Shown: one piece after another, positions 1 through 64,000 of the stretch
Numbering within the stretch: the stretch's first letter is position 1
Layout: every line of letters starts with the position of its first letter
Assembly: GCA_030272585.1 (NCBI GenBank)
Contig: BSYQ01000008.1
Location: 434,001-498,000 of the forward strand
Reading direction: 5' to 3'
DNA: 64,000 bases
Origin: Bryopsis sp. KO-2023
Lineage: Eukaryota; Chlorophyta; Ulvophyceae; Bryopsidales; Bryopsidaceae
The notes under the pieces: generated by a model
Told to the model about the DNA's origin: nothing
The model's database searches: none
What the model saw: only the letters and a program-made list of their open reading frames with translations
Made by a program: the position numbers and the translations under genes

Positions 1-626
1 CGTTTGATTATGTTTCAGATAGATTGGTACAAGACGAAGGTCAGCCTTTTACTGGCCGATCAATCAAGGACAAGGTCAACAAAATCCTTGATTCATTTGA
101 GAAAAAAAATCGAGAGAGCATCCAAAAGTGAGTGTTCTCTTTTTTAATCAGAAAGCACGTTTTTTTCTCTTGTTTTTTGCCTTGTAACAAAAAATGTCCA
201 CAGGGGATAGTTCTTGTCATTGAAACCCTTCTTTTAATTTTCAGGTCTGGTATCCAAGAGGATATGACTGCATTGGATACAGTGATGCAATCGCTTGTAG
301 ATCTGAGAAGGGAAGTTCTCGAGGCGAAAAAAAAAAAAAAAAGAGTGAGAGAAGACAACTTGAAAGGAGAGGCGCTACAACAGGTGGCTATGACGACGTT
401 GAAGGAAAAGAGAAAGTTTGTTGAGGAAAAAAATGAGGAAGAGGAAAAAGAGGAAAAACGAAAGCCGAAAAAAGAAAGGCTCTTAGATATCATTGAAAAC
501 TGGATTGCCCTTCAAAGGGAGGAGTTGGAGATTCGAAGAAAAGAAGTCGAAGAAAATAAACGACTAAGAGAGCAAGCCAACGAAGATCGTCAATTGTTGC
601 TTAAGATATTAGAGAAATTAACTTGA
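1..626 (+). CDS. Myb/SANT-like coiled-coil protein, 3' part (5' end outside window)
   Basis: Two exons, <1-127 and 245-626. The first ends in a GTGAGT donor in phase 2; the second follows a TTTTCAG acceptor, and the joined frame stays open to a TGA at 624-626. The first exon encodes the end of a helical domain (GRSIKDKVNKILDSFEKK) that resembles the last helix of Myb/SANT-like DNA-binding domains found in many transposase-associated and host regulators. The second exon encodes about 126 residues: a Lys/Glu-rich linker with a run of lysines (KKKKKRVRED) and a long C-terminal coiled coil beginning LLDIIENWIALQ and ending LLLKILEKLT. A domain followed by a coiled-coil tail is usual for that family and suggests a dimerising DNA-binding factor. 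The family call is inference because the domain core lies upstream of the window. The exon structure is well supported. Confidence 0.55.
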
Positions 627-1119
627 GTGAGGGTTCGCAAGTTACGAATCACAAAAAAATTTTGAGAGTAAGATGAATTGTGTGTTCAAACGATTTGTTA
701 ATCTGAGCAAACATTTTTTTTTGATAGTGTATTTTCAAGGGGGAGATCTGCTCTTTATTTGTGGGAATTCTGAGAATTATGAGATGCGATTCTGGGTGTG
801 AAAACCGGATGGGAATTATGGTCTACTATTAGGGGAAAATCTGCTGTGTATTTGTGGGAATTCTTGGATGTAATTATGCAAAAACTGGCTGGAACGGCTG
901 GATAATGGACAAAGAAAGCTGATACACACAAGAACACTTTTTCCTCTGGTGAGCCGGGAGGAGTCTTTACACAACACCCGTTCCCTTCTATCCCAATCCC
1001 TTATCCTTGAAAGTGGAGGTGAGATCGGAGCCGTTGCTATTTCGATTGTATCATTCTTGAAGTGAAACATATGCTCATGATTGTACCTAGAACCGATTGA
1101 AACTTTATGGCATGTTTTC
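627..1119. other. Spacer with a diverged direct repeat
   Basis: No gene is visible. A roughly 45-bp direct repeat built on TTTGTGGGAATTCT occurs near 740-785 and again near 830-875, both in the same orientation and about 90 bp apart. The last five bases, 1115-1119 (TTTTC), are the left copy of the target-site duplication of the LTR element that follows. Confidence 0.6.
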
Positions 1120-1445
1120 TGTTGTTAAACCAGGTTGATAAAGGGGGAGTTGTGAGTATAGATGGTGGTATGGGACATTAATCTGTATGATCGGCACGAT
1201 TAGAGTCATTTCCGAAGGAAGTGGCGTTTCGTCTAACGACAGAAACTAGACCTGCGTTTTTCTGGCAAGTGGCGTTTCGCCTGAACAGTTAGGATAAAAG
1301 GGAACTTCGGGAAGGAAAGAGTAGAGTGTTTGTAAAAGACTATATTACAAGGATCGGGTTGGAAAGTCCCCGATCAAGTCTCGCCATACATAACAGGTTC
1401 GCGTCCCCCCTGCGAACGAGGCAATCTACAAGCACACTTTCAACA
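1120..1445 (+). repeat. 5' LTR
   Basis: 326 bp, TG...CA ends. It contains a TATA-like GGATAAAAGG near 1291, the likely promoter of the element. The last base of the LTR is also the first base of the gag ATG (1445-1447). Confidence 0.95.
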
Positions 1446-1463
1446 TGGTTTCGGAGCTCCGTA
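1446..1463 (+). other. Primer-binding site
   Basis: The sequence directly after the LTR starts with TGG, as expected for pairing to a tRNA CCA end, and runs TGGTTTCGGAGCTCCG. It contains a perfect 10-bp palindrome CGGAGCTCCG. I could not name the primer tRNA. Confidence 0.55.
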
Positions 1464-1951
1464 AGATTCTGATGAAGCAAAAGCACGTAGCGACGCTGGT
1501 CGCGTTCCTGGTACTCACCGTTCTGGAAGCTACTCCGCTTACTGACAAGGAAGTAGTCGCGCAACTGAGTGACCACCAGGAAATTACCATGGAACACGAA
1601 AGAATATTGAAGCAGGTGGAACTATTACGGCAAGAATGGACGGGTCTGGCTGCTGCTAAGAATAACAACAACCTCAGACCGCCCAAGCCAACGCCACCTC
1701 TGGAAGAAACACCGAAAAAGGAGATAACAATTAAAAGATCGACGGAGGGCGGGCTTTTTGCCTGGCTACGACCCCGCGAAAAGATATATGTGATCGAAGG
1801 GTGCTCGTCAGTCTTTTGCTGCGTGCGAATGGTGGTGGGCGTGGGCTATCACTTACTCGAGACAGCTTTTCAAGCTACCCTCTCTTTTTTCGTCGACCCA
1901 GTGACGACCATCCGGGACGTCTGGGATCGTCTACAGGAACTCACCCAGGAC

Positions 1952-2422
1952 TAGGGATGTCCCTGAGAACTTTTCATGCGAAAATCCACATTTGGGTGGA
2001 CCTTCACAAAATCCACATTTGGGTAATCGTTCGCATTTTTCCCAATAGGATGATAGGTCGCTGGTGAAATTTTGAAAAATTTGTGAGACTAATGATTTGA
2101 AGAAACCGTGGAGACAACTCAATCAATCAATCAATATTACATGGAGACAATTGTGATGTTGCAGTACAACAAACGGGTGTTTTGATGCTGTTGATAGGCT
2201 GGATATTTTTTGAATAGTGCTTGGGGGGTAAGATATATTTCTTTTTTGTAAGGCTGGTGGTTCATGATGTCATTGTGATGAATTTTACAAGCCAGAAAAA
2301 TTCACAAACAATTCACAGTTGGGGAAAAAATTGCACGTTTTTTCTCACATTTGGGCACCGAAAAGTCCCCATCAAAAGTCCACATTTAGGTGAACCGGAA
2401 TTCACACACAGGGACATCTCTA
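1952..2422. mobile_element. hAT-like miniature transposon inserted in gag
   Basis: 471 bp with terminal inverted repeats TAGGGATGTCCCTG (left) and the complement of CAGGGACATCTCTA (right), one mismatch in 14. It is flanked by an exact 8-bp target duplication CCCAGGAC (1944-1951 and 2423-2430). TIRs of the form TAGRG and 8-bp duplications are the hAT signature. Inside are several copies of a CCACATTTGGGTG-type motif near both ends (about 1984, 2008, 2344 and 2381), which look like subterminal binding sites. It has no coding capacity, so it needs a transposase from elsewhere. Confidence 0.9.
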
Positions 2423-3224
2423 CCCAGGACGGTGCGATCTGGATCTCACAGGCGCTGGGTATGCTTCTGTTTGTCGGTTTGCTGAACCTTGTCGCCTATT
2501 GCTATCTCTACATTCAACACGTTTTGGGCGTTCTAAAAAAAGGCTTTACGCTGGTGGAGCGAATTCCTCTCTGTCGTTTGGCAATGGTACTGGGTGGCAA
2601 AATTTGGCGAGTGCTCAAGATCACACTTCAGGAACCTCGAGTAGATACTTCGAGGGATCAGGAATTCAAGGAAATGAAGGCGACACTGGCGGATTTGCTC
2701 AAACGAAATCAAGCCGACAACGACAAACGGTGTACCAAATGCGGCAAATTCGGCCACATCGCCAGGCACTGCAATTCACATCGTCCACAGAACGCAGACA
2801 CACCCTCCAACTGGCGAACATCCCAACCGAAAGTGCAAGCAGTCGGCAATGGTGATATGATTTCGCCAAAACAGACACACCTTCACACCCCTATTACCCT
2901 GAACGGTGTTACTATCACAAAATGCCTCATCGACACTGGTGCAGAAGCTAATATCATTCCACTGACCGATTGCATTCGACATGGATTCGCTTATGACAAG
3001 TGCTCCCAGCAGGACTCGCTCGTTGGTTTCAATGGATCCAAATCCCCCATCGCAGGAAGTGTCACTATGGAGACGTCTGTCGGACCTATGACTCAACCAG
3101 CCCAGATTCCATTCAAGATATCTGCTAATGTTGGGCAGGTGATTCTGGGGTACCCAGGATTACAACAAGTTGGGTTGACAATCAACTGTCAGTCTGGCGA
3201 GCTGATGAATAACCAGACAGGCAG

Positions 3225-6098
3225 ATGTGTGAGGTGCACAGTCGTCAGGAAATCGCCTCAAAAAAACTACTAACGCCCCCGAAAGGGGGCACACTAACCC
3301 TGAATCAGCTTTGGCCACTAGAATCAGGACCAGGAGTTCATTCGAGGAAACAAGACACACTCACTGTACTGGCAGGGAAGTCACATTTTATACCTCCCCT
3401 CACCTGGAAGACGCTATATTTGCCTTTCGCTATGTCAGTCATTGGGGGCGTCACTATCACCTCAGCCATCCATCGTACGGGGATCACCTCTGGAATCAGC
3501 ACCACTGCCACAGGACATCTGCGTGTTGAGGTGTACAACAGTACCACGGAGGTACTTCATTTCACTCCCAGGTCGCAAATGGTCCACCTGACTGGACTGT
3601 CAGACTGGCACATACAGAAATTGGAGTCGCCACCAGAGGATTACACTGTCGCCTCCCTGGTACCCTATCCTGAAACTGCGATCGATGCTGCAACTATCCA
3701 AAGAGAGGTGTGCGAGCGTTTCCCTGATGTCGGCGACCTCAGCGAACATCCCATTATTCCACCGATGGCCCAACTGCAAGTTGAACTGCGGGATTTACCC
3801 CATGTCACACCCACGGAGAATGGAAGTCGGACACAGTACAGCATGGACTCAGTGTCCGACAGGCGAGCCGTGCAAACACTTTTGGATGAGTACGAACACA
3901 AGGGCTACATCCAATCAGTCACGCCATCGGATTCTGTATATTTAAATCCTCTGCTGCCAGTACGTAAGCCTAACAACACGTACAGGCTGACTAACGATTT
4001 CAGAAAGCTCAACGCATATTTCAGACAGGGATCGCCTCCTAATACAGAGACGAATGACACATGGCGGGCCATGTACGACATAGACCCTTCGTGGAAATAT
4101 CTATGTCGCATCGATCTCAAAGACGCCTTCTTTTCGATCCCGATCTCCGAGGATCTATCAAGATTCTGTGGATTCACATGGGGTCCTCGGAGATATATTT
4201 GGAAGCGACTACCGCAGGGTTTTTTATGGTCGTCCGTGCTATTTGCAGAACGTACTGCACATGTGCTGAGGGGACTCGACTGCATCCAGTACGCTGATGA
4301 TGTACTAGTGGGTGCCTCTAGTCGCCAAGACTTATTGCAGGGAGTTCTACAGGTCTATGACCGACTGAATCAGTACGGGATGAAAGTAAATAACGAAAAG
4401 GTAATATGGTTAACCGAGGAAATCACTTTCCTCGGCTACCGAATCAAGAATGGGCGATGGGATTTGGGGCCCTATTTGGAGGAAAAGTGTGACCAACTCG
4501 GACAAGTACAATCAGTAAAAGATCTTCAACGAATCATTGGAATTATCTCATACTGCCGAAGGGCTATTCCGAATGTTGAGGTACTGCTTGCGCCGCTGCG
4601 CGCGCATCTGCGTACAGCAATGGAACGAGGCAAGGTAGATTGGAAGCTAGTAACTGAAGAATCGCACGGTATCGTGCGCTCCACCATGCAGCGCCAACGA
4701 CAGCTACTGACTACAGGAACTACACCTAAGTCGTTTACTCTCGAAAGCGACTGGTCGTCAGGATTTGCAGGATACATGCTTTTTATGCATCCGACCGACA
4801 CCCAGCACTTCGACGCTAACGTGGTGGACATGGGGAGTGCGGTCATGGCTTTACCCACGTCTAGCTATTTGGGCGAGCTGAAAGCTTTAATTTGGGCATG
4901 CAAAAAAACACGCCCAATGCGTGGCGACATACACACAGACATCAAAACAGACAACTGTGCGTTGGCCTCCAAACTACAAGCTGGTGCGATCACAACAACT
5001 GACGTCAGAGAAGCTCGCCTTCTGGGCTGGTTTTTTCAGAACGAAGCTCACTCCACTGTCACCTTTGTGCCTGGCACCGATAACATTGGTGCGGATTTAC
5101 TCTCTCGCCCACACAAAGCGACCTCCAGTCACACTATCAATGCGCTGCAGCCAACTACTGAAACTATCCCCGTGGATATCTGGAACGTGATCCATCAAGG
5201 TCACCCAAGCGCAGATGGCACATGGCGACGAGCTCGACTCCTGGGTTTCCCCTATTCACGATCAACAATCGCCAGTAAGATCTGCACCTGTGCACCATGC
5301 CAACAATTTGCAACCCTCACCCTCCGCACACCTTATGGAAGCTCGCCCACACCCATGCGACCCAACGCTATCATCTCCATCGACCACATTGGGCCACTGC
5401 CTACCATCGACGGCTATCGCTATGTGGCCCTCATCATTGACCACCTCACTCGGTATATTCAGGTCACACCTACAAAAAGTACAGGAGCCACTGAGGTAGT
5501 CTCTGCCCTGCAACACTGGAACGACACTCGAGGACGTTTTCAAACCATTATGTGTGATAATGCTGCATCATTCCGCGGCAGAATTTTCAACTTATGGCTG
5601 GCTGACAACAATATCGCTTTGATTATGACGCCTCCACACCTCCACCGAGCACATGGAATATGTGAACGCGCCAACAGGAATTTCCTGGAGCGCACAAGGC
5701 GGATTCTCGCTGATGAAAAACATGGACGCTGGACGGATGTGCTGCCCCAGGCTGCTGCAGCCTGCAATGATATGGTCAATCGCATCACGGGAGACACCCC
5801 CCGCCGTTTCTGGAACGCAAGTGAAGCAGCCTGGGCTGCCGCCCACACCAACATGGCTCACTCCCGCGCTCTTGTCAACAAAACTCGGACAGGGACCCCC
5901 AAAAGCTGGCGCCTAGGAGCTCAAGTGTGGATTTATGACATGCGCCACACAGGCGCGCTTCGTGGAAAGTTTCGACCTCGCTGGCTCGGACCTGGACGAA
6001 TTGCCCACCAACTCTCAGAAACGAGGTGGGAGGTCAACATGCATGATGGCCGGCGTGTCACCATGCATGCCGACTACATGCGAGAATACGAACTCTGA
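3225..6098 (+). CDS. Pol polyprotein: reverse transcriptase, RNase H, integrase
   Basis: The open frame starts at 3225 but is probably entered by -1 frameshifting at 3261-3267, so the first residues counted from the ATG at 3225 need not be used. Numbering from that ATG: RT with LPQGF upstream and catalytic YADD at residues 356-359; an RNase H domain beginning near D509 (SDWSSGFAGY); a zinc-type integrase N-terminus ending in CTCAPC; and an integrase core with D720, D778 and E814, an exact D,D-35-E spacing. The C-terminal part (AQVWIYDMRHTGALRGKFRPRW region) fits the small basic integrase end domain. The frame is intact for 957 codons with no internal stop. It makes cDNA from the element RNA and inserts it. 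No chromodomain and no envelope are visible. Confidence 0.95.
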   Translation: MCEVHSRQEIASKKLLTPPKGGTLTLNQLWPLESGPGVHSRKQDTLTVLAGKSHFIPPLTWKTLYLPFAMSVIGGVTITSAIHRTGITSGISTTATGHLRVEVYNSTTEVLHFTPRSQMVHLTGLSDWHIQKLESPPEDYTVASLVPYPETAIDAATIQREVCERFPDVGDLSEHPIIPPMAQLQVELRDLPHVTPTENGSRTQYSMDSVSDRRAVQTLLDEYEHKGYIQSVTPSDSVYLNPLLPVRKPNNTYRLTNDFRKLNAYFRQGSPPNTETNDTWRAMYDIDPSWKYLCRIDLKDAFFSIPISEDLSRFCGFTWGPRRYIWKRLPQGFLWSSVLFAERTAHVLRGLDCIQYADDVLVGASSRQDLLQGVLQVYDRLNQYGMKVNNEKVIWLTEEITFLGYRIKNGRWDLGPYLEEKCDQLGQVQSVKDLQRIIGIISYCRRAIPNVEVLLAPLRAHLRTAMERGKVDWKLVTEESHGIVRSTMQRQRQLLTTGTTPKSFTLESDWSSGFAGYMLFMHPTDTQHFDANVVDMGSAVMALPTSSYLGELKALIWACKKTRPMRGDIHTDIKTDNCALASKLQAGAITTTDVREARLLGWFFQNEAHSTVTFVPGTDNIGADLLSRPHKATSSHTINALQPTTETIPVDIWNVIHQGHPSADGTWRRARLLGFPYSRSTIASKICTCAPCQQFATLTLRTPYGSSPTPMRPNAIISIDHIGPLPTIDGYRYVALIIDHLTRYIQVTPTKSTGATEVVSALQHWNDTRGRFQTIMCDNAASFRGRIFNLWLADNNIALIMTPPHLHRAHGICERANRNFLERTRRILADEKHGRWTDVLPQAAAACNDMVNRITGDTPRRFWNASEAAWAAAHTNMAHSRALVNKTRTGTPKSWRLGAQVWIYDMRHTGALRGKFRPRWLGPGRIAHQLSETRWEVNMHDGRRVTMHADYMREYEL
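3261..3290 (+). promoter_or_regulatory. Programmed -1 ribosomal frameshift signal (gag to pol)
   Basis: A canonical slippery heptamer A AAA AAC at 3261-3267 lies in the correct register of the gag frame (caA AAA AAC). A 7-nt spacer follows, then a perfect 6-bp GC hairpin: GCCCCC 3275-3280, GAAA tetraloop 3281-3284, GGGGGC 3285-3290. The gag stop is inside the spacer. The pol frame is -1 relative to gag, exactly as this signal would give. Confidence 0.88.
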
Positions 6099-6802
6099 GT
6101 TGGGTAGGTAAAAAAAAAAAAAAAAAACTGTGGACAACTGTGGGGTGCTGTGCCATAGCCATTTATCACTTTCGAACTGGCTTTGGGCTTTCTTTCTTTC
6201 CCACTTATGAAGTAACTTATTTCTTTATTTTTTTGGAACTGGATTAAGCCTGGGATTTTTCGATTTTTGATACCGCTTTTTTCGGCTTCGCACTGGGATT
6301 AAGGTGTCGGTTTGGGCATCGACTGTTATTGGGTTTTTTATTTTTCCTATTTTCGCCCTAGTCTGGATCTCTTTCTTTTTTCGAACTGGCTTTCGCCATT
6401 TTTTTCCGCACTGGGTGTGCGTTTCTTTAAAGTTCGAACTCAATTGGGGCTGCTGTGGGTTTGCTGGGTTTTGGTTTTTCTATTTTCGAACTGCAATTGG
6501 GCTTTCGCTATTGCCCAATAGGTTTTGCTTTTTCTTTTTGGGCGAGCTGCCATAGCAATTTTTCAATTTCGAACTGGATTTGGGCTTTCTTTCTTTCCCA
6601 AATTATAAAGTAACTTATTTCTTTATTTTTTTCGACCTGGATTCGGCCTGGGACTTTTCTTTCTTTTCCTTTTCGATTTAGTTTAAGCTTTCTGCCGCTT
6701 CGCACTGGGTTTGGGGTTCTTTTTTCTTATCTTTTTCTTCCCTATTTTTCCTTTTTCTTTTTTCTTTTTTCGGAGTTCTACAGCTCCAGGTGGGTGGGCC
6801 CA
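6099..6802 (+). repeat. 3' untranslated part of the LTR element, pyrimidine-rich, with a duplicated block
   Basis: No ORF of note. A block of roughly 150 bp is present twice, near 6151-6310 and 6548-6715, sharing long stretches such as GGGCTTTCTTTCTTTCCC. Poly-A lies just after the pol stop (6110-6127). The sequence before the 3' LTR, GGTGGGTGGG at about 6789-6798, is the best candidate polypurine tract but is weak. Confidence 0.6.
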
Positions 6803-7041
6803 TGTTGTTAAACCAGGTTGATAAAGGGGGAGTTGTGAGTATAGATGGTGGTATGGGACATTAATCTGTATGATCGGCACGATTAGAGTCATTTCCGAAG
6901 GAAGTGGCGTTTCGTCTAACGACAGAAACTAGACCTGCGTTTTTCTGGCAAGTGGCGTTTCGCCTGAACAGTTAGGATAAAAGGGAACTTCGGGAAGGAA
7001 AGAGTAGAGTGTTTGTAAAAGACTATATTACAAGGATCGGG

Positions 7042-7506
7042 CAGAGATAGGACTTTACGGTTACGGTCACCGTAACCGGACCGTAACCACCGTAACCGGA
7101 CCGTAACCGGAGTACAATTTTCGTCAGAAAATCGTACTTTTACGGCCGTAACCGTAGCACCGTACCACTCCGTACCGCTCCGTACCGGACCGTAACGACC
7201 GTAACGGCCGTAACAACCGTAAACCGTAGAAAGTGACCCCCGCAGGGTCCCGCGATTCCAAAGGAACCCAGGGGGATTCGAACCCGCGACCCTACTGACT
7301 GCAGCCTAACGCTTTAGCACTGAACCACGCTACTTCACGGTGATTTAGGGCCTACCGTAGTTATACCGTACCTGTTCCGTACCGTAAAAACAACATATTA
7401 CTCCGGTTACGGTACGGAGTTACGGCCGTAGTACGGTGACCGTAACCCGACCGTAACCGGACCGGACCGGAGTCGGACCAAAAATTTGGCCCAAGTCCTA
7501 TCTCTG
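7042..7506. mobile_element. hAT-like miniature transposon with CCGTAACCGG array
   Basis: 465 bp with perfect 14-bp terminal inverted repeats CAGAGATAGGACTT and an 8-bp target duplication GGATCGGG (7034-7041 and 7507-7514), as expected for hAT. The interior is built of many copies of CCGTAACCGG and its complement on both sides, giving it a strongly foldable structure. The middle holds a tRNA-like module (separate entry). It has no transposase. It is a different family from the element in gag. Confidence 0.92.
7255..7345 (-). repeat. tRNA-derived (SINE-like) module inside the miniature element
   Basis: On the minus strand there is a perfect Pol III B-box and T-arm core (GGGTTCGAATCCCC, plus coordinates about 7270-7284). 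An A-box-like TGGTTCAGTGC lies at the expected distance (about 7319-7329). The anticodon stem and acceptor do not pair properly, so I do not call a functional tRNA gene. It is more likely a tRNA-derived segment carried by, or inserted into, the hAT element. Confidence 0.6.
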
Positions 7507-7606
7507 GGATCGGGTTGGAAAGTCCCCGATCAAGTCTCGCCATACATAACAGGTTCGCGTCCCCCCTGCGAACGAGGCAATCTACAAGCACACTTTCAAC
7601 ATTTTC

Positions 7607-10600
7607 TTTTATGCCCGTTAAAGAAAATCCTTTGATTTGTTCGACGAAATGGTACTCGGCGAATTGGGACTAAATCTTGAAAAAGCCAAAATCCCTACGT
7701 AGAAAACCTGCATTTCCGCGAAATTACGCTGTCGTACGTGACATGGCTACGTAAATTAGAGCTACGTAGTTTTGCGCAACATCCCTATCGTCCAATTGTT
7801 TCGCAAGCACGTTTTACTTCATTTTACGCCCTTAATTCTTGACAAATCAGTCTTCCGCAACAACAATCGACGTGTCCTCCCATTGAGGCGCATTCCACAT
7901 TGCCTTCAGAACTCCAGAGTGTGTGCGATATTGGAAGATAGCTGAGAAGCGACCTGGTGGCGCAGCCGGCAAACCCGATGTCTAACGTTGCTCTGCGCCG
8001 CTGGTTAATCGTCGTCGCTGCTCTTCGCCTCCTATCAGGTGGCTGGCACTGATCCCTTGATGACTTTCGTTCCTTGTTTTTCCCAGCACAGTTTCTGCTG
8101 TTGGTATTTATCGAAAGGCTGATACTGTAGATCGTCGACTTTGGAATTTCCTTGTCTGGACGTACCGAACGAATTGTCTTTGTAACTCCGTTTTTTGATT
8201 GGACAGTTTACTTGGGACTATTCGACGTCGCGAAGTTTCGGGAGTACTTGTTCGACTTGAAGCCGGAGCTGGGTGGGTTGCATCATTTACAACGTTGTTT
8301 CAATCCTCCAAAGGCTTCGGTTGCCATTCATTGGCGAAACGCACCCCTCTTTCTAAACGCTTGATTGACGTGTTTTTTTTCCTCTAACTTTTGCTTTCTC
8401 GTCAGTTACCGACCTATATGGAAGAACATTCGCGACGTGGACGTTTTTGACGTGCGCCTTGTCCATTATTTGCTCGAGGAGCCCAGAAAATCCAGCCATA
8501 TATGGTGAGATAAATTCAATTTCTTTTGTTTGAATCTTAAACTCTGGGGAAAGTATTGGGGGTTTGGTCATGGAAAGCACTTAAATTGTAATATATTAAA
8601 AAAACAAAAAATTGTGAAATTGTTATGTTTGATGCGTGAAAGGAATGGCTTCTTTGCATTCCCCAAAAATGATTGAATTGAATGACTTAAATCATAGAAA
8701 ATATATATTAATTTCATTGAATTCAAAAAAAATTGGAAAAAAACACCTGAAGCAGATATGCAATATGATGCCTACAAAAAAAAAGGAAAAAAAAAAGAAG
8801 CATCTTTATAGAAAAATAAGAAAACAGTGTGGACCGGACTCTATCTTCTGTATTCATCTGAAAATTAGATAAAGCCAAGTGTGAGTTGAAAAAAGTGTTG
8901 CTTGGAATCAGAACTGTAGATTCTGTCTTATTGATGTGAAAAAGAAAGCAAGCCGTTACCTGGCAATAGAATTTTTTACGCGTTCGTTCTTTTTTGAAGT
9001 ACTGCAACAAATAGTGTGCCATGATTTGATGCATGCAAATTTTTCGCACACTCGAAAACCCCCTACTTGAATTAAAGAGGGTGATCTAGTTGCTGGTCAT
9101 ACGATTTCTTGGCAGCTTTCTGTAAGTCAGGAATTATAGCTAATGCTGTTGTGGGTTTTTGTGTTGGGTTGGAAGGTGCGACTCTAGTTTCATTTGTGAT
9201 TGCGTTGCTCCATTTTGGAACGGAGCTGCTACTTTTCAAGACGATTTCTTTGCAAAAAGCTCTGTCGCCCATGATAGTTGCAGGTAGGAAATGTATCCAC
9301 AACTGTGAGAAGCACCGTTCGAATCTGCTTGTTTTCCTCGCTAAATTCAACGACGGGATGGGAGCCTTTTAATCCTTTTCACCAGATCTTTCCCTTCTTG
9401 ATGTTGAATAGACCTGCAACAAAGTTATTTTTTTTGCTTCTTTGATTGGCATGTTAAATGCCTGATATTTCTCATATCTTTTTCCTTCCTTTCCAAATTT
9501 TTGCCCCCCAATTGTCAAAATATCGAATCCACTGTGTTGTGGTCAAATCGAAATCACCTGCTTTGTACGATTACAGAGGTATGTTTTTTTGGGGGGAGGG
9601 GGCAATTGTATCGGGAATCAGACTCTAGTTGTGAAAGCGTCTCCATGTCTGACTCCCTGTCAAAATGAGGGCTGTTCTTGGGAGGATTAATTGTTGATAA
9701 AAGGCAAAAACCAAGATATCAAAAGGTGTAGATTTCGATCGTTGGCGTTTCATCTGTGATGGAACTACTGAGGGGTTTCTTAAGGAAGATGATTTGTTTG
9801 GGAATTTTTTTTTAGGGTTGTCGACTTTGTGGATGGGAGCTGGATGGAACTACTACACTCAACAGCCACAACGGTGTGATTTATATTTATTTGCATGCGC
9901 ATGATGATTTTTTGATTTTTTTTTGATTTCTTTATTTTTATTTTTTCCAACTTGGCAGTTTCTTTGGAAAATGGATCTGGGGAAAGAAATTATTGCCAGA
10001 TTTTTTTTTCCAGTTTTTTTACTGATGAATTCTGTTATCGTATTCCCCTAAGTGGAGCATTCTGTTATTTTATTTTATTTATTTTATTTTGTTATTTTCA
10101 TTTTTTTTGTAGGATTAAGGATGATTAAGTGGCATGATTATGGCTTGTTGCATTTTTCACTTCCGAGACTTGTGTAAACCAGAAAGGAAGAGAGAAAAAA
10201 AAATCTTGACATGGGCAATTAAGTATGATGAATTTTGTTGGTTGGTTGTAAAGGAGGATATTGTCGACGTATTTTTTGGGTGATAAGTTTGATTCTCCCT
10301 GTTTCTTCTTGGAAGGCGAGGTTGTTTTACATGGTTTCATCATGGGTTTTGCGATTGTTTTGGATTTTCTTTTTGTTTTTGTAAGGCTTTCGTTTGCATT
10401 TGTCAGTGTAGGAGTCATATCTATACATAATATGACCTGTATGTTTTCAAATGTTCAAGAAACTGTGTTGTACGAGTTTTAAGGATTCCCTCCCCCCCAA
10501 AAAATAATAAATAATGAAAATGTATATACACAGATACAATACAGGCTGTTGAGGAAAAAGAAAAACTAAACAAAATACATCTTTTTAATATGTACGGGGA

Positions 10601-11396
10601 AGTTTCGGAAGACAACGATTGGATGATTGCAATCTAAAGTTGCATATGAAAAGGCTGCACTTCGATTTGGAGTATGAGTTTTCGTTATGTATGTAGAACA
10701 CCGGTGTTGTATGTTGTATGTTCTACATACATAACACCGGTGTTGTATCGCTGGTGTCGGACCATTAAAAAATGCAACACATAATTTTAGCACCTCTGGT
10801 ACTATTTTGGGAATTTACAAAACCTTAGAAAAGCCAAATAACAAACTGTGTTCACCCCTGCTCGTGATCCAATCACCACACTAATGTCACTCTCTTGTCA
10901 CAAAAAAGAGTGACGTGCACACTAAAGAGTGACGTGCAAACTTATTCCTCACTTCACATCGCCACCTTATTTTATACTAGCCCCTATCCCCCTATTCACA
11001 GTATGCTAAAAAGTGAACAGTGTAGTCTGGCACTTTCTCACCCTCTGTAAAAAGACTTGGCAGATGCAAACCCCATCCCCGAAAAGTTGAAAAGTGAATA
11101 TCAGTCTGTGCTGCACACATTTTTCCAACTAAAAGTTACATCGCCCAACCAGGGCTATGGCAAATCTGTCAGTTCTCTCCCCCATCCTTCCCCCCCCCAA
11201 AAAAATCACCCGTTTTCCACAGTATTTCGAAACTTATTCCAGACGAACATTCCCCAGCGACCTTGCAACCTTGATTCCAACACCCCAGAAAACCCCCCAA
11301 CCAGTACCAAATTAGAGATTGAATAAAAAAAATGACCAAAAAAAAGCATACCCAGCCTCCTTTTCAAAAACTATGCCATCGACGTTCGGGAAATGG
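7607..11396. other. Long AT-rich spacer
   Basis: I see no supported gene. Observations: a 7-bp inverted repeat GGCGCAG/CTGCGCC near 7958-8000; T/A-homopolymer-rich DNA from 8580 on; a hairpin at 10684-10735 (separate entry); two copies of AAGAGTGACGTGC (about 10906 and 10924) carrying a TGACGT CRE-like core. The ORFs here are short and low-complexity. Confidence 0.5.
10684..10735. repeat. Perfect 16-bp inverted repeat (hairpin)
   Basis: Arms 10684-10699 (GTTATGTATGTAGAAC) and 10720-10735 are exact reverse complements with a 20-nt loop. An ACACCGGTGT palindrome follows the left arm and occurs again after the right arm. Confidence 0.9.
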
Positions 11397-12742
11397 TCAA
11401 ACAATGTCTATGAACTCCGCATCCATTTGGTGTCTTTCCCACCTTTGGTAAACTTTCCGAAGTACGACTATGGACATGATGAGAATTATTACCACCATCG
11501 AGATAACCAGGGCTTTTTCCTTTCCGACATTCTCCCCATGAGCATGCTGTGGACTCAGATCGCCGGTGGAAAACATCGTGTAAGTGGCGTAAAAAAATGC
11601 AAAGGCAGAAAAAGACAGAGCAGCAACGTTGAAATACAACGTCATGGAGGTGGAAGAAAATATCCGTTGTTTCGTCCACCTACACAAAAAGAGAAGCCGC
11701 CAACAAATTCATAACCAGGTAAAGGTAGTTGTGAAAGTTCCTTATTCCCAATATAAATGCCTGTGCTTTGTACGGCTCCAGCACATTGAGTGGAAAAATA
11801 CCATTTTTGTTTAATTTTTTTTTCCTAAGCTTAGACAGTCTTTCATAAACTTTTCTCCAGACTCGTTTATTTTTAGATGTAGTTTTTCTCTGGAACTGGG
11901 ACTCTTCTTCGGGAATGCCAACAATATACATATTTAAATTTTTTAAAATCTTAAATATATATAATTTTTAGGAATCTTAGGAATCTGCAATTTCTTAACA
12001 ATAGATACATATCTATATTTTTATTTCAGTTTCATCCCAAAAGCAGGGTCGTTTTTGGCGTCTAGTGAATACCTCCAATGTAGCTTCACCCTGAATTTCT
12101 TCCCACACTCTGGACATCTATCCGCCTCATCGCTGATGTGGTCGCTTTCGTGCTGCTTCCTCTTGGCAATGTGTTGCTCCAAGCAAAGGGGATGGCACAA
12201 CAGCGAATCATATTTCTTGTAACAATCACCTACATAGGAAAATAAATAAAAATAAATAATAATAATAATAATAATAACCAACTTCTTTTTCAACTTTTCT
12301 CTCTTGGCTGAAGTCCAACTATGCTGTAATTTGCAGGGGCCAGTCTGGAGCTGAAGAATTTCAACCGTATGCCAGTCAAGCGATTAAAATGAAAAATGAA
12401 ATGAGGTTGGTTTTCTGCTTGCCACATTCACACAAACAAACACAACAATGAACACTGAGGTTGGTTAGATTCATCCCTCAAAAACCCAAGTGATCACTGC
12501 CAGTACTTAAAGATGAATCCATCTCTGGTGGAATAACAGTGTCATGTATGCATCGACACCCCTCGATATTACTAGACCAACACGTAATCGGCGATAAGAA
12601 AAGCAAACAGAGTTGCGTTCCACCTTGGTGACCTTCGACTCTGTTCGTAAAAGGGGGCGAGGGGAGGTCAGTACCTACAAGGGTCAACCAGTTTGGTTAC
12701 GTCGTCCACCCCCGAGCAGAATCTACAGCGTTCCGTCACCAT
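11397..12742 (-). CDS. Membrane-associated RING-CH (MARCH-type) E3 ubiquitin ligase
   Basis: Three exons: 12742-12679, 12229-12073, 11679-11397 (167 aa). Donors are GTAGGT and GTATTC, acceptors TATGTAG and TGTGTAG; phases 1 and 2 match. The protein starts MVTERCRFC. The first intron splits the Cys22 codon. The joined sequence gives a complete C4HC3 set: C6, C9, C22, C24, H34, C37, C60, C63, with the typical HPLCLEQ and CPECGKKF. Two transmembrane segments follow, about residues 86-108 and 125-146, and a tail YQRWERHQMD that matches the RW-type tail after TM2 in two-TM MARCH proteins. The likely role is ubiquitylation of membrane proteins in endosome, ER or plasma membrane. It is shorter than vertebrate MARCH2/3 and the C-to-H spacing is 9 rather than 7. 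It lies head to head with the SLC5 gene. Confidence 0.8.
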
Positions 12743-13225
12743 ATCGACACTGCGCGAGCCAAAAGACGTCTCGAGGAGATCCCCCTTCTCCGAGACAAAC
12801 TTCCTCCTCGAAAGTGAACGCTCCCCGCTGTTGGTTGATTTAACGTGTTTTGGAAGAGGTCGGTTGCGTTTTGCAAAGGGAGGAGAAAAAAGAGTGGTGA
12901 GTGTCAAAAGGAAGAGGAGAAACAAATCTGTGGAACAATCATTTGGATTTACGCTGCGTTTGTACTGATAAGACGGTTTACTAAAACAATTGCTGTCGCT
13001 ATGTCCGCCTCACCGAAATTCTTTGATGGAAATCAACTCCGCTCCTGCACAGTCGTCGACGACAGCCCCCCCTTCGACGAAAGCTCCGAAAGCTGTTTTT
13101 TTGTGGTGGTTTGTGAGGCCAGAGGAAGAAACGACCAATCTTTAAACAACGCCCGACAGCTGACCTCATCATCCCCCATTCCAAGCTCTACAGTTGAGAA
13201 GAGCCAATAACGACACAGCGACAAC
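12743..13225. promoter_or_regulatory. Shared intergenic promoter region of the RING-CH and SLC5 genes
   Basis: 483 bp separate the two divergent start codons. No TATA box stands out; there are several TCGA/CGAC-rich stretches. The bidirectional promoter is inferred from gene orientation only. Confidence 0.45.
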
Positions 13226-16200
13226 ATGGGACCTGGCGTCCTTTCGGCAGGAGACTATGTGATTGTCGCGATATCTTTGGTGGTGGTTTTCGGCATCGGC
13301 CTGTACTCGACTCTCCAAAAAAGGAAAGGGACCGAGTCTGTCGGGTTTTTCCTCGCTGGGAGGTCCATGCCATGGTGGATTGTCGCTGCATCCCTGTTTG
13401 CGTCGAACATTGGTCCGTTTTGAACAGCTCCAAATCGCACACTCTTCCATTCAAAATTCCTGACTACACACACACACACGTGCACGCAGCCTTCTATTTT
13501 TAGCCGGAAGGGAAAACTGAATTTGATGGATGTTTACAAGAAAGTCGGCATGGTGCATGATACATATAAGCTTGCTGGCTTAAAATTCATCGAAATTTCC
13601 CATGATATGTTACCTGTCCCCCATGCTGGATTCTATAGAAATCAAAATTCTAATCCTGGAGCAACATTTTCAACGGAAATTTCGAAGTAAATGTTAACAT
13701 TCGTTGTTAGCAGCCACACATTTGAAAGAAAATTCAAAATCTGAATCCTTGATATTAAAAAAAGTAATATTTTTTTCATTTATATGTTCGAATTTATGAA
13801 TTATTGGTTGTTTTTTCTTGGTTTTAGTTTTGATTTTGGATGTGTGAGAGGGATATGTATTGATACTTGTTCAGGGACTGAGCATTTTGTTGGGCAGGCT
13901 GGGGCAGCTGCTGCGGGAGGTATAGCAGTTGGACTGTATGGTAAGCACTCCCCCCCCCCTTTATTTATTTTTTAATAAGTAAAAAAAAGCACTCCCAACA
14001 CGCTTCCTCACCTGAAAATACGAAGTCTTTTGAATTTCGAAACTGTTGATCTGTTGAATTATTGATCGAGGAATGGGGATGTTTATTTTGCCAGAATGGA
14101 CTGCTGGGTATTTGCTGCTTGTGTTGGGTTGGGTTTTTGCCCCAGTATACCTGAAGTGCCAATTAACATCCATCCCGGAATATTTGGAGGGACGCTACAA
14201 TAAACATTGCCGGTACGTAGTTTCTGGACCTTTTCTTTGCAAAAAAATTTACATTTTTGATATCAGCAAAAGCACTGGATCTGTGCTATGGTTTCATAAA
14301 CCTCATTAAGCATTTTTTTAAAATGGAGTTTGACAATGGTAGTTTGCTACCGAGTGAACTCCGGTGTCTTTTACTTCAGGCCACTTTGCTCTTCCACTGA
14401 TTGTTTCTTTTTCAATATCTGTCCAGGTTCCTGTTCGTTGTGATTACCATGCTGGCATACATCTTGTCGAAAATCGGAGCGAGTTTGTATGCTGGAGCGA
14501 TTCTGGTCAAAGTGGTGACAGGATTGAACCTCTGGGCATCCGCCCCCATCATTATCGTTGCAACTGCCCTCTACACAGTGTCTGGAGGATTGACGGTGAA
14601 TACCCAACAGCTTGGCTCATTTGTTGACTAATCAGCCCCCCCCCCCCCCATGTTACGAAAGCACACACCTGGGGATTCGAATGTGATTTTTTGGTGTTTT
14701 TTACAGGCGGTCATGTTGACAGACACCGTCCAGATGGTGATTTTTGTCTTTGGAGGGCTTGTCGGCACTTTGGTTTCTCTGAAGCTGGTCGGAGGAGTGT
14801 CCGGCTTGTTTTCTATTTTCAGAAAGACTGACCTGGACTACATGACACATCTAATCCACCCTTTGAATGATCGAGATTTTCCATGGTAAGGGAGCAGAAT
14901 CCCGAAAACAGATAAGCCTAGGAGTGCTGCTTGGAACTTCAAAGAGATTTTTGTGGGCTGGTGGTTGCTTCAGCGATTGGCCCGTGTTCTTGGCATGTCG
15001 AAAAGAAGTGCTGTGGGTTGATTGTGTGACTATCCATACATGATGGGGGGAAATTAACCTGGTTGTGTTTTTGGACAGGCTTGGAATGCTGGTTGGCCAA
15101 CCGTTTAGTAGTCTGTGGTATTGGTGCATCGATCAAGAAATGGCTCAAAGAGTTTTGAGTGCAAAGAACTTGGACCATGCACAGATCGGGGCAGCAACGG
15201 CCGGCTTTTTTAAAATCCTACCCGTTTTTATCACAGGTAATGCCCTTGCCTCCTGGAAAACGCCCCTCCACTCCACATGCACAAATACCATCCTCCAGAT
15301 TTCATATTTCCGCATGTTGCATCTGTCTTGATCGTCTCTCTGTTTTTTTTTCCCTCAAAAAATATCCAGTGATCCCTGGCATGGTTGCCCGGGCTCTCTT
15401 CGAGCTGTGTGAATCTGATGGGTCGTTTCCGGAGTGGTGCGCTGACAAAACCCGGCCGTTGAGCGATGATAACGCTGCTAATGAGGCCTACCCTTTGCTG
15501 GTGGTGCGACAATTTCCGGTCGGGGTGAAAGGCATCATGGTGGCTTCTTTCCTGGCAGCCATGATGTCATCCCTTTCCTCGGTGTTCAATTCGGCTTCCA
15601 CCGTATTTACCTACGATGTGTACCAGCGATTCTGGTACCCTAATGGTAGGCAAACATTATCTGAAAATATATTAAAAAAACATTAAAATAAATAAATAAA
15701 TAATACTTTTATAAAATATAAGAAATATAAAATGTTTATCGGCTCCTCCTCGGTTGGTTTTTCATTGTTTCATTTTTTATTTTTTTTTCGTTTTTTTATT
15801 CTTTTCTGTGTCTTTCAACACAGCAATCAATACAGGCAATTTCTCGTAGAAATATCCCTCGAAAACTCAAGCCAAAAGCAAGAAATTCGGTGGCTAGTAA
15901 TACGATTTCCGCCTTTCTAACCTTTTAAAAATCAACCTCCAGGTGACGCCCCACCTCACAAGCTAGTTTTAGTGGGTCGAGGTACCACCGTTGCTTTAAC
16001 TCTCGTTACCTTCTTGTGGCTGCCCATGATCGACAACAGCAGCCGTGGTCTATACTTGGTGGCACAAAATGCCATGACTCATCTGGCACCTGCCCTGGTA
16101 TCCATATTCTTGTTGGCTCTGTTTTGGAGAAGGGCAAACGGAGAAGGGGCTTTTTCTGGTTTCGTGCTGGGATCTCTCCTCGGCATAATGAGGTGGATTT

Positions 16201-17500
16201 TCACGCTGGTGACTGAAACTGAGTGCGATGCCCTCGTGAAATCGGGGCCTCAGGGACAAATACAGGTGAGGAATGCTGTGTCGTATGGCTCATTTCCAAA
16301 AAAAGTGAAGTGACCTTTCAGAGTGGAGAATATTCCACCACTTTCGATCAGAAAGCGACATGGCGGCTTTCGTAGTGAATATATCCATGTGGGATTTGGT
16401 GACTGCTTCTTCATAACTGTTTTTTTGTCCCTGTGATATTGTATGGTTCATTTCGTGCATCGATCGTTGAGAAATGGCTGGGGTGCTGTTGCAGAAATTG
16501 ACGGCGTCCACTTGGTTGGCTTGCATGAATTTCAATCACTTCTCCATGATATTGCTGGCTTTCACCACAGTGGTGGTAATCATAGTCAGCCTGAAAACAG
16601 AGCCACCAAGCCAGAGCCAGCTGGAAGGTATGCACGCCTCTTTCCCAGTTTTCGATGCAGCTCAATAAATAGATTGGTCCATATCCTCACACATATCGCT
16701 GTGAGGATTTATAATACACATTGGGACAAAATATCAAACAGATGGGTTTATTGGTTTGAGGTTTTGACACCCCATGAATTCATCGACAATTAATCTATTG
16801 CGGAATAGTTCGTTTCAAAACGCGTGCAGTTGATATGCTTTCTATTGCAAATCTGAAACTTGAATTCAGCTTCATTTTTTTTTTTTCTCGTTTTTTTTTT
16901 CAGGACGAATGTTTGGGAATCTTGGCAGTCGAAAGAAAGGATACACGCAACCAGCATCGAATTCCCCCCGGACCTCAGATGCAGAACAAACCAACCCAAC
17001 CCCATACAACCCATTTGCTGACACAGCAAAAGTTGAGGGGAATCGTCACCACGAAGATCAGGAGTGAGTTTTGCCTTTCGTTTTTGGTTGCATTTTCAAA
17101 TGACCTCAACGCTTCAGATATATTTCTGGGTTGCCTTCGTTTTTCTCAAATAGCGTGCTGGGAAGGCCATTTTAAACAAAACCTATTGCTCAGCTCAACG
17201 ATGAAAAGTATATAATGTGAAACTGAGCCATTCAGGGTTTCATTTGAAAATGGGAGATGCGTATGCTGAGTGGGTGGCTGTGTTTTGTAAATCCTATGTC
17301 ACATTTTTTTGGGGGGGTGCAACAGGAAGGAGTCACCCTCATTTGGTGTTGCTGGGGTGGAATCGACAGAGCCTCAGGACGTTGATCTTACTGATCTTAG
17401 GCCGTTCACTTGGATAGAGAAATACGGAAAAACTGTAGCAAATTGCCTGGCTGTGGCATTATTTTTGTCCATGACTGTTTTGATCACTATTTTTCATTAG
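13226..17500 (+). CDS. SLC5/SGLT-family sodium-solute cotransporter
   Basis: Eleven exons: 13226-13412, 13875-13940, 14095-14212, 14427-14595, 14707-14885, 15079-15236, 15370-15645, 15943-16265, 16495-16627, 16904-17063, 17326-17500. All junctions are GT-AG, phases agree, and the sum is 1944 nt (647 aa), the usual SGLT length. Recognised stretches are the N-terminal AGRSMPWWIVAASLFASNIG followed by the EHFVG motif, GLTAVMLTDTVQM, PFSSLWYWCIDQEMAQR, the MMSSLSSVFNSASTVFT helix (sodium-site region) and VSIFLLALFWRRANGEGA. It ends in a hydrophobic helix just before the stop, giving the 14-helix topology. The likely activity is plasma-membrane Na+-coupled uptake of a sugar, inositol or similar solute; the substrate cannot be assigned. 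The exon 9 acceptor (16494) is the least certain boundary. Confidence 0.92.
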
Positions 17501-18360
17501 ATTTTTCTTGTACTAGGGAGGAAAAGGGTGGGGTTACTGTTTGACATATTATTTTCCTTATTGTGGAGGGGGGAGCACAAGAATAGTAGCATGAAGCGTT
17601 TTTGTGAAGGGTATTGTCTGACTTGTGGTTATTTATGGGGGGGAGGGGGGAGTGATCATTCATGCTTATTGTACAGGATTTGTAAATTGTGTTTATTTGG
17701 CAGTCAGCCCCGATCGACACTGAATACACTGCCAAACATCCCCAACTCAAGCCTGAACTCACTGAGGCTCAAACCCAGGAAGGGCTCCCTTCAAAATTTT
17801 CCTTGGCCACACTTTCTGTCTCTGAGATGATCACTGAGCTCAACAACAAAAAAAACACTTCCCCCACCAGACTTGCGATTTTCTTGTAAGAAGGCGCTTC
17901 ATCCTAAACACCCGAAAATGGCAACCCAATCAATATACTTGCAAGTGAGCTCTATAGAGTTGCCGTTGCACTGCTTGTCGAATCGATTTTATCAATTGGG
18001 ACTTCCAAACCACGGGCGTTTCATTACGTAATGAAACGCCCGTGTATACACAAGTCTGCACTTATTGACAAGGACAATAGCGTTGGAATTTTGCCTTTCA
18101 CCAAGCAAAGAGGACAGATTGGTCGGACAAGGTCCAAGCAAAAGTCGCTGCAGATCTCAATGGCGCCGGTTTCTGATGGAAAAGACCCGAAGCATGCGAC
18201 CCCATAAATTGACCCGACGCCAACCTCAAACAAACAAATGTTAACACTCTTTGCGATCTTCACTAGTGTTTAGGACCGTCGATTGTCAGTTAGGCTCAGA
18301 TACTGCTTTTGTGCACGTTGCCAGTTTTATTCTCCGTTTCATTCTGCAGTTGTCTTCCTA
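17501..18360. other. Spacer between SLC5 and PAN-domain genes
   Basis: It contains the 3' UTR of the transporter, a G-run at 17639-17650, and the 34-bp palindrome at 18011-18044, about 320 bp before the next start codon. No AATAAA was evident close to the stop. Confidence 0.5.
18011..18044. repeat. Perfect 34-bp palindrome
   Basis: Left half CACGGGCGTTTCATTAC, right half its exact reverse complement, with no spacer. It lies between the SLC5 and PAN genes, upstream of the latter. Confidence 0.95.
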
Positions 18361-20427
18361 ATGCGTTTCGTAGCTTTGCTCAGTGTCGTGTGCGTTACTC
18401 TCGTGGCGATGGCTCAGTCCCGCTGCGTAAGAACAGGTGACGATCAAGATCGTCCCAGTGGCGGCGGCGGCGGCTCCATCCCCAAACCAAGTCACATGCC
18501 TTTCGAACTCTTGCGCTTGAATTGTAAAACCCGGGCCGTTGCGTGATTGTGTGGGTCGATTCCTCTCAGAACGTTTTCCGCACCGTAGCGTATGGTTCTG
18601 GAAACGATTGAGCTACTGTCCAGACGCCAATTGGCGGATTCGCTTGCGAAGAGGACGTTACGATTGGAGTGGCTGGATTTCAATTTGTGTGTGTTTTCAA
18701 ATAAAGTGGGCTTCCTTGAGAACTTTGACCCAAGGCGATGGTGGGGAGTGTGGGAACTTTTGGGGGGGGGGGCGTGGTGATCAGAATATACAAATAATAT
18801 TGGTTTGCACACAAAAGAACGGTCTGAAACAGATGTTGGTTTTGGTGTAAGGTCGAAGATTGGCAGCGGGACCGGCACTCACTCTGGAACCAGCTGAAAC
18901 GGAGCCCGCAGATGATTCTGGTGAGCGTCGACCTTCTGATCGTTATTCCCAGGACGGACCCAAAAGACTTATTTATGGTGTAAAGAGTAAAAAAAACCTG
19001 TTTGCTTTAAAAAAATGGATGTGATCTGCTGAGATCATGCGATCATGTGATCTGCTGAGATCAGTGATTTGTGGGGTTATTTTTTCTATAAATTCTGCTT
19101 TCTTTGTTGCAGGTTGTGTTGTGGAGCACGGTATTGACTACAAGAATGACACCCCACTCAATGATGGATACACAACCATTGTCAGTTCTCCAGAGGAGTG
19201 TTGCGAAATATGCATGAACTTTCCAGGCAAGGATTGATTTCATCTTGATTGAAATATTTCCTGTTTTCTTCATACGTTTGACTTTCATAAGAAAAGGCAT
19301 GCCGAGACTGTTTGTTCACTGACACCTTCGTTTTGGATTGGAGCTAATTGACTAAGGAAATGTACATATAAACACACTCATCCGCACTTTTTATTTTGCT
19401 GTTTGAACGAATTCGTGATTGGATCCATGCAATTCCTTGTTTTTTTTCGCTGCAGGTTGCGAAAGATGGGTAATGATTATGACCAAAACGAAATATCACA
19501 GGAAGGGCGAGTGTTGGCTGAAGGATGCCAATGTTAAGAGAGCGAGATGCATCGTTTGCGCTGGCGGCGTCAATCCAAAACGTAAAAGAAAGTCATACGA
19601 CGAAATGCACAAAATGTTTGAATAAAATACGCATAAAATATAAATCTGTAACGTTTTTGCCGTGGATCTGGATCTTCATAATCAATTTTGATAACTTGAT
19701 GTTCACATGTTGGAACAGCGATTCCAAAGGAGGGGTGCGTCAATTTTCCTGGAGTGGATTTTACTGGCGACAATATTCACAAACGGCCAAGGCGTACTCG
19801 CTCCGACGATCACTGTTGCGATTTGTGCCAAAAAAACAAATGTGAGTTTCAACTCGAAATTTTACACCTCCTGAGAATTCATTTTCCTATGGATTGTGCA
19901 TGGAAATTTTATCGCAGAACAGATCCACTCAAAAAATCAACAGTAGATGAGCAAAACTTATGATTTTTTTGCCTGCAGGCTGTAAGGCATGGACTCGTGA
20001 GAAAACGGGGGCGTGCTGGCTGAAAAATGCGCACGACATGATCGGCATCTGCACAAATTGCACTGGCAGTGGAATCATCAAATCCAGGCGTGAGTAGAGC
20101 AGTGTTGCTTTGGGGTTTTTAGGTCCCTAAAAATTTATTCACAAGATTTATTGAGCCTTAATGAGAACTTCTACTCAATCAACAGTTGTGCTGGCCTACT
20201 CTTCTTTGTTGTTTTACAGTACCCACCGAACTGCAGATTTATTTGTTATTTTTTTGCTCTCTTAGTGTTTTTTAATTTTAATTTTTTTTTGTGCAGAATC
20301 CGTGTCGGACATGGTGAATCTGCAGGAAGTGTTGGGTCACTCAGAAGATCCCGAAATCAACGCCACGCTCAAGCCAGTAGTCGAAACCTTTTTGACTGCA
20401 GCTGAGGCTCTGAAGCACGGGCACTGA
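18361..20427 (+). CDS. Secreted protein with two apple/PAN-like domains
   Basis: Six exons: 18361-18436, 19113-19226, 19456-19581, 19719-19841, 19979-20089, 20297-20427 (226 aa). All five introns are phase 1. The second intron uses a GC donor (CAG/GCAAGG); the others are GT-AG. Residues 1-19 are a clear signal peptide (MRFVALLSVVCVTLVAMAQ). Exons 2+3 and 4+5 each encode one PAN-like module with the pattern EECCEICMNFPGCERWV...GECWLKDAN and HCCDLCQKNKCCKAW...GACWLKNAH, ending in a CxxC pair (CIVC, CTNC). The last exon is a short helical C-terminus. PAN/apple modules bind proteins or glycans, so a secreted adhesin or innate-immunity-type role is possible, but nothing here identifies the ligand. 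Domain identity rests on cysteine spacing and the C-W-LK motif. Confidence 0.8.
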
Positions 20428-21918
20428 AACTGGGATAAATTTGCTCTTCGATTTTCAATGCATAAGCAGTTCATCATTTCTTAAAAAACATTTACTACAT
20501 CATATGCACAAAATCTGGTATGTTGAATGTGGGGGGCTTCCAATGAGCGCTCCAAGGATGTGCTCTTCGAGATAATTGAGAAATGCTTCAGTGATGTTCC
20601 ACAGTTTCTATTCCGCTTTTTATGTGGATATTTCGTGCTTTGTATTTTTGCTTTGTATTTTTAATTGTGTCAGGGAATGAAAATACCTAAAGAGAGTTCA
20701 GCAGGGAAAAAAATGATTCCAAATTTGATGATTTCTGTCTGGTTTAATGAATCTTTGGGAAATGGGTGGAGATATTCTGATTTATACTTTTTTGTTTTTG
20801 AGGAGGGGGAGTTTTGATCCAATTGATCGTTTGTGTGATTCTAAGCATTTTGTTTTGGGAACGGGGTTATTTTGGGAGGGATAATTGGGAATTGGCAGCG
20901 GTACCACTAATTGGTTCTTTGAGAAGTTCAGGTTGCCACAAGGGAATTTGATCATGTTCAGATAGAGAGCACAGCTCCTTGGGGGCCAGAAATGAACAAT
21001 TTTGTAATTTCTATGGATGTGAAGAATTGGGAGCTAGTAAAAGCACACTTCAGTATCATATATTGGTCATTATAAATCTACTGTGATTGATTGATTGAGA
21101 GGAAATGGAAACGAATTCTGTGATTCTCTGAAATTTGTATTTAATTTTTTTTGACCAATAGTCACCATGATTAGGCTAAGATTGAACTAGCAAGATGAGC
21201 CGTACAAGAAACAACAAACATCAAATTAGATGGCATAATAATATGCTACGTGTTCTGCTGTACTTTCTGCTGCAAAGGACATCTGAATTGTAATAGAGAA
21301 TTGACTGCCTCTTTCATTTTTCAATAGCAGTACACCCATCTTACTGTTCAAGCTCAGAGTCACTACCTCTTGACAATCCATTGACCATAGCAATACACGC
21401 CACTCTGCCCTCAATGCATTTTTTTATGTCGTGAACCTGCTCTACATTTTTTTTCTTTGCAAATTTTTAAAAACAACTGGCTGCAAGATGCAGTTCCAAG
21501 TTATAGATGGATCACAAAGACAAGAGGAGATTTAGGCAGGTCAACAAATCAATCATTCAAAGGTTACATTTTTGAGATGTGCGTTGGGGGGGGGGGGGGT
21601 GACCATTGGCAAAAATGCGTGAGTCCGGTTCCCCCTCCACACAGCAATTACCTTATTTGCTTGTTTACATCCCTAAATACCCCTTCGAAATTGCGAGCTT
21701 CAGGACCACAAGCCGTTTTGCCTGAAAGTTGCCCCAGATGCGTGTTCTCCTGAAATTAGACGTTAAGAGAGCCTGTCAAAAACCAAGCGTTGAACGAATG
21801 AATGATGTTGTGAAAATGTGAGGAAGCCTTCCGTGGTAATGAATGTCGAGAACTGTAGGGAGCGAAGGGGAGGTACAGAGACGCGACTTATTTAGCGAGT
21901 TGTGCGATAGAACCGGTG
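20428..21918. other. Spacer
   Basis: AT-rich, including the 3' region of the PAN gene and a G12 run at about 21588-21599. I see no supported gene. Confidence 0.5.
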
Positions 21919-22362
21919 CTATAACAAACAACGTTCGTTGGAAGTGGTGCTCCGTGTGCGTCTCGGTTTGTTCTGTGTGAATATTTTTGAGCGACAGCAC
22001 AAGACACATGTGTTTTTTTCAGCTGAACTTAAACGGGCAGTATCGATAACGAGCTTTTCGCTGGCTGCTTGGTCACGGACCGGGCACAAAGAAAAGACGT
22101 CGGGTGGCGCAAGTAAAACGTCAGAAATCGTCGACCCAGTCAAATTGGATCGGTAGCTCATCACAGAACGCCACTCGCAGGAAGGCGTGCGCCAGGGCTC
22201 CTCCTGCGTTCGATGGCCAAAGCTGATATCATGAAATTTCTTGTTGATGATGAAACCAACGGAGGGAATCCCTGGTTTAGCTCCAGCCTGTAGGCTTCGT
22301 TTGTTTGTCTGAACTGGCGGCTCGTTCATCCATGGGTGCGGGACGACGCGGACTTGCGCCAT
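21919..22362 (-). CDS. Hypothetical protein
   Basis: A 147-codon ATG-initiated frame without recognisable domains. The N-terminal 80 residues have balanced, protein-like composition (for example PGIPSVGFIINKKFHDISFG). It lies head to head with the GIN-domain gene, 540 bp apart. The 3' half is less convincing and may be intron or UTR; a GTCGAC at 22135 could be a weak donor. I do not recognise it. Confidence 0.35.
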   Translation of the reverse strand: MAQVRVVPHPWMNEPPVQTNKRSLQAGAKPGIPSVGFIINKKFHDISFGHRTQEEPWRTPSCEWRSVMSYRSNLTGSTISDVLLAPPDVFSLCPVRDQAASEKLVIDTARLSSAEKNTCVLCCRSKIFTQNKPRRTRSTTSNERCLL

Positions 22363-22901
22363 TGGATTCGTAAAATCGCAACGACGTTCATTCTACGACA
22401 CCAGCTTTACTATCTTTGTTATTCTTCTCAAATGAAGCGTCGATGCGAGAAGGCGTCCCTACCCACATGCTGAAGTCATGAGGGTGCCGCCATGATTCAC
22501 TTGAATTGAAACTCAAATTCTACTGACTGGCGCCACAACAAATCTCCATTGCTCCCACAGGGCGAACACTCATTGGCACGCCCAGCTTTCGGCTGCACCC
22601 GCTTTCAAGTGTCCGCCATCAAACTTCGAACCGCGTCGGGGCAACCCTCGAAACCAACGACTTCGCTTCATGTGTATCATTGTTTTGCAAAAGAATTTGG
22701 CGTTTGCTCTGAGGAAGCACGTTTTCTCGTCAGCGGTCCGACAGCAATCGTCGCATGTCGCATTCTTGTCTTCTTCGTGCCACTGCGAACGATCAACTTC
22801 ACAACATACTTTCGTTGTGAATTCGACACGCCCAGCCCTCCAACCCAACAACTAGTGGTGCACATATCGTGTTTGGTGGTGCTGGGTGCAGGTTTGTCAC
22901 A

Positions 22902-23888
22902 ATGTCGAGTGTCACGTTGTCACTTGTATGTTTCCTTGCTGTTGTGGGGAACGCGCTGTGTAAAAACAGAATAGTCCAGCTTCGTCAGTTCTCGGTGATC
23001 CACACGGAAGTGCCTTTCAATGTTTTGGTGCGGCCATCCGGTGGACAAGGCGAATATCGTATGGTCATCGACGCGGACAGGTCTGTTCGTAATGCGTTGA
23101 AGACTAACGTGGTCAACGGAGTGCTGCTCGTGTCCATGAGCGGTTCGTATTCGACGAACAGGCAGATCAAGGTCGTGTTTGAGATGCCAGCGGATCAACT
23201 GAGGAGAGTTGAGAAGATGGGAGCGAACTCGGTCGTTGTGGGGCCATCATTCAATCCCTCGACGTTCGAGGTTCTGAATAAAGGGACGGGCCTTGTGTGG
23301 GTTGTCGAGATGCGGTCGAGCAAAGTTAGGGTGAACTCGGAGGACGCTGGGACTATCTCGCTGAAAGGGCCGATTCAGGAAGTCGTGGCGACCGCTGATG
23401 GAAGCTCCAAGGTATATTTGAAGAACATCCAGGACCATGCCGATATCACAGCGCTTGGTGCCACTCAAGTCTATGTGGAGGGCCCTTCCTGGCTCAGGGT
23501 GAACGGGAAAACGGCAGTGAGTGCGTCCATCCGTGCGAGCGGAACCCGCCAGTGCGAAACGACGAGCGCGGGCTTTTTCTCGTTCACGCGACGTTGCTCC
23601 ACTTTCCTTCGAAGTAGAGTGCCCAAGTTCAACCCCACCTGGACTTGTAGCGCTTCTGGCGTCTCCAATACAAGCGGGTCGGTGAGCAGCTCCGGGGGGT
23701 CTTTTGCCACCACGAGTTTCTCGGGGAGCGCTTCAGCGAGCGCTTCTGGAAGCGCGAGGAGTTCAGGAACCTTCTCCTTCTCTGGTAGGGGCTCGTCCTC
23801 TTTTGGAGGCGTAACTTCCACCTCGGGGGGTTCCAGTTCTGCGAGGACTGGTTGCGGGGACTACATCATGGGCTACACCGGGAAGTAG
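22902..23888 (+). CDS. Secreted GIN-domain (DUF2807) protein with Ser/Gly-rich tail
   Basis: Intronless 328-aa frame from ATG 22902 (CACAATGTCG context). An in-frame GTG further upstream is less likely. Residues 1-20 are a signal peptide (MSSVTLSLVCFLAVVGNALC). Residues about 25-230 show the repeated beta-strand pattern of the putative auto-transporter adhesin head GIN domain: an FSVIHTEVPFNVLV start, then NGVLLVSMSG, IKVVFEMP and regular short strands with VxVxGPS-type turns. Then comes a Cys-containing link and about 80 residues of Ser/Gly/Thr-rich low complexity, ending in a short Cys-containing C-terminus. This family is common in bacteria, so a bacterial-origin gene that gained a signal peptide is one explanation; the composition does not stand out from neighbours. 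Likely an extracellular structural or adhesive protein. Confidence 0.75.
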   Translation: MSSVTLSLVCFLAVVGNALCKNRIVQLRQFSVIHTEVPFNVLVRPSGGQGEYRMVIDADRSVRNALKTNVVNGVLLVSMSGSYSTNRQIKVVFEMPADQLRRVEKMGANSVVVGPSFNPSTFEVLNKGTGLVWVVEMRSSKVRVNSEDAGTISLKGPIQEVVATADGSSKVYLKNIQDHADITALGATQVYVEGPSWLRVNGKTAVSASIRASGTRQCETTSAGFFSFTRRCSTFLRSRVPKFNPTWTCSASGVSNTSGSVSSSGGSFATTSFSGSASASASGSARSSGTFSFSGRGSSSFGGVTSTSGGSSSARTGCGDYIMGYTGK

Positions 23889-24998
23889 GCTGCCAGAGAT
23901 TGATAAATGTGTGGGTGTGGAAATGTGAATCGTGGATGTGATCGCAACTGGCATGAATATGGGCGTGGAGTGTTTGATGCTTCCAATGACTGCGGAAGCT
24001 TCCATTCCCTTGTGAATAAGGCAACATGAAGAACGACAATCTGGGAAGTGAAGTCCTGTGAACTCCCCGTAAGGTGGTTGGGTTTTTTTTACCTTGTCTG
24101 GAACGCAAGGGTCTTGTTTTCTGTGATGGGCTGGGTCGGATGGGTTGGGGGTTTAGGGGGTGTTTTCGTTGATCTGTGATATTTTTGCAATTATCAAACA
24201 AGGATTCTGGCGGAACAAAGAATGCGAGCCAGAGGAACAAGTAGCGGATGTTCGCATCAATGTCAGAAAAGAAAAAAGGAGAAAGGAAAAAAAAATCAAA
24301 GACTGTCTCAGCAAAGGTAGTTGGAACAAGTAGGGGAATGATGGTCGAGGGTTGACCGCACCAAAGACCCCTTATAGAAAAATTTATGAAGCGTTACCTT
24401 TTTTTAGGGCCTCAATTTCCGTGTCGGCATTTTGCTGACACGGTGTTTTAAAGAAAAAGCAGTTTTCAGAAGATGTGCATTCAGTCTGGGAGGAGTTAGA
24501 AGGGGAAAATCACTCTGCAATAGAGGGGTGGTTCTCCCTGTTTGTAATGGCAATTAATAGATAAACTGATTATGCCATCGATCCAGCATTGGCGGTGAAC
24601 TTTTTTTATTTTGAGGAGAAAACAATTCTGTGTGGGGAAAGAGAGGTGATGCTGACGTGCAGCTATGGCGGGGGTGATTGATTGTTGGACTTCCTGTAAT
24701 TTTGATGCTTTAGAAAAAAAGGAAAAGGAAAGAGAGCGAAGAAAAAAGGGCTGAGTGAGAGCAGATATTTCCTGGCTGAAAAAATCCATGTGTAATTTGA
24801 TACCTCTTGATCCAGAGTTCCTGTTGGTCCATTCAACATTCTTCTGATTTTCTTGTCAAAACAATTGCCCGATGTTGACATGCTAGGCTTCATGTACATA
24901 TATTACAAGTAAATGGCAATTTAGTTGCAGACAACAGAAAGTAAAATTTCCGTGAATTTCAATTCTTCCCTGCCGACCGTTCTGAGCTGGGCACCGAG
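23889..24998. other. Spacer
   Basis: Converging 3' regions of the GIN-domain gene and the minus-strand gene that ends at 24999. A small hairpin GTGTCGGCA...TGCTGACAC occurs near 24421-24441. No further gene seen. Confidence 0.5.
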
Positions 24999-26627
24999 TC
25001 AGCCATACATCAACATCGGTGCGTATGACACAGTCAAGCAAAACTTTCCACTGTGCATCTCGTCCTTGTATGCCTGGGCAATGAGAAAAACAGAAATATG
25101 GCAAAATTAATTCATCTGTATTCAGGATTTACCACCTTGGGACACTCCACAGCACATGCAAGCCAATCGACCAGAGGTGAAACAGCTACACCAACCATGA
25201 GATACGCAGCCTTTATGTCAGACATACCACACCATGGCTCCTTTTTCAAATCCACCACGCAAGTGAGAGATAAGGCAGAATATTGTAACCAGGAACATTT
25301 GTGACAATCCAGCACCCTCTCTGGATGAATGAAACCATAAAAACATAAAAAAACATAATCATGGCACGCACAGGGAGCCCTCACCTCGAATATGACACCC
25401 AGCTCCTCGTCCAGAGATGGGCAAAATTTATGCACATACACAAACTGAGCAAAACACAAGGAAATGATGCTCTGATGAAAAAAAATCAACCTCACATAAT
25501 CAATCCATCAACATCTACACACAACATCGTAGAAAATCAAGAAATGGTTACCTCGTCGTTCTCTGCTTCGTGCAGCACACTTTCCTGCATTGCGTTTTGG
25601 GTTTTGAAGTTTGAATAAAAAAATAATTTGGAGATTTACCCCAAAGTTACTACGATAGCACCATAGAGGCAAAAAAAATTCGGAAAAGAAAGCACCAATA
25701 AAACGTGCCGAACCCACCACTCTTTAAGTATGAAACTCAAATTTTCCAAACAGACTTGCTACCCTTGTTCGTTCACATCGTCCAGCTGATGATATTTTTC
25801 AAAAAAAACAAAGGAGGGATGGGGGAACAATGAAACCGTCAAATCATTGGACAGATGAATTTCTCACGAGAAATATCAAACGGCTCACCAGTTGTTCAGA
25901 TTCCAATTGGCTTTTCAGCTTTCTTTTCAAGTAATCCACCACTGCAGAAAAAGGCTTCAAGGGGTCAAACTAAGAAACACACACACCCATCCCAACAATT
26001 ACGAAGGGTTATCTGTTCCTGGAATAAAATTGCTGGTGAAAAAAAAAGCAGAGTGATGGACAAAAAATTCAATGCCTATTTCAAGTTCAAATTAGATTAT
26101 ATCCTCAACGAAAGAACGAGAAATTGCTTCATGCAGGACTTTTTCACCTTCAGCTGTTTAGTTGGGTTTCCATCCAAACATGGAGCCCCTCCCTCTGCTT
26201 TGAACAACACCAACACTGAATAAAACAGCAAAAAAAAACACACGTCTGTTCATTTATTTAGGGAAATAAAAATTGCTACTTGTGAAAAGAAATAAGACAG
26301 ATTTCATATTTCATATTTTTTTTCAACCACCGAAGTTTTTCTCTCATTGAAATTCGTCTGCGATGACCCCAGTACATGGAAACACATCCAAATTGTACAA
26401 AAATTGATGCTTTTTGATGGTAAAAATGCTGCTGATCTTGATCTTGAATATTTTCCTTCCGAATTTGAACTGCATGACTCATCAAGGGCAGGGTGAAGTG
26501 GCCATCTCAACAAACTCCCGCTCAGGTTCCAGTTTCTTTTTTTGTAAAAACCGCCTGCTGGCTTCGATACTTTCGAAGGGTCCGATTTTCCAAACAGCAG
26601 AAACACACCTTTGGCTCCTTCCGCCAT
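24999..26627 (-). CDS. Putative multi-exon gene, function unknown
   Basis: Supported exons on the minus strand: 25941-25889, 25584-25552, 25444-25385, 25318-25136 and 25073-24999 (TGA). The last four join in phase 0 with good donors (GTAACC, GTGAGG, GTGGTA) and acceptors, and the last encodes a plausible C-terminus (KFCLTVSYAPMLMYG). The 25318-25136 exon carries a hydrophobic stretch (AAYLMVGVAVSPLVDWLACA). A likely start is ATG 26627 (MAEGAK, followed by a GTGTGT donor), head to head with the four-TM gene 420 bp away, but the exons between 26608 and 25941 are not resolved. I do not recognise the family. Confidence 0.45.
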
Positions 26628-27047
26628 TCAACACCAGATTTCGTACGAACGAAACCACGAGGGTAGAACCGGCTCACCCGGTCTTCCAACCGTTCCAACA
26701 GCAAGAAAAGAGGGTGATTTCAAGAAACAGCAGTAGTTTGCAGGCCCTCTTGACCAGAGCGGGTTTCGTCAAACCACTGCATCCCGCGGGGTGGGAGCGC
26801 TGTCGGTGTCGACAGACGGGCTGTGGGGGTCCTTTTCGTAATTATTTTCAATTCGAGCGATTTAAACTACCTCTACAATTGGCTGCCAAAATTTCCGCCA
26901 AGGAAAAGACAGACGTCCTTCAAGGAAAAGAAACACACACACAGGAGTGTTCCAAGCCGCTCGAGGTCGCTGGAGAAAACTCGCCGTGCTGAGTTTTCTG
27001 CTGGCTGTTTTTTTTCTCAGCACGCCCGCTAGCGCTGGGAGCAGTGC

Positions 27048-28265
27048 ATGTTCACGAGCGAAGATTTGGAAAGGCTTCAGATGGGGAACCCTTGGAAACG
27101 GTGGAACCAGCGCCTGGGGTTCAGAAAACTCGACGAACCGGTGAAAGAGGAGGATGAGCCCGAGCCAGAAATCAAACCGGCGCCTTCTCGGGAATCCGAG
27201 ACTGCCCCCCTGCTGGTTCGAAACTCCTTGCAGCCCAGCGCCAGCGCTCCATCCGCGCCCGACTTGATTTCCGGACCAGACCCCGCCCCTGCCCCTATGT
27301 CACGCACGAGAAGTGGGAACCCGTTCGACACGCACAGCGAAATGCCCACGGCCACGCCAATGTCTCGACACCCTGGATACGCACCGTACTACACTGTTCG
27401 CTTTTCGGGGGGTGCAGCTCCGCAGATTCAACTGCCACCGGTTCCCCCCCCGTATGGCCACCAAGGTCCACCCAGCGCGCCCGGAGGTCCACCTGGTGGG
27501 GAATATCCTCCAGGGGGTGGTCCCCAGGGAATTGCTGGTCAAGATGGTGACGGAAGCAACGATGGGGACAAGAATGACGATACCGTCGTCGAAGTGGAGC
27601 CAGACCCTCGGGAGAGGTCGGCTGTGAAAGACACGCCGTTTTTCGTGACGATGCTGTTCGCGGTGACGATTCTCGTCTTGTTCATCCACTTGCCGCTGGG
27701 GATTATGATTGGGAACTACATGCGGTCGATATCGGTGGTGATAATGGTAGGGCCCCTGGGGGGCATTCTGGGGCTCATGGCGGTGTACATCACTCCGTGC
27801 GAGTGCGTGGCCACCCGCGAACAAGCGGTCGGCAGGATCCGCTATTTGGGAATGACAGCAATCATTCTGGACTTGGTTGGGGCCGTCGTGATGCCTCTTT
27901 CCGTGTATTCTATGGAGTGCCCTGGTCGAGATGGGGAGCCTTACAACAACAGCTGCCAGTTCATGAGAATTCCCGCGCAAGGCGTGGGCATGGCTGCAGC
28001 ACTTTCCACGGCAATCCATCTCTTCTTGATGATCATCGTCAGAGGCAGCGCCGATAAGCTGGCGTTGCTGGTCACGGAGTTCGACGAGGAGGAGGAGGAT
28101 GAGAACTCTGATTCGGATTCAGATTCGGACTCGGAGGATGAAGAAGAGAGGAGGAGGAGGGAAGAAAAAGAAAAGGAGAGGGAGAAGAAACGCAAGGCGA
28201 AAGAAAAGGCCAAAAAGGCCAAAGAGAAGGAAAAGGCCAAGAATGCCAAAAACAAAAAGAAGTAG
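27048..28265 (+). CDS. Four-transmembrane protein with proline-rich N-terminus and charged C-terminus
   Basis: A single 405-codon frame from ATG 27048. Residues 1-195 are an acidic then Pro/Gly-rich cytoplasmic region. Four hydrophobic helices follow at about 199-224, 230-250, 266-288 and 310-331. The second extracellular loop has two cysteines and an NNS sequon (ECPGRDGEPYNNSC), the layout of MARVEL- or MS4A-type tetraspan proteins. The tail is an acidic Ser/Asp/Glu block followed by about 45 Lys/Glu-rich residues, likely a long charged helix. No enzymatic motif. An upstream TTTTTCTCAG at 27011-27020 could be a 5' UTR intron acceptor. The coding frame is strongly favoured over the long antisense ORF by its hydrophobic periodicity. 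Confidence 0.7.
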   Translation: MFTSEDLERLQMGNPWKRWNQRLGFRKLDEPVKEEDEPEPEIKPAPSRESETAPLLVRNSLQPSASAPSAPDLISGPDPAPAPMSRTRSGNPFDTHSEMPTATPMSRHPGYAPYYTVRFSGGAAPQIQLPPVPPPYGHQGPPSAPGGPPGGEYPPGGGPQGIAGQDGDGSNDGDKNDDTVVEVEPDPRERSAVKDTPFFVTMLFAVTILVLFIHLPLGIMIGNYMRSISVVIMVGPLGGILGLMAVYITPCECVATREQAVGRIRYLGMTAIILDLVGAVVMPLSVYSMECPGRDGEPYNNSCQFMRIPAQGVGMAAALSTAIHLFLMIIVRGSADKLALLVTEFDEEEEDENSDSDSDSDSEDEEERRRREEKEKEREKKRKAKEKAKKAKEKEKAKNAKNKKK

Positions 28266-28426
28266 GAGCAGCAGCAGGGAATAGAAAGAAAAAAGTGTGG
28301 GTGGGATGGGTGGGTTTTTTGAGTTTAGGGTTTGGGAAGAAGGGGGGGGGGTCTTAAGGGTGGTGGAGAAATAGGAGTGATCTGACACTTTTAGCCCACA
28401 GAAAAAAAAAACCAGGATTAAAAAGA

Positions 28427-28462
<36 letters not shown>

Positions 28463-31046
28463 TCAAAAAAAAAAATACAAAAAAAAAAGAAAAGCAAAAT
28501 GCAAAGGAAGAGAAAGACGAAGGATTAATGATAAACAGAAAAAGAAAATGTCAAGATGTGTTTGTTTGTTTTTTTTGGAAAAATTTCACAAGTGTTACAT
28601 CTATAATTTATACGTTCGTGCCGAACAGTCAAGGGCACGATTTTTTTCAACCGTTCAGTGGAAAATTGGGCTTTCTTTTCGTCCTGCTTCAATGGGTTAG
28701 GTGGGGTTTATTTATGTAGCAGCATTAGGGTTGCTTCAATCGAAAAATATATCGTCATGCATTTTGGGCCGTCGAGAATTTTCTGGCCAAGATTTGGATC
28801 TGGCCAAAAAGGTCCTCACCGAAATGAAAAGAAAAAAGAAGAAAAAACATTCGGAAGCAATTTTTCGATGTATTTTTTTTATGGTGAGTAGATCTGCCAT
28901 TGTTTTTTTTTTCGTCGAAGGGAAAGCATATATAGGTTATTAAAAAAAAGGAACAGGGGGTTGAAAGCTCAAGGTCAATGGATGACTGAGTGGCATTTGG
29001 GATTTAAAAAAAAAAAAAGATTTAAAAAGAAAACAAAAATTCGGATCAATCTGAGAGATGGGGTTGCTTGGTTTTTTGCATGGGTCCAATTTGGTGCTTG
29101 GATCAGTTGCTGTCGGTCAGACTCAGAGGGTTGGGTGAAATGGGTGGGTGTTTTTTTTTTGTCGTGTTTTGTCTTTTTTATTGCTTGAGAGCTCAAATCT
29201 TTCTTTTTTCGTCCGAAAAGAAAGTCCGTCTCATGTGCTGAGTCCTGTGAAATTTATACAGAAAAGTTTGAAGGGGGGGGGGTGGGCGGCGGGGGTATTC
29301 TCGTTCGTTTTGGGGGGAGTTGGGCTCGAACCTCTGATCTCTAGAAAGCGGGGTGTGTGTTTATATTTCTTTTTTTACCAATTATTGACAAAAATGTTGG
29401 CTACTGGGAAAAAGGAAGAAGAAGAAGAAGAAGAAGAAAAAGAGAACGATTCGTTGGGTGATTGCAGGGAAAACTGACGGTGAACAAGTTTTTTTTATTT
29501 TTTTTATTGGTGTTGGGCTATAACGAGTTTAAATGGTGGGGGCAACTCTGTCCATTTTTTTTTGGAGGGGGGGGTTGTGGGAATGAAGAGGTGCCCAATA
29601 AGTTCACTGGAAAAAACAAACCGAAAAAAAAAAGCGAGAGGGGCGCGAGTGGGGAATAATGTTGGGGTTGGATTATGTGACTAATTAAAAGCCCTTTTTT
29701 TCAAGAAGCCAAGGATAGAAGTTTGTTTTTGTGTTTTGGTCGGAAGGACATTGAAAGAGATCGATTGGGACGTGTTGAGACTTGACTGCGCTCCACAGTG
29801 TATGTAAGTGTTCTTTTCTTTTCTTTCCCTTTTTTTTCCCTGTCGTCTTCAATTTTCGTTTCAAAGGACACTACGTCATGTCAATTATGTCAATTATTAA
29901 CACGGCAAAGGATAAAAAAAAAGAAAGTGTCGCTGGTTCGCTTGCAAGAGATCAACCTCTTTTTTGTTTTTCGAGCAATTACAAACAGGAAAAACCCCTG
30001 GTCCCTTCTCCCCTTAGGCTGCCAGGGATGTACCTTCGGTTGCAAGTTTTGGCTGTACCAGGCGGTACAGTACCATTGGGAAAAAATATAGAGATAAAAG
30101 AAAAAGAAAGAAAAAGAAAGAAGTATTTAAAAGTGTATTTCCAGGGCATTGTTCAACTGTGGTGTGGATATTTTTTTTTGGGGGGGGGCAATCTGGGTTG
30201 ATGATATTTCACGGTTTCTTAAGAAATTTGTTAAGGAAGATGGTTGGGTGCCAGAACCTGTTGATACAATGAGTGGCTGGAAAGCTCCGGATAGGTTTTA
30301 CGTTTTGCTGGATCTTCAAAGCGAGGGTGGTTATAACTTATAACCATAATATTAATCTGCGTATTTTTTGAGGTGATTTGAGGTTAGGTTTTTCTGCACA
30401 GTGCAAAGCCTGTGTTAAAACACAACACTGCGGCTAGAAAAAAAAGAACGCAGTGTTTTCTTTAGTGCATCAAGTTTATATAAATATTCTTATTGTGCAT
30501 CTGTTGGGGTGATATTTTGAGGGGCAAAAAAAAAAAGATGGGAGATGTTGAGAAGAAATTTGAATGACATTTGCGTGTAGATTTGGGGTTCATCCATGGG
30601 CACAGAAGATTATCATGTAATTCGTAAAGTGGGTTCTTTGTGATTCTTTGTCTGAATTTTTTCTTGGGGGGGGGGGGTGGTTTCCGTTTCGCATGCAACA
30701 CACTTTGGGGTTGTGATTTTACAATGAAAAAGGATGTTCAGAGACTGTATGCACCTCATGATAAACATTTCTACGATTTAATTTGTCTGGTATGGAAAAT
30801 CTGAAGCCATTCCAGCCAACCTCCACCTTATATTTCCTTGTTAATGGAGATATGCGGTTGAATATGGGATCATTACCCAGCAAAAGAAAATATCAAAGGT
30901 TTTATTGCTCGAGGAGAGAAGTGGTGTTTCATTCGTTTTCGTGAAAGGGGGGATGAATGAGTGGCTCCTGTGTAAACATTGACTTATTAGCATAACCAAT
31001 GTAATCATTGATTGATTGAAAAAAAAACAAAAAAAACAACCGAGGT
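28266..31046. other. Homopolymer-rich spacer with microsatellites
   Basis: (TA)n at about 28428-28463, (GAA)n at about 29417-29441, and many A-, T- and G-runs (for example 29272-29283 and 30668-30678). The ORFs are low-complexity. I see no supported gene. Confidence 0.6.
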
Positions 31047-31523
31047 TCAATCGTGACTTGGATTGGGTTGAGATTTCAAAGAGTGAATAAAGCGTGCATG
31101 GGAATTTTCGTTTCCAATTTCTCTACAGAAGTGTGACATGTACAGCTGGACTTCGAGGTCCGGGCGCATGAATACTGCATGGTCGCTGAACACGTGGAGT
31201 TGGCGCCCCTCGTGAAGATATCTGGTCGACTTCTGCATGCTGTCGTCATCGATTGCGCCATTCTGTGTGGGGCGCTCAGCAAGAAGCGCCCGCAGAAATC
31301 GGAATTTGGGATCGTACACAAACAGCCCACAGTCACGAATTCTCGCTGTCGATTCGGTCTGACGCGCATGGAATGAGTCATGCGAGGCGGTCGGAACAAA
31401 ATAGCGTTCCGCTTGCTGCGAGGCCAACAGAATCAAGTCGTTTGCAGCACGCATGAACACATTTTGTTTGTTGAGATAGCTGCCCAGATCAGAAATCGCG
31501 AGCGCGCACCAACCAAAGTCCAC
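31047..31523 (-). CDS. Hypothetical protein fragment
   Basis: 158-codon frame with protein-like composition (for example YDPKFRFLRALLAERP, DHAVFMRPDLEVQLYMSHF). In the same frame it can be followed upstream to about 31590, where a stop intervenes. An overlapping minus-strand frame, 31489-31806, may be the 5' part if there is a frameshift or an unseen intron. No family recognised. It would be divergent to the type I membrane protein gene. Confidence 0.35.
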   Translation of the reverse strand: MDFGWCALAISDLGSYLNKQNVFMRAANDLILLASQQAERYFVPTASHDSFHARQTESTARIRDCGLFVYDPKFRFLRALLAERPTQNGAIDDDSMQKSTRYLHEGRQLHVFSDHAVFMRPDLEVQLYMSHFCREIGNENSHARFIHSLKSQPNPSHD

Positions 31524-31675
31524 GACACGCTTTTTGCCCTTCTTGTTTCTGTGTGAAGGTAGAGCGATGAAACACTCTGAGCTCCATCACATCCCCCGCG
31601 TGCGGTTCGTTAAGCTGCACCAGCTCAAAATTTCGCGCTACGGAATTCCCCGTTCGAAAGGGTTTGTGGACACTC

Positions 31676-31706
31676 GTGTGGATTCGAATGCAATTCGAAT
31701 CCACAC
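31676..31706. repeat. 31-bp near-perfect palindrome in a divergent promoter
   Basis: 14-bp arms GTGTGGATTCGAAT (31676-31689) and its exact complement (31693-31706) around a 3-nt centre GCA. It lies about 220 bp upstream of the ATG at 31927. Confidence 0.9.
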
Positions 31707-31926
31707 TCCTCACTGCAAAGAGTTTCGTTCGAGATAAAAAAAAGACATCACCAGTTTCCCAGAATAAAAGGTTGAACGTGTTTTGGGATTCAGGTTGAAA
31801 GAGCATTCGGAAGGTCTGGTGGCTTTTGCGTTTTTTGGCGCTGGGTGAAGCTACGGGGGATTAGAAGGGTGGACGAAAGAAAAAACAGAAAACAGAAATT
31901 ATCTAACTTAAACCGTACGCGGAAGG

Positions 31927-33578
31927 ATGACAGCGTTGAGGATGGGCTCCCTGTTTGTCGTCGTGATGCTACTCGCGAACTTTTCCACGCTTGTGTGCAG
32001 CGAGAAGGGAGGATTGAAATTCCTTAACAAGTATGGACTTGCAGATGGTCACTCTGTCACACAATAACACTAACCTTTGTCACTCTTCTGAAGCTCCCCT
32101 GGTCCAGTTTTATGTTTATTTGTTTGTGCATTTTTTTGTCTGTAATTTTTTCGAAGACAGCTGAAGCAAAAGCACTCATTCTATTATTATTTTTAGTTCA
32201 TTCTATAAACTCATGGACAAAAGTCTTGCAATTACTTCTAATTTTTTTTTTTTTTTTTTTTTGGGGGGGGGGGGATTCTATAAAACAGAATCATTTCCAC
32301 GAACTTATACCCTCCATCTGCAATGAAAACAAATAATGAATAATGTACTTGTCAGGTTTTTTGATTTTTTTTAAATTGAAATTGTGAATTTCAGAGGTAA
32401 CGCGATTTGATAATATGGATACGTTTTCGGGGATTGTGATTTTTTTTTCCTCAACGTTAAATCGTTGCATTCCTGAATGTGTTTTTGTTTTTCCCCCTGC
32501 TTTTTTTGGCTTGTTTTTCACACAGTGGAATTGGTTTGACTGAGCTGCTACCGGGCGATCAAGAAACTGTCCGACTCGGTGGTGGCGAATCTTTGACTGT
32601 TTGCGGCGGAATGGACTGGGCCGTTGCTCCACACTGCATGCAGTATGAATACAAATCGACATACCTTCTGGAAACTTTCGCGATGGAGAAAGATATTTAT
32701 CAGGCTGTCAGTGCCGAGGGGGGCAAAATAGACGACAAGGAAATGCTGAAGGGGAGCCAATGTCTTGCTGAAGAATGCACCAAAACAGTGGAGCTGGACA
32801 CTGGATCCTGGTGCTTGATAATGACTAATATGGACCAGGAGAATCGTGAGACGAACGTAACCTTTGGTTACAAAGGTGAGGTTGACACGTTATGCGTTAC
32901 TGTGTGAAGGGTGTTTTTTAAATAAATAAATAAGTAATAATTTTATTATTATAAATTCTGTTGTATTTAATGAGTAGGACTAAACGCCCCTTAGAATGAG
33001 CTGACTAATACAACCCAACCATTGTACCTCCACCCCACTCGATCCTCAAAGGCCAAGAACCAATCAGTAAGCCCGATGTCTGACAAATCCTCCCCTGGCC
33101 AGTGTTTTTTGCACGGCTACAATTACTTGGAAGTAATATAGGTGCAGCTGTCGATGAGAAATATTCCACCCTCCTGTGGGGGTTCAATTGTGTTATCGTT
33201 GCTTTTTAATTTTAATTTTTTTTATTGTTTGTTATTTGTTGTTGTATTGTTGATTTTTTTTGGTTGTTTTTTTCAGCATGCATGTCTCGTTCGGACAAGG
33301 ACGATTTCATCTTCATTTTGCTGGGGGTCATCGGAGGGCTCATGTTCATCATCTGCATTTGCATGTGCGTCTGCTGTTGCATGTGCTCCCGAAAAAAGAA
33401 TGCCAAGAAAGCGGCGGAAAACACATCGATGACAGCCACCGTCCAATACCACCCCAACGACATGGGCTGGTACGTCCCCCCAAATCCACAAGACGTGTAT
33501 GGACCCCATGAGCCGCTCTACATTCAACAACCTTACCCTAACCAACCCCCTCCACCGCCGCCCTATCAACCGCTCTAG
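31927..33578 (+). CDS. Type I membrane protein with Cys-rich juxtamembrane region and PPxY tail
   Basis: Three exons: 31927-32030, 32526-32875, 33277-33578 (251 aa, phases 2 and 1, GT-AG). A signal peptide covers residues about 1-25 (MGSLFVVVMLLANFSTLVCS). The ectodomain of about 125 residues has six cysteines (VCGGMDWAVAPHC, SQCLAEEC, SWC among them) and an NVT sequon. One membrane helix (IFILLGVIGGLMFIICIC) runs into CMCVCCCMC, a likely palmitoylation cluster. The cytoplasmic tail is rich in Pro, Tyr and Gln and ends PNQPPPPPPYQPL, which contains PPPY, a ligand for WW domains such as those of Nedd4-type ligases. The architecture recalls Shisa-like adaptor proteins, but I cannot show homology. 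Confidence 0.75.
32242..32274. repeat. T21-G12 homopolymer junction
   Basis: Twenty-one T followed directly by twelve G, in intron 1 of the type I membrane protein gene. Similar abrupt junctions recur through the window. Confidence 0.9.
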
Positions 33579-36500
33579 ACTCAACAACGTGTTTCACTCC
33601 CAGCAAGAAAAGGAGTCTATGTTTTTGAGTGGTGTATTATGGTGGTGCTGGGTTAGGGTGTTCTTTTTGGCCACCTCAAAAAAGGATGTGGAGTGGAGAG
33701 GAAAAAAAAGAAGAAAAAAAAAAAGAAATTGAAGGAATGATGGGGAAAGGGCGTCCACTTTTTGTTTACGGAAAAAAAAATCGGAGCCTGAGGTGGGGGG
33801 GAAAGAAAAACTCTTTGTATTTTTTTTTCTCCATTTTTTTTTTTATTTTACAAATGTATTTCTGAGTGATGTATGTGTGAGTTTTCCCCCAGAAGAGGAA
33901 AAAGTAAAAAAATGGAAGGGAAGGGAAAAAAAAACGGACGCATGGGAATATGTTCACAAAGAGAGACAGAAAAGGGGGGTTCTGTTTGGGGGGAAAAAGG
34001 GTGGGTGGGTTGGGCAGAAGGTGAGGGGGGGGAAATAGGAAAAGAAAGAAAAAAAAGAGTGGGAATGTGAGAAAGAGAGAGAGAAAGAGAGTGAGAGTTC
34101 ATGAAAGTAACATGAAAGTTTGACAGAGATCATAAAGAAAGAGGAGTTTTATGTTTATTTCCCATACAGGGAAATAACAGAAAAGAAACGTTTGTCGGGG
34201 GATTTGGTTTTGGTTATCAGTTTGTGAGGGGGGTAATTGGGGGGGAAAAAAGATGATGCGGATTTCAAGAGCGTCTTTTTTCTTTTACAATCATGTTTTT
34301 TTTTTTCCTGGTTTTTTCTCCCCCACCCGCTCCGAGTTTTGTTTGCTGGGAGTCTTTTTTTTTTTTCTTTTTTCCCATTTTTTTGATCTCTGTCTCTCTC
34401 TATCTCTTTTTTGTTTTTTTCTCTCTCCTCTTTGGTATCTTTTTTTTTTTCCCCAAAATATTGAACAGGTTCTTGGTCGGCCAGAATCGTATTCTTTAGA
34501 CATTGAAGCAAGATATGATGACATCCCCCCACCCCCCCCAAAAAAAAAAAATCAAAAAGAAGAGAGGAGATTTTTGTTTTTGGAGAATCCAACTCTTTTC
34601 TCTGGGGGCGGTGGGGCCGGAAAAATTAGCACAAGGAAAGAAAAGCAAAAAAAAAATAGAAACCAAAAAAAAAAAAAAAGAAAAAAAGTTATGCAAATTC
34701 AGCAAGGATCTAATGTGAAAAAAAAAGGAAAAGGTTCATCATTTTTTACACGAAAAAAGAAAAAAAGAAAAGAAAATGTGTCTGTGTGTGTACAAAAATA
34801 CAAGAAAGAAAGATATTGGGGCAAGGTGTAGTTGTTGGGATTTAGCCTTTTTTTTAACAAAGGCAAATCTCTTTTGCGGTTTGAGGCCGAAATGGGTAAA
34901 GGATAATAGTAGGAATTGGAGGAAAGTCAAATTTCATGGAGGGGTTGATTTATTTGGAGGGGGGGGGAGAAAGAAGAAAGAAAAGCCCATCAAGAAACTT
35001 TTTTTTTTTTTTTAAATCTAATGATTGGTATGTTGTTGTTCTGGTGTTTTTGTTTTTTTTTGTTTTTCAGTTTTGTTTTTGTTTTTGTTTTTTTACCTGC
35101 CTCCATCTATATGTTTGTATGCGTATTCGTAAAAAAAGGTTTGTTTATTTAGGTCGGGTGTTGGAAAAGAAAAAAAAAGCCCTCAGAGAAAAATTGAAGG
35201 TCGCTTCAGTGCGAGAAAAAAAAAGAAAAGAAAAAAAAAACAGTCCTGGCTTTTCCTTGCCAATAAGTTTTGGGCCCAAACAGCTAAAGGGTAACGAAAA
35301 AGAAAAAAAAAAAAGAAAATGGAGAGAATTAAAAGTTTTGACGCAGAGAGCAGAAAAGGATTCATTGCAGAATGATGTGGAGAGCTTTTACCTGATAAAC
35401 AGTGAAAAAAAACACACATATTATCAGGTGTAAGGCGATTTTTCTGGGTGGGGGCAAGTTTTTGTGGTGTCTATATACAATAACGGCATGGCGATGCCTA
35501 AGCCCACCCCTCCCTTTTCTTAAAACCGAAAAAAAAAGGCTGTTAAAAGTTTATAGACCTGGAAACTAGATGGCTGGATTGCCTAAGTGCTCTTATGTTG
35601 CTAATCCTTCCTAACACAGTTGCAAACCAAAGAAAGAGGAAAAAAAAGTTTAGCCAGAATGCAGGCTTTTTTTCCCCCCCTTTGAGTGAATAACACACTA
35701 TTCATGCTAAGGAGAATATGGGTGGCGATAGTAGGTGTGTGGACAGTTGTTTTTTTTCTTGTTTTTTTTTTTTGAACCGTCTTGATGAAATGGTGATTTT
35801 TTTTCTGCCGTGTGCAAAAAAAATGAAACAGAAAAAGTGTGGCCTATCATGATGGACAGAAAAAAAGAAGGGGAAAAAAAACTTGGGAAGTTGCTGATAG
35901 TTTCGGCCAAAAACAAAAAACAAATTGTTCGTGTGGGTGAAACTGCACGATGTATATAAAGCATAAAGTTGGGTTTAAAAAAAAAAGAGGCAAAAACTTT
36001 GGAAAGATATCATTCTCCTTCAGAAAAAAGTTTGTTTTATTTCAAAGCATGAGGGGAGGTTAGTGGGTCTGGGTGGGTAGTGTTGGTTTGGGGTTTTATT
36101 TTGTCTTGTGAATTCTGTGGGGGGTTTTGGGGGGAGGGGGGGCAATGAGAGTAATGGTCTGTATGTCTGGCGTACATCTGGTTTTGGGTTTTTGTTTTTC
36201 ATGTGGGGATAACCCCAGCGCGATAGCATCTGTTGATATAGGGTCGAATTCGTTCTGGTGATATTAGGACTCCGTATGTTTCATTATTTCTGGGTTGTAG
36301 TTTGAAATTTGGTAAGGTGGTGGGTAGGTAAAAAAGACGGGAAAAAAAAACGTTTATTTGAATGCAAAGGAAGGGGGGGGGGGGGATTCGCAAAGAAACA
36401 GAAAGAAAACAGAGAGTTGTGGATGCCCGCAAACCCCCCCAAAAAAAAGGTTTTTTTTTTTACTTGTTTCTTTCCTTCTCTTTTTGGGTAATGCAGTGTC

Positions 36501-37674
36501 TGGGTGAGAAAAGAAAAAAAAAAATGGAAAAAAAAACTGTTGCTTACCCCCAGTTTCAAAATTATCATGCATGATTCAGTGCATAAAGGAAGAAAAAAAA
36601 AACACCGCTGGATGGATTTTATGAAAAAAAAAAGATAAAGAAAAAGAGCATGTAATATGTTTAAAAAAAAAGACCGTAAAAAGTCGGGGCTGAAAGTTAG
36701 GGATTCTTGTGCATGGCTTCAGTGTTTTTTTTTATTATTTTTGGTTCATTCCGTATGTATTTGATCCTTTTTTTTTGTTGCTTTTACCTTTTTAATTTTT
36801 AATGTTGTCGTGTCTTCTATTCCATTTTTCGTTAATTGGCTGGAGGTGCACAATGCTGGAAAAAAGAAATGAAAAAAAAAAAAAGAAAGAAAAAGAGCAA
36901 TGACAGAAAAAGAAAGAAAAAAAAATAGTGTGGAAATTGATCCCCACGAAAGCTGAAAAATGGTCTTTCTTAATTTATGGTGGCAGAAAGAAAGAAACAA
37001 AGAAAGAAGTAAAGAATGCTGTTTTATTTGCTGGATATTTTTATCTTTGTGTTTTTTTGGTTTTTTTCAGTTTTGGAGTGAACATGGGAGGGGTGAGAAG
37101 AAAAGGAGACTTTAAAAACAAACAATCGTGTTTTTTTTTTCAACCACTTTTATGTTTGGTTTGTGTTTCATTGTCCAAGATTGTTGCTTGGGCACACAAC
37201 TTCTTTTTTTTTTCATCTTTTCTGCTTTTTTTTTTCTTTATTGTTATTTCTTTTTCCTTTATAATTCTACGAATGCGGGCACTTATTTGACATTGTTTAT
37301 TAACTTTAGTTCCGAAATCGAAACGTTAACCCTTTGTCCAGTGGGGGTAGAAAAATGGAGAGCCGAGTGGCCTCTTTTCGTTTTGATTTTGGTTTTCGTT
37401 TGCTTTTTATTTTTCCGAGCATTTCAATGATTACGTTGGTGTTGACATTCGGGCTGTCATCTCACCTCTGAGAGTGTAGCGATTTATTTGATTTGTGGGC
37501 ATTTTTTCCCAACTTTTCAGTGCTGTTGGCAGTTTCCAGCCCCACAGAAATTCGATCACCGAATTCGGTGCTGTGGATGATTATCAATTTGCCCTCTTCC
37601 TCCATGCGACCCAACACACAATTGATCATATAGTCATGGGAAAGGAGAAGAAAGCAATACGGCCAACCTTCCCG
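33579..37674. other. Homopolymer-rich spacer
   Basis: Four kilobases of A-, T- and G-runs with purine/pyrimidine strand asymmetry switching every few hundred bases. Apparent ORFs up to 192 codons (34253-34831) are poly-Lys/Phe translations of these runs. I see no gene or RNA I can support. Confidence 0.6.
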
Positions 37675-39466
37675 TTAACCTATTTGTGAACTTTGGGGGA
37701 TCCTGCAAGCTTGCACTTTTTGTAAAAAAAAAGTTTGCTCGAGCTGTTTTGCTTGCTTACAAGGGCGGATCCAGGGCGCACTTTTTGAGTGTTCACCACT
37801 TTGGGAGCTTTCCTCCACGTCGACGCCACACGCGGAGTCGGCACTCAGTTCGCCTACACCGAACGCATCCTCATGTTTTCTAATGTTCATGGACGAGTAA
37901 GGCAATCGAGAAGCGATAGCACAACACGACGAACCTGTGCAGAATTCTGATGTCGCGATCGCCAGGGCGTCAGCTATGGATGTTGTTGCGGAGAGGACAA
38001 ACTCGGAGCCGAACGCTGTTCCGCTGCCTTCAACGCACGCCTTGGTACTACCTAACGTGGCGGCTTTCGTGAATCCTACTGCTGTCGCGGTCAAGTCTCC
38101 CAGGCACACTGCGCTCGAATCGCCGCCAGCTGCGACTGCAACGGCTCGAGCGAAAGCTGCGGCATACGCAGTTGCGAAGGAATCTTCAAGGGCCACGCTG
38201 AATCCACATCCAAATCCTTGTCCATCACAAGAAACCTTCACAGGCAACAAAAAACTCATCTACTCTGAGGAATGCGTGAGAAGTATCCGAGTCTGGAAAC
38301 ATTGTGTTGAGAAAGGCAAGGAAACCAACCTTTGCCAAAGCTTCAAAGTAAACTGCAGCCACGGCAGTGGCAGCGACTGTTGCGGCCGCCTGTGCCGATT
38401 CAGCGCCGCACAGCTTGTTGGTCAGGGCATCAGCGACTTCGGTTTCCAGTTTGGATTCTGCGAGCCCCAGAGACTGTGAAAAAGGCAAGAAAAGTCAGTC
38501 ACTTACTCCTAACCCAAGGAAGACAAACAGAAGGAATGGCTGAGAAAGAGAGAATTCATACGCTGAGCCGAGCCTTCGCAGGACCCCGATTTCTCCTCGA
38601 TGCTCACTGAACCAAAGACCTGGCAAGAACTGAATGAGTTCTGGTGGAGGTGTCGACCTGGAAACAATACATGCGAATCTGAGGTAGACATGCGAACCAA
38701 AGGAAACTTTGAACGACACCTTGCGCTTGACAACGCAAGACATCTATATCAAAGACCAGTTGTACAACTCTCATGACCAAAAAGTGGCCAATAAGAGACT
38801 ATTTTTTTATCCCAAATTTTTAGGCAACCACTTTCTGACACGCCTCGAAATTTTATCTGTAGGATGGTAAAAACATTGCACAGCCACCATCAAAGTTTCG
38901 TTTCGATTGCCTGCGTAAATTGTGAGTCATCGACGAATCGTGACTTAATTCAGGCGAAAAATCGTCTGAATCGTCGATTTTTTGCCATTAATTCGTCTCT
39001 GTTGCCGCCGTGCTGGGTATTGTTTTTGGTATTTTTGAAGTGCGCCAATTTATTTAAGAGAACCACAACCCCGTGGGCATGATTTTGAGTGAAATTTGAT
39101 TCAGGAAGTGAATGAAAGATGAGGCTAGATTTGGAACCCCCACAGCAAAAGAGGGGAAAAATCTAGGCCCCTAACAAACACACACCAAACAATCCAAAAA
39201 TCATAAACATTTGGAGACGTGTTGGAAAACACTTGAAAAAATTGCTGCCAAACTTTCAAATCGAAAGACATCGATTCAAGTCCTCTTTTGATGCAATGAC
39301 TGGAACAATGATTTTGCGTGTCCGAAATCAGGCGATTTTGGTCACGAGAGTTGTACAACTGGTCCAAAGGGAGGGCTCTTGTGCTTCGAAAGTTCGAACC
39401 TGCCAGAGCGTGTGGCGGCCCCACAAGTGCGAGGACAGCCAAGGTGATAGCAGCGTTCAACATCAT
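37675..39466 (-). CDS. Ala/Val-rich secreted protein, function unknown
   Basis: Four exons on the minus strand: 39466-39400, 38657-38608, 38473-38330, 38235-37675 (273 aa; phases 1, 0, 0 agree; donors GTTCGA, GTGAGC, GTTGGT). Residues 1-22 form a signal peptide (MMLNAAITLAVLALVGPPHA). The body alternates Ala/Val/Thr with occasional Cys (AQAAATVAATAVAAVYFEA; SFATAYAAAFARAVAVAAGG; TSIADALAIATSEFCTGSSC), a pattern seen in secreted matrix or silk-like proteins, then a polar C-terminus. Seven or more cysteines suggest disulfides. The first intron carries a small inverted-repeat element (38754-39364). The middle exon (38657-38608) is the least certain. No family recognised. Confidence 0.6.
38754..39364. 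mobile_element. Small non-autonomous DNA transposon in intron 1
   Basis: 611 bp with 29-bp terminal inverted repeats (38754-38782 and 39336-39364, one mismatch) starting GACCAGTTGTACAACTC, flanked by CAAA on both sides (38750-38753 and 39365-39368), a possible 4-bp target duplication. No coding capacity. The superfamily is uncertain. Confidence 0.6.
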
Positions 39467-39687
39467 TGTGAGAGGGAGGTGTCGAGACAAGAAAGTCGGT
39501 CGAGAGTAGATAGAACACACACGGACGAATTCGAAAAGAGCAACTGGCTGGAAGGTATGGTACTTATACTGAACAGGTCAGGTTACATGCATGCAACTTT
39601 CACGCCTACTTTACGCGTTCTGGACTCACACTGGCGATCTAACATGAATCATAACATAACATAATTACACGCGAAGAAGCCACCCAG

Positions 39688-39885
39688 CTTCTAACATGAC
39701 ACAGTATTGGGTTTGAGGTTGATGGATTGTGGACATCAATACGGCCTTGTGTAATTAGCTTCTAACATGACACAGTATTGGGTTTGAGGTTGATGGATTG
39801 TGGACATAAATACGGACTTGTGTAATTAGCTTCTAACATGGATTGTGGACATAAATACGGACTTGTGTAATTAGCTTCTAACATG
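39688..39885. repeat. 71-bp tandem repeat, about 2.6 copies
   Basis: Units start CTTCTAACATG and contain GGATTGTGGACAT. Two full 71-bp copies are followed by a third with an internal deletion and a final partial start. Confidence 0.9.
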
Positions 39886-41172
39886 AATCGCAAGCACACC
39901 GTCGATCTGTCATGGTGCGATTAATTGTGCTGATGCAGTCTATCCCCATCCGCCAGGTGATGGATCGCGATCGAGGGTCTGGCTGTTCGACATGCGCCGT
40001 TGGGTGGGGGCCTGTTGGTTTGGGTGCTCCTGGCCCTAATAATTGCGCAATTATTGAAGATACTACTGTAAGGAGGTTCGGGATATCTTACACTACATAC
40101 ATATATTTCTTTCTTACGAAGATTCTAATGACTTTGATCATACTTTTTACAAATAAAATCTACACCATTCACAAACCACAACCCCTTTCACTAGCTCGAA
40201 TTTTGCCCAAGAAATGAACGTGGGATCCACCTCCTGCACATTCTTGCTTCCTGAAGGTTTATCCTTTAGACCACAGCCAACAAAGCCAAAATTCACACAA
40301 CATCCTCTCCGTTAGGCCGGCTGCCAATGCCAGTTTTGCAGTAAATTTCTCCAAATTATTTCATCACAACCCCTTGTCTGAATTCCACAATGAAAAGAAA
40401 AGGAAACAAAATTTCCCACATCACCTCCTTTTGCCTTTTGGCGAACGAGTCAGTCATAGGGGGACGACTCTCACAGCGTATACGTGCATGCTGCGCAAAG
40501 ACGTCGGTGCTGCCACAGGGCGACGGGGCTGAGGTGTAGTTCTGACGAGGAGAGGTTAAGGGTACGCTTGGGAGCGCATGAGGGATAGATCGGGCTGTGA
40601 ACTCAGGGACGAAGCCTCCCTTTTACTGTGGGTTGTAATTATTGGTTGATTGATCGATAGAGATCAGGGACGAAGGTTCCTTGGGTTGCAGTACTTAAGC
40701 AGTTGGGAAACCGCTGTAAGCAACCCAGAACTTTATGTCCATTTTTGAGTGGGTGCCTGTGCGGTTGATTGCCTGTGGGGCTAGTTCTCCGTGGTTTGCT
40801 ACGGCTGTGAATCCTCAGAGGATAGTGCGTCTGTCGGTCTAGGGAACTCGTTCCAGCAGAACACCAGGTGCGGACTCCATCGCCCAAAACTCTCGACACG
40901 AAACAACAGTCGTACAACGTTTTCGAAAAAAAGGGACAAATCGGTTTCCCAGGAACCTTTCATCAGTCCAAACGCCTTGACACGACACCGTCTTTCCGTT
41001 TAACCGCGCCCGCCAGAAACCACGTCTAAACGACGCAAACGCACACACCGAAGTGATCAACACGTCCTTTTAGAAACAACGGGAACTTCGCTTCCATTGT
41101 TCGGGCGAATCGTCTTTTTCCGTTGAGCTTCCGCGAAACGACGCGATCGTTGGACTTCGCCTCGTGGACAGG
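39886..41172. other. Spacer with a weak short ORF and an 18-bp palindrome
   Basis: An ATG frame at 39912-40217 contains a short Cys/Gly segment (GCSTCAVGWGPVG) but then becomes hydrophobic and AT-rich; I do not call it. A perfect 18-bp palindrome AATAATTGCGCAATTATT lies at 40038-40055. 40900-41172 is the likely 5' region of the next gene. Confidence 0.45.
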
Positions 41173-42048
41173 ATGAACGCGGAGACTGCAGCGATGATGA
41201 CGACGGACTGCCAAGTGCGGGCGGCTCGCAACCCTCACGCCGGTGTCAAGGTTTTCCGGTTGCTGAAACATGTTATTCTGAGGAGGGGTCCTCGGACACC
41301 TCGCTATGAAAATCATTCCAAACATAGCCCCGCAACTGGGGGTGGGCGATGGTTTCCGCGTGGCTTAGGGCAAACGCCTTTGACGGTGAAAGCACCCCGT
41401 CCGCCGACCAACTGGGTTGGCATTCGGGGATTTTGGCGCAATATCACTTCGAAGCGACCGCTGGAGCGCCCAAGCGGCCAAAACAACATTTTGCCTCTGG
41501 TCCACGAGGAGCAGCAGCGCCAAGATCTCGACGTTGACTTAGTTTTGGACAGGGTCTGCGTCCTGAAGTCGGATTTCGCTTTCGAAGTCTTGGAAAAATG
41601 GCTGAATGCCGACGGGTCCATCGGTATCGAGGGTTGGAGCACTTTGGGTGACTTGGACTGGTGCGACGGAAATCTTTCGATGGGGCAAATTGGTCGGCAG
41701 CTTGGAATGCTTGGGTTGATTGCCATTTCTGAAGTCGACCCCGAAAGCGCGACAAACTTTTACGTTGGGTCGAGTGCCGTCGTGGACGACTATGACGGCT
41801 GTACTGATAGCGATCCCATTTTCAGAGGTGGGCGTCCAAGAAAAAACGAAAAGAGAATTGTCAGTCTGATAAAATTGAAAATAGAATTGCAGGGGGGGGG
41901 TCATCTGCCAGCTACATCACACTTCTTACTAATTGCAACTTTTTGGCCAAAAAGAAGAAAGGAAAAGTACTTTTTTAAAAATTCCCTAAACATTTTGATG
42001 AAATGTGAACTGTCTCTTGTTAACCTAACCCCTCCAAAAAGAAAAAGG

Positions 42049-42079
<31 letters not shown>

Positions 42080-42374
42080 TATATGGGCAGTGTTCGATTG
42101 ACAAGGAGGGGCTCTCGTTTTCATTCCCTTTTTGAAATTATTATTCCCGCTTTTTTGTAGTTTTATTTCCTCTTTTTTTTTGGTTCCCTCTTTTTTATTT
42201 ATTATTCCCTTCTTCTTTTTCCTCCATCAAACAGGTGTGGCTCGCCTTTCGAAAGTGGATTGTGCCCAGGCAAAAGCTGAATTGGAATTTTGGCAAAATA
42301 AACGGCTTCTGTGCAGAATGTCCATGACATACAACGTTATATCATCTTGGGAAGAAGTTTTGCCAAAATCGTGA
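41173..42374 (+). CDS. Protein of unknown function, two exons
   Basis: Exons 41173-41827 and 42235-42374 (264 aa) with a GTGGGC donor, phase 1, and a CAAACAG acceptor. The region from residue about 110 is convincingly coding: acidic, balanced and without repeats (for example DFAFEVLEKWLNADGSIGIE, GQIGRQLGMLGLIAISEVD), and the second exon continues it with KVDCAQAKAELEFWQNKRLL. The first 100 residues are basic and less certain; another plus-strand frame (41349-41537) is open over part of that stretch, so a 5' intron is possible. No signal peptide, membrane helix or known motif. Confidence 0.55.
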
Positions 42375-45300
42375 AGTTCCTTATATTATCCATGCGTCCA
42401 TCCCTTCTGTGTTTTTTTTTTCTTTTCTTTTTTTAGTTTTCAAACATATTTCTACATGAACATTAAAGAAGAAGAAAAAAAAAGAACACGAAAGAAAGAA
42501 AAAAAAGAAATGTTCCTTGAGAGAATGGGATCAATTGTTATGAAATGTGTTTTTTTATCTTTTATCCTTTTTTTTATTAATTTGAGAGAGTGAGAGAAAA
42601 TTCGGGAAGATATATTTGTTTCGGTCGTTGTAAAACCAAACGAGAAAAAAAGAAGAAAAAATATAACAAAAGAAAAAAACTTCGAAAATCAAAAAAAAGA
42701 GAGAAAAGTATGTTTTATGTAGACGAGAGATTTTTTTTTTTATTTCGTTTTATTTCTTTTTTTATTTGGGAGGGGAGGGTTCACTAAGAACTACGATACT
42801 TTCTTGAAAAGAATGAGATGTTTGATTTTTTCATAATGCAGTTCACAGAAAAAAAAAGTGTGAAATTTCTGCAAGGGAAAAGAAAAACAGATAGAGAAGA
42901 AGAAGATTGGCTGTGAAATATATGTCTCAAAAATCGTAAAACTTTTTTTTTTTTTTTTTGGTTAATGTTCCGCTCTTTTTACATTTATTTTTAATGGAAT
43001 GTCTTTCGAGGTGGTTAAGGGGGGTGAGGGAAAAATTTCGGAAGGTTGGTATTGGTTTTTTTTCCGATTTTCCCATTGAATCGCTTAGGACGTACTTGTG
43101 GAATATCTGGAAAGAGTGAGGGGTAGGGGAGAAAAAAAGAGAGTGAGAGAATTTTTAATGGTGTGAGGTGGTTTTGACAGTCGTAATGTTTGTCCGAAAG
43201 GAGCGGGAAGGGAGGGTTTTTATGTTTCTTTGGGTTGTGGATTTCTGTTAAGTTTCATGGAAAAAAAAATCAATTCTCGTGTTGGTGTTAGTACTCAGGC
43301 ATTTTTCCCCCTTTTATTTTGCCCTGATGATATCTTTTGTTCCAGACGGAGAGAGTGAGTGTTGTTTTTAATACAGAAAAAAGAGAGAGAGAGAATGGGT
43401 GAGAAAGCGATGTTGTGTTTTAACTGGAATTTCTGGATGTATTTGTGAAAACATCCTTTTTTGTTTTATTAGGTGAAGAAAATCATTTAGAGAGGAAAAG
43501 AAGAAGAAAAAACAAACAAAAGAAAAAGCCAATAATGCATGTTTTTGTAGTACTAATCGGAAAGACTTTACAAAAGACTTTTAAAGGAAATGAATGTGGA
43601 GGAGAGAGATTTTCCTTGAGAAACTGCCTTCCGAGTTGAGAAATCTTCTCTCCTGTTTTACATAACCACATGTTAACGTGTGTTTTTTTTTGTTTTTTTT
43701 TGAAACACAAAAAAACCTTGATTTTTGGAAAGAGGGTGGGAAGGGAGGTCATTTTTTTTGTTTAGCCCGATCCGAAAAATCTTAAGGGGAAAAAAGAAAA
43801 AAAATATATCGAACTTACGAAAAAGAGAGGGACAACAATTTCAAAACCTGATGAGGCCTATTTGGTGAGTGGTTGGATTCATCGGAATTCAACCAAATGA
43901 TGAAATATGAAAAGATTAAAAAAAAGGGCCGGGAAAAAAAAAAAGAATGGGTTAAGAAAGATAGAGAGAGAGAAAAAAAGACTGAAGAGGAAATGGTATC
44001 CTCTGAGTGAGTGAGTGAGTGGGTGGGGCAGGGTGGTTTTTTTTTTCCTTCCTTTTTTTTGCGCATTTCTTTCCTGCTTTTTGTTGTGTAACTTTGGTAA
44101 AACATTTGAAACGTACGATTCTCGCACACCTTTGTGTAGTGTTCTTGGCTTTGTTGAAAATCAAGAAGTGCAAATTTTTTTCTATGAAGCTGCATTTCTT
44201 TCCCTGTTTAATCCCTGATATCTTGCTGTAGTGTGTGGTGATGCTTGGGGAGGATGTTTTGAAAAGCCTGCGGTTATTCTTTGGATCAACAGTCTACCCC
44301 CGTTTCTAGCTTTTGGGACCACAAAAGTAGTCCACTCCATGAACAATAGAATTCTTACTTCAGAAGTCTATCTATTCTACAAAAACCAAAAAACTCACCA
44401 CAACTGCCCATCTCCATCACCATACACCTCACACTGTGGTAAAAAGGAAATTTTACTCCACAACACCCAGCCAGCCAAAAACGAAATCAAACACAAACAA
44501 ATCACCGCAACAGCTCACCTCCTTCTTACTTTAGGGGTTGGATGCCCTTTCAAGCTCTTGAAAACGGAGCCTGGAAATGTCGCTCAAACAGTGAACCACC
44601 CGTACTCCCCCAGATTCCCTTTTTCATATTCAGTTACTGATCAATTTATGGTTCAACGCGGTGTTATTCCGTTTCCGCTGTTTTTTCCTTCCTATTCCTC
44701 ATCCGCAAATTAAGCGCACCAAATGGCAAACACCTAGGTGTGGAAAGAAAAATTGAAACTCTCCTTTTTTGGTTGCAAAAAGCATGGAATTTAAAGCTCA
44801 CAAGTTTATTTTAGCTTGTATCATGCCTGCTATCTTCAAAATGGATAGTTGAAAGGGGATAAAGGGTTTTATTCGATCGCCCAAAAAATGTTCAAAAATA
44901 CTTCACCTTCTGACAGCACCAGTCAAGACATTCTCAAGCATTTTTAAAGCATGCCCTTAAAAGAGCAAAAATCGTGTCAAGCAAAAATTCGATAGTTTCT
45001 CAACGCCCCTTAGAGAAACCTTACTCTTAAATCTTTTCCAATAAGGCACCAAGTGTTCTCAACTTTTCACCGTCAACCAAAAACACAGACTATTCCCCAG
45101 ATACTTTGCTTTTTTCAACAAAGGGAATCAAAAAGCTCGGCAAACATCTTAACCTTTAGTTGCATGATGATGATTTGATTTGATTTAGTTGCATGATGCA
45201 ACTTGCATCCCGTGTCCTTACGGCGAGAACTGGTGAGAATCCGACTTCGTTCAACAAGAAGTGATGCATCACATCGATATGACGCTATTTGTGTGACCTA

Positions 45301-45609
45301 TACAGGTCGACCTATATGTATATGTAGACGCGCGTCTACATATGGTACATCTTGTACAAGGTGCACTCGTGCGGAGGAACTTCTATGGAGGGTAAAACGA
45401 AGGTCCTGCTTCGGTTCCCGTTCCATACATGTCCCCCACTCCCGACTGCCCTGAAGCTTCCCGAGCCGCATCATTTCGCAGCCTTTTAAAGGATCCTTGG
45501 AGCAGCAGCCACCAATCTGTCCTCTGTTCAAGCTTTCACGTCTCGCCTTTAGTGAAGGAAGCTGTTTTTTTCAACTCATCGACTACTGACGCAAAAGTTA
45601 ATATCTCCG
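42375..45609. other. Homopolymer-rich spacer
   Basis: A- and T-runs up to 19 nt and GAGA-type simple sequence up to about 44200, then AT-rich DNA. The 44231-44713 frame is not convincingly coding. A 24-bp perfect palindrome lies at 45320-45343. Confidence 0.5.
45320..45343. repeat. Perfect 24-bp palindrome
   Basis: Half-site ATATGTAGACGC, 290 bp upstream of the disrupted secreted-protein gene. A shorter GACCT/AGGTC inverted repeat lies about 20 bp before it. Confidence 0.93.
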
Positions 45610-45879
45610 ATGGCCTGCTCGACGATGTTGATCACGCTGTTGGTGGCGGCCGTTGCTGTTTCTGTCGCTGGGATGCCTCCTGCGACATTGCCAAAGAGAG
45701 TCACGACCACACGGACGAGCCACCGGTCGATCACCCAGCCCACGTGCACCACAGCTCTGCAGAACATGAAAGCTTCTGGCAGGGCCGCAATCCTGGCTGA
45801 AGTGAGAAGGTCCAGGACAGTGTCACTATAGGATTTGACCCCTAATACGCTGTGAATGCGCACAGCGTATTGATTGCGC

Positions 45880-45950
45880 TTCACATCGTGCTCACTGCTC
45901 TCTACGACGTATTTACAAAACGTTGTAGAGCGCAGTGAGCACGATGTGAA
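45880..45950. repeat. 31-bp subterminal inverted repeat
   Basis: Arms 45880-45910 and 45920-45950, two mismatches, 9-nt loop. A shorter ATACGCTGTG/CACAGCGTAT hairpin (45845-45870) overlaps the end of the terminal repeat. Confidence 0.88.
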
Positions 45951-45998
45951 TCGATGCAAATGAAAAAGACGTCAAATCGGAGGCAAGCGTGGAAATGT

Positions 45999-46194
45999 CA
46001 CAGTGTTATTGGACTATTTCACAGCGTTTTTTGTTCACAGTGTTATCGGACCATTTCACAACGTTTTTGTTCACAGTGTTATCGGATCATTCCACAACGT
46101 TTTTGTCACAGTGTTATCGGACAATTTCACAGTGTTATCGGATCATTCCACAACGTTTTTGTCACGGTGTTATTGGACAATTTCACAGCGTTTT
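45999..46194. repeat. 36-bp subterminal tandem array
   Basis: About five units of the type CACAGTGTTATCGGAYCATT followed by YCACARCGTTTTTGTT; one unit is truncated. The CACAGYG core is also present in the terminal repeat, suggesting transposase-binding sites. Confidence 0.88.
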
Positions 46195-46863
46195 AAAAGA
46201 CGATATGATGCTCACAGTGATTTCTCTTTTCACAGCTTTACACCCCGTTTGTTTTACTCTGTATATATACTAAATTGTGGAGGCCAGCCCAGAATCGAAC
46301 TGAGCTATGTTCCAATCAGCCTCAATTCTGATTGATAGAGCACTGAGGTGGAATTCCTTCCCTCCAAATATTCTCTATCCCTCTTTCTTTCAATTTCTTT
46401 TTTTTCTGCCCCTTTTGTGGATTCTGCATTAGGCCTCCAATCTGACTTTAGCTCTTGTTGAGGAGCCGATCCTTCAGGTCAAAACACAGCCACCCCCACC
46501 ACCAGCAAGCTCTCCTAAACAAAGACCACCGTCACGAGGATTGGAACAAGGCGGAAACAAAGTCACAAACCTGAACCCAAATAAAAAGTTAAGTGCCTTG
46601 AACATGAAAATATGAAGCCCCTTTGAACGCCTACCTCACTGAGGTAACTTCAGTGCCTCACATACCTGGGCACCAAACCTCATTTCACCACCACTTCCTA
46701 TCATTCTGTTGTGATTCTCAGATGAACAATTTCTTCCACAGTTACCTGCCTCCGGCCATATAACATTCTATAAGCCAGTCAAAGGCTCTTTCGTCAAAGG
46801 CTTGTGATCACAAAGCCCCTAGAGAACCAGCAGTATATTTTCAGGGAATGAATGTTTTTACAA

Positions 46864-47825
46864 CTAAGCAATTTCATTCACATCAAAGAGTTCCGGTGGG
46901 TGAAGCTCTGTACATTTAATCCATCCTTCCTTGCATTTCTCACCGTTCAAACTTGCGATAGTTCTGGTCCATCGCACCCTTGAAGTGTTGTCCGAGCAAC
47001 ACAAAGCCAACGCCACTCCACAATCCCCTTCTTTGAGTGTCGAGGGGTTGACAAGAGTCCTAAAACTGGTCTTCATGCGCAAGAGTGTTTTCCTTCGTGC
47101 AGTTCTCTCGAAAATCTCTAAATCCAAACATGACCTTGTGAAACAGGCCAAGGCACTCACCAGGTTGGCAAGAGACTGCAACCACGGATAGAATGGATTC
47201 AACAAGAGGCATTGTCCCGGCCTGCACTAGTTGGCCGAGAGTGACCACTCCCAAGGGAGAGCTCAGCAAGGTCATTCATCCAACATCCCACCTGACACTA
47301 AGAATTCAATCAGATAGTTTTTGTCATCATCTAAGGCAGTTTGTCCACCTTTCAAAAAAAAAAAAATAGACAAGTAAGTACAAGTTCATGATCATCAGAG
47401 ATTTGAGAATTTCAGAGCAAAAAGTTGAAAATGCATTCATGGGTGCTGAGCCCTCACCAAAAAAATTAATAGCAGTCCCTGCAACTGTTGCAACTCACAA
47501 GGAATCACAGCAGTCTTTTGAAGGCCAAAAGTCTGCAAGTATGTTAATTATGTAGTGGAAATACACTCAACTCGCGACTGTTGCCTGGCTTCTAAATTGA
47601 GATCTAACCTTTGGAAGCCGCGACTCTTGCAGCGAGTCAAGCGACAACGCTGAGCGCAAAGGTTCGAACTCTTTTGCACTTCCAGCTTGAATCTACGACC
47701 TCAAAAGGACGTTATTCACCCAGACGCCACGTCGCACCAAACAAACACTTACCGAAAGAGACAGCGCTTGACTTCGGGTTCGTGGCTTCCGCGGACCAAT
47801 GCATCACCCCCAGAAAGTCGTCCAT
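46864..47825 (-). pseudogene. Exon-like gene fragment carried inside the CACTA-like element
   Basis: On the minus strand: ATG 47825 with good context opens a 24-codon exon (MDDFLGVMHWSAEATNPK start) ending in a GTAAGT donor at 47752. An acceptor at 47350 continues in phase (GQTALDDDKNYLIEFLV) to a stop. A shifted frame then resumes (MTLLSSPLGVVTLGQLV) to a GTGAGT donor, and a further acceptor joins in phase 1 to a final exon ending at 46864. A single missing base near 47275-47285 would explain the shift, so I read it as a decayed, possibly captured host gene. No family recognised. Confidence 0.5.
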
Positions 47826-48971
47826 TTTCACTTGACGCGACGGCGAGCCGTGTCTGCGTCGCCCAACTTTCCCACGCTCGCGATGCTTCGGAGATCTTCG
47901 ATCATAACCCCTGGAGTTCGATTTGGTTGTGCTAATCTTGGGGATTCTAAATGATGTTAATTAATATTCACCGACCACTTTTTTCACTTGACCAACTCCT
48001 GGAACTGGGATACCTTTCGCTTTCTCTTGGTCCAACGCTTTACCAAAACCATATGTGAACGAACCCTGGAACAAGAACGGGATGTAAGGGCTTTACGAGT
48101 TCCAGTATGCGACTCGTTTTCGACCTCCTGGGTGACATTTTCACCGGCCCCCTCAGGCGACGCAAGGGGATCGTTGCCTCTAGCTTAAAGCTCGTCTATG
48201 GCGATACAACACGGCCTTGCAACGCGTTCCAAAACAAAAAAAAACTTCCACAAGGCATGCTAACCACGAAAGAAAACAAACAAACATGAGCCTTCTTCCT
48301 AAAAACATCCCAAAAACAGTTGATAAGATTCCGTGCAAGAAGGGCCCAGAAGGTCTCTATCCAGAGCAAAACGCCAAGGGGAGTCGAACCCCGTCACCTC
48401 AGGCCGTCTCCTGTGCGTTTTACCAGTTTTTTTCTAAAAATTATTTTCCTTGACGTCTTGTGGTCGTGGGGGTCCGAAACTGATACGCGAAAAAAGAGCC
48501 CACAACGCCACTGACCGACGCAAATTGCCAAGTGAAGTCAAACGCCGTCATATCGAGCCGTTTCCCTCGCGTTTCAAGCGTGAACTCCCCTTTTCGTTTT
48601 CAGCGCTTGTGTTCGCCAGAATTGTCGCAAATTTTCACAGCGTATTAGGGGTCAAATCCTATAGTGTGTACGAGGAAACTTGGTACAAGAACGAGGACGT
48701 CCAAATCACGGATATTAAGGTCGAAGGCAGCTCTGGCAAAATTAGTGGAAGCGTAAAATACACCACATCCAAGTCTAGGTCCGGTGGGACCAAGATTTGT
48801 TTCGACACGAGATACACGGTGGATATTGAGGGAGGGTGCACACACAAGAACTACAGCTACAAGCAATCGAAAAATCGATGGACAAGAGTGAGAAAGTGCA
48901 GGGCTGTTGCCGATATAGTTTGTGACGTCGTTATCACGACTGGTGAACCTTCAGAGGTAGCCTGTCCGTAA

Positions 48972-50386
48972 TTGGAGCCACAGCTCTGATCAGAGGAGGA
49001 GGCCTCATGAGGAGGCTGTATAGATGTTGGGACTGGAGTTTTTAGGTCTACTAGTGGTTGGATAGTTTCAGTAAAAATGCACACAGCTTTGCAGTCCGTG
49101 CTGAAGATTCGCCGGCCCCTGCAGTGGCTTTTTGATTGTTGTGGGAACTGGAGCTAACTTTATGTTAACGTTGAATTTATACTGCTCAAATGGGAGTGGT
49201 TCACTTGGCAGGAGAAGGGATATGATTTACATTCTTATTTGTTTGTTTCGAATTGTTTGGTGCGGGTGGATGATTGCCACTTGCGATAAAAGTACTCAAG
49301 GAGTTGGGGTTAAACGTAGTTTAAACAATTTTGTAATTTGCAAACAATTGCTTGCTCATTCACCAAGTCTTGTTCTTCTGTTTTACTTGATTGTCATTTA
49401 AGGGGAATTGTTCGTTTTTGTAGAGGTTCTTTTGTCGAGACGCTGGGACTCTCCCCCCAAGAGTTCTTGAAAACTTACTACGTCTAGTAAACGTGTTTGC
49501 ACATTTTTCATGTATTTCAATCACTTGCACACTGAAATGAAACAGAACGACTCAATCGTTAACACACAACTTTTCACACTTGGGATCAAAACTCAACTGC
49601 CATCCAATTTCTCTTGTGTTTTGAATACTTCTACACGCGTTGTGACGATTCTTGTAGGGCAGCATTCAATGTTTCAAATCATTGCACTTTGGATCAATCA
49701 AGGACGTATGTCGAGCTTCTTTAAGAGCTTTCTTTTCTGGCCTTGATATATCCACACAAGACAAGGTCTAAAATATGCATGCCATCGATGGCAAGCTGCT
49801 CCTGGTATCAGGAGCAGCAAATTGGGCTTTCATGATGAAAGCCCAAGTTTCATCCCAATCCTTTGGACCAAATAGTACAAACACGGAAAGCAGAGCAGGA
49901 TTCTTCCACATATGTGGAAAAAACAGAAAAATGCGCAACGGATCCTAACAGGAAACACCCACTTCATGGTTTCCACCCCTTTCTTTCCCTCATTTTCGAT
50001 TTTTCGCTTGAAGGAGTATTGGTTGGCTTGTGAAATGAAGGACGTTGATAATAAGATGCTCGATTGCTGTTCCGTTGTTATTAAATGTTATGCAATTGAG
50101 TTTGGGATGTGTTTTGGAGAAGGTGGTATTAAAGCAACCTGATAAAAGCTGGATGGAGAGAAAGGAAACAGAATTACAACCCAGCACTCGATCGTTTGCA
50201 TACATATCCCAAACCCCTATTCTAATTGCTGCCAGCTCCTGTTGAGTCATCCATCTGCCCATCTTTTTTCATAGAGATGCTTCACAGCGACTCACCCTAC
50301 CATAAATAATCAGTTCTTTTCCAGTGGAATTTCTAGTGATCATGTATCCCCCAGCAATCTATTTCACACTAAAAACCAGATTGCCT
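48972..50386. other. Spacer with a palindrome cluster
   Basis: AT-rich DNA without convincing genes. It holds the 3' region of the split gene, three adjacent palindromes at 49780-49846, and the 3' region of the minus-strand gene ending at 50387. Confidence 0.5.
49780..49846. repeat. Three adjacent perfect palindromes
   Basis: TGCCATCGATGGCA (49780-49793); GCTGCTCCTG with its complement around GTAT (49795-49818); TTGGGCTTTCAT with its complement around G (49822-49846). All are perfect and separated by 1 and 3 nt. Confidence 0.93.
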
Positions 50387-53300
50387 TCAGGCGTCGTCCC
50401 CATCCACTTTCATTCTCAAATCCTCGCTCCAAAAGGATCGAATCGCTGCAATGTTTTCTTCCCGTTGCTTTTCCAGTTTCTTGGAAGCCTCGAGGTCGAA
50501 CGCTGTCCAAGCCAACTGGAATTCCTCCTGAGCACACCGCCCCATTGCCCGAACAATCATGCAGTACTCGGTCCTTAAAAACCTCAGCCACTCCAAAAAC
50601 CAAGTAGCCCTCCCCCTCCTCGAAGCGTACTCACATCTCGGGCATTCTGTTTTCTGAATCCGATCTGCCCAAGTATGTTGAAGTTTTTCCCAGCCAACGG
50701 CGATTTCCATCAGCACCCTCTTGGTTTCTTTGTTCCCTTCTCGGCAGTCAGACGACAATGCAAAATGCTGGGGTTCTTTGAATCCAAGCTCCAGGGCTAA
50801 AGATGCCAGAAACTCCATCTCCGCATGCCTCGCAAATTGCACGATCGAAGTCTTCCCACGGAAACAAACAACGTGTCGATGCGCCCCCCTCCGGCAGTTC
50901 CATATCCATCCTTTTGTTGCCAACTTTTCTTCATCCATATCCTCTATTCTCATTTTGGAGCAAATGGAACATCTTACATTCGGCTCCACAGTCGACCCGG
51001 CTGTGCCGAATTCTGTTCTGTATCTTTTTTCAGGGTTTTTTCCGTCCTTCTCCAATTCTTTGGCGGGTGGGTGGAGCTCTCTTTTTTGGCCAGATTGAAG
51101 GCTTCCGAGGTTTGGTATTGGCAGGAAACTGTCCAGGTTGAGTAATGGGCTAAATACTGGAAGCATTGTTTTGCCATTTACCCTTCCAACCTTTCGAATG
51201 AAACGGGAAAAAACAAACAAACACAAAACAAGACAAAGAACACGTACCTGAGTCACCTTGGGAAATTATGACTCATTATTATTCATCATCCAATTTTCAA
51301 TTTCGTTTCACACCAAATAGGCGCTTGTTTCATGTGTTACATAAGCGTTAAATTTCTTTCCTTTTTTCCAATGGGGGGTGGTTCGGAATTTACAAAAGCC
51401 CAGGTCGTCGAAAAAAGGGAAGCTTTCTTTTATTAAAAAAATAAGATATAAAAATCCTCACCATGTGGTTTGGATTTTTTATGTCTTGCAAAAGCCCGGT
51501 CCACGTCCACCTCTCCAAAATCATAGTGAATTTGTTCACGGTGTATAACTGAAATGGATCGCACAAGATATCCTCCAACGCCTTTTTCAACTCATCAGCA
51601 GTCTATATAATCGAGCCAAAATGCACAGACACAGATAAAATTACACCAACACTCATTCTGGCAGCAAATCCCTGTTTTTGCAAGAAGATGATTTCGTTAA
51701 TTCGTTTTATTTCGTTCTTTCGTTTTATTTCGTTATTTCGTTTTATTTCGTTATTTCATTATTTCGTTTCATAAGGGTGAGAAAAAAGAAAAATTGAAAG
51801 TGTTACGGGGCACTCAACTTGCCTGAAATTTGTTCATTTGCAGATTGCCTCGTCTGACAAATCCTAGACAGGTTGAATTCTTAAGCTTGTGGCTGTCGCT
51901 GCCAGTTTGCATCCAGTCCACAGGGATTTTTTGCTTCCACAACTCCTTCAGATCTACCTTGGATCCATCTGCAACCATCAACACCTGACCCAACCCCCCC
52001 CCCAAAAAAAAAAAGATTAAAAATTTGAAAAACAAATATATAACAAATAAGTCAAATGAAAATTAAGAAACGAATACATATAACGTAAATTGGAAGAGCA
52101 GAAATACTAAATTTAAAAAAATTAAAACAAAACAATTGTTTTTGGAATAAGAAAAAAATAAAAATAGATCTGGATGAATTAATAAATATTGTAGAGCGGT
52201 GGGGAAATATCACTCATTCGCATAGTGCATGGGGCTTTGAATATTGATGTACCACACTTGAAAAAAAAATAAAAAAAAAAAAAAAATAAAAAACTAAAAA
52301 AACTAAAACTAAAAATAATAAGAAGAATAAGAAGAATAAGAATAAAATAAGAATGGGGTCTAGACTCACAAAGTCAATGTTCGCTTGCTGAGAGTTGCTG
52401 GATTGATGGTCGCCCAACTCGCTTGTAGTCTCTGAGCCCTATTCACGTGAAAACCAAAACCTCACCAAAAAAAAACTGATCTAAAACTTGAACAACTAGA
52501 AAGCACTGCCTGTCATAGATACATCCACCACGAGAGGGAATGCAAAAAAGCAAAGGGCTGAACGTTGTTTATTTTTTCAGGTAATTAAGGATCAATTCTT
52601 TGAATTTTTTTAATTTCCATCACTTTGATTTCACTCGCGAAATAACACAGAAAAAAAAATGCCAGGGCCCCTGCCCAAACACAGAAAAAAAAAGGAGAAA
52701 GAACGCAAAAAAGAAGAAAACGAAAAGAATTCCAGGAGAGTACCGTGCTTTCGTCCAACAGGGATATCACTTCTGCACAACTAGGGGGCTCCACATATTC
52801 TTGTGGTTCTTCTTTCACTTGATCGTCAATTCCAGCAATATCTGTGAAATAAAAAAGGGAAAAAATTGGAATGCACGTGGATCTTCCCACAGCATCGCAC
52901 TGCCCATCTGTTGCGTAAATGAGTGGGGTCTTTCGATTTATCTCTTTAAAAAAAAAAAACAAACAAGCAGCATTGACTGGAGAAGCACCTTCCTCACAGC
53001 CTGCAGGGGGGTTCGCCGATACTTCATGCTGTGAAGGCGGATGTACCACCGCTTTTTTTTCTACCTTTTTGTTTTTATCATTACCCGTGGACACCTGCGC
53101 CAGTCACAGTTCTTTATCCCTTTCTCAAAAAAGATATCAAGAAAATTATGACAAAAGGATTAAAAAAAAAGAAAAAGTGGGGGGGGGGGGAACCCCAAAA
53201 AGTTGAGACTGAAGTGGGGTCCATGAAGAATGCACAACATCCACAGCAACAACGTACAAAAAAGAGCATGTCAGAAATTAATAGGTTTACATACATACAT

Positions 53301-53666
53301 AGTTTGGAAGTCATTTCTTTTTTAAAGCCACATTTGCATCGATGCAAACCCCATCTGCATCCCTTGCAAAAAAATGTGTTCAAACATTATCCAGCCTCAC
53401 ACCTTGGGGTCCAAGGGGTTGAAACTCATGTCAGTCTGAGCGAAGTGCGACTCCGTGTACTTGTCCAGGAACCCTTCCCCTATGTGCTTCGGAATGAGCG
53501 AATCATTCATCGCATGTTGAACATTAAAAAATATTTGAGCAGGCTTCCAGTTTTTGGCCTGAGCCATTCTCCCAAAGGAGTTCAACATGGAGGAAGCGGC
53601 GGTTTCTTTCTCATCGTCCTCCAACTCCGCCAAACTCTTGAAAAAAGAGATCAACCTGTCTGACAT
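50387..53666 (-). CDS. Novel SUMO-motif/zinc-module family, member B
   Basis: Seven exons on the minus strand: 53666-53403, 53094-52965, 52841-52744, 52438-52370, 51984-51823, 51602-51462, 51190-50387 (555 aa; phases consistent). One donor is the non-canonical CAG/GCAAGT. Residues 1-75 are a helical domain (MSDRLISFFKSLAELED ... NWKPAQIFFNVQHAMND ... HIGEGFLDKYTES) nearly the same as in member A. Residues 140-144 are VKEEP, a psi-K-x-E sumoylation consensus, followed at 156-164 by VISLLDEST, a SUMO-interaction motif with acidic flank. Exons 5-6 encode a 101-residue region absent from A (KVDLKELWKQKIPVDWM, LEDILCDPFQLYTVNKF). The C-terminal module has C362, C365, C387, H394, C397 and a later ECPRC. 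Probably nuclear. A non-coding or short first exon may lie upstream, as in A. Confidence 0.75.
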
Positions 53667-55159
53667 TTTTCGATCGACTGCACAGTCAAACCACATGGAT
53701 GTGTCAACCTAACCCCACCACAGTTGAAAACTAGATGCTCCAATCCAATGGTTGTTTATCAGCTGAAAATTAGGGGACAAAAAACGACAACAGCAGCAGT
53801 ATAGGGGTGAGTTGGGTTTGGTATGGGTGCCTGTATGTCCGTGCAGATTCACCTGCAGCACTTCATGGATAAGGTTAGCGCCTTTCCCCCATTAAAAAGG
53901 CAAATAAATGAAGAGTTATGGGATAATTGAGCACTACCTTCACTCTATAACTTCAATTTTCATGGATAAGAACATTTTCCGACGCTGTACCTCTGCACAA
54001 AAGGAAATTCTGCTCACGTATGCGGATTGACCCTGATGTGTCATCCAATCCAATGGATCCTGAGCAAGAAACGATCGACGACGATTCTAGCGAAACGGGG
54101 GGCTCTGAGTCTGTCTGACGCCCATAAAAGGAGATCTCAAGGGAGGTGTGTCAGTCAGTTCCACAGATTTACCCCCCTAAAAAAAAAAATACAGCCGCTC
54201 ATTTGCAGTGGGGGTGTGTTTGTTTTCATGTTGAATTTAAACCAGACGTCTTGGGTGCGGCATTGTTGAACATTATGTTGTTTTTTTGTGGGAAATGAAG
54301 CACAGGTGGTGGTTTTCGGGCTGCCTTCAGTTTGAGAATTCAATCCAGTTTGCAATTGTGGTGGCGATGACAGACTTACACAGAGGTGTTTCAACATCAA
54401 TATTAAAGCACTTGGAAACAAATAGAATTAACTAGAGGACAGACACACGCACACACATTCATCCCACAAAAAAAACACACACAACCCACTCAGGTAATTT
54501 CCCCTGAAATCCAAATTGTGCAAAAGCAAAAATCGCCCTAGACTGATTTGCATGCCCTACCTCAAACTTGACTTTTCCCCCCTAAAAAATAGTTGACTAA
54601 TTTTCAGCTAAAAATGGCTAGACCACTGGCTCGTGAATACATGCGGTCCCTTCCGAACACTCAGAACGTTTTGAATCCTTTTTCTCTTTTTCCTCCACCA
54701 GAAAAGAATGCCCACACTTTTCCAAGCCAAGCAGTGGAAAAAAACAACAACAAGACATACATTTTGGATTTAATTTCCGATGCGACTGCTTACTTTGCAA
54801 AAATTCAAAAACAGCCCATTCCGATTGATTTTTTTTTTTCTTTTTAAAGGAACGCACAGATTTTGAACTCTAGTGTTTCAAGGATTTACCTTGCATTCAA
54901 TCTTTCATTTTCTTTTCCCCAGTCGAAAAACAACACCCACTCCACTAAAGTAAGTGCACTAGCTGATGGTCAAGACTGAAACGCTATTACCATGTAATAT
55001 TACCCCCCTCCCTCACAAATTAAAAAAGAACAAAAAAAAGCTTCCTGAAGATGTGGCTGAGTTTGAATACATATACACACACACACACATATATATATAT
55101 TCTTCTTTTGTTTCTTGTGTGTGTGTGCTTAATCGAGCATGGTACTATGCTCGCATAAA
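53667..55159. other. Spacer between family members B and C
   Basis: The acceptor and 5' leader of member B lie at 53667-53680 (GTGCAG then TCGATCG, as in A). The plus-strand frame 54593-54847 is short and not convincing. Microsatellites (AC)n/(TA)n at about 55075-55100. Confidence 0.45.
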
Positions 55160-55701
55160 TTATCCATGCAAAATTGTCGTGGATTTCAGCCGGGCTTGCA
55201 AAATCTCCATGCAGGAGTCCAGGAATGGATCCAGAAATCCAGCACAGGTCCATGTGCATGCAGGGCATTGGTTGCTGAACACCTCCATCGCAATCGAATC
55301 GTCCGCCATTCGATACATTCGCTCCTCCGTTATTCGCAGCTTGGGCAAAGCCACCCTGTTCACGTCCAAACTTCTCAAATCCTTCGTTTTTTGAAAAAGG
55401 GTCCAGAGAGTGAGGATGGTCAAAATACAAGGTTTCAAATTCCCCTTTTGATCGAAGGTGCAGACGCGATGTAAAGCATGGCCGCCGATCAGAGGTTCGC
55501 ATGCGATGAATTCCATGTAGCTACAGCATTCCGCTTCGGAGGTGGGCTTATGTTTGCAAACGGAGCAAGTCACGGGGTCATCCACTTTTGATTTCTTCCT
55601 TCTGGGGTATGGGACGGCTGGAGGTTGGACCAGATGTCTGGCGAGAGGTTGCAGGGGAGGGGCGCCTTTGTCGAAAACTGTTTTGAAGCCAAAGGTATTA
55701 C
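55160..55701 (-). CDS. Novel family, member C: partial, C-terminal zinc module only
   Basis: One long terminal exon in frame from an acceptor at 55702 (or a second at about 55678) to TAA 55160. It begins with a Pro-rich and basic segment (PPLQPLARHLVQPP, YPRRKKSKVDD), then repeats the module of A and B: VTCSVCKHK, a gap, ALHRVCTFD, a roughly 85-residue helical stretch (LPKLRITEERMYRMADDS), NQCPACTWTC, and a final helical part. Sequence identity with A and B is low, but the order and spacing of cysteines and the HxVC centre are kept. No MSDKL-type first exon is found between it and the end of A. It is therefore either a truncated copy, or has upstream exons (a candidate GTGTTTGTAAGATCTCCTG exon near 55940) that I cannot join. 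Confidence 0.5.
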
Positions 55702-56219
55702 CTGATGCACCACATGCCCATTAGAATTGAAGAATATTAATATTAATATTAGTATGCACAGGGTGCTTCCAGGGGAGATGAGAGGCTGTAAAAATATTGG
55801 GAAGAAGACTCAATGGTCGGATATTGATAAAACAATCTATTGGAATTGTTTAAAAAATGAAGGCGAGCACAATTGGAAATCGAAAAATATTCGGCTCATT
55901 ACTGATCATCGCTTTTTTTTCCCAACCTGGTCAGACTCACCAGGAGATCTTACAAACACCTCATCAACAGGAAAAAAAAAACAACAAAAAAAACTTGCAC
56001 AATTGATGAAGCATCCAAAATATCCCAAAAATATGTTAACAGGAAAAAAAGATACTCACCCCTGTTTCAGAATTGATTGACACAGGGGGCTCTTTTTCAC
56101 TTTTTTTTTCCCATAAGAATTCCGTGTCGGCACAAAAATTTAAACAACAACACTTATTTCTTATACTTTTTTCAAATTATTGACAAATCATCAACTTTGG
56201 ATGATTTCCGCTTACATCC

Positions 56220-59200
56220 CTACCAAGTTTCCGATGATTCAGTACCTCCATGCCCCTGATTCTCAGCAACCCCTTCCTTTTCCAATCGGGCACTGCCCTC
56301 CGGCTCAGCCCCCGAGCATTCCCCATTTCGGGACCTGCCCTGATTTCCAGTCAGACTTTTCCCCCGAGCATCCTGCTCCTTCCTCCTCCATGCACTCTCC
56401 AGCTCCACGGCAGCATCCCTCTCCATCGACCCCACTATATGCGCATAGCATTCCGCCAGCGATCGAACCCACTTGAAAAACTCGTGGGAAAAACCACCCC
56501 GTGTCATGTAGATGCACCTCGGGCATTCGCTGGTTCTCACTGCAGCTTTCCAAGTGTGTTGGAGGGTTGGCCATTCCTTGGCGATGCTGATCAGAACTTC
56601 CTTCATTTCGCTGACGTCGGAATTGCTGCCTATTGTCTTGAAACCCTTTTGCAACGCTAGGTACCCCAGAAATTCTAGGATCGCATGGCGCTTGATGACG
56701 GTTTGGTTGCCAGGATTTCCTCGGGGGCATACGATGTGCCTGCAATCGTATGGATTTTTTTACCGTTATTAGAAAAATTCGGAACGAAAAAAAAAATAAA
56801 AAAAAAAATCCCAACAAAATCAGCACTCCTTCACAATAGCCAAATGTTAAATGTCGAAATGTTAAGAAAATGGTGTGTTGGATAGCCACCCATGCGAGTT
56901 TTCGCCCATCCAGAAAAGGGGAATCAGAAACAAAACGACTGAAATACAAGTTGAAACGAAACGAGGGGGGGGGGGGGGGAGAAGAGATGCCAATCCACGA
57001 AAAGAGAGGAAACTCTAATAAGAAAGGCTCGCACGCACTTGTATTTTCCATTGCATTTCCAAACCAGGTCGGCTTTGTTCAGCATCGCTTTCTCGAAGTC
57101 CGAAAAGTGCGTAGTGGAGCATACCCCACAGCGAACATATTCCGTTTCTTGGGAATATGTGTGGTCTTGAACTGCAGCATCCTCCAGCTTGACCCTCTTT
57201 GGGTTTTCTGAATTTTGACAGGAAAAAACCCTCCTCCTCCTCCTTCGGGGGGTGAGGCTTGTGCTCGGTAATGGAGGCAAGGGGGTGCTCTGCTTGGATT
57301 CAGCAGAGGGCTCAGCACAGGGCTGAGCAGAGTTATCTGCAGAGGTCTGAGGGAAGCACACAAAAGAAAATTAAAAAACCCAAAAAACATTTATGACTAT
57401 GTGCAACCTGCAACCCAGCATTTACTTCCTGTGGAGACTGGCGAAGGCAATGAAACAGCAAAAAATCAAGCGGAAAAGGATTCATTCTCTGGATAAACGG
57501 CAAAACCACAAGAAGAAATGAGGGAATGAACAATTAGTGTGTGTGTGTGTGTGTACTTGGTGGTGTGTTTTGTTTTGTTTTTTTTGGGGGGGGGGTTGGG
57601 AAGGAAAATGACATATAGAGAACACAGCTGAATAGCGTGCCGGGCTCCACTGTCATCGCTACCATTATCAGCAAAAAGAAATAAAAAATTGAAATGAAAT
57701 GAAATGAAATGATGGTCTCCTGGTGACCATCATTTCATTTCATTTCATTTCATTTCATTTCATTTCAATTTTTATTTTTTTTGCTGATAATCTCTGGAGC
57801 AGTGGACCCATTTTCAAGCACTCACATGGTATGAGATATTTCAAAAGGAAGAACGGCAAAGCAACTAAAACAAGGTGATCCTTCATGCGTTACCTCAGAA
57901 TCGTTCAACAAGGAGATGACTTGTGGAGGGTCTCTTTCTTGTGGCAGGACGTCTCCACAGTTTTTCTCCCCAGGTTGCTCTTCTATGGGCTCCTCTTTTA
58001 CTGGGGGGAGATCTACAGGATCTTTTCTTTCAAGCACGCAGCTTCCACCGACATCCGTGGGCTCTGTGTGGACTAAAAATAAAACAGGGAAAAACAGTGA
58101 AGGGAGGCTTTGAAAACAGGAGAGGAACCTCAACCCCGTGATCAATCTTAGCATAAGGTTCTTTTTCCTCATATTTGAAGTTCAACATTATCTTTACCCA
58201 AGCACATTTATTTTTTTATTTACTGTTCCAGGATTGGTATTTGCAGATATTAGGCAGGAAAAGGAAACTGCAGCACTTCATCTATTTCTCAGATACAGCA
58301 GATAATTCTGGCGAGGCAAAAAACTGTGGAGGGGTAAAAAGGATACACCCAAAAAAGGAGCCCCCCAAAAAAGTGCATCTCTCAGGAGCAAAAATTCCCC
58401 GATCCTAGGAAACTCATGTAGAGGATTGTCTTCTACAACATTTCAGGATTTCTGGTGGGCAGCAGTGCCTGTTTTTTCAACTCTTTGATCGAATTATTTT
58501 CCAGAATTTTTTGTCGAAGTACCTTGGGGATTTTGGGGGGCTGTTGGGAAATTGGAGTTGGACACCTCCAGCTTGGGGCCGGCATCAGCAAACACCTGCA
58601 TTGTGTGGAAATTGGAACTTAAAACTCAAATAAATACCATTTCTCGTATCTTCTTGAATATATCCCACTACGTACAGCTCTTGTGAAAACCTCAAGTAGC
58701 CTATCACGCAAAAAATGAGCATCCAACAGATTTTATTTATTTATTTTTTTTGGGGGGGGGAGGGTTAAACAGTTGAGGGTTTCAGCACTCGCGAGCGTAC
58801 GGCCCCCTTCCCCCTTAAACTGACCTTCCCCACTTCTCCAATATTTTCATTGGTTCTTTTTCGAATCGAAATTGCAAGGGGCTGGACTGAGGTGACTCAT
58901 AATACATTGGTTCAACCTGATGCGAAGCGTCAGCTCCACATCAAAATTTCTTTCCATACCTGCGACTCCGTGTACTTGTCCAGGAACCCTTCCCCGATGT
59001 GCTTCGGAATGAGCGATTCATCCATCGCATGTTGAACATTCAGAAAAATTTGAGCGGGTTTCCAGTTTTTGGCCTGAGCCTCTCTCCCAAAGGAGTTCAA
59101 CATGGAGGAAGCGGTGATTTCTTTCTCTTTGTCCTCCAAGTCCGCCAAACCCTCGAAAAAATGGATCAACTTATCTGACATTTTCCGATCGACTGCAAAC

Positions 59201-59466
59201 AAGAAAGAAAAAAAAAGGCTTTGTGGATTTGGATATAAGAAAGAAAATTCCATCACAACTGGAAAAACATGAGTAGAAAAGAAAACTGTGGGGGTGTTTA
59301 GTAAGACAGTAGTCATGCATTCGTCATGAGTGTAGAATCGAGCAGAAGGTCTCCAGGGATCATTGCTGATGAAAAAAAGGAAACTGGTACAAGGTGAAAA
59401 AAAACAATCGAATGTAACGCCAACATGGAAGGAGAAAAAACAACGCTTACGAGGTGTAGCCTCCAT
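56220..59466 (-). CDS. Novel SUMO-motif/zinc-module family, member A
   Basis: Six exons on the minus strand: 59466-59451, 59192-58960, 58595-58523, 58072-57894, 57346-57039, 56739-56220 (442 aa; all phases agree). The tiny first exon gives MEATP; the second contains an internal MSDKL that may be an alternative start. Residues about 10-83 are the family N-terminal domain (LIHFFEGLADLED ... FGREAQAKNWKPAQIF ... HIGEGFLDKYTES). VKEEP (132-136) is a sumoylation consensus and VISLLNDSE (159-167) a SUMO-interaction motif with acidic tail; RVKLED (218-223) is a second psi-K-x-E. TPRRRRRRV at 199-207 is a probable nuclear signal. The C-terminal module is C240, C243, C265, H271, C274, then SECPRC and a helical tail. 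The role is unknown. The motifs suggest a nuclear, SUMO-regulated protein, possibly DNA- or chromatin-binding. Confidence 0.78.
57664..57791. repeat. Inverted pentanucleotide-repeat hairpin in an intron of member A
   Basis: A (GAAAT)n block (57691-57710) and an (ATTTC)n block (57730-57767) face each other around GATGGTC TCCTGGT GACCATC. The unique flanks are also inverted (ATTATCAGCAAAAA at 57664 and its complement ending at 57791), so the whole 128 bp is an imperfect palindrome in the intron between exons 4 and 5 of that model. Confidence 0.88.
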
Positions 59467-60300
59467 CTCTACAAGTTGCGCATTCCTGGTCGAAAAACCT
59501 CGCGCTCGCGTTTCGGATTCTTGTTCCGCAGGCGCTCGCCTTGCACAAAACGTTTGCTCTGTTCAGATTCCTTCTAGGGCGGTCAGTCCAGTTCGTGGAG
59601 GGCGTGCAGATTTCCACGGTTTGAGTGGATCTGGGGGAGGAGGGGCGTTTTCGAAGTGCAGGAAGGGATTGGTGGGGGGGGGGCGGTGGAATTGGTGGCA
59701 AGTTAATTTTTTTAATTTGTTCCAAAATTATCATTAATTTTGTACTGCTGGAGGGAAGTTGGAGTCGTACTCCTTTTTCACAAACCCGATTTGGGAATCA
59801 ATCGCCTTCTCTCGTGCAGTTGCTCAGCGAGCATCGGAGACTTGTGTTAGTTTTTTTTTCGGTGGTTCGTGGTTCTTTTTTTTGAAAGAGGGCAACGGTC
59901 GAACGAAGGTACGAAAGCCGTGGCGAGATTATAGACGGTTTGTTTTTCTGAGAAGCGAGCGCACGCGCGTCTTGTCACGTCGTTTTGGGCATCCCTGCGC
60001 GGTCTGGGGACGTTTTTTTTTCTTTTTTTGTTCCGCGCTTGTTCGCTCGTCACGGGAGTGAGATTTTCGACAGCGGTTTTGTCCGGTGGGGCTGGCGACT
60101 AGCTTCGAAAGGAGCTCTTTTGTTACTTTTTTTGTTCGAAAGGAATTTTGACGAGAATCCCTGGGCTGTCTTTTCCCCGCTTATCACCCTTTCTGAGCAA
60201 GGATGTTTTTAGTGGTCAACGAGCATTGGGAAGCTGGTTAACTGCGGGGGTCTCAAGCCATTTTGACGTTGCATTCACTCCGCAGGTAGCGTGCGCAAAA
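59467..60300. promoter_or_regulatory. Divergent promoter region of member A and the hnRNP gene
   Basis: 834 bp between the two start codons. CpG-containing stretches (for example GCGAGCGCACGCGCGTC at about 59956-59972) suggest a housekeeping-type promoter for the hnRNP gene. A CCGCAG at 60280-60285 could be a 5' UTR acceptor just upstream of its ATG. Confidence 0.4.
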
Positions 60301-62700
60301 ATGAACCCCGGTTATTTCAAGAAAGAAGAGGAGGACACCGGTCCGATGGTCATGCGAGGCGGGATGATGCCTGGTGGTTATGGAGGGGGAGGGATGGGCC
60401 CTTATGGTGGGGGGTATGGCGGCGGTCGAGGGATGTCTGGCCCACCCACGGGCGACGTGGCATTCGGTGGACGCGGAGGCCGTCCCCCTCAGTTGCAAGA
60501 AGGAAAACTTTTTCTGGGAGGTTTGGACAATCAGACGACCCGCGAGAACCTGCTGGAGTATTGCATGAACTGGTGAGAGGAGCTACCGAGGAGGAGAGGA
60601 TGGGGTTTAAAAAACAGATAGGGGGGGTTGGGATCGCGGACTGCAGTAGGGGGATCGAATTAGAACGATCCTTGGACGGGCCGATCGGGTGAAAGGTGTA
60701 GGGCATGCCCCAGTATGGGTAGGGGTCGGTTGAGAATCGACCTTGGGCGATGCGGTCCACGCGCGCTTGGTCTCAGTTAAAACGTTTGGGCGGAGAGGTT
60801 AAGAGGAGGGTCAGTTTTGCGGTTAGGTTCCGTCACCAGCTTTTCTTAAATCTTTACTTATTTTTTTTTCCCTATTCTTTTATTCTTTTGGATGCCTCCC
60901 CCCTTTTTTGTCTCGCTTATATTTGCATTGCAGGTCAGGAAATATACTCTCTTTGCCGTGGGCTCACAGGTTTTGGAACCTTTTTGTAGGGGCAAGATAT
61001 CTGATGCTGTAGTGATGGAGAACAGAGGTTTTGGATTTGTTACTTTTGAGGATCCAAAAAGTGCTCAGAAATTCCTGGAGGTGAGGTTTTATTTTCGGAC
61101 GTCAGTTTTCTATTTCTCCACTTATGCTTGCTACATTTGGCCCCAGTTTCAGGAAATAGAGGGAGAAAGAGAGATCCTCTAGGTATTGGTCCAGCCAGGG
61201 GAGGAAGAGTAGCTCTTTGACCACACCGTCGCCCACTTGATCTTAATCCACTTAATCCATGCCTAGATTTGGAACATAGGATGATCTAGTGCGCGGGGTT
61301 AGGGAGCGTAGGAGGGGTAGATGCCGGATCGGAGCGTTTAGCGGGGAAAAAAGAGCGGTGGCTGAGTTGTGTTGTGTTGCTTATTGATTGTGGTTTTTTC
61401 AGGTGCGCGACCACACGATTTTGCAAAAAAGGATCGAAGCCAAAGCGGCTGTCCCGAAGAACCAAGGGAGCTCGAGTCAGCTGACGAAGAAAATGTTCGT
61501 TGGAGGCACTGTAAGTGGAAAATCGGATAAAGCGATCCTGAAAGGTCGTGAATGCTACGTGAAATAACCTAGAAAATTCTCTCTCTCTCGGTTTAATTCT
61601 GTTTAAAATATGCAACAGGAATTCCACGGCATCGCAAGCAACTGTGTAATTTTGTTCTATTGTGGGCTGATCAATTGAAACACGGGGGGGGGGGGGGGGG
61701 GGTTCTACCTATAATATTACCAGCGCCTTTTGCAAGATAATACCAGAAACTGGCTGGGCGAATTTGGCCTGTGGCTTCCTAATGAGTTTCTATAAACAAT
61801 TTTTTTCTCTCTCTGTGCAGGGCGAAATAACTGACGAGGAGTTCAGGGCATACTTTGACGTCTTTGGAGAGATTGAAGATGCAGTGGTAATTTAAATGGT
61901 TGGCATGTCGAGTTGAAATCCAGAACTGGTTCAATTTTTGCAGAAGGCCACAGGAAGAGGCACCCACATACGTACACAAAATAAGAACCTGCAAATAACC
62001 TGCAAAAACTCTGCAAAAATTCCACGGAACCCAGCCATTAAATCTGTTGATATCGAGATATATATTGTTTTGGTGTCCACATTTCGTATTTCAGTGACCA
62101 GAAGGTTGAACTTGTGGAGATAATTGTCCATGCGCATGTTAAGAAAACACATAATAAGATTTTTTATTTCCGTTTCACCAGATTGTTAGGAAAGACGGTG
62201 TATCCCGAGGTTTCGGTTTCGTCACTTTCAAGGACGAGATTTCAGTCGAAAAATGCCTCGTTCAATCTCACATTCTGCCTAATGGCCGAAGAGTCGACAT
62301 CAAACGGGCGGTCCCTCGGGATCAAATGGGCCCCATGATGGGTCCAGTTTCCGGAGCTGGTGGATTCGGTGCAGGAGGGGGTGGTGGAGGCGGTGGCGGT
62401 GGCGGCGGCTTTGGTGGTCGAGGGAGAGGAGGGCGGATGTCAATGGGGGGTATGGACGGTTACGGCTCGATGGGCGGAGGTTATGGCATGGGGATGAGTC
62501 CTTATGGAAGCTATGGTGGCGGTGGTGGTGGTGGCGGTGGGGCTGGCATGGGCGGTTACGGTGGACTGGGTGGAGGTTATGGAGGCGGCGGAGGTGGCGG
62601 TTACGGTGGAGGTGCTGGGGGTGGAGGGTATGGAAACTCTGGGGGCTACGGACGTATGGGCGGTGGACGAGGGTATGGCATGAGATACCGCCCTTACTGA
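60301..62700 (+). CDS. hnRNP A/B-like RNA-binding protein: two RRMs and Gly-rich tail
   Basis: Five exons: 60301-60572, 60990-61080, 61403-61510, 61821-61886, 62182-62700 (351 aa; phases 2, 0, 0, 0). A Gly/Met-rich N-terminus (about 65 residues) precedes RRM1 (RNP2 KLFLGGLD, RNP1 RGFGFVTF) and RRM2 (RNP2 KMFVGGT, RNP1 RGFGFVTF), then a tail of about 125 residues almost entirely Gly, Tyr and Met. The order of tandem RRMs then a Gly-rich domain is that of the hnRNP A/B, DAZAP1 and squid group, which act in nuclear pre-mRNA packaging, splicing and mRNA localisation. The Gly-rich tail is the low-complexity, condensate-prone type. RRM1 contains an NQTTRENLLEYCMNWGKI segment that is split by intron 1. 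A further intron lies in the 3' UTR (62712-63318). Confidence 0.9.
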
Positions 62701-62711
62701 GTTGTTTGAAG

Positions 62712-63318
62712 GTAAGAGGGTGTTCTCGAGGGAAGCATCGGGTGGGGTGGAGTTTTTCTTGTATTCCCTGGGATTTGGTGGTGTTGGTGCGCCCAGTTGC
62801 ATGTTGGCATAGATTCTGAAGGTCTTGTTTTGGGCGGGGGGTTTTCTGTCAGAAGACGTCCGTGTTGATTGGAACAACTTTTTATCAGCTAGGTTTGATA
62901 CTATGAAGAATCACTTGTCATACTTGTCTTTTCTTGTTTGTTTTTGGCCAACATATCCCAGGATTTTCGCCATTTTAATGGCTACACAACAGCGCCCCCC
63001 CCCAAAAAAAAAATCTTGTCGATTTAGTAGCAAATGAAGACAGACCCCCCCCACCGCGATCGTCATCCACTCCAAAATAGCTTGGAGAATCTCCTTTTTG
63101 ACATCCCCTCGTTATGCCCGTATAATGAAACATTAGCGACCTGTATCTTGGTCCTTTTTTTATCTTTGCAAGTTTTAAAACGTTTGGCATGCCCAGTGGA
63201 AGGGGCCCCCTCTCCCCTCTCCCCCTAATTACTTTTTTGAGTAATTGCTTTTTTGGGTTATAAAGCGTTCCCAGCATCAATTCTACAGTGCCAATTCTTC
63301 TGTGTGTTGTTCTTGCAG
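62712..63318 (+). other. Probable 3' UTR intron of the hnRNP gene
   Basis: A GTAAGA donor 11 nt after the stop codon (62712) and a TTCTTGCAG acceptor ending at 63318. Only 11 nt separate the stop from the junction, which is too short to trigger nonsense-mediated decay by the usual 50-nt rule. Confidence 0.55.
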
Positions 63319-64000
63319 GGATCGATTACCAAAAGGGTTATGCAAACATCTGTAGAATAACGAAGTCCCCCTCATGCGCCAAGAAAAACAAGGGGGGGTT
63401 GCAACATGGTTGATTATAGGGGGTTCTTTGGCAGACTGCCTTTCTTTTCCAGGTTGACCGTTCGCTGTTCGGGCTCTATGTATGTGGTTGGTATTAACAA
63501 AAGAAGAAAAGCGCTTTTGCCTTATGCTTGACTTTTGAGTTGGAAAAAAGAAAGCCAAAAGAAAGAATCAATTCATTGCAGAGATTGAGCGAACTTTCCT
63601 GGACAGGAGGGGGGGGGGGGGGATATCAAAAAACCTGCTGATAATCAAATCAAGCAGGGGGGGGTCTGGAAGAAATAGGTTCGGGGGGTGGGGGGACTAG
63701 TGAGAAATTTTGGCAGGGTTTTGGAACGAGCCTCGGTCAAAATATGGGTGATTGGAAAAGAAGAGGAAATCCGGCGGGCGGGCGGGGGGGGGGGGGTTGA
63801 AAAAGAAAAAACCGAGGTAAACAAGAAGAGAGAGAGAGATATTTGCAAAGAAAAAGGAGCGAGTTTTGTACGTATGTGTGAAATGCAGTGGAGGGGAATT
63901 TTTCAACGCTCAAAAGCTTCAAAAAGAAAAAAAAATGTGGTGGTGGTTTTTTGGGGTGAGATGGGTTAGAGGGTTGGTTTTTTTGTTGTTCGCAGACAGC
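63319..64000. other. 3' UTR and spacer
   Basis: G-runs at 63609-63621 and 63785-63795 and A-rich purine tracts; no gene is supported before the window ends. Confidence 0.5.

What the first reader, a model, noticed from the sequence alone, without database searches (positions are those of the whole stretch)
50387..59466. A tandem gene family with a conserved N-terminal domain, paired SUMO motifs and a CxxC...HxVC...CPxC module
Two complete multi-exon genes (A 442 aa, B 555 aa) and a partial third (C) lie in the same orientation. Seen in sequence: the first coding exons of A and B are close copies, even the 5' leader TCGATCG is kept, and both carry V-K-E-E-P followed about 15-25 residues later by V-I-S-L-L plus acidic residues. 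All three end in a module with CxxC, then HIVC, HVVC or HRVC, then CPRC or CPAC. Known: psi-K-x-E is the sumoylation consensus and VIxLL with acidic flank is a SUMO-interaction motif. Inference: a nuclear SUMO-linked, zinc-binding family expanding by tandem duplication with fast divergence outside the first exon. I recognise no named family.
Basis: partly seen in the sequence, partly recalled or inferred. Interest (0 to 1): 0.85.

Follow-up and report, generated by a model that had tools for sequence, protein, structure and literature searches.

The report
Orphan zinc proteins with copied exon
Two neighbouring genes of the giant-celled green alga Bryopsis encode zinc-binding-type proteins with no recognisable relatives in the databases searched; they look like old duplicates, yet one short exon seems to have been copied recently from one to the other.

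Summary
The window is from Bryopsis sp. KO-2023 (siphonous green alga); all features are on the minus strand. A third, dispersed gene on contig C6 has both zinc-type modules; no N-domain was found near it.
The Cys/His module is real: 8 Cys/His columns are invariant in 3 of 3 copies whose synonymous sites are saturated. VKEEP and VISLL are conserved as protein despite codon divergence, so a SUMO link is plausible but untested.
In the near-identical exon 56 of 61 shared residues use the same codon, against 30 of 62 in the module. One 237-bp ungapped tract (91%) fits gene 1's exon to within 5 bases; gene 2's exon runs 43 bases further. This points to recent short copying between old paralogs.
No relative turned up in the protein, domain, viral or prokaryotic collections searched, but close algal relatives are probably not held.

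The parts
   Evidence: ATG, donor GTAAGC; spliced model equals P0002
58960..59192 (-). gene 1 exon 2: N-terminal helical domain (MSDKLIHFF...DKYTESQ)
   Evidence: four helices, block-mean pLDDT 54-80, in the model of the gene-2 homologue
58961..59197 (-). copied tract in gene 1: 237 bp, 90.7% identical without gaps to 53446-53682; begins 5 nt before the exon and ends 1 nt before the exon end
   Evidence: only blastn match between the two gene regions at E<=0.01, same strand; the two genes hold the only genomic copies found
58523..58595 (-). gene 1 exon 3 (linker)
57894..58072 (-). gene 1 exon 4: linker with psi-K-x-E VKEEP (57987-58001) and SIM-like VISLL+acidic (57906-57920)
57039..57346 (-). 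gene 1 exon 5: basic run RRRRRR, KRVKLED, start of zinc-type module 1 (CGVC, WKC)
56246..56739 (-). gene 1 exon 6: rest of module 1 (HIVCPRG, RHA, CPRC)
55160..55701 (-). gene 1 exon 7: module 2 (CSVC ... HRVC ...
   Evidence: donor 56246|GTACTG, acceptor CATCAG|55701, 614 aa equal to P0002
   Evidence: P0001
53446..53682 (-). copied tract in gene 2 (partner of 58961-59197)
52989..53094 (-). gene 2 linker exon
52744..52841 (-). gene 2 linker exon with VKEEP (52804-52818) and VISLL (52756-52770)
52370..52438 (-). gene 2 linker exon
51823..51984 (-). gene 2 middle-region exon (GC donor); no other match in the genome search
51462..51602 (-). gene 2 middle-region exon; no other match in the genome search
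50387..51190 (-). gene 2 last exon with module 1 (50977-50501: CSIC, WNC, HVVC, RHA, CPRC)

Best explanation
A small protein family, so far seen only in Bryopsis: two tandem genes in the window and one dispersed gene on contig C6. Each window protein has an N-terminal four-helix domain, a flexible linker carrying a SUMO-acceptor-type site (K133) followed by a SUMO-interaction-type motif, and one or two zinc-binding-type modules (module 1: C-x2-C-x21-C-x5-6-H-x2-C-x-R-G ... R-H-A ... C-P-R-C). Most likely they are nuclear, SUMO-regulated adaptors: the zinc modules dock on a partner (protein or nucleic acid), the linker is SUMOylated and binds other SUMOylated proteins, and the helical domain holds complexes together. 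Shown: anatomy, gene structure, constraint on the Cys/His positions and on the two motifs, old age of the duplication, recent origin of the N-exon identity. Inferred: zinc binding, SUMO conjugation, nuclear location, assembly. The shared N exon is explained by recent gene conversion or exon copying between the old paralogs.
For: Gene models equal public proteins. Module 1 in the three genes: 25-41% protein identity, saturated synonymous sites (pS 0.77-0.86), dN 0.64-0.87, yet 8 Cys/His columns invariant and the first spacings constant. Motifs conserved with changed codons, in a stretch modelled with pLDDT under 50. N exon: 1 of 21 four-fold sites differs against 13 of 21 in module 1; silent-site contrast Fisher p = 2e-12; single ungapped 237-bp tract. 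In a ubiquitin-like gene cluster of the same genome, paralogs about 87% identical align some 740 bp beyond the open frame, so rapid decay of flanking DNA is not the obvious reason for the sharp edges. The genome has Rad60-SLD (ubiquitin-like) matches and one zf-MIZ (SP-RING) match. The C6 gene has a SIM-like ELVVISSEME between its modules.
Against: No homologue outside Bryopsis supports any function. The AlphaFold model of gene 2 is middling (mean pLDDT 49; 135 of 547 residues at 70-90, none higher) and module 2 failed (pLDDT 35). The known part of the C6 gene has no [VI]KxEP, only MKAE inside module 1 and PKLE, and no N-domain was found near it, so the layout is not family-wide. The SUMO motif test is post hoc. 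Only gene 1 has a clear basic run. The Rad60-SLD search apparently also hits polyubiquitin, so SUMO itself was not singled out. Gene 2's exon continues 43 nt beyond the tract, so the exon-edge fit is complete only for gene 1.
Confidence: 0.5

Rival explanations
1. The N exon is similar only because the protein domain is strongly constrained while the rest diverges fast.
For: 84% protein identity in the N domain against 41% in module 1.
Against: Silent sites are also nearly identical: 56 of 61 shared residues keep the same codon against 30 of 62 in module 1; 1 of 21 against 13 of 21 four-fold sites differ. Within the N exon dN/dS is 0.58, on 6 silent and 15 replacement differences, which does not suggest strong protein constraint.
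Confidence: 0.05
2. The exon is constrained at nucleotide level (RNA structure, splicing or antisense gene), so silent sites are frozen without copying.
For: The similarity fits gene 1's exon edges closely; an antisense frame is open across much of it in both genes.
Against: No Rfam match at gathering scores in 49000-60500; predicted folding of the sense strand no better than shuffles (z 0.35 and 1.12). The antisense frame was not tested further.
Confidence: 0.15
3. The SUMO reading is fortuitous: VKEEP and VISLL belong to another short linear motif (for example a degradation, export or co-regulator docking site) in an acidic linker.
For: Whole-linker alignment is not significant (319 of 2,000 shuffles); the motif names are recalled consensus patterns; no SUMO data.
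Against: Both motifs are kept together in both paralogs with changed codons, lie in a low-confidence, presumably disordered stretch, and the strict pair is absent from 20,000 shuffles of each linker (post hoc).
Confidence: 0.4
4. The reader's C is a third, separate gene.
For: Exon 6 of gene 1 runs into an in-frame stop (442-aa form) if intron 56245-55702 is kept.
Against: Public annotation joins them (614 aa); splice phases fit; the C6 gene has the same module 1 then module 2 order with a GTGAGT donor.
Confidence: 0.1

Closest known systems
SP-RING SUMO ligases (PIAS/Siz, Pfam zf-MIZ PF02891)
   Same: Combine a Cys/His module, SUMO-interaction motifs and nuclear function (recalled); H-x2-C ... 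C-P-x-C is reminiscent.
   Different: No zf-MIZ match to the family at E<=10; 62-73 residues lie between H-x2-C and C-P-x-C, against a much shorter spacing recalled for SP-RING. The genome has one zf-MIZ match elsewhere.
SUMO-targeted ubiquitin ligases (RNF4 type)
   Same: SUMO-interaction-type motif upstream of a C-terminal Cys/His module (recalled).
   Different: No RING family among the Pfam matches; the recalled RING spacing is not met.
VEFS region of SUZ12 (PRC2)
Gene conversion between tandem duplicates
   Same: A short recent tract of high identity, silent sites included, between old paralogs.
   Different: The tract fits gene 1's exon at both edges (5 nt and 1 nt) with no trace in the introns; in gene 2 the exon runs 43 nt further.

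Membership tests
SP-RING / zf-MIZ (PF02891) | match to the zf-MIZ profile | tested here: not met
   hmmscan of both proteins and the joined C6 protein at E<=10 lists no zf-MIZ
RING / STUbL | match to a RING-type Pfam profile | tested here: not met
   no RING family listed at E<=10
SUMO substrates/receptors (functional class) | psi-K-x-E site and hydrophobic SIM with acidic flank in a flexible region | tested here: met
   VKEEP and VISLL+acidic in both window genes; low pLDDT at residues 78-351 but for one. Motif patterns recalled.
SUMO substrates/receptors (functional class) | actual SUMO conjugation or binding | not testable with these tools
   needs an assay
Zinc-binding domain | invariant Cys/His ligand set across divergent copies | tested here: met
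   8 invariant Cys/His columns in 3 of 3 module-1 copies
Zinc-binding domain | bound metal, or ligands clustered in a structure | not tested
   model coordinates not measured; module-2 model failed
SUZ12 VEFS | VEFS fold | tested here: inconclusive
ZNF451 C-terminal zinc fingers (PF23107) | profile match over the curated cut-off | tested here: not met
   14 bits against a cut-off of 30, E 0.07-0.08

The most novel reading that the evidence does not exclude
A protein domain was passed between two old paralogs as an exon cassette: one exon, cut close to its splice sites, replaced or was inserted into the other gene without its introns, perhaps through an RNA-derived template. This would be a short-range, nearly exon-precise form of domain transfer. 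The two resulting genes define an unnamed zinc-binding family under SUMO control in a giant single-celled alga.
Probability: 0.17. Interest if true: 0.65.

Novelty: new variant of a known kind. Interest (0 to 1): 0.4.

Why it matters
If the exon-edge fit is causal, it is a clean example of exon-limited homogenisation with a built-in clock (dS 0.16 against saturation) that a sister Bryopsis genome could test directly. The family itself is a lead for lineage-specific regulators in a coenocytic alga, where one cytoplasm serves very many nuclei.

Tried and rejected
Known families: Pfam at E<=1 and E<=10, NCBIfam and PHROGs at E<=1: only sub-threshold Pfam matches (ZNF451_C E 0.07-0.08, DUF5444 0.11-0.15, KH-I 0.025, Lipase 0.15), taken as chance. 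PADLOC was not run. PDB by sequence: full alignment 0 matches, N domain 0, gene-2 middle region 0, module 2 0; module 1 had four matches at E 0.09-2.1, taken as chance.

Relatives: two protein searches returned only the two Bryopsis proteins (the 7,995 and 7,990 candidates sharing most words were scored). The C6 gene was in the second query but no such public protein appeared, so it is unannotated or outside the length range. Viral contigs: 0 confirmed relatives in three scans. GTDB genomes: 0 in two scans. Each scan used two short peptide patterns. Control for database coverage: a Rieske/PaO-type oxygenase of the same contig gave only two Bryopsis proteins at E<=1e-60 among 3,543 candidates. 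The cut-off was strict, but a close algal orthologue should pass it, so other Bryopsidales are probably not held; "orphan" means only "orphan in what was searched".

RNA-level constraint on the exon: no Rfam match, no unusual folding of the sense strand.

Papers: seven full-text searches listed no paper on this family or on exon-limited copying in Bryopsis; the Bryopsis nuclear genome paper (recalled) did not turn up. I saw only listings and abstract starts (e.g. PMC12509668, PMC11852573); no paper was opened.

Full report
What is there. The window belongs to a 91-Mb eukaryotic genome (contig C8:434001-498000) whose public proteins are those of Bryopsis sp. KO-2023, a siphonous ulvophyte green alga. 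The features lie on the minus strand. My spliced models equal the public proteins BSKO_08983 (614 aa) and BSKO_08982 (547 aa) letter for letter, the second after leaving out a 9-nt microexon that I had first included. The "partial third gene" is gene 1's last exon, 55701-55160. So the window holds a tandem pair, not three genes.

Third relative. Searches of the whole genome with single proteins found one further gene on contig C6 (about 3,297,778-3,299,747, minus strand) with module 1 and module 2 in the same order. A GTGAGT donor and a T-rich acceptor would join them. No N-domain was found in the 20 kb fetched around it (best E 2.6). A 128-bp scrap, 95% identical to gene 1's module-2 exon, sits at C8:1,793,573-1,793,700.

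Modules. Module 1 in the three genes keeps C-x2-C-x21-C-x5-6-H-x2-C, then R-G, R-H-A and, after 67-73 residues, C-P-R-C. Eight Cys/His columns are invariant: 8 of 13 Cys/His positions of gene 1 against 17 of 144 others. Pairwise protein identity is 25-41% and synonymous sites are saturated (pS 0.77-0.86). That is what a metal site under purifying selection looks like; metal binding itself is inference. Module 2 has a comparable order of H-x2-C and C-P-x-C (62-64 residues apart) but aligns poorly near its first Cys pair.

Motifs. VKEEP starts at residue 132 in both window proteins, and VISLL with acidic neighbours follows at 159 and 148. Four of five VKEEP codons and three of five VISLL codons differ between the genes while all ten residues are the same: selection on the peptide. 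The linker of gene 2 is modelled at pLDDT under 50 from residue 78 to 351, apart from one residue. The names "SUMO acceptor" and "SUMO-interaction motif" rest on recalled consensus patterns. Against this, the linkers as wholes align no better than shuffles (319 of 2,000) and the motif test was written after the fact. The C6 gene has a SIM-like ELVVISSEME between its modules but no [VI]KxEP, only MKAE within module 1 and PKLE. The genome has ubiquitin-fold matches and one zf-MIZ match, so the pathway is plausible.

The copied exon. Between the two gene regions (55000-60300 and 50000-55000), blastn on the same strand at E<=0.01 finds a single match: 237 bp, no gaps, 90.7% identity, 59197-58961 with 53682-53446. 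It begins five bases before both exons and ends one base before the end of gene 1's exon; gene 2's exon runs 43 bases further. The 60 bases on either side match at 30% and 27% without gaps. Inside the 73 compared codons, 6 of 42.7 silent sites and 15 of 176.3 replacement sites differ (dS 0.16, dN 0.09). Of 61 shared residues 56 use the same codon; in module 1 it is 30 of 62. At four-fold sites 1 of 21 differs against 13 of 21; the silent-site contrast has Fisher p = 2e-12 on rounded counts. Protein constraint cannot do this. Sense-strand RNA folding is ordinary and no Rfam family matches. Fast decay of flanking DNA is not the obvious reason: in a ubiquitin-like gene cluster of the same genome a pair at 87% identity aligns over about 1.1 kb, some 740 bp of it beyond the open frame (whether all of that is non-coding is not known). 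The genome searches found no further copy of the exon. I conclude that one exon was recently copied between two old paralogs. Why the tract ends at gene 1's exon edges is open: chance, a spliced-RNA template, or selection against longer tracts.

How it probably works. Best guess: SUMO-regulated nuclear adaptors, with zinc-type modules as the docking part, a SUMO site plus SUMO-binding motif in the flexible linker as the switch, and a helical N domain for assembly. Shown: anatomy, constraint, recent exon identity. Inferred: zinc, SUMO, nucleus, assembly.

Known or new. No family in Pfam, NCBIfam or PHROGs, and no PDB sequence, matched convincingly; no viral or prokaryotic relative was confirmed; fold searches were uninformative. 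The protein database probably lacks other Bryopsidales, so restriction to Bryopsis is not shown. I file it as an unnamed variant of a familiar kind (lineage-specific zinc-type regulators) with an unusual copying event.

Noticed in passing
window 57664-57791 (intron 4 of gene 1): An inverted repeat spanning about 128 bp (arms up to 49 nt, 80-96% complementary, GAAAT/ATTTC runs inside ATTATCAGCAAAAA ends); it matches itself in reverse over 101 bp at 86%, and only a 41-bp resemblance was listed elsewhere, at C4:2530740.
   Followed up: partly
window 2218-6098 (+): Long open frames with features of an LTR-retroelement polyprotein (zinc knuckle, reverse transcriptase YADD, integrase-like end), read by eye.
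   Followed up: no
L050-L056 (contig C17:146,835-198,721): Eight ubiquitin-like open frames of 305-355 aa (six on +, two on -); the + copies are about 75-89% alike in DNA and some align beyond their open frames.
   Followed up: partly
L012:4573-4700 (C8:1,793,573-1,793,700): 128-bp scrap of gene 1's module-2 exon (95% identical), ending at CAATG beside a small hairpin, near a Rieske/PaO oxygenase gene: a second short, ungapped copy from this family.
   Followed up: partly
window 51248-51256 (-): Possible 9-nt microexon GTGACTCAG between AG and GT in gene 2; the public protein leaves it out (547 against 550 aa).
   Followed up: no
window 60301-62000 (+): Glycine-rich RRM-type RNA-binding protein gene, divergently placed beside gene 1, read by eye.
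   Followed up: no
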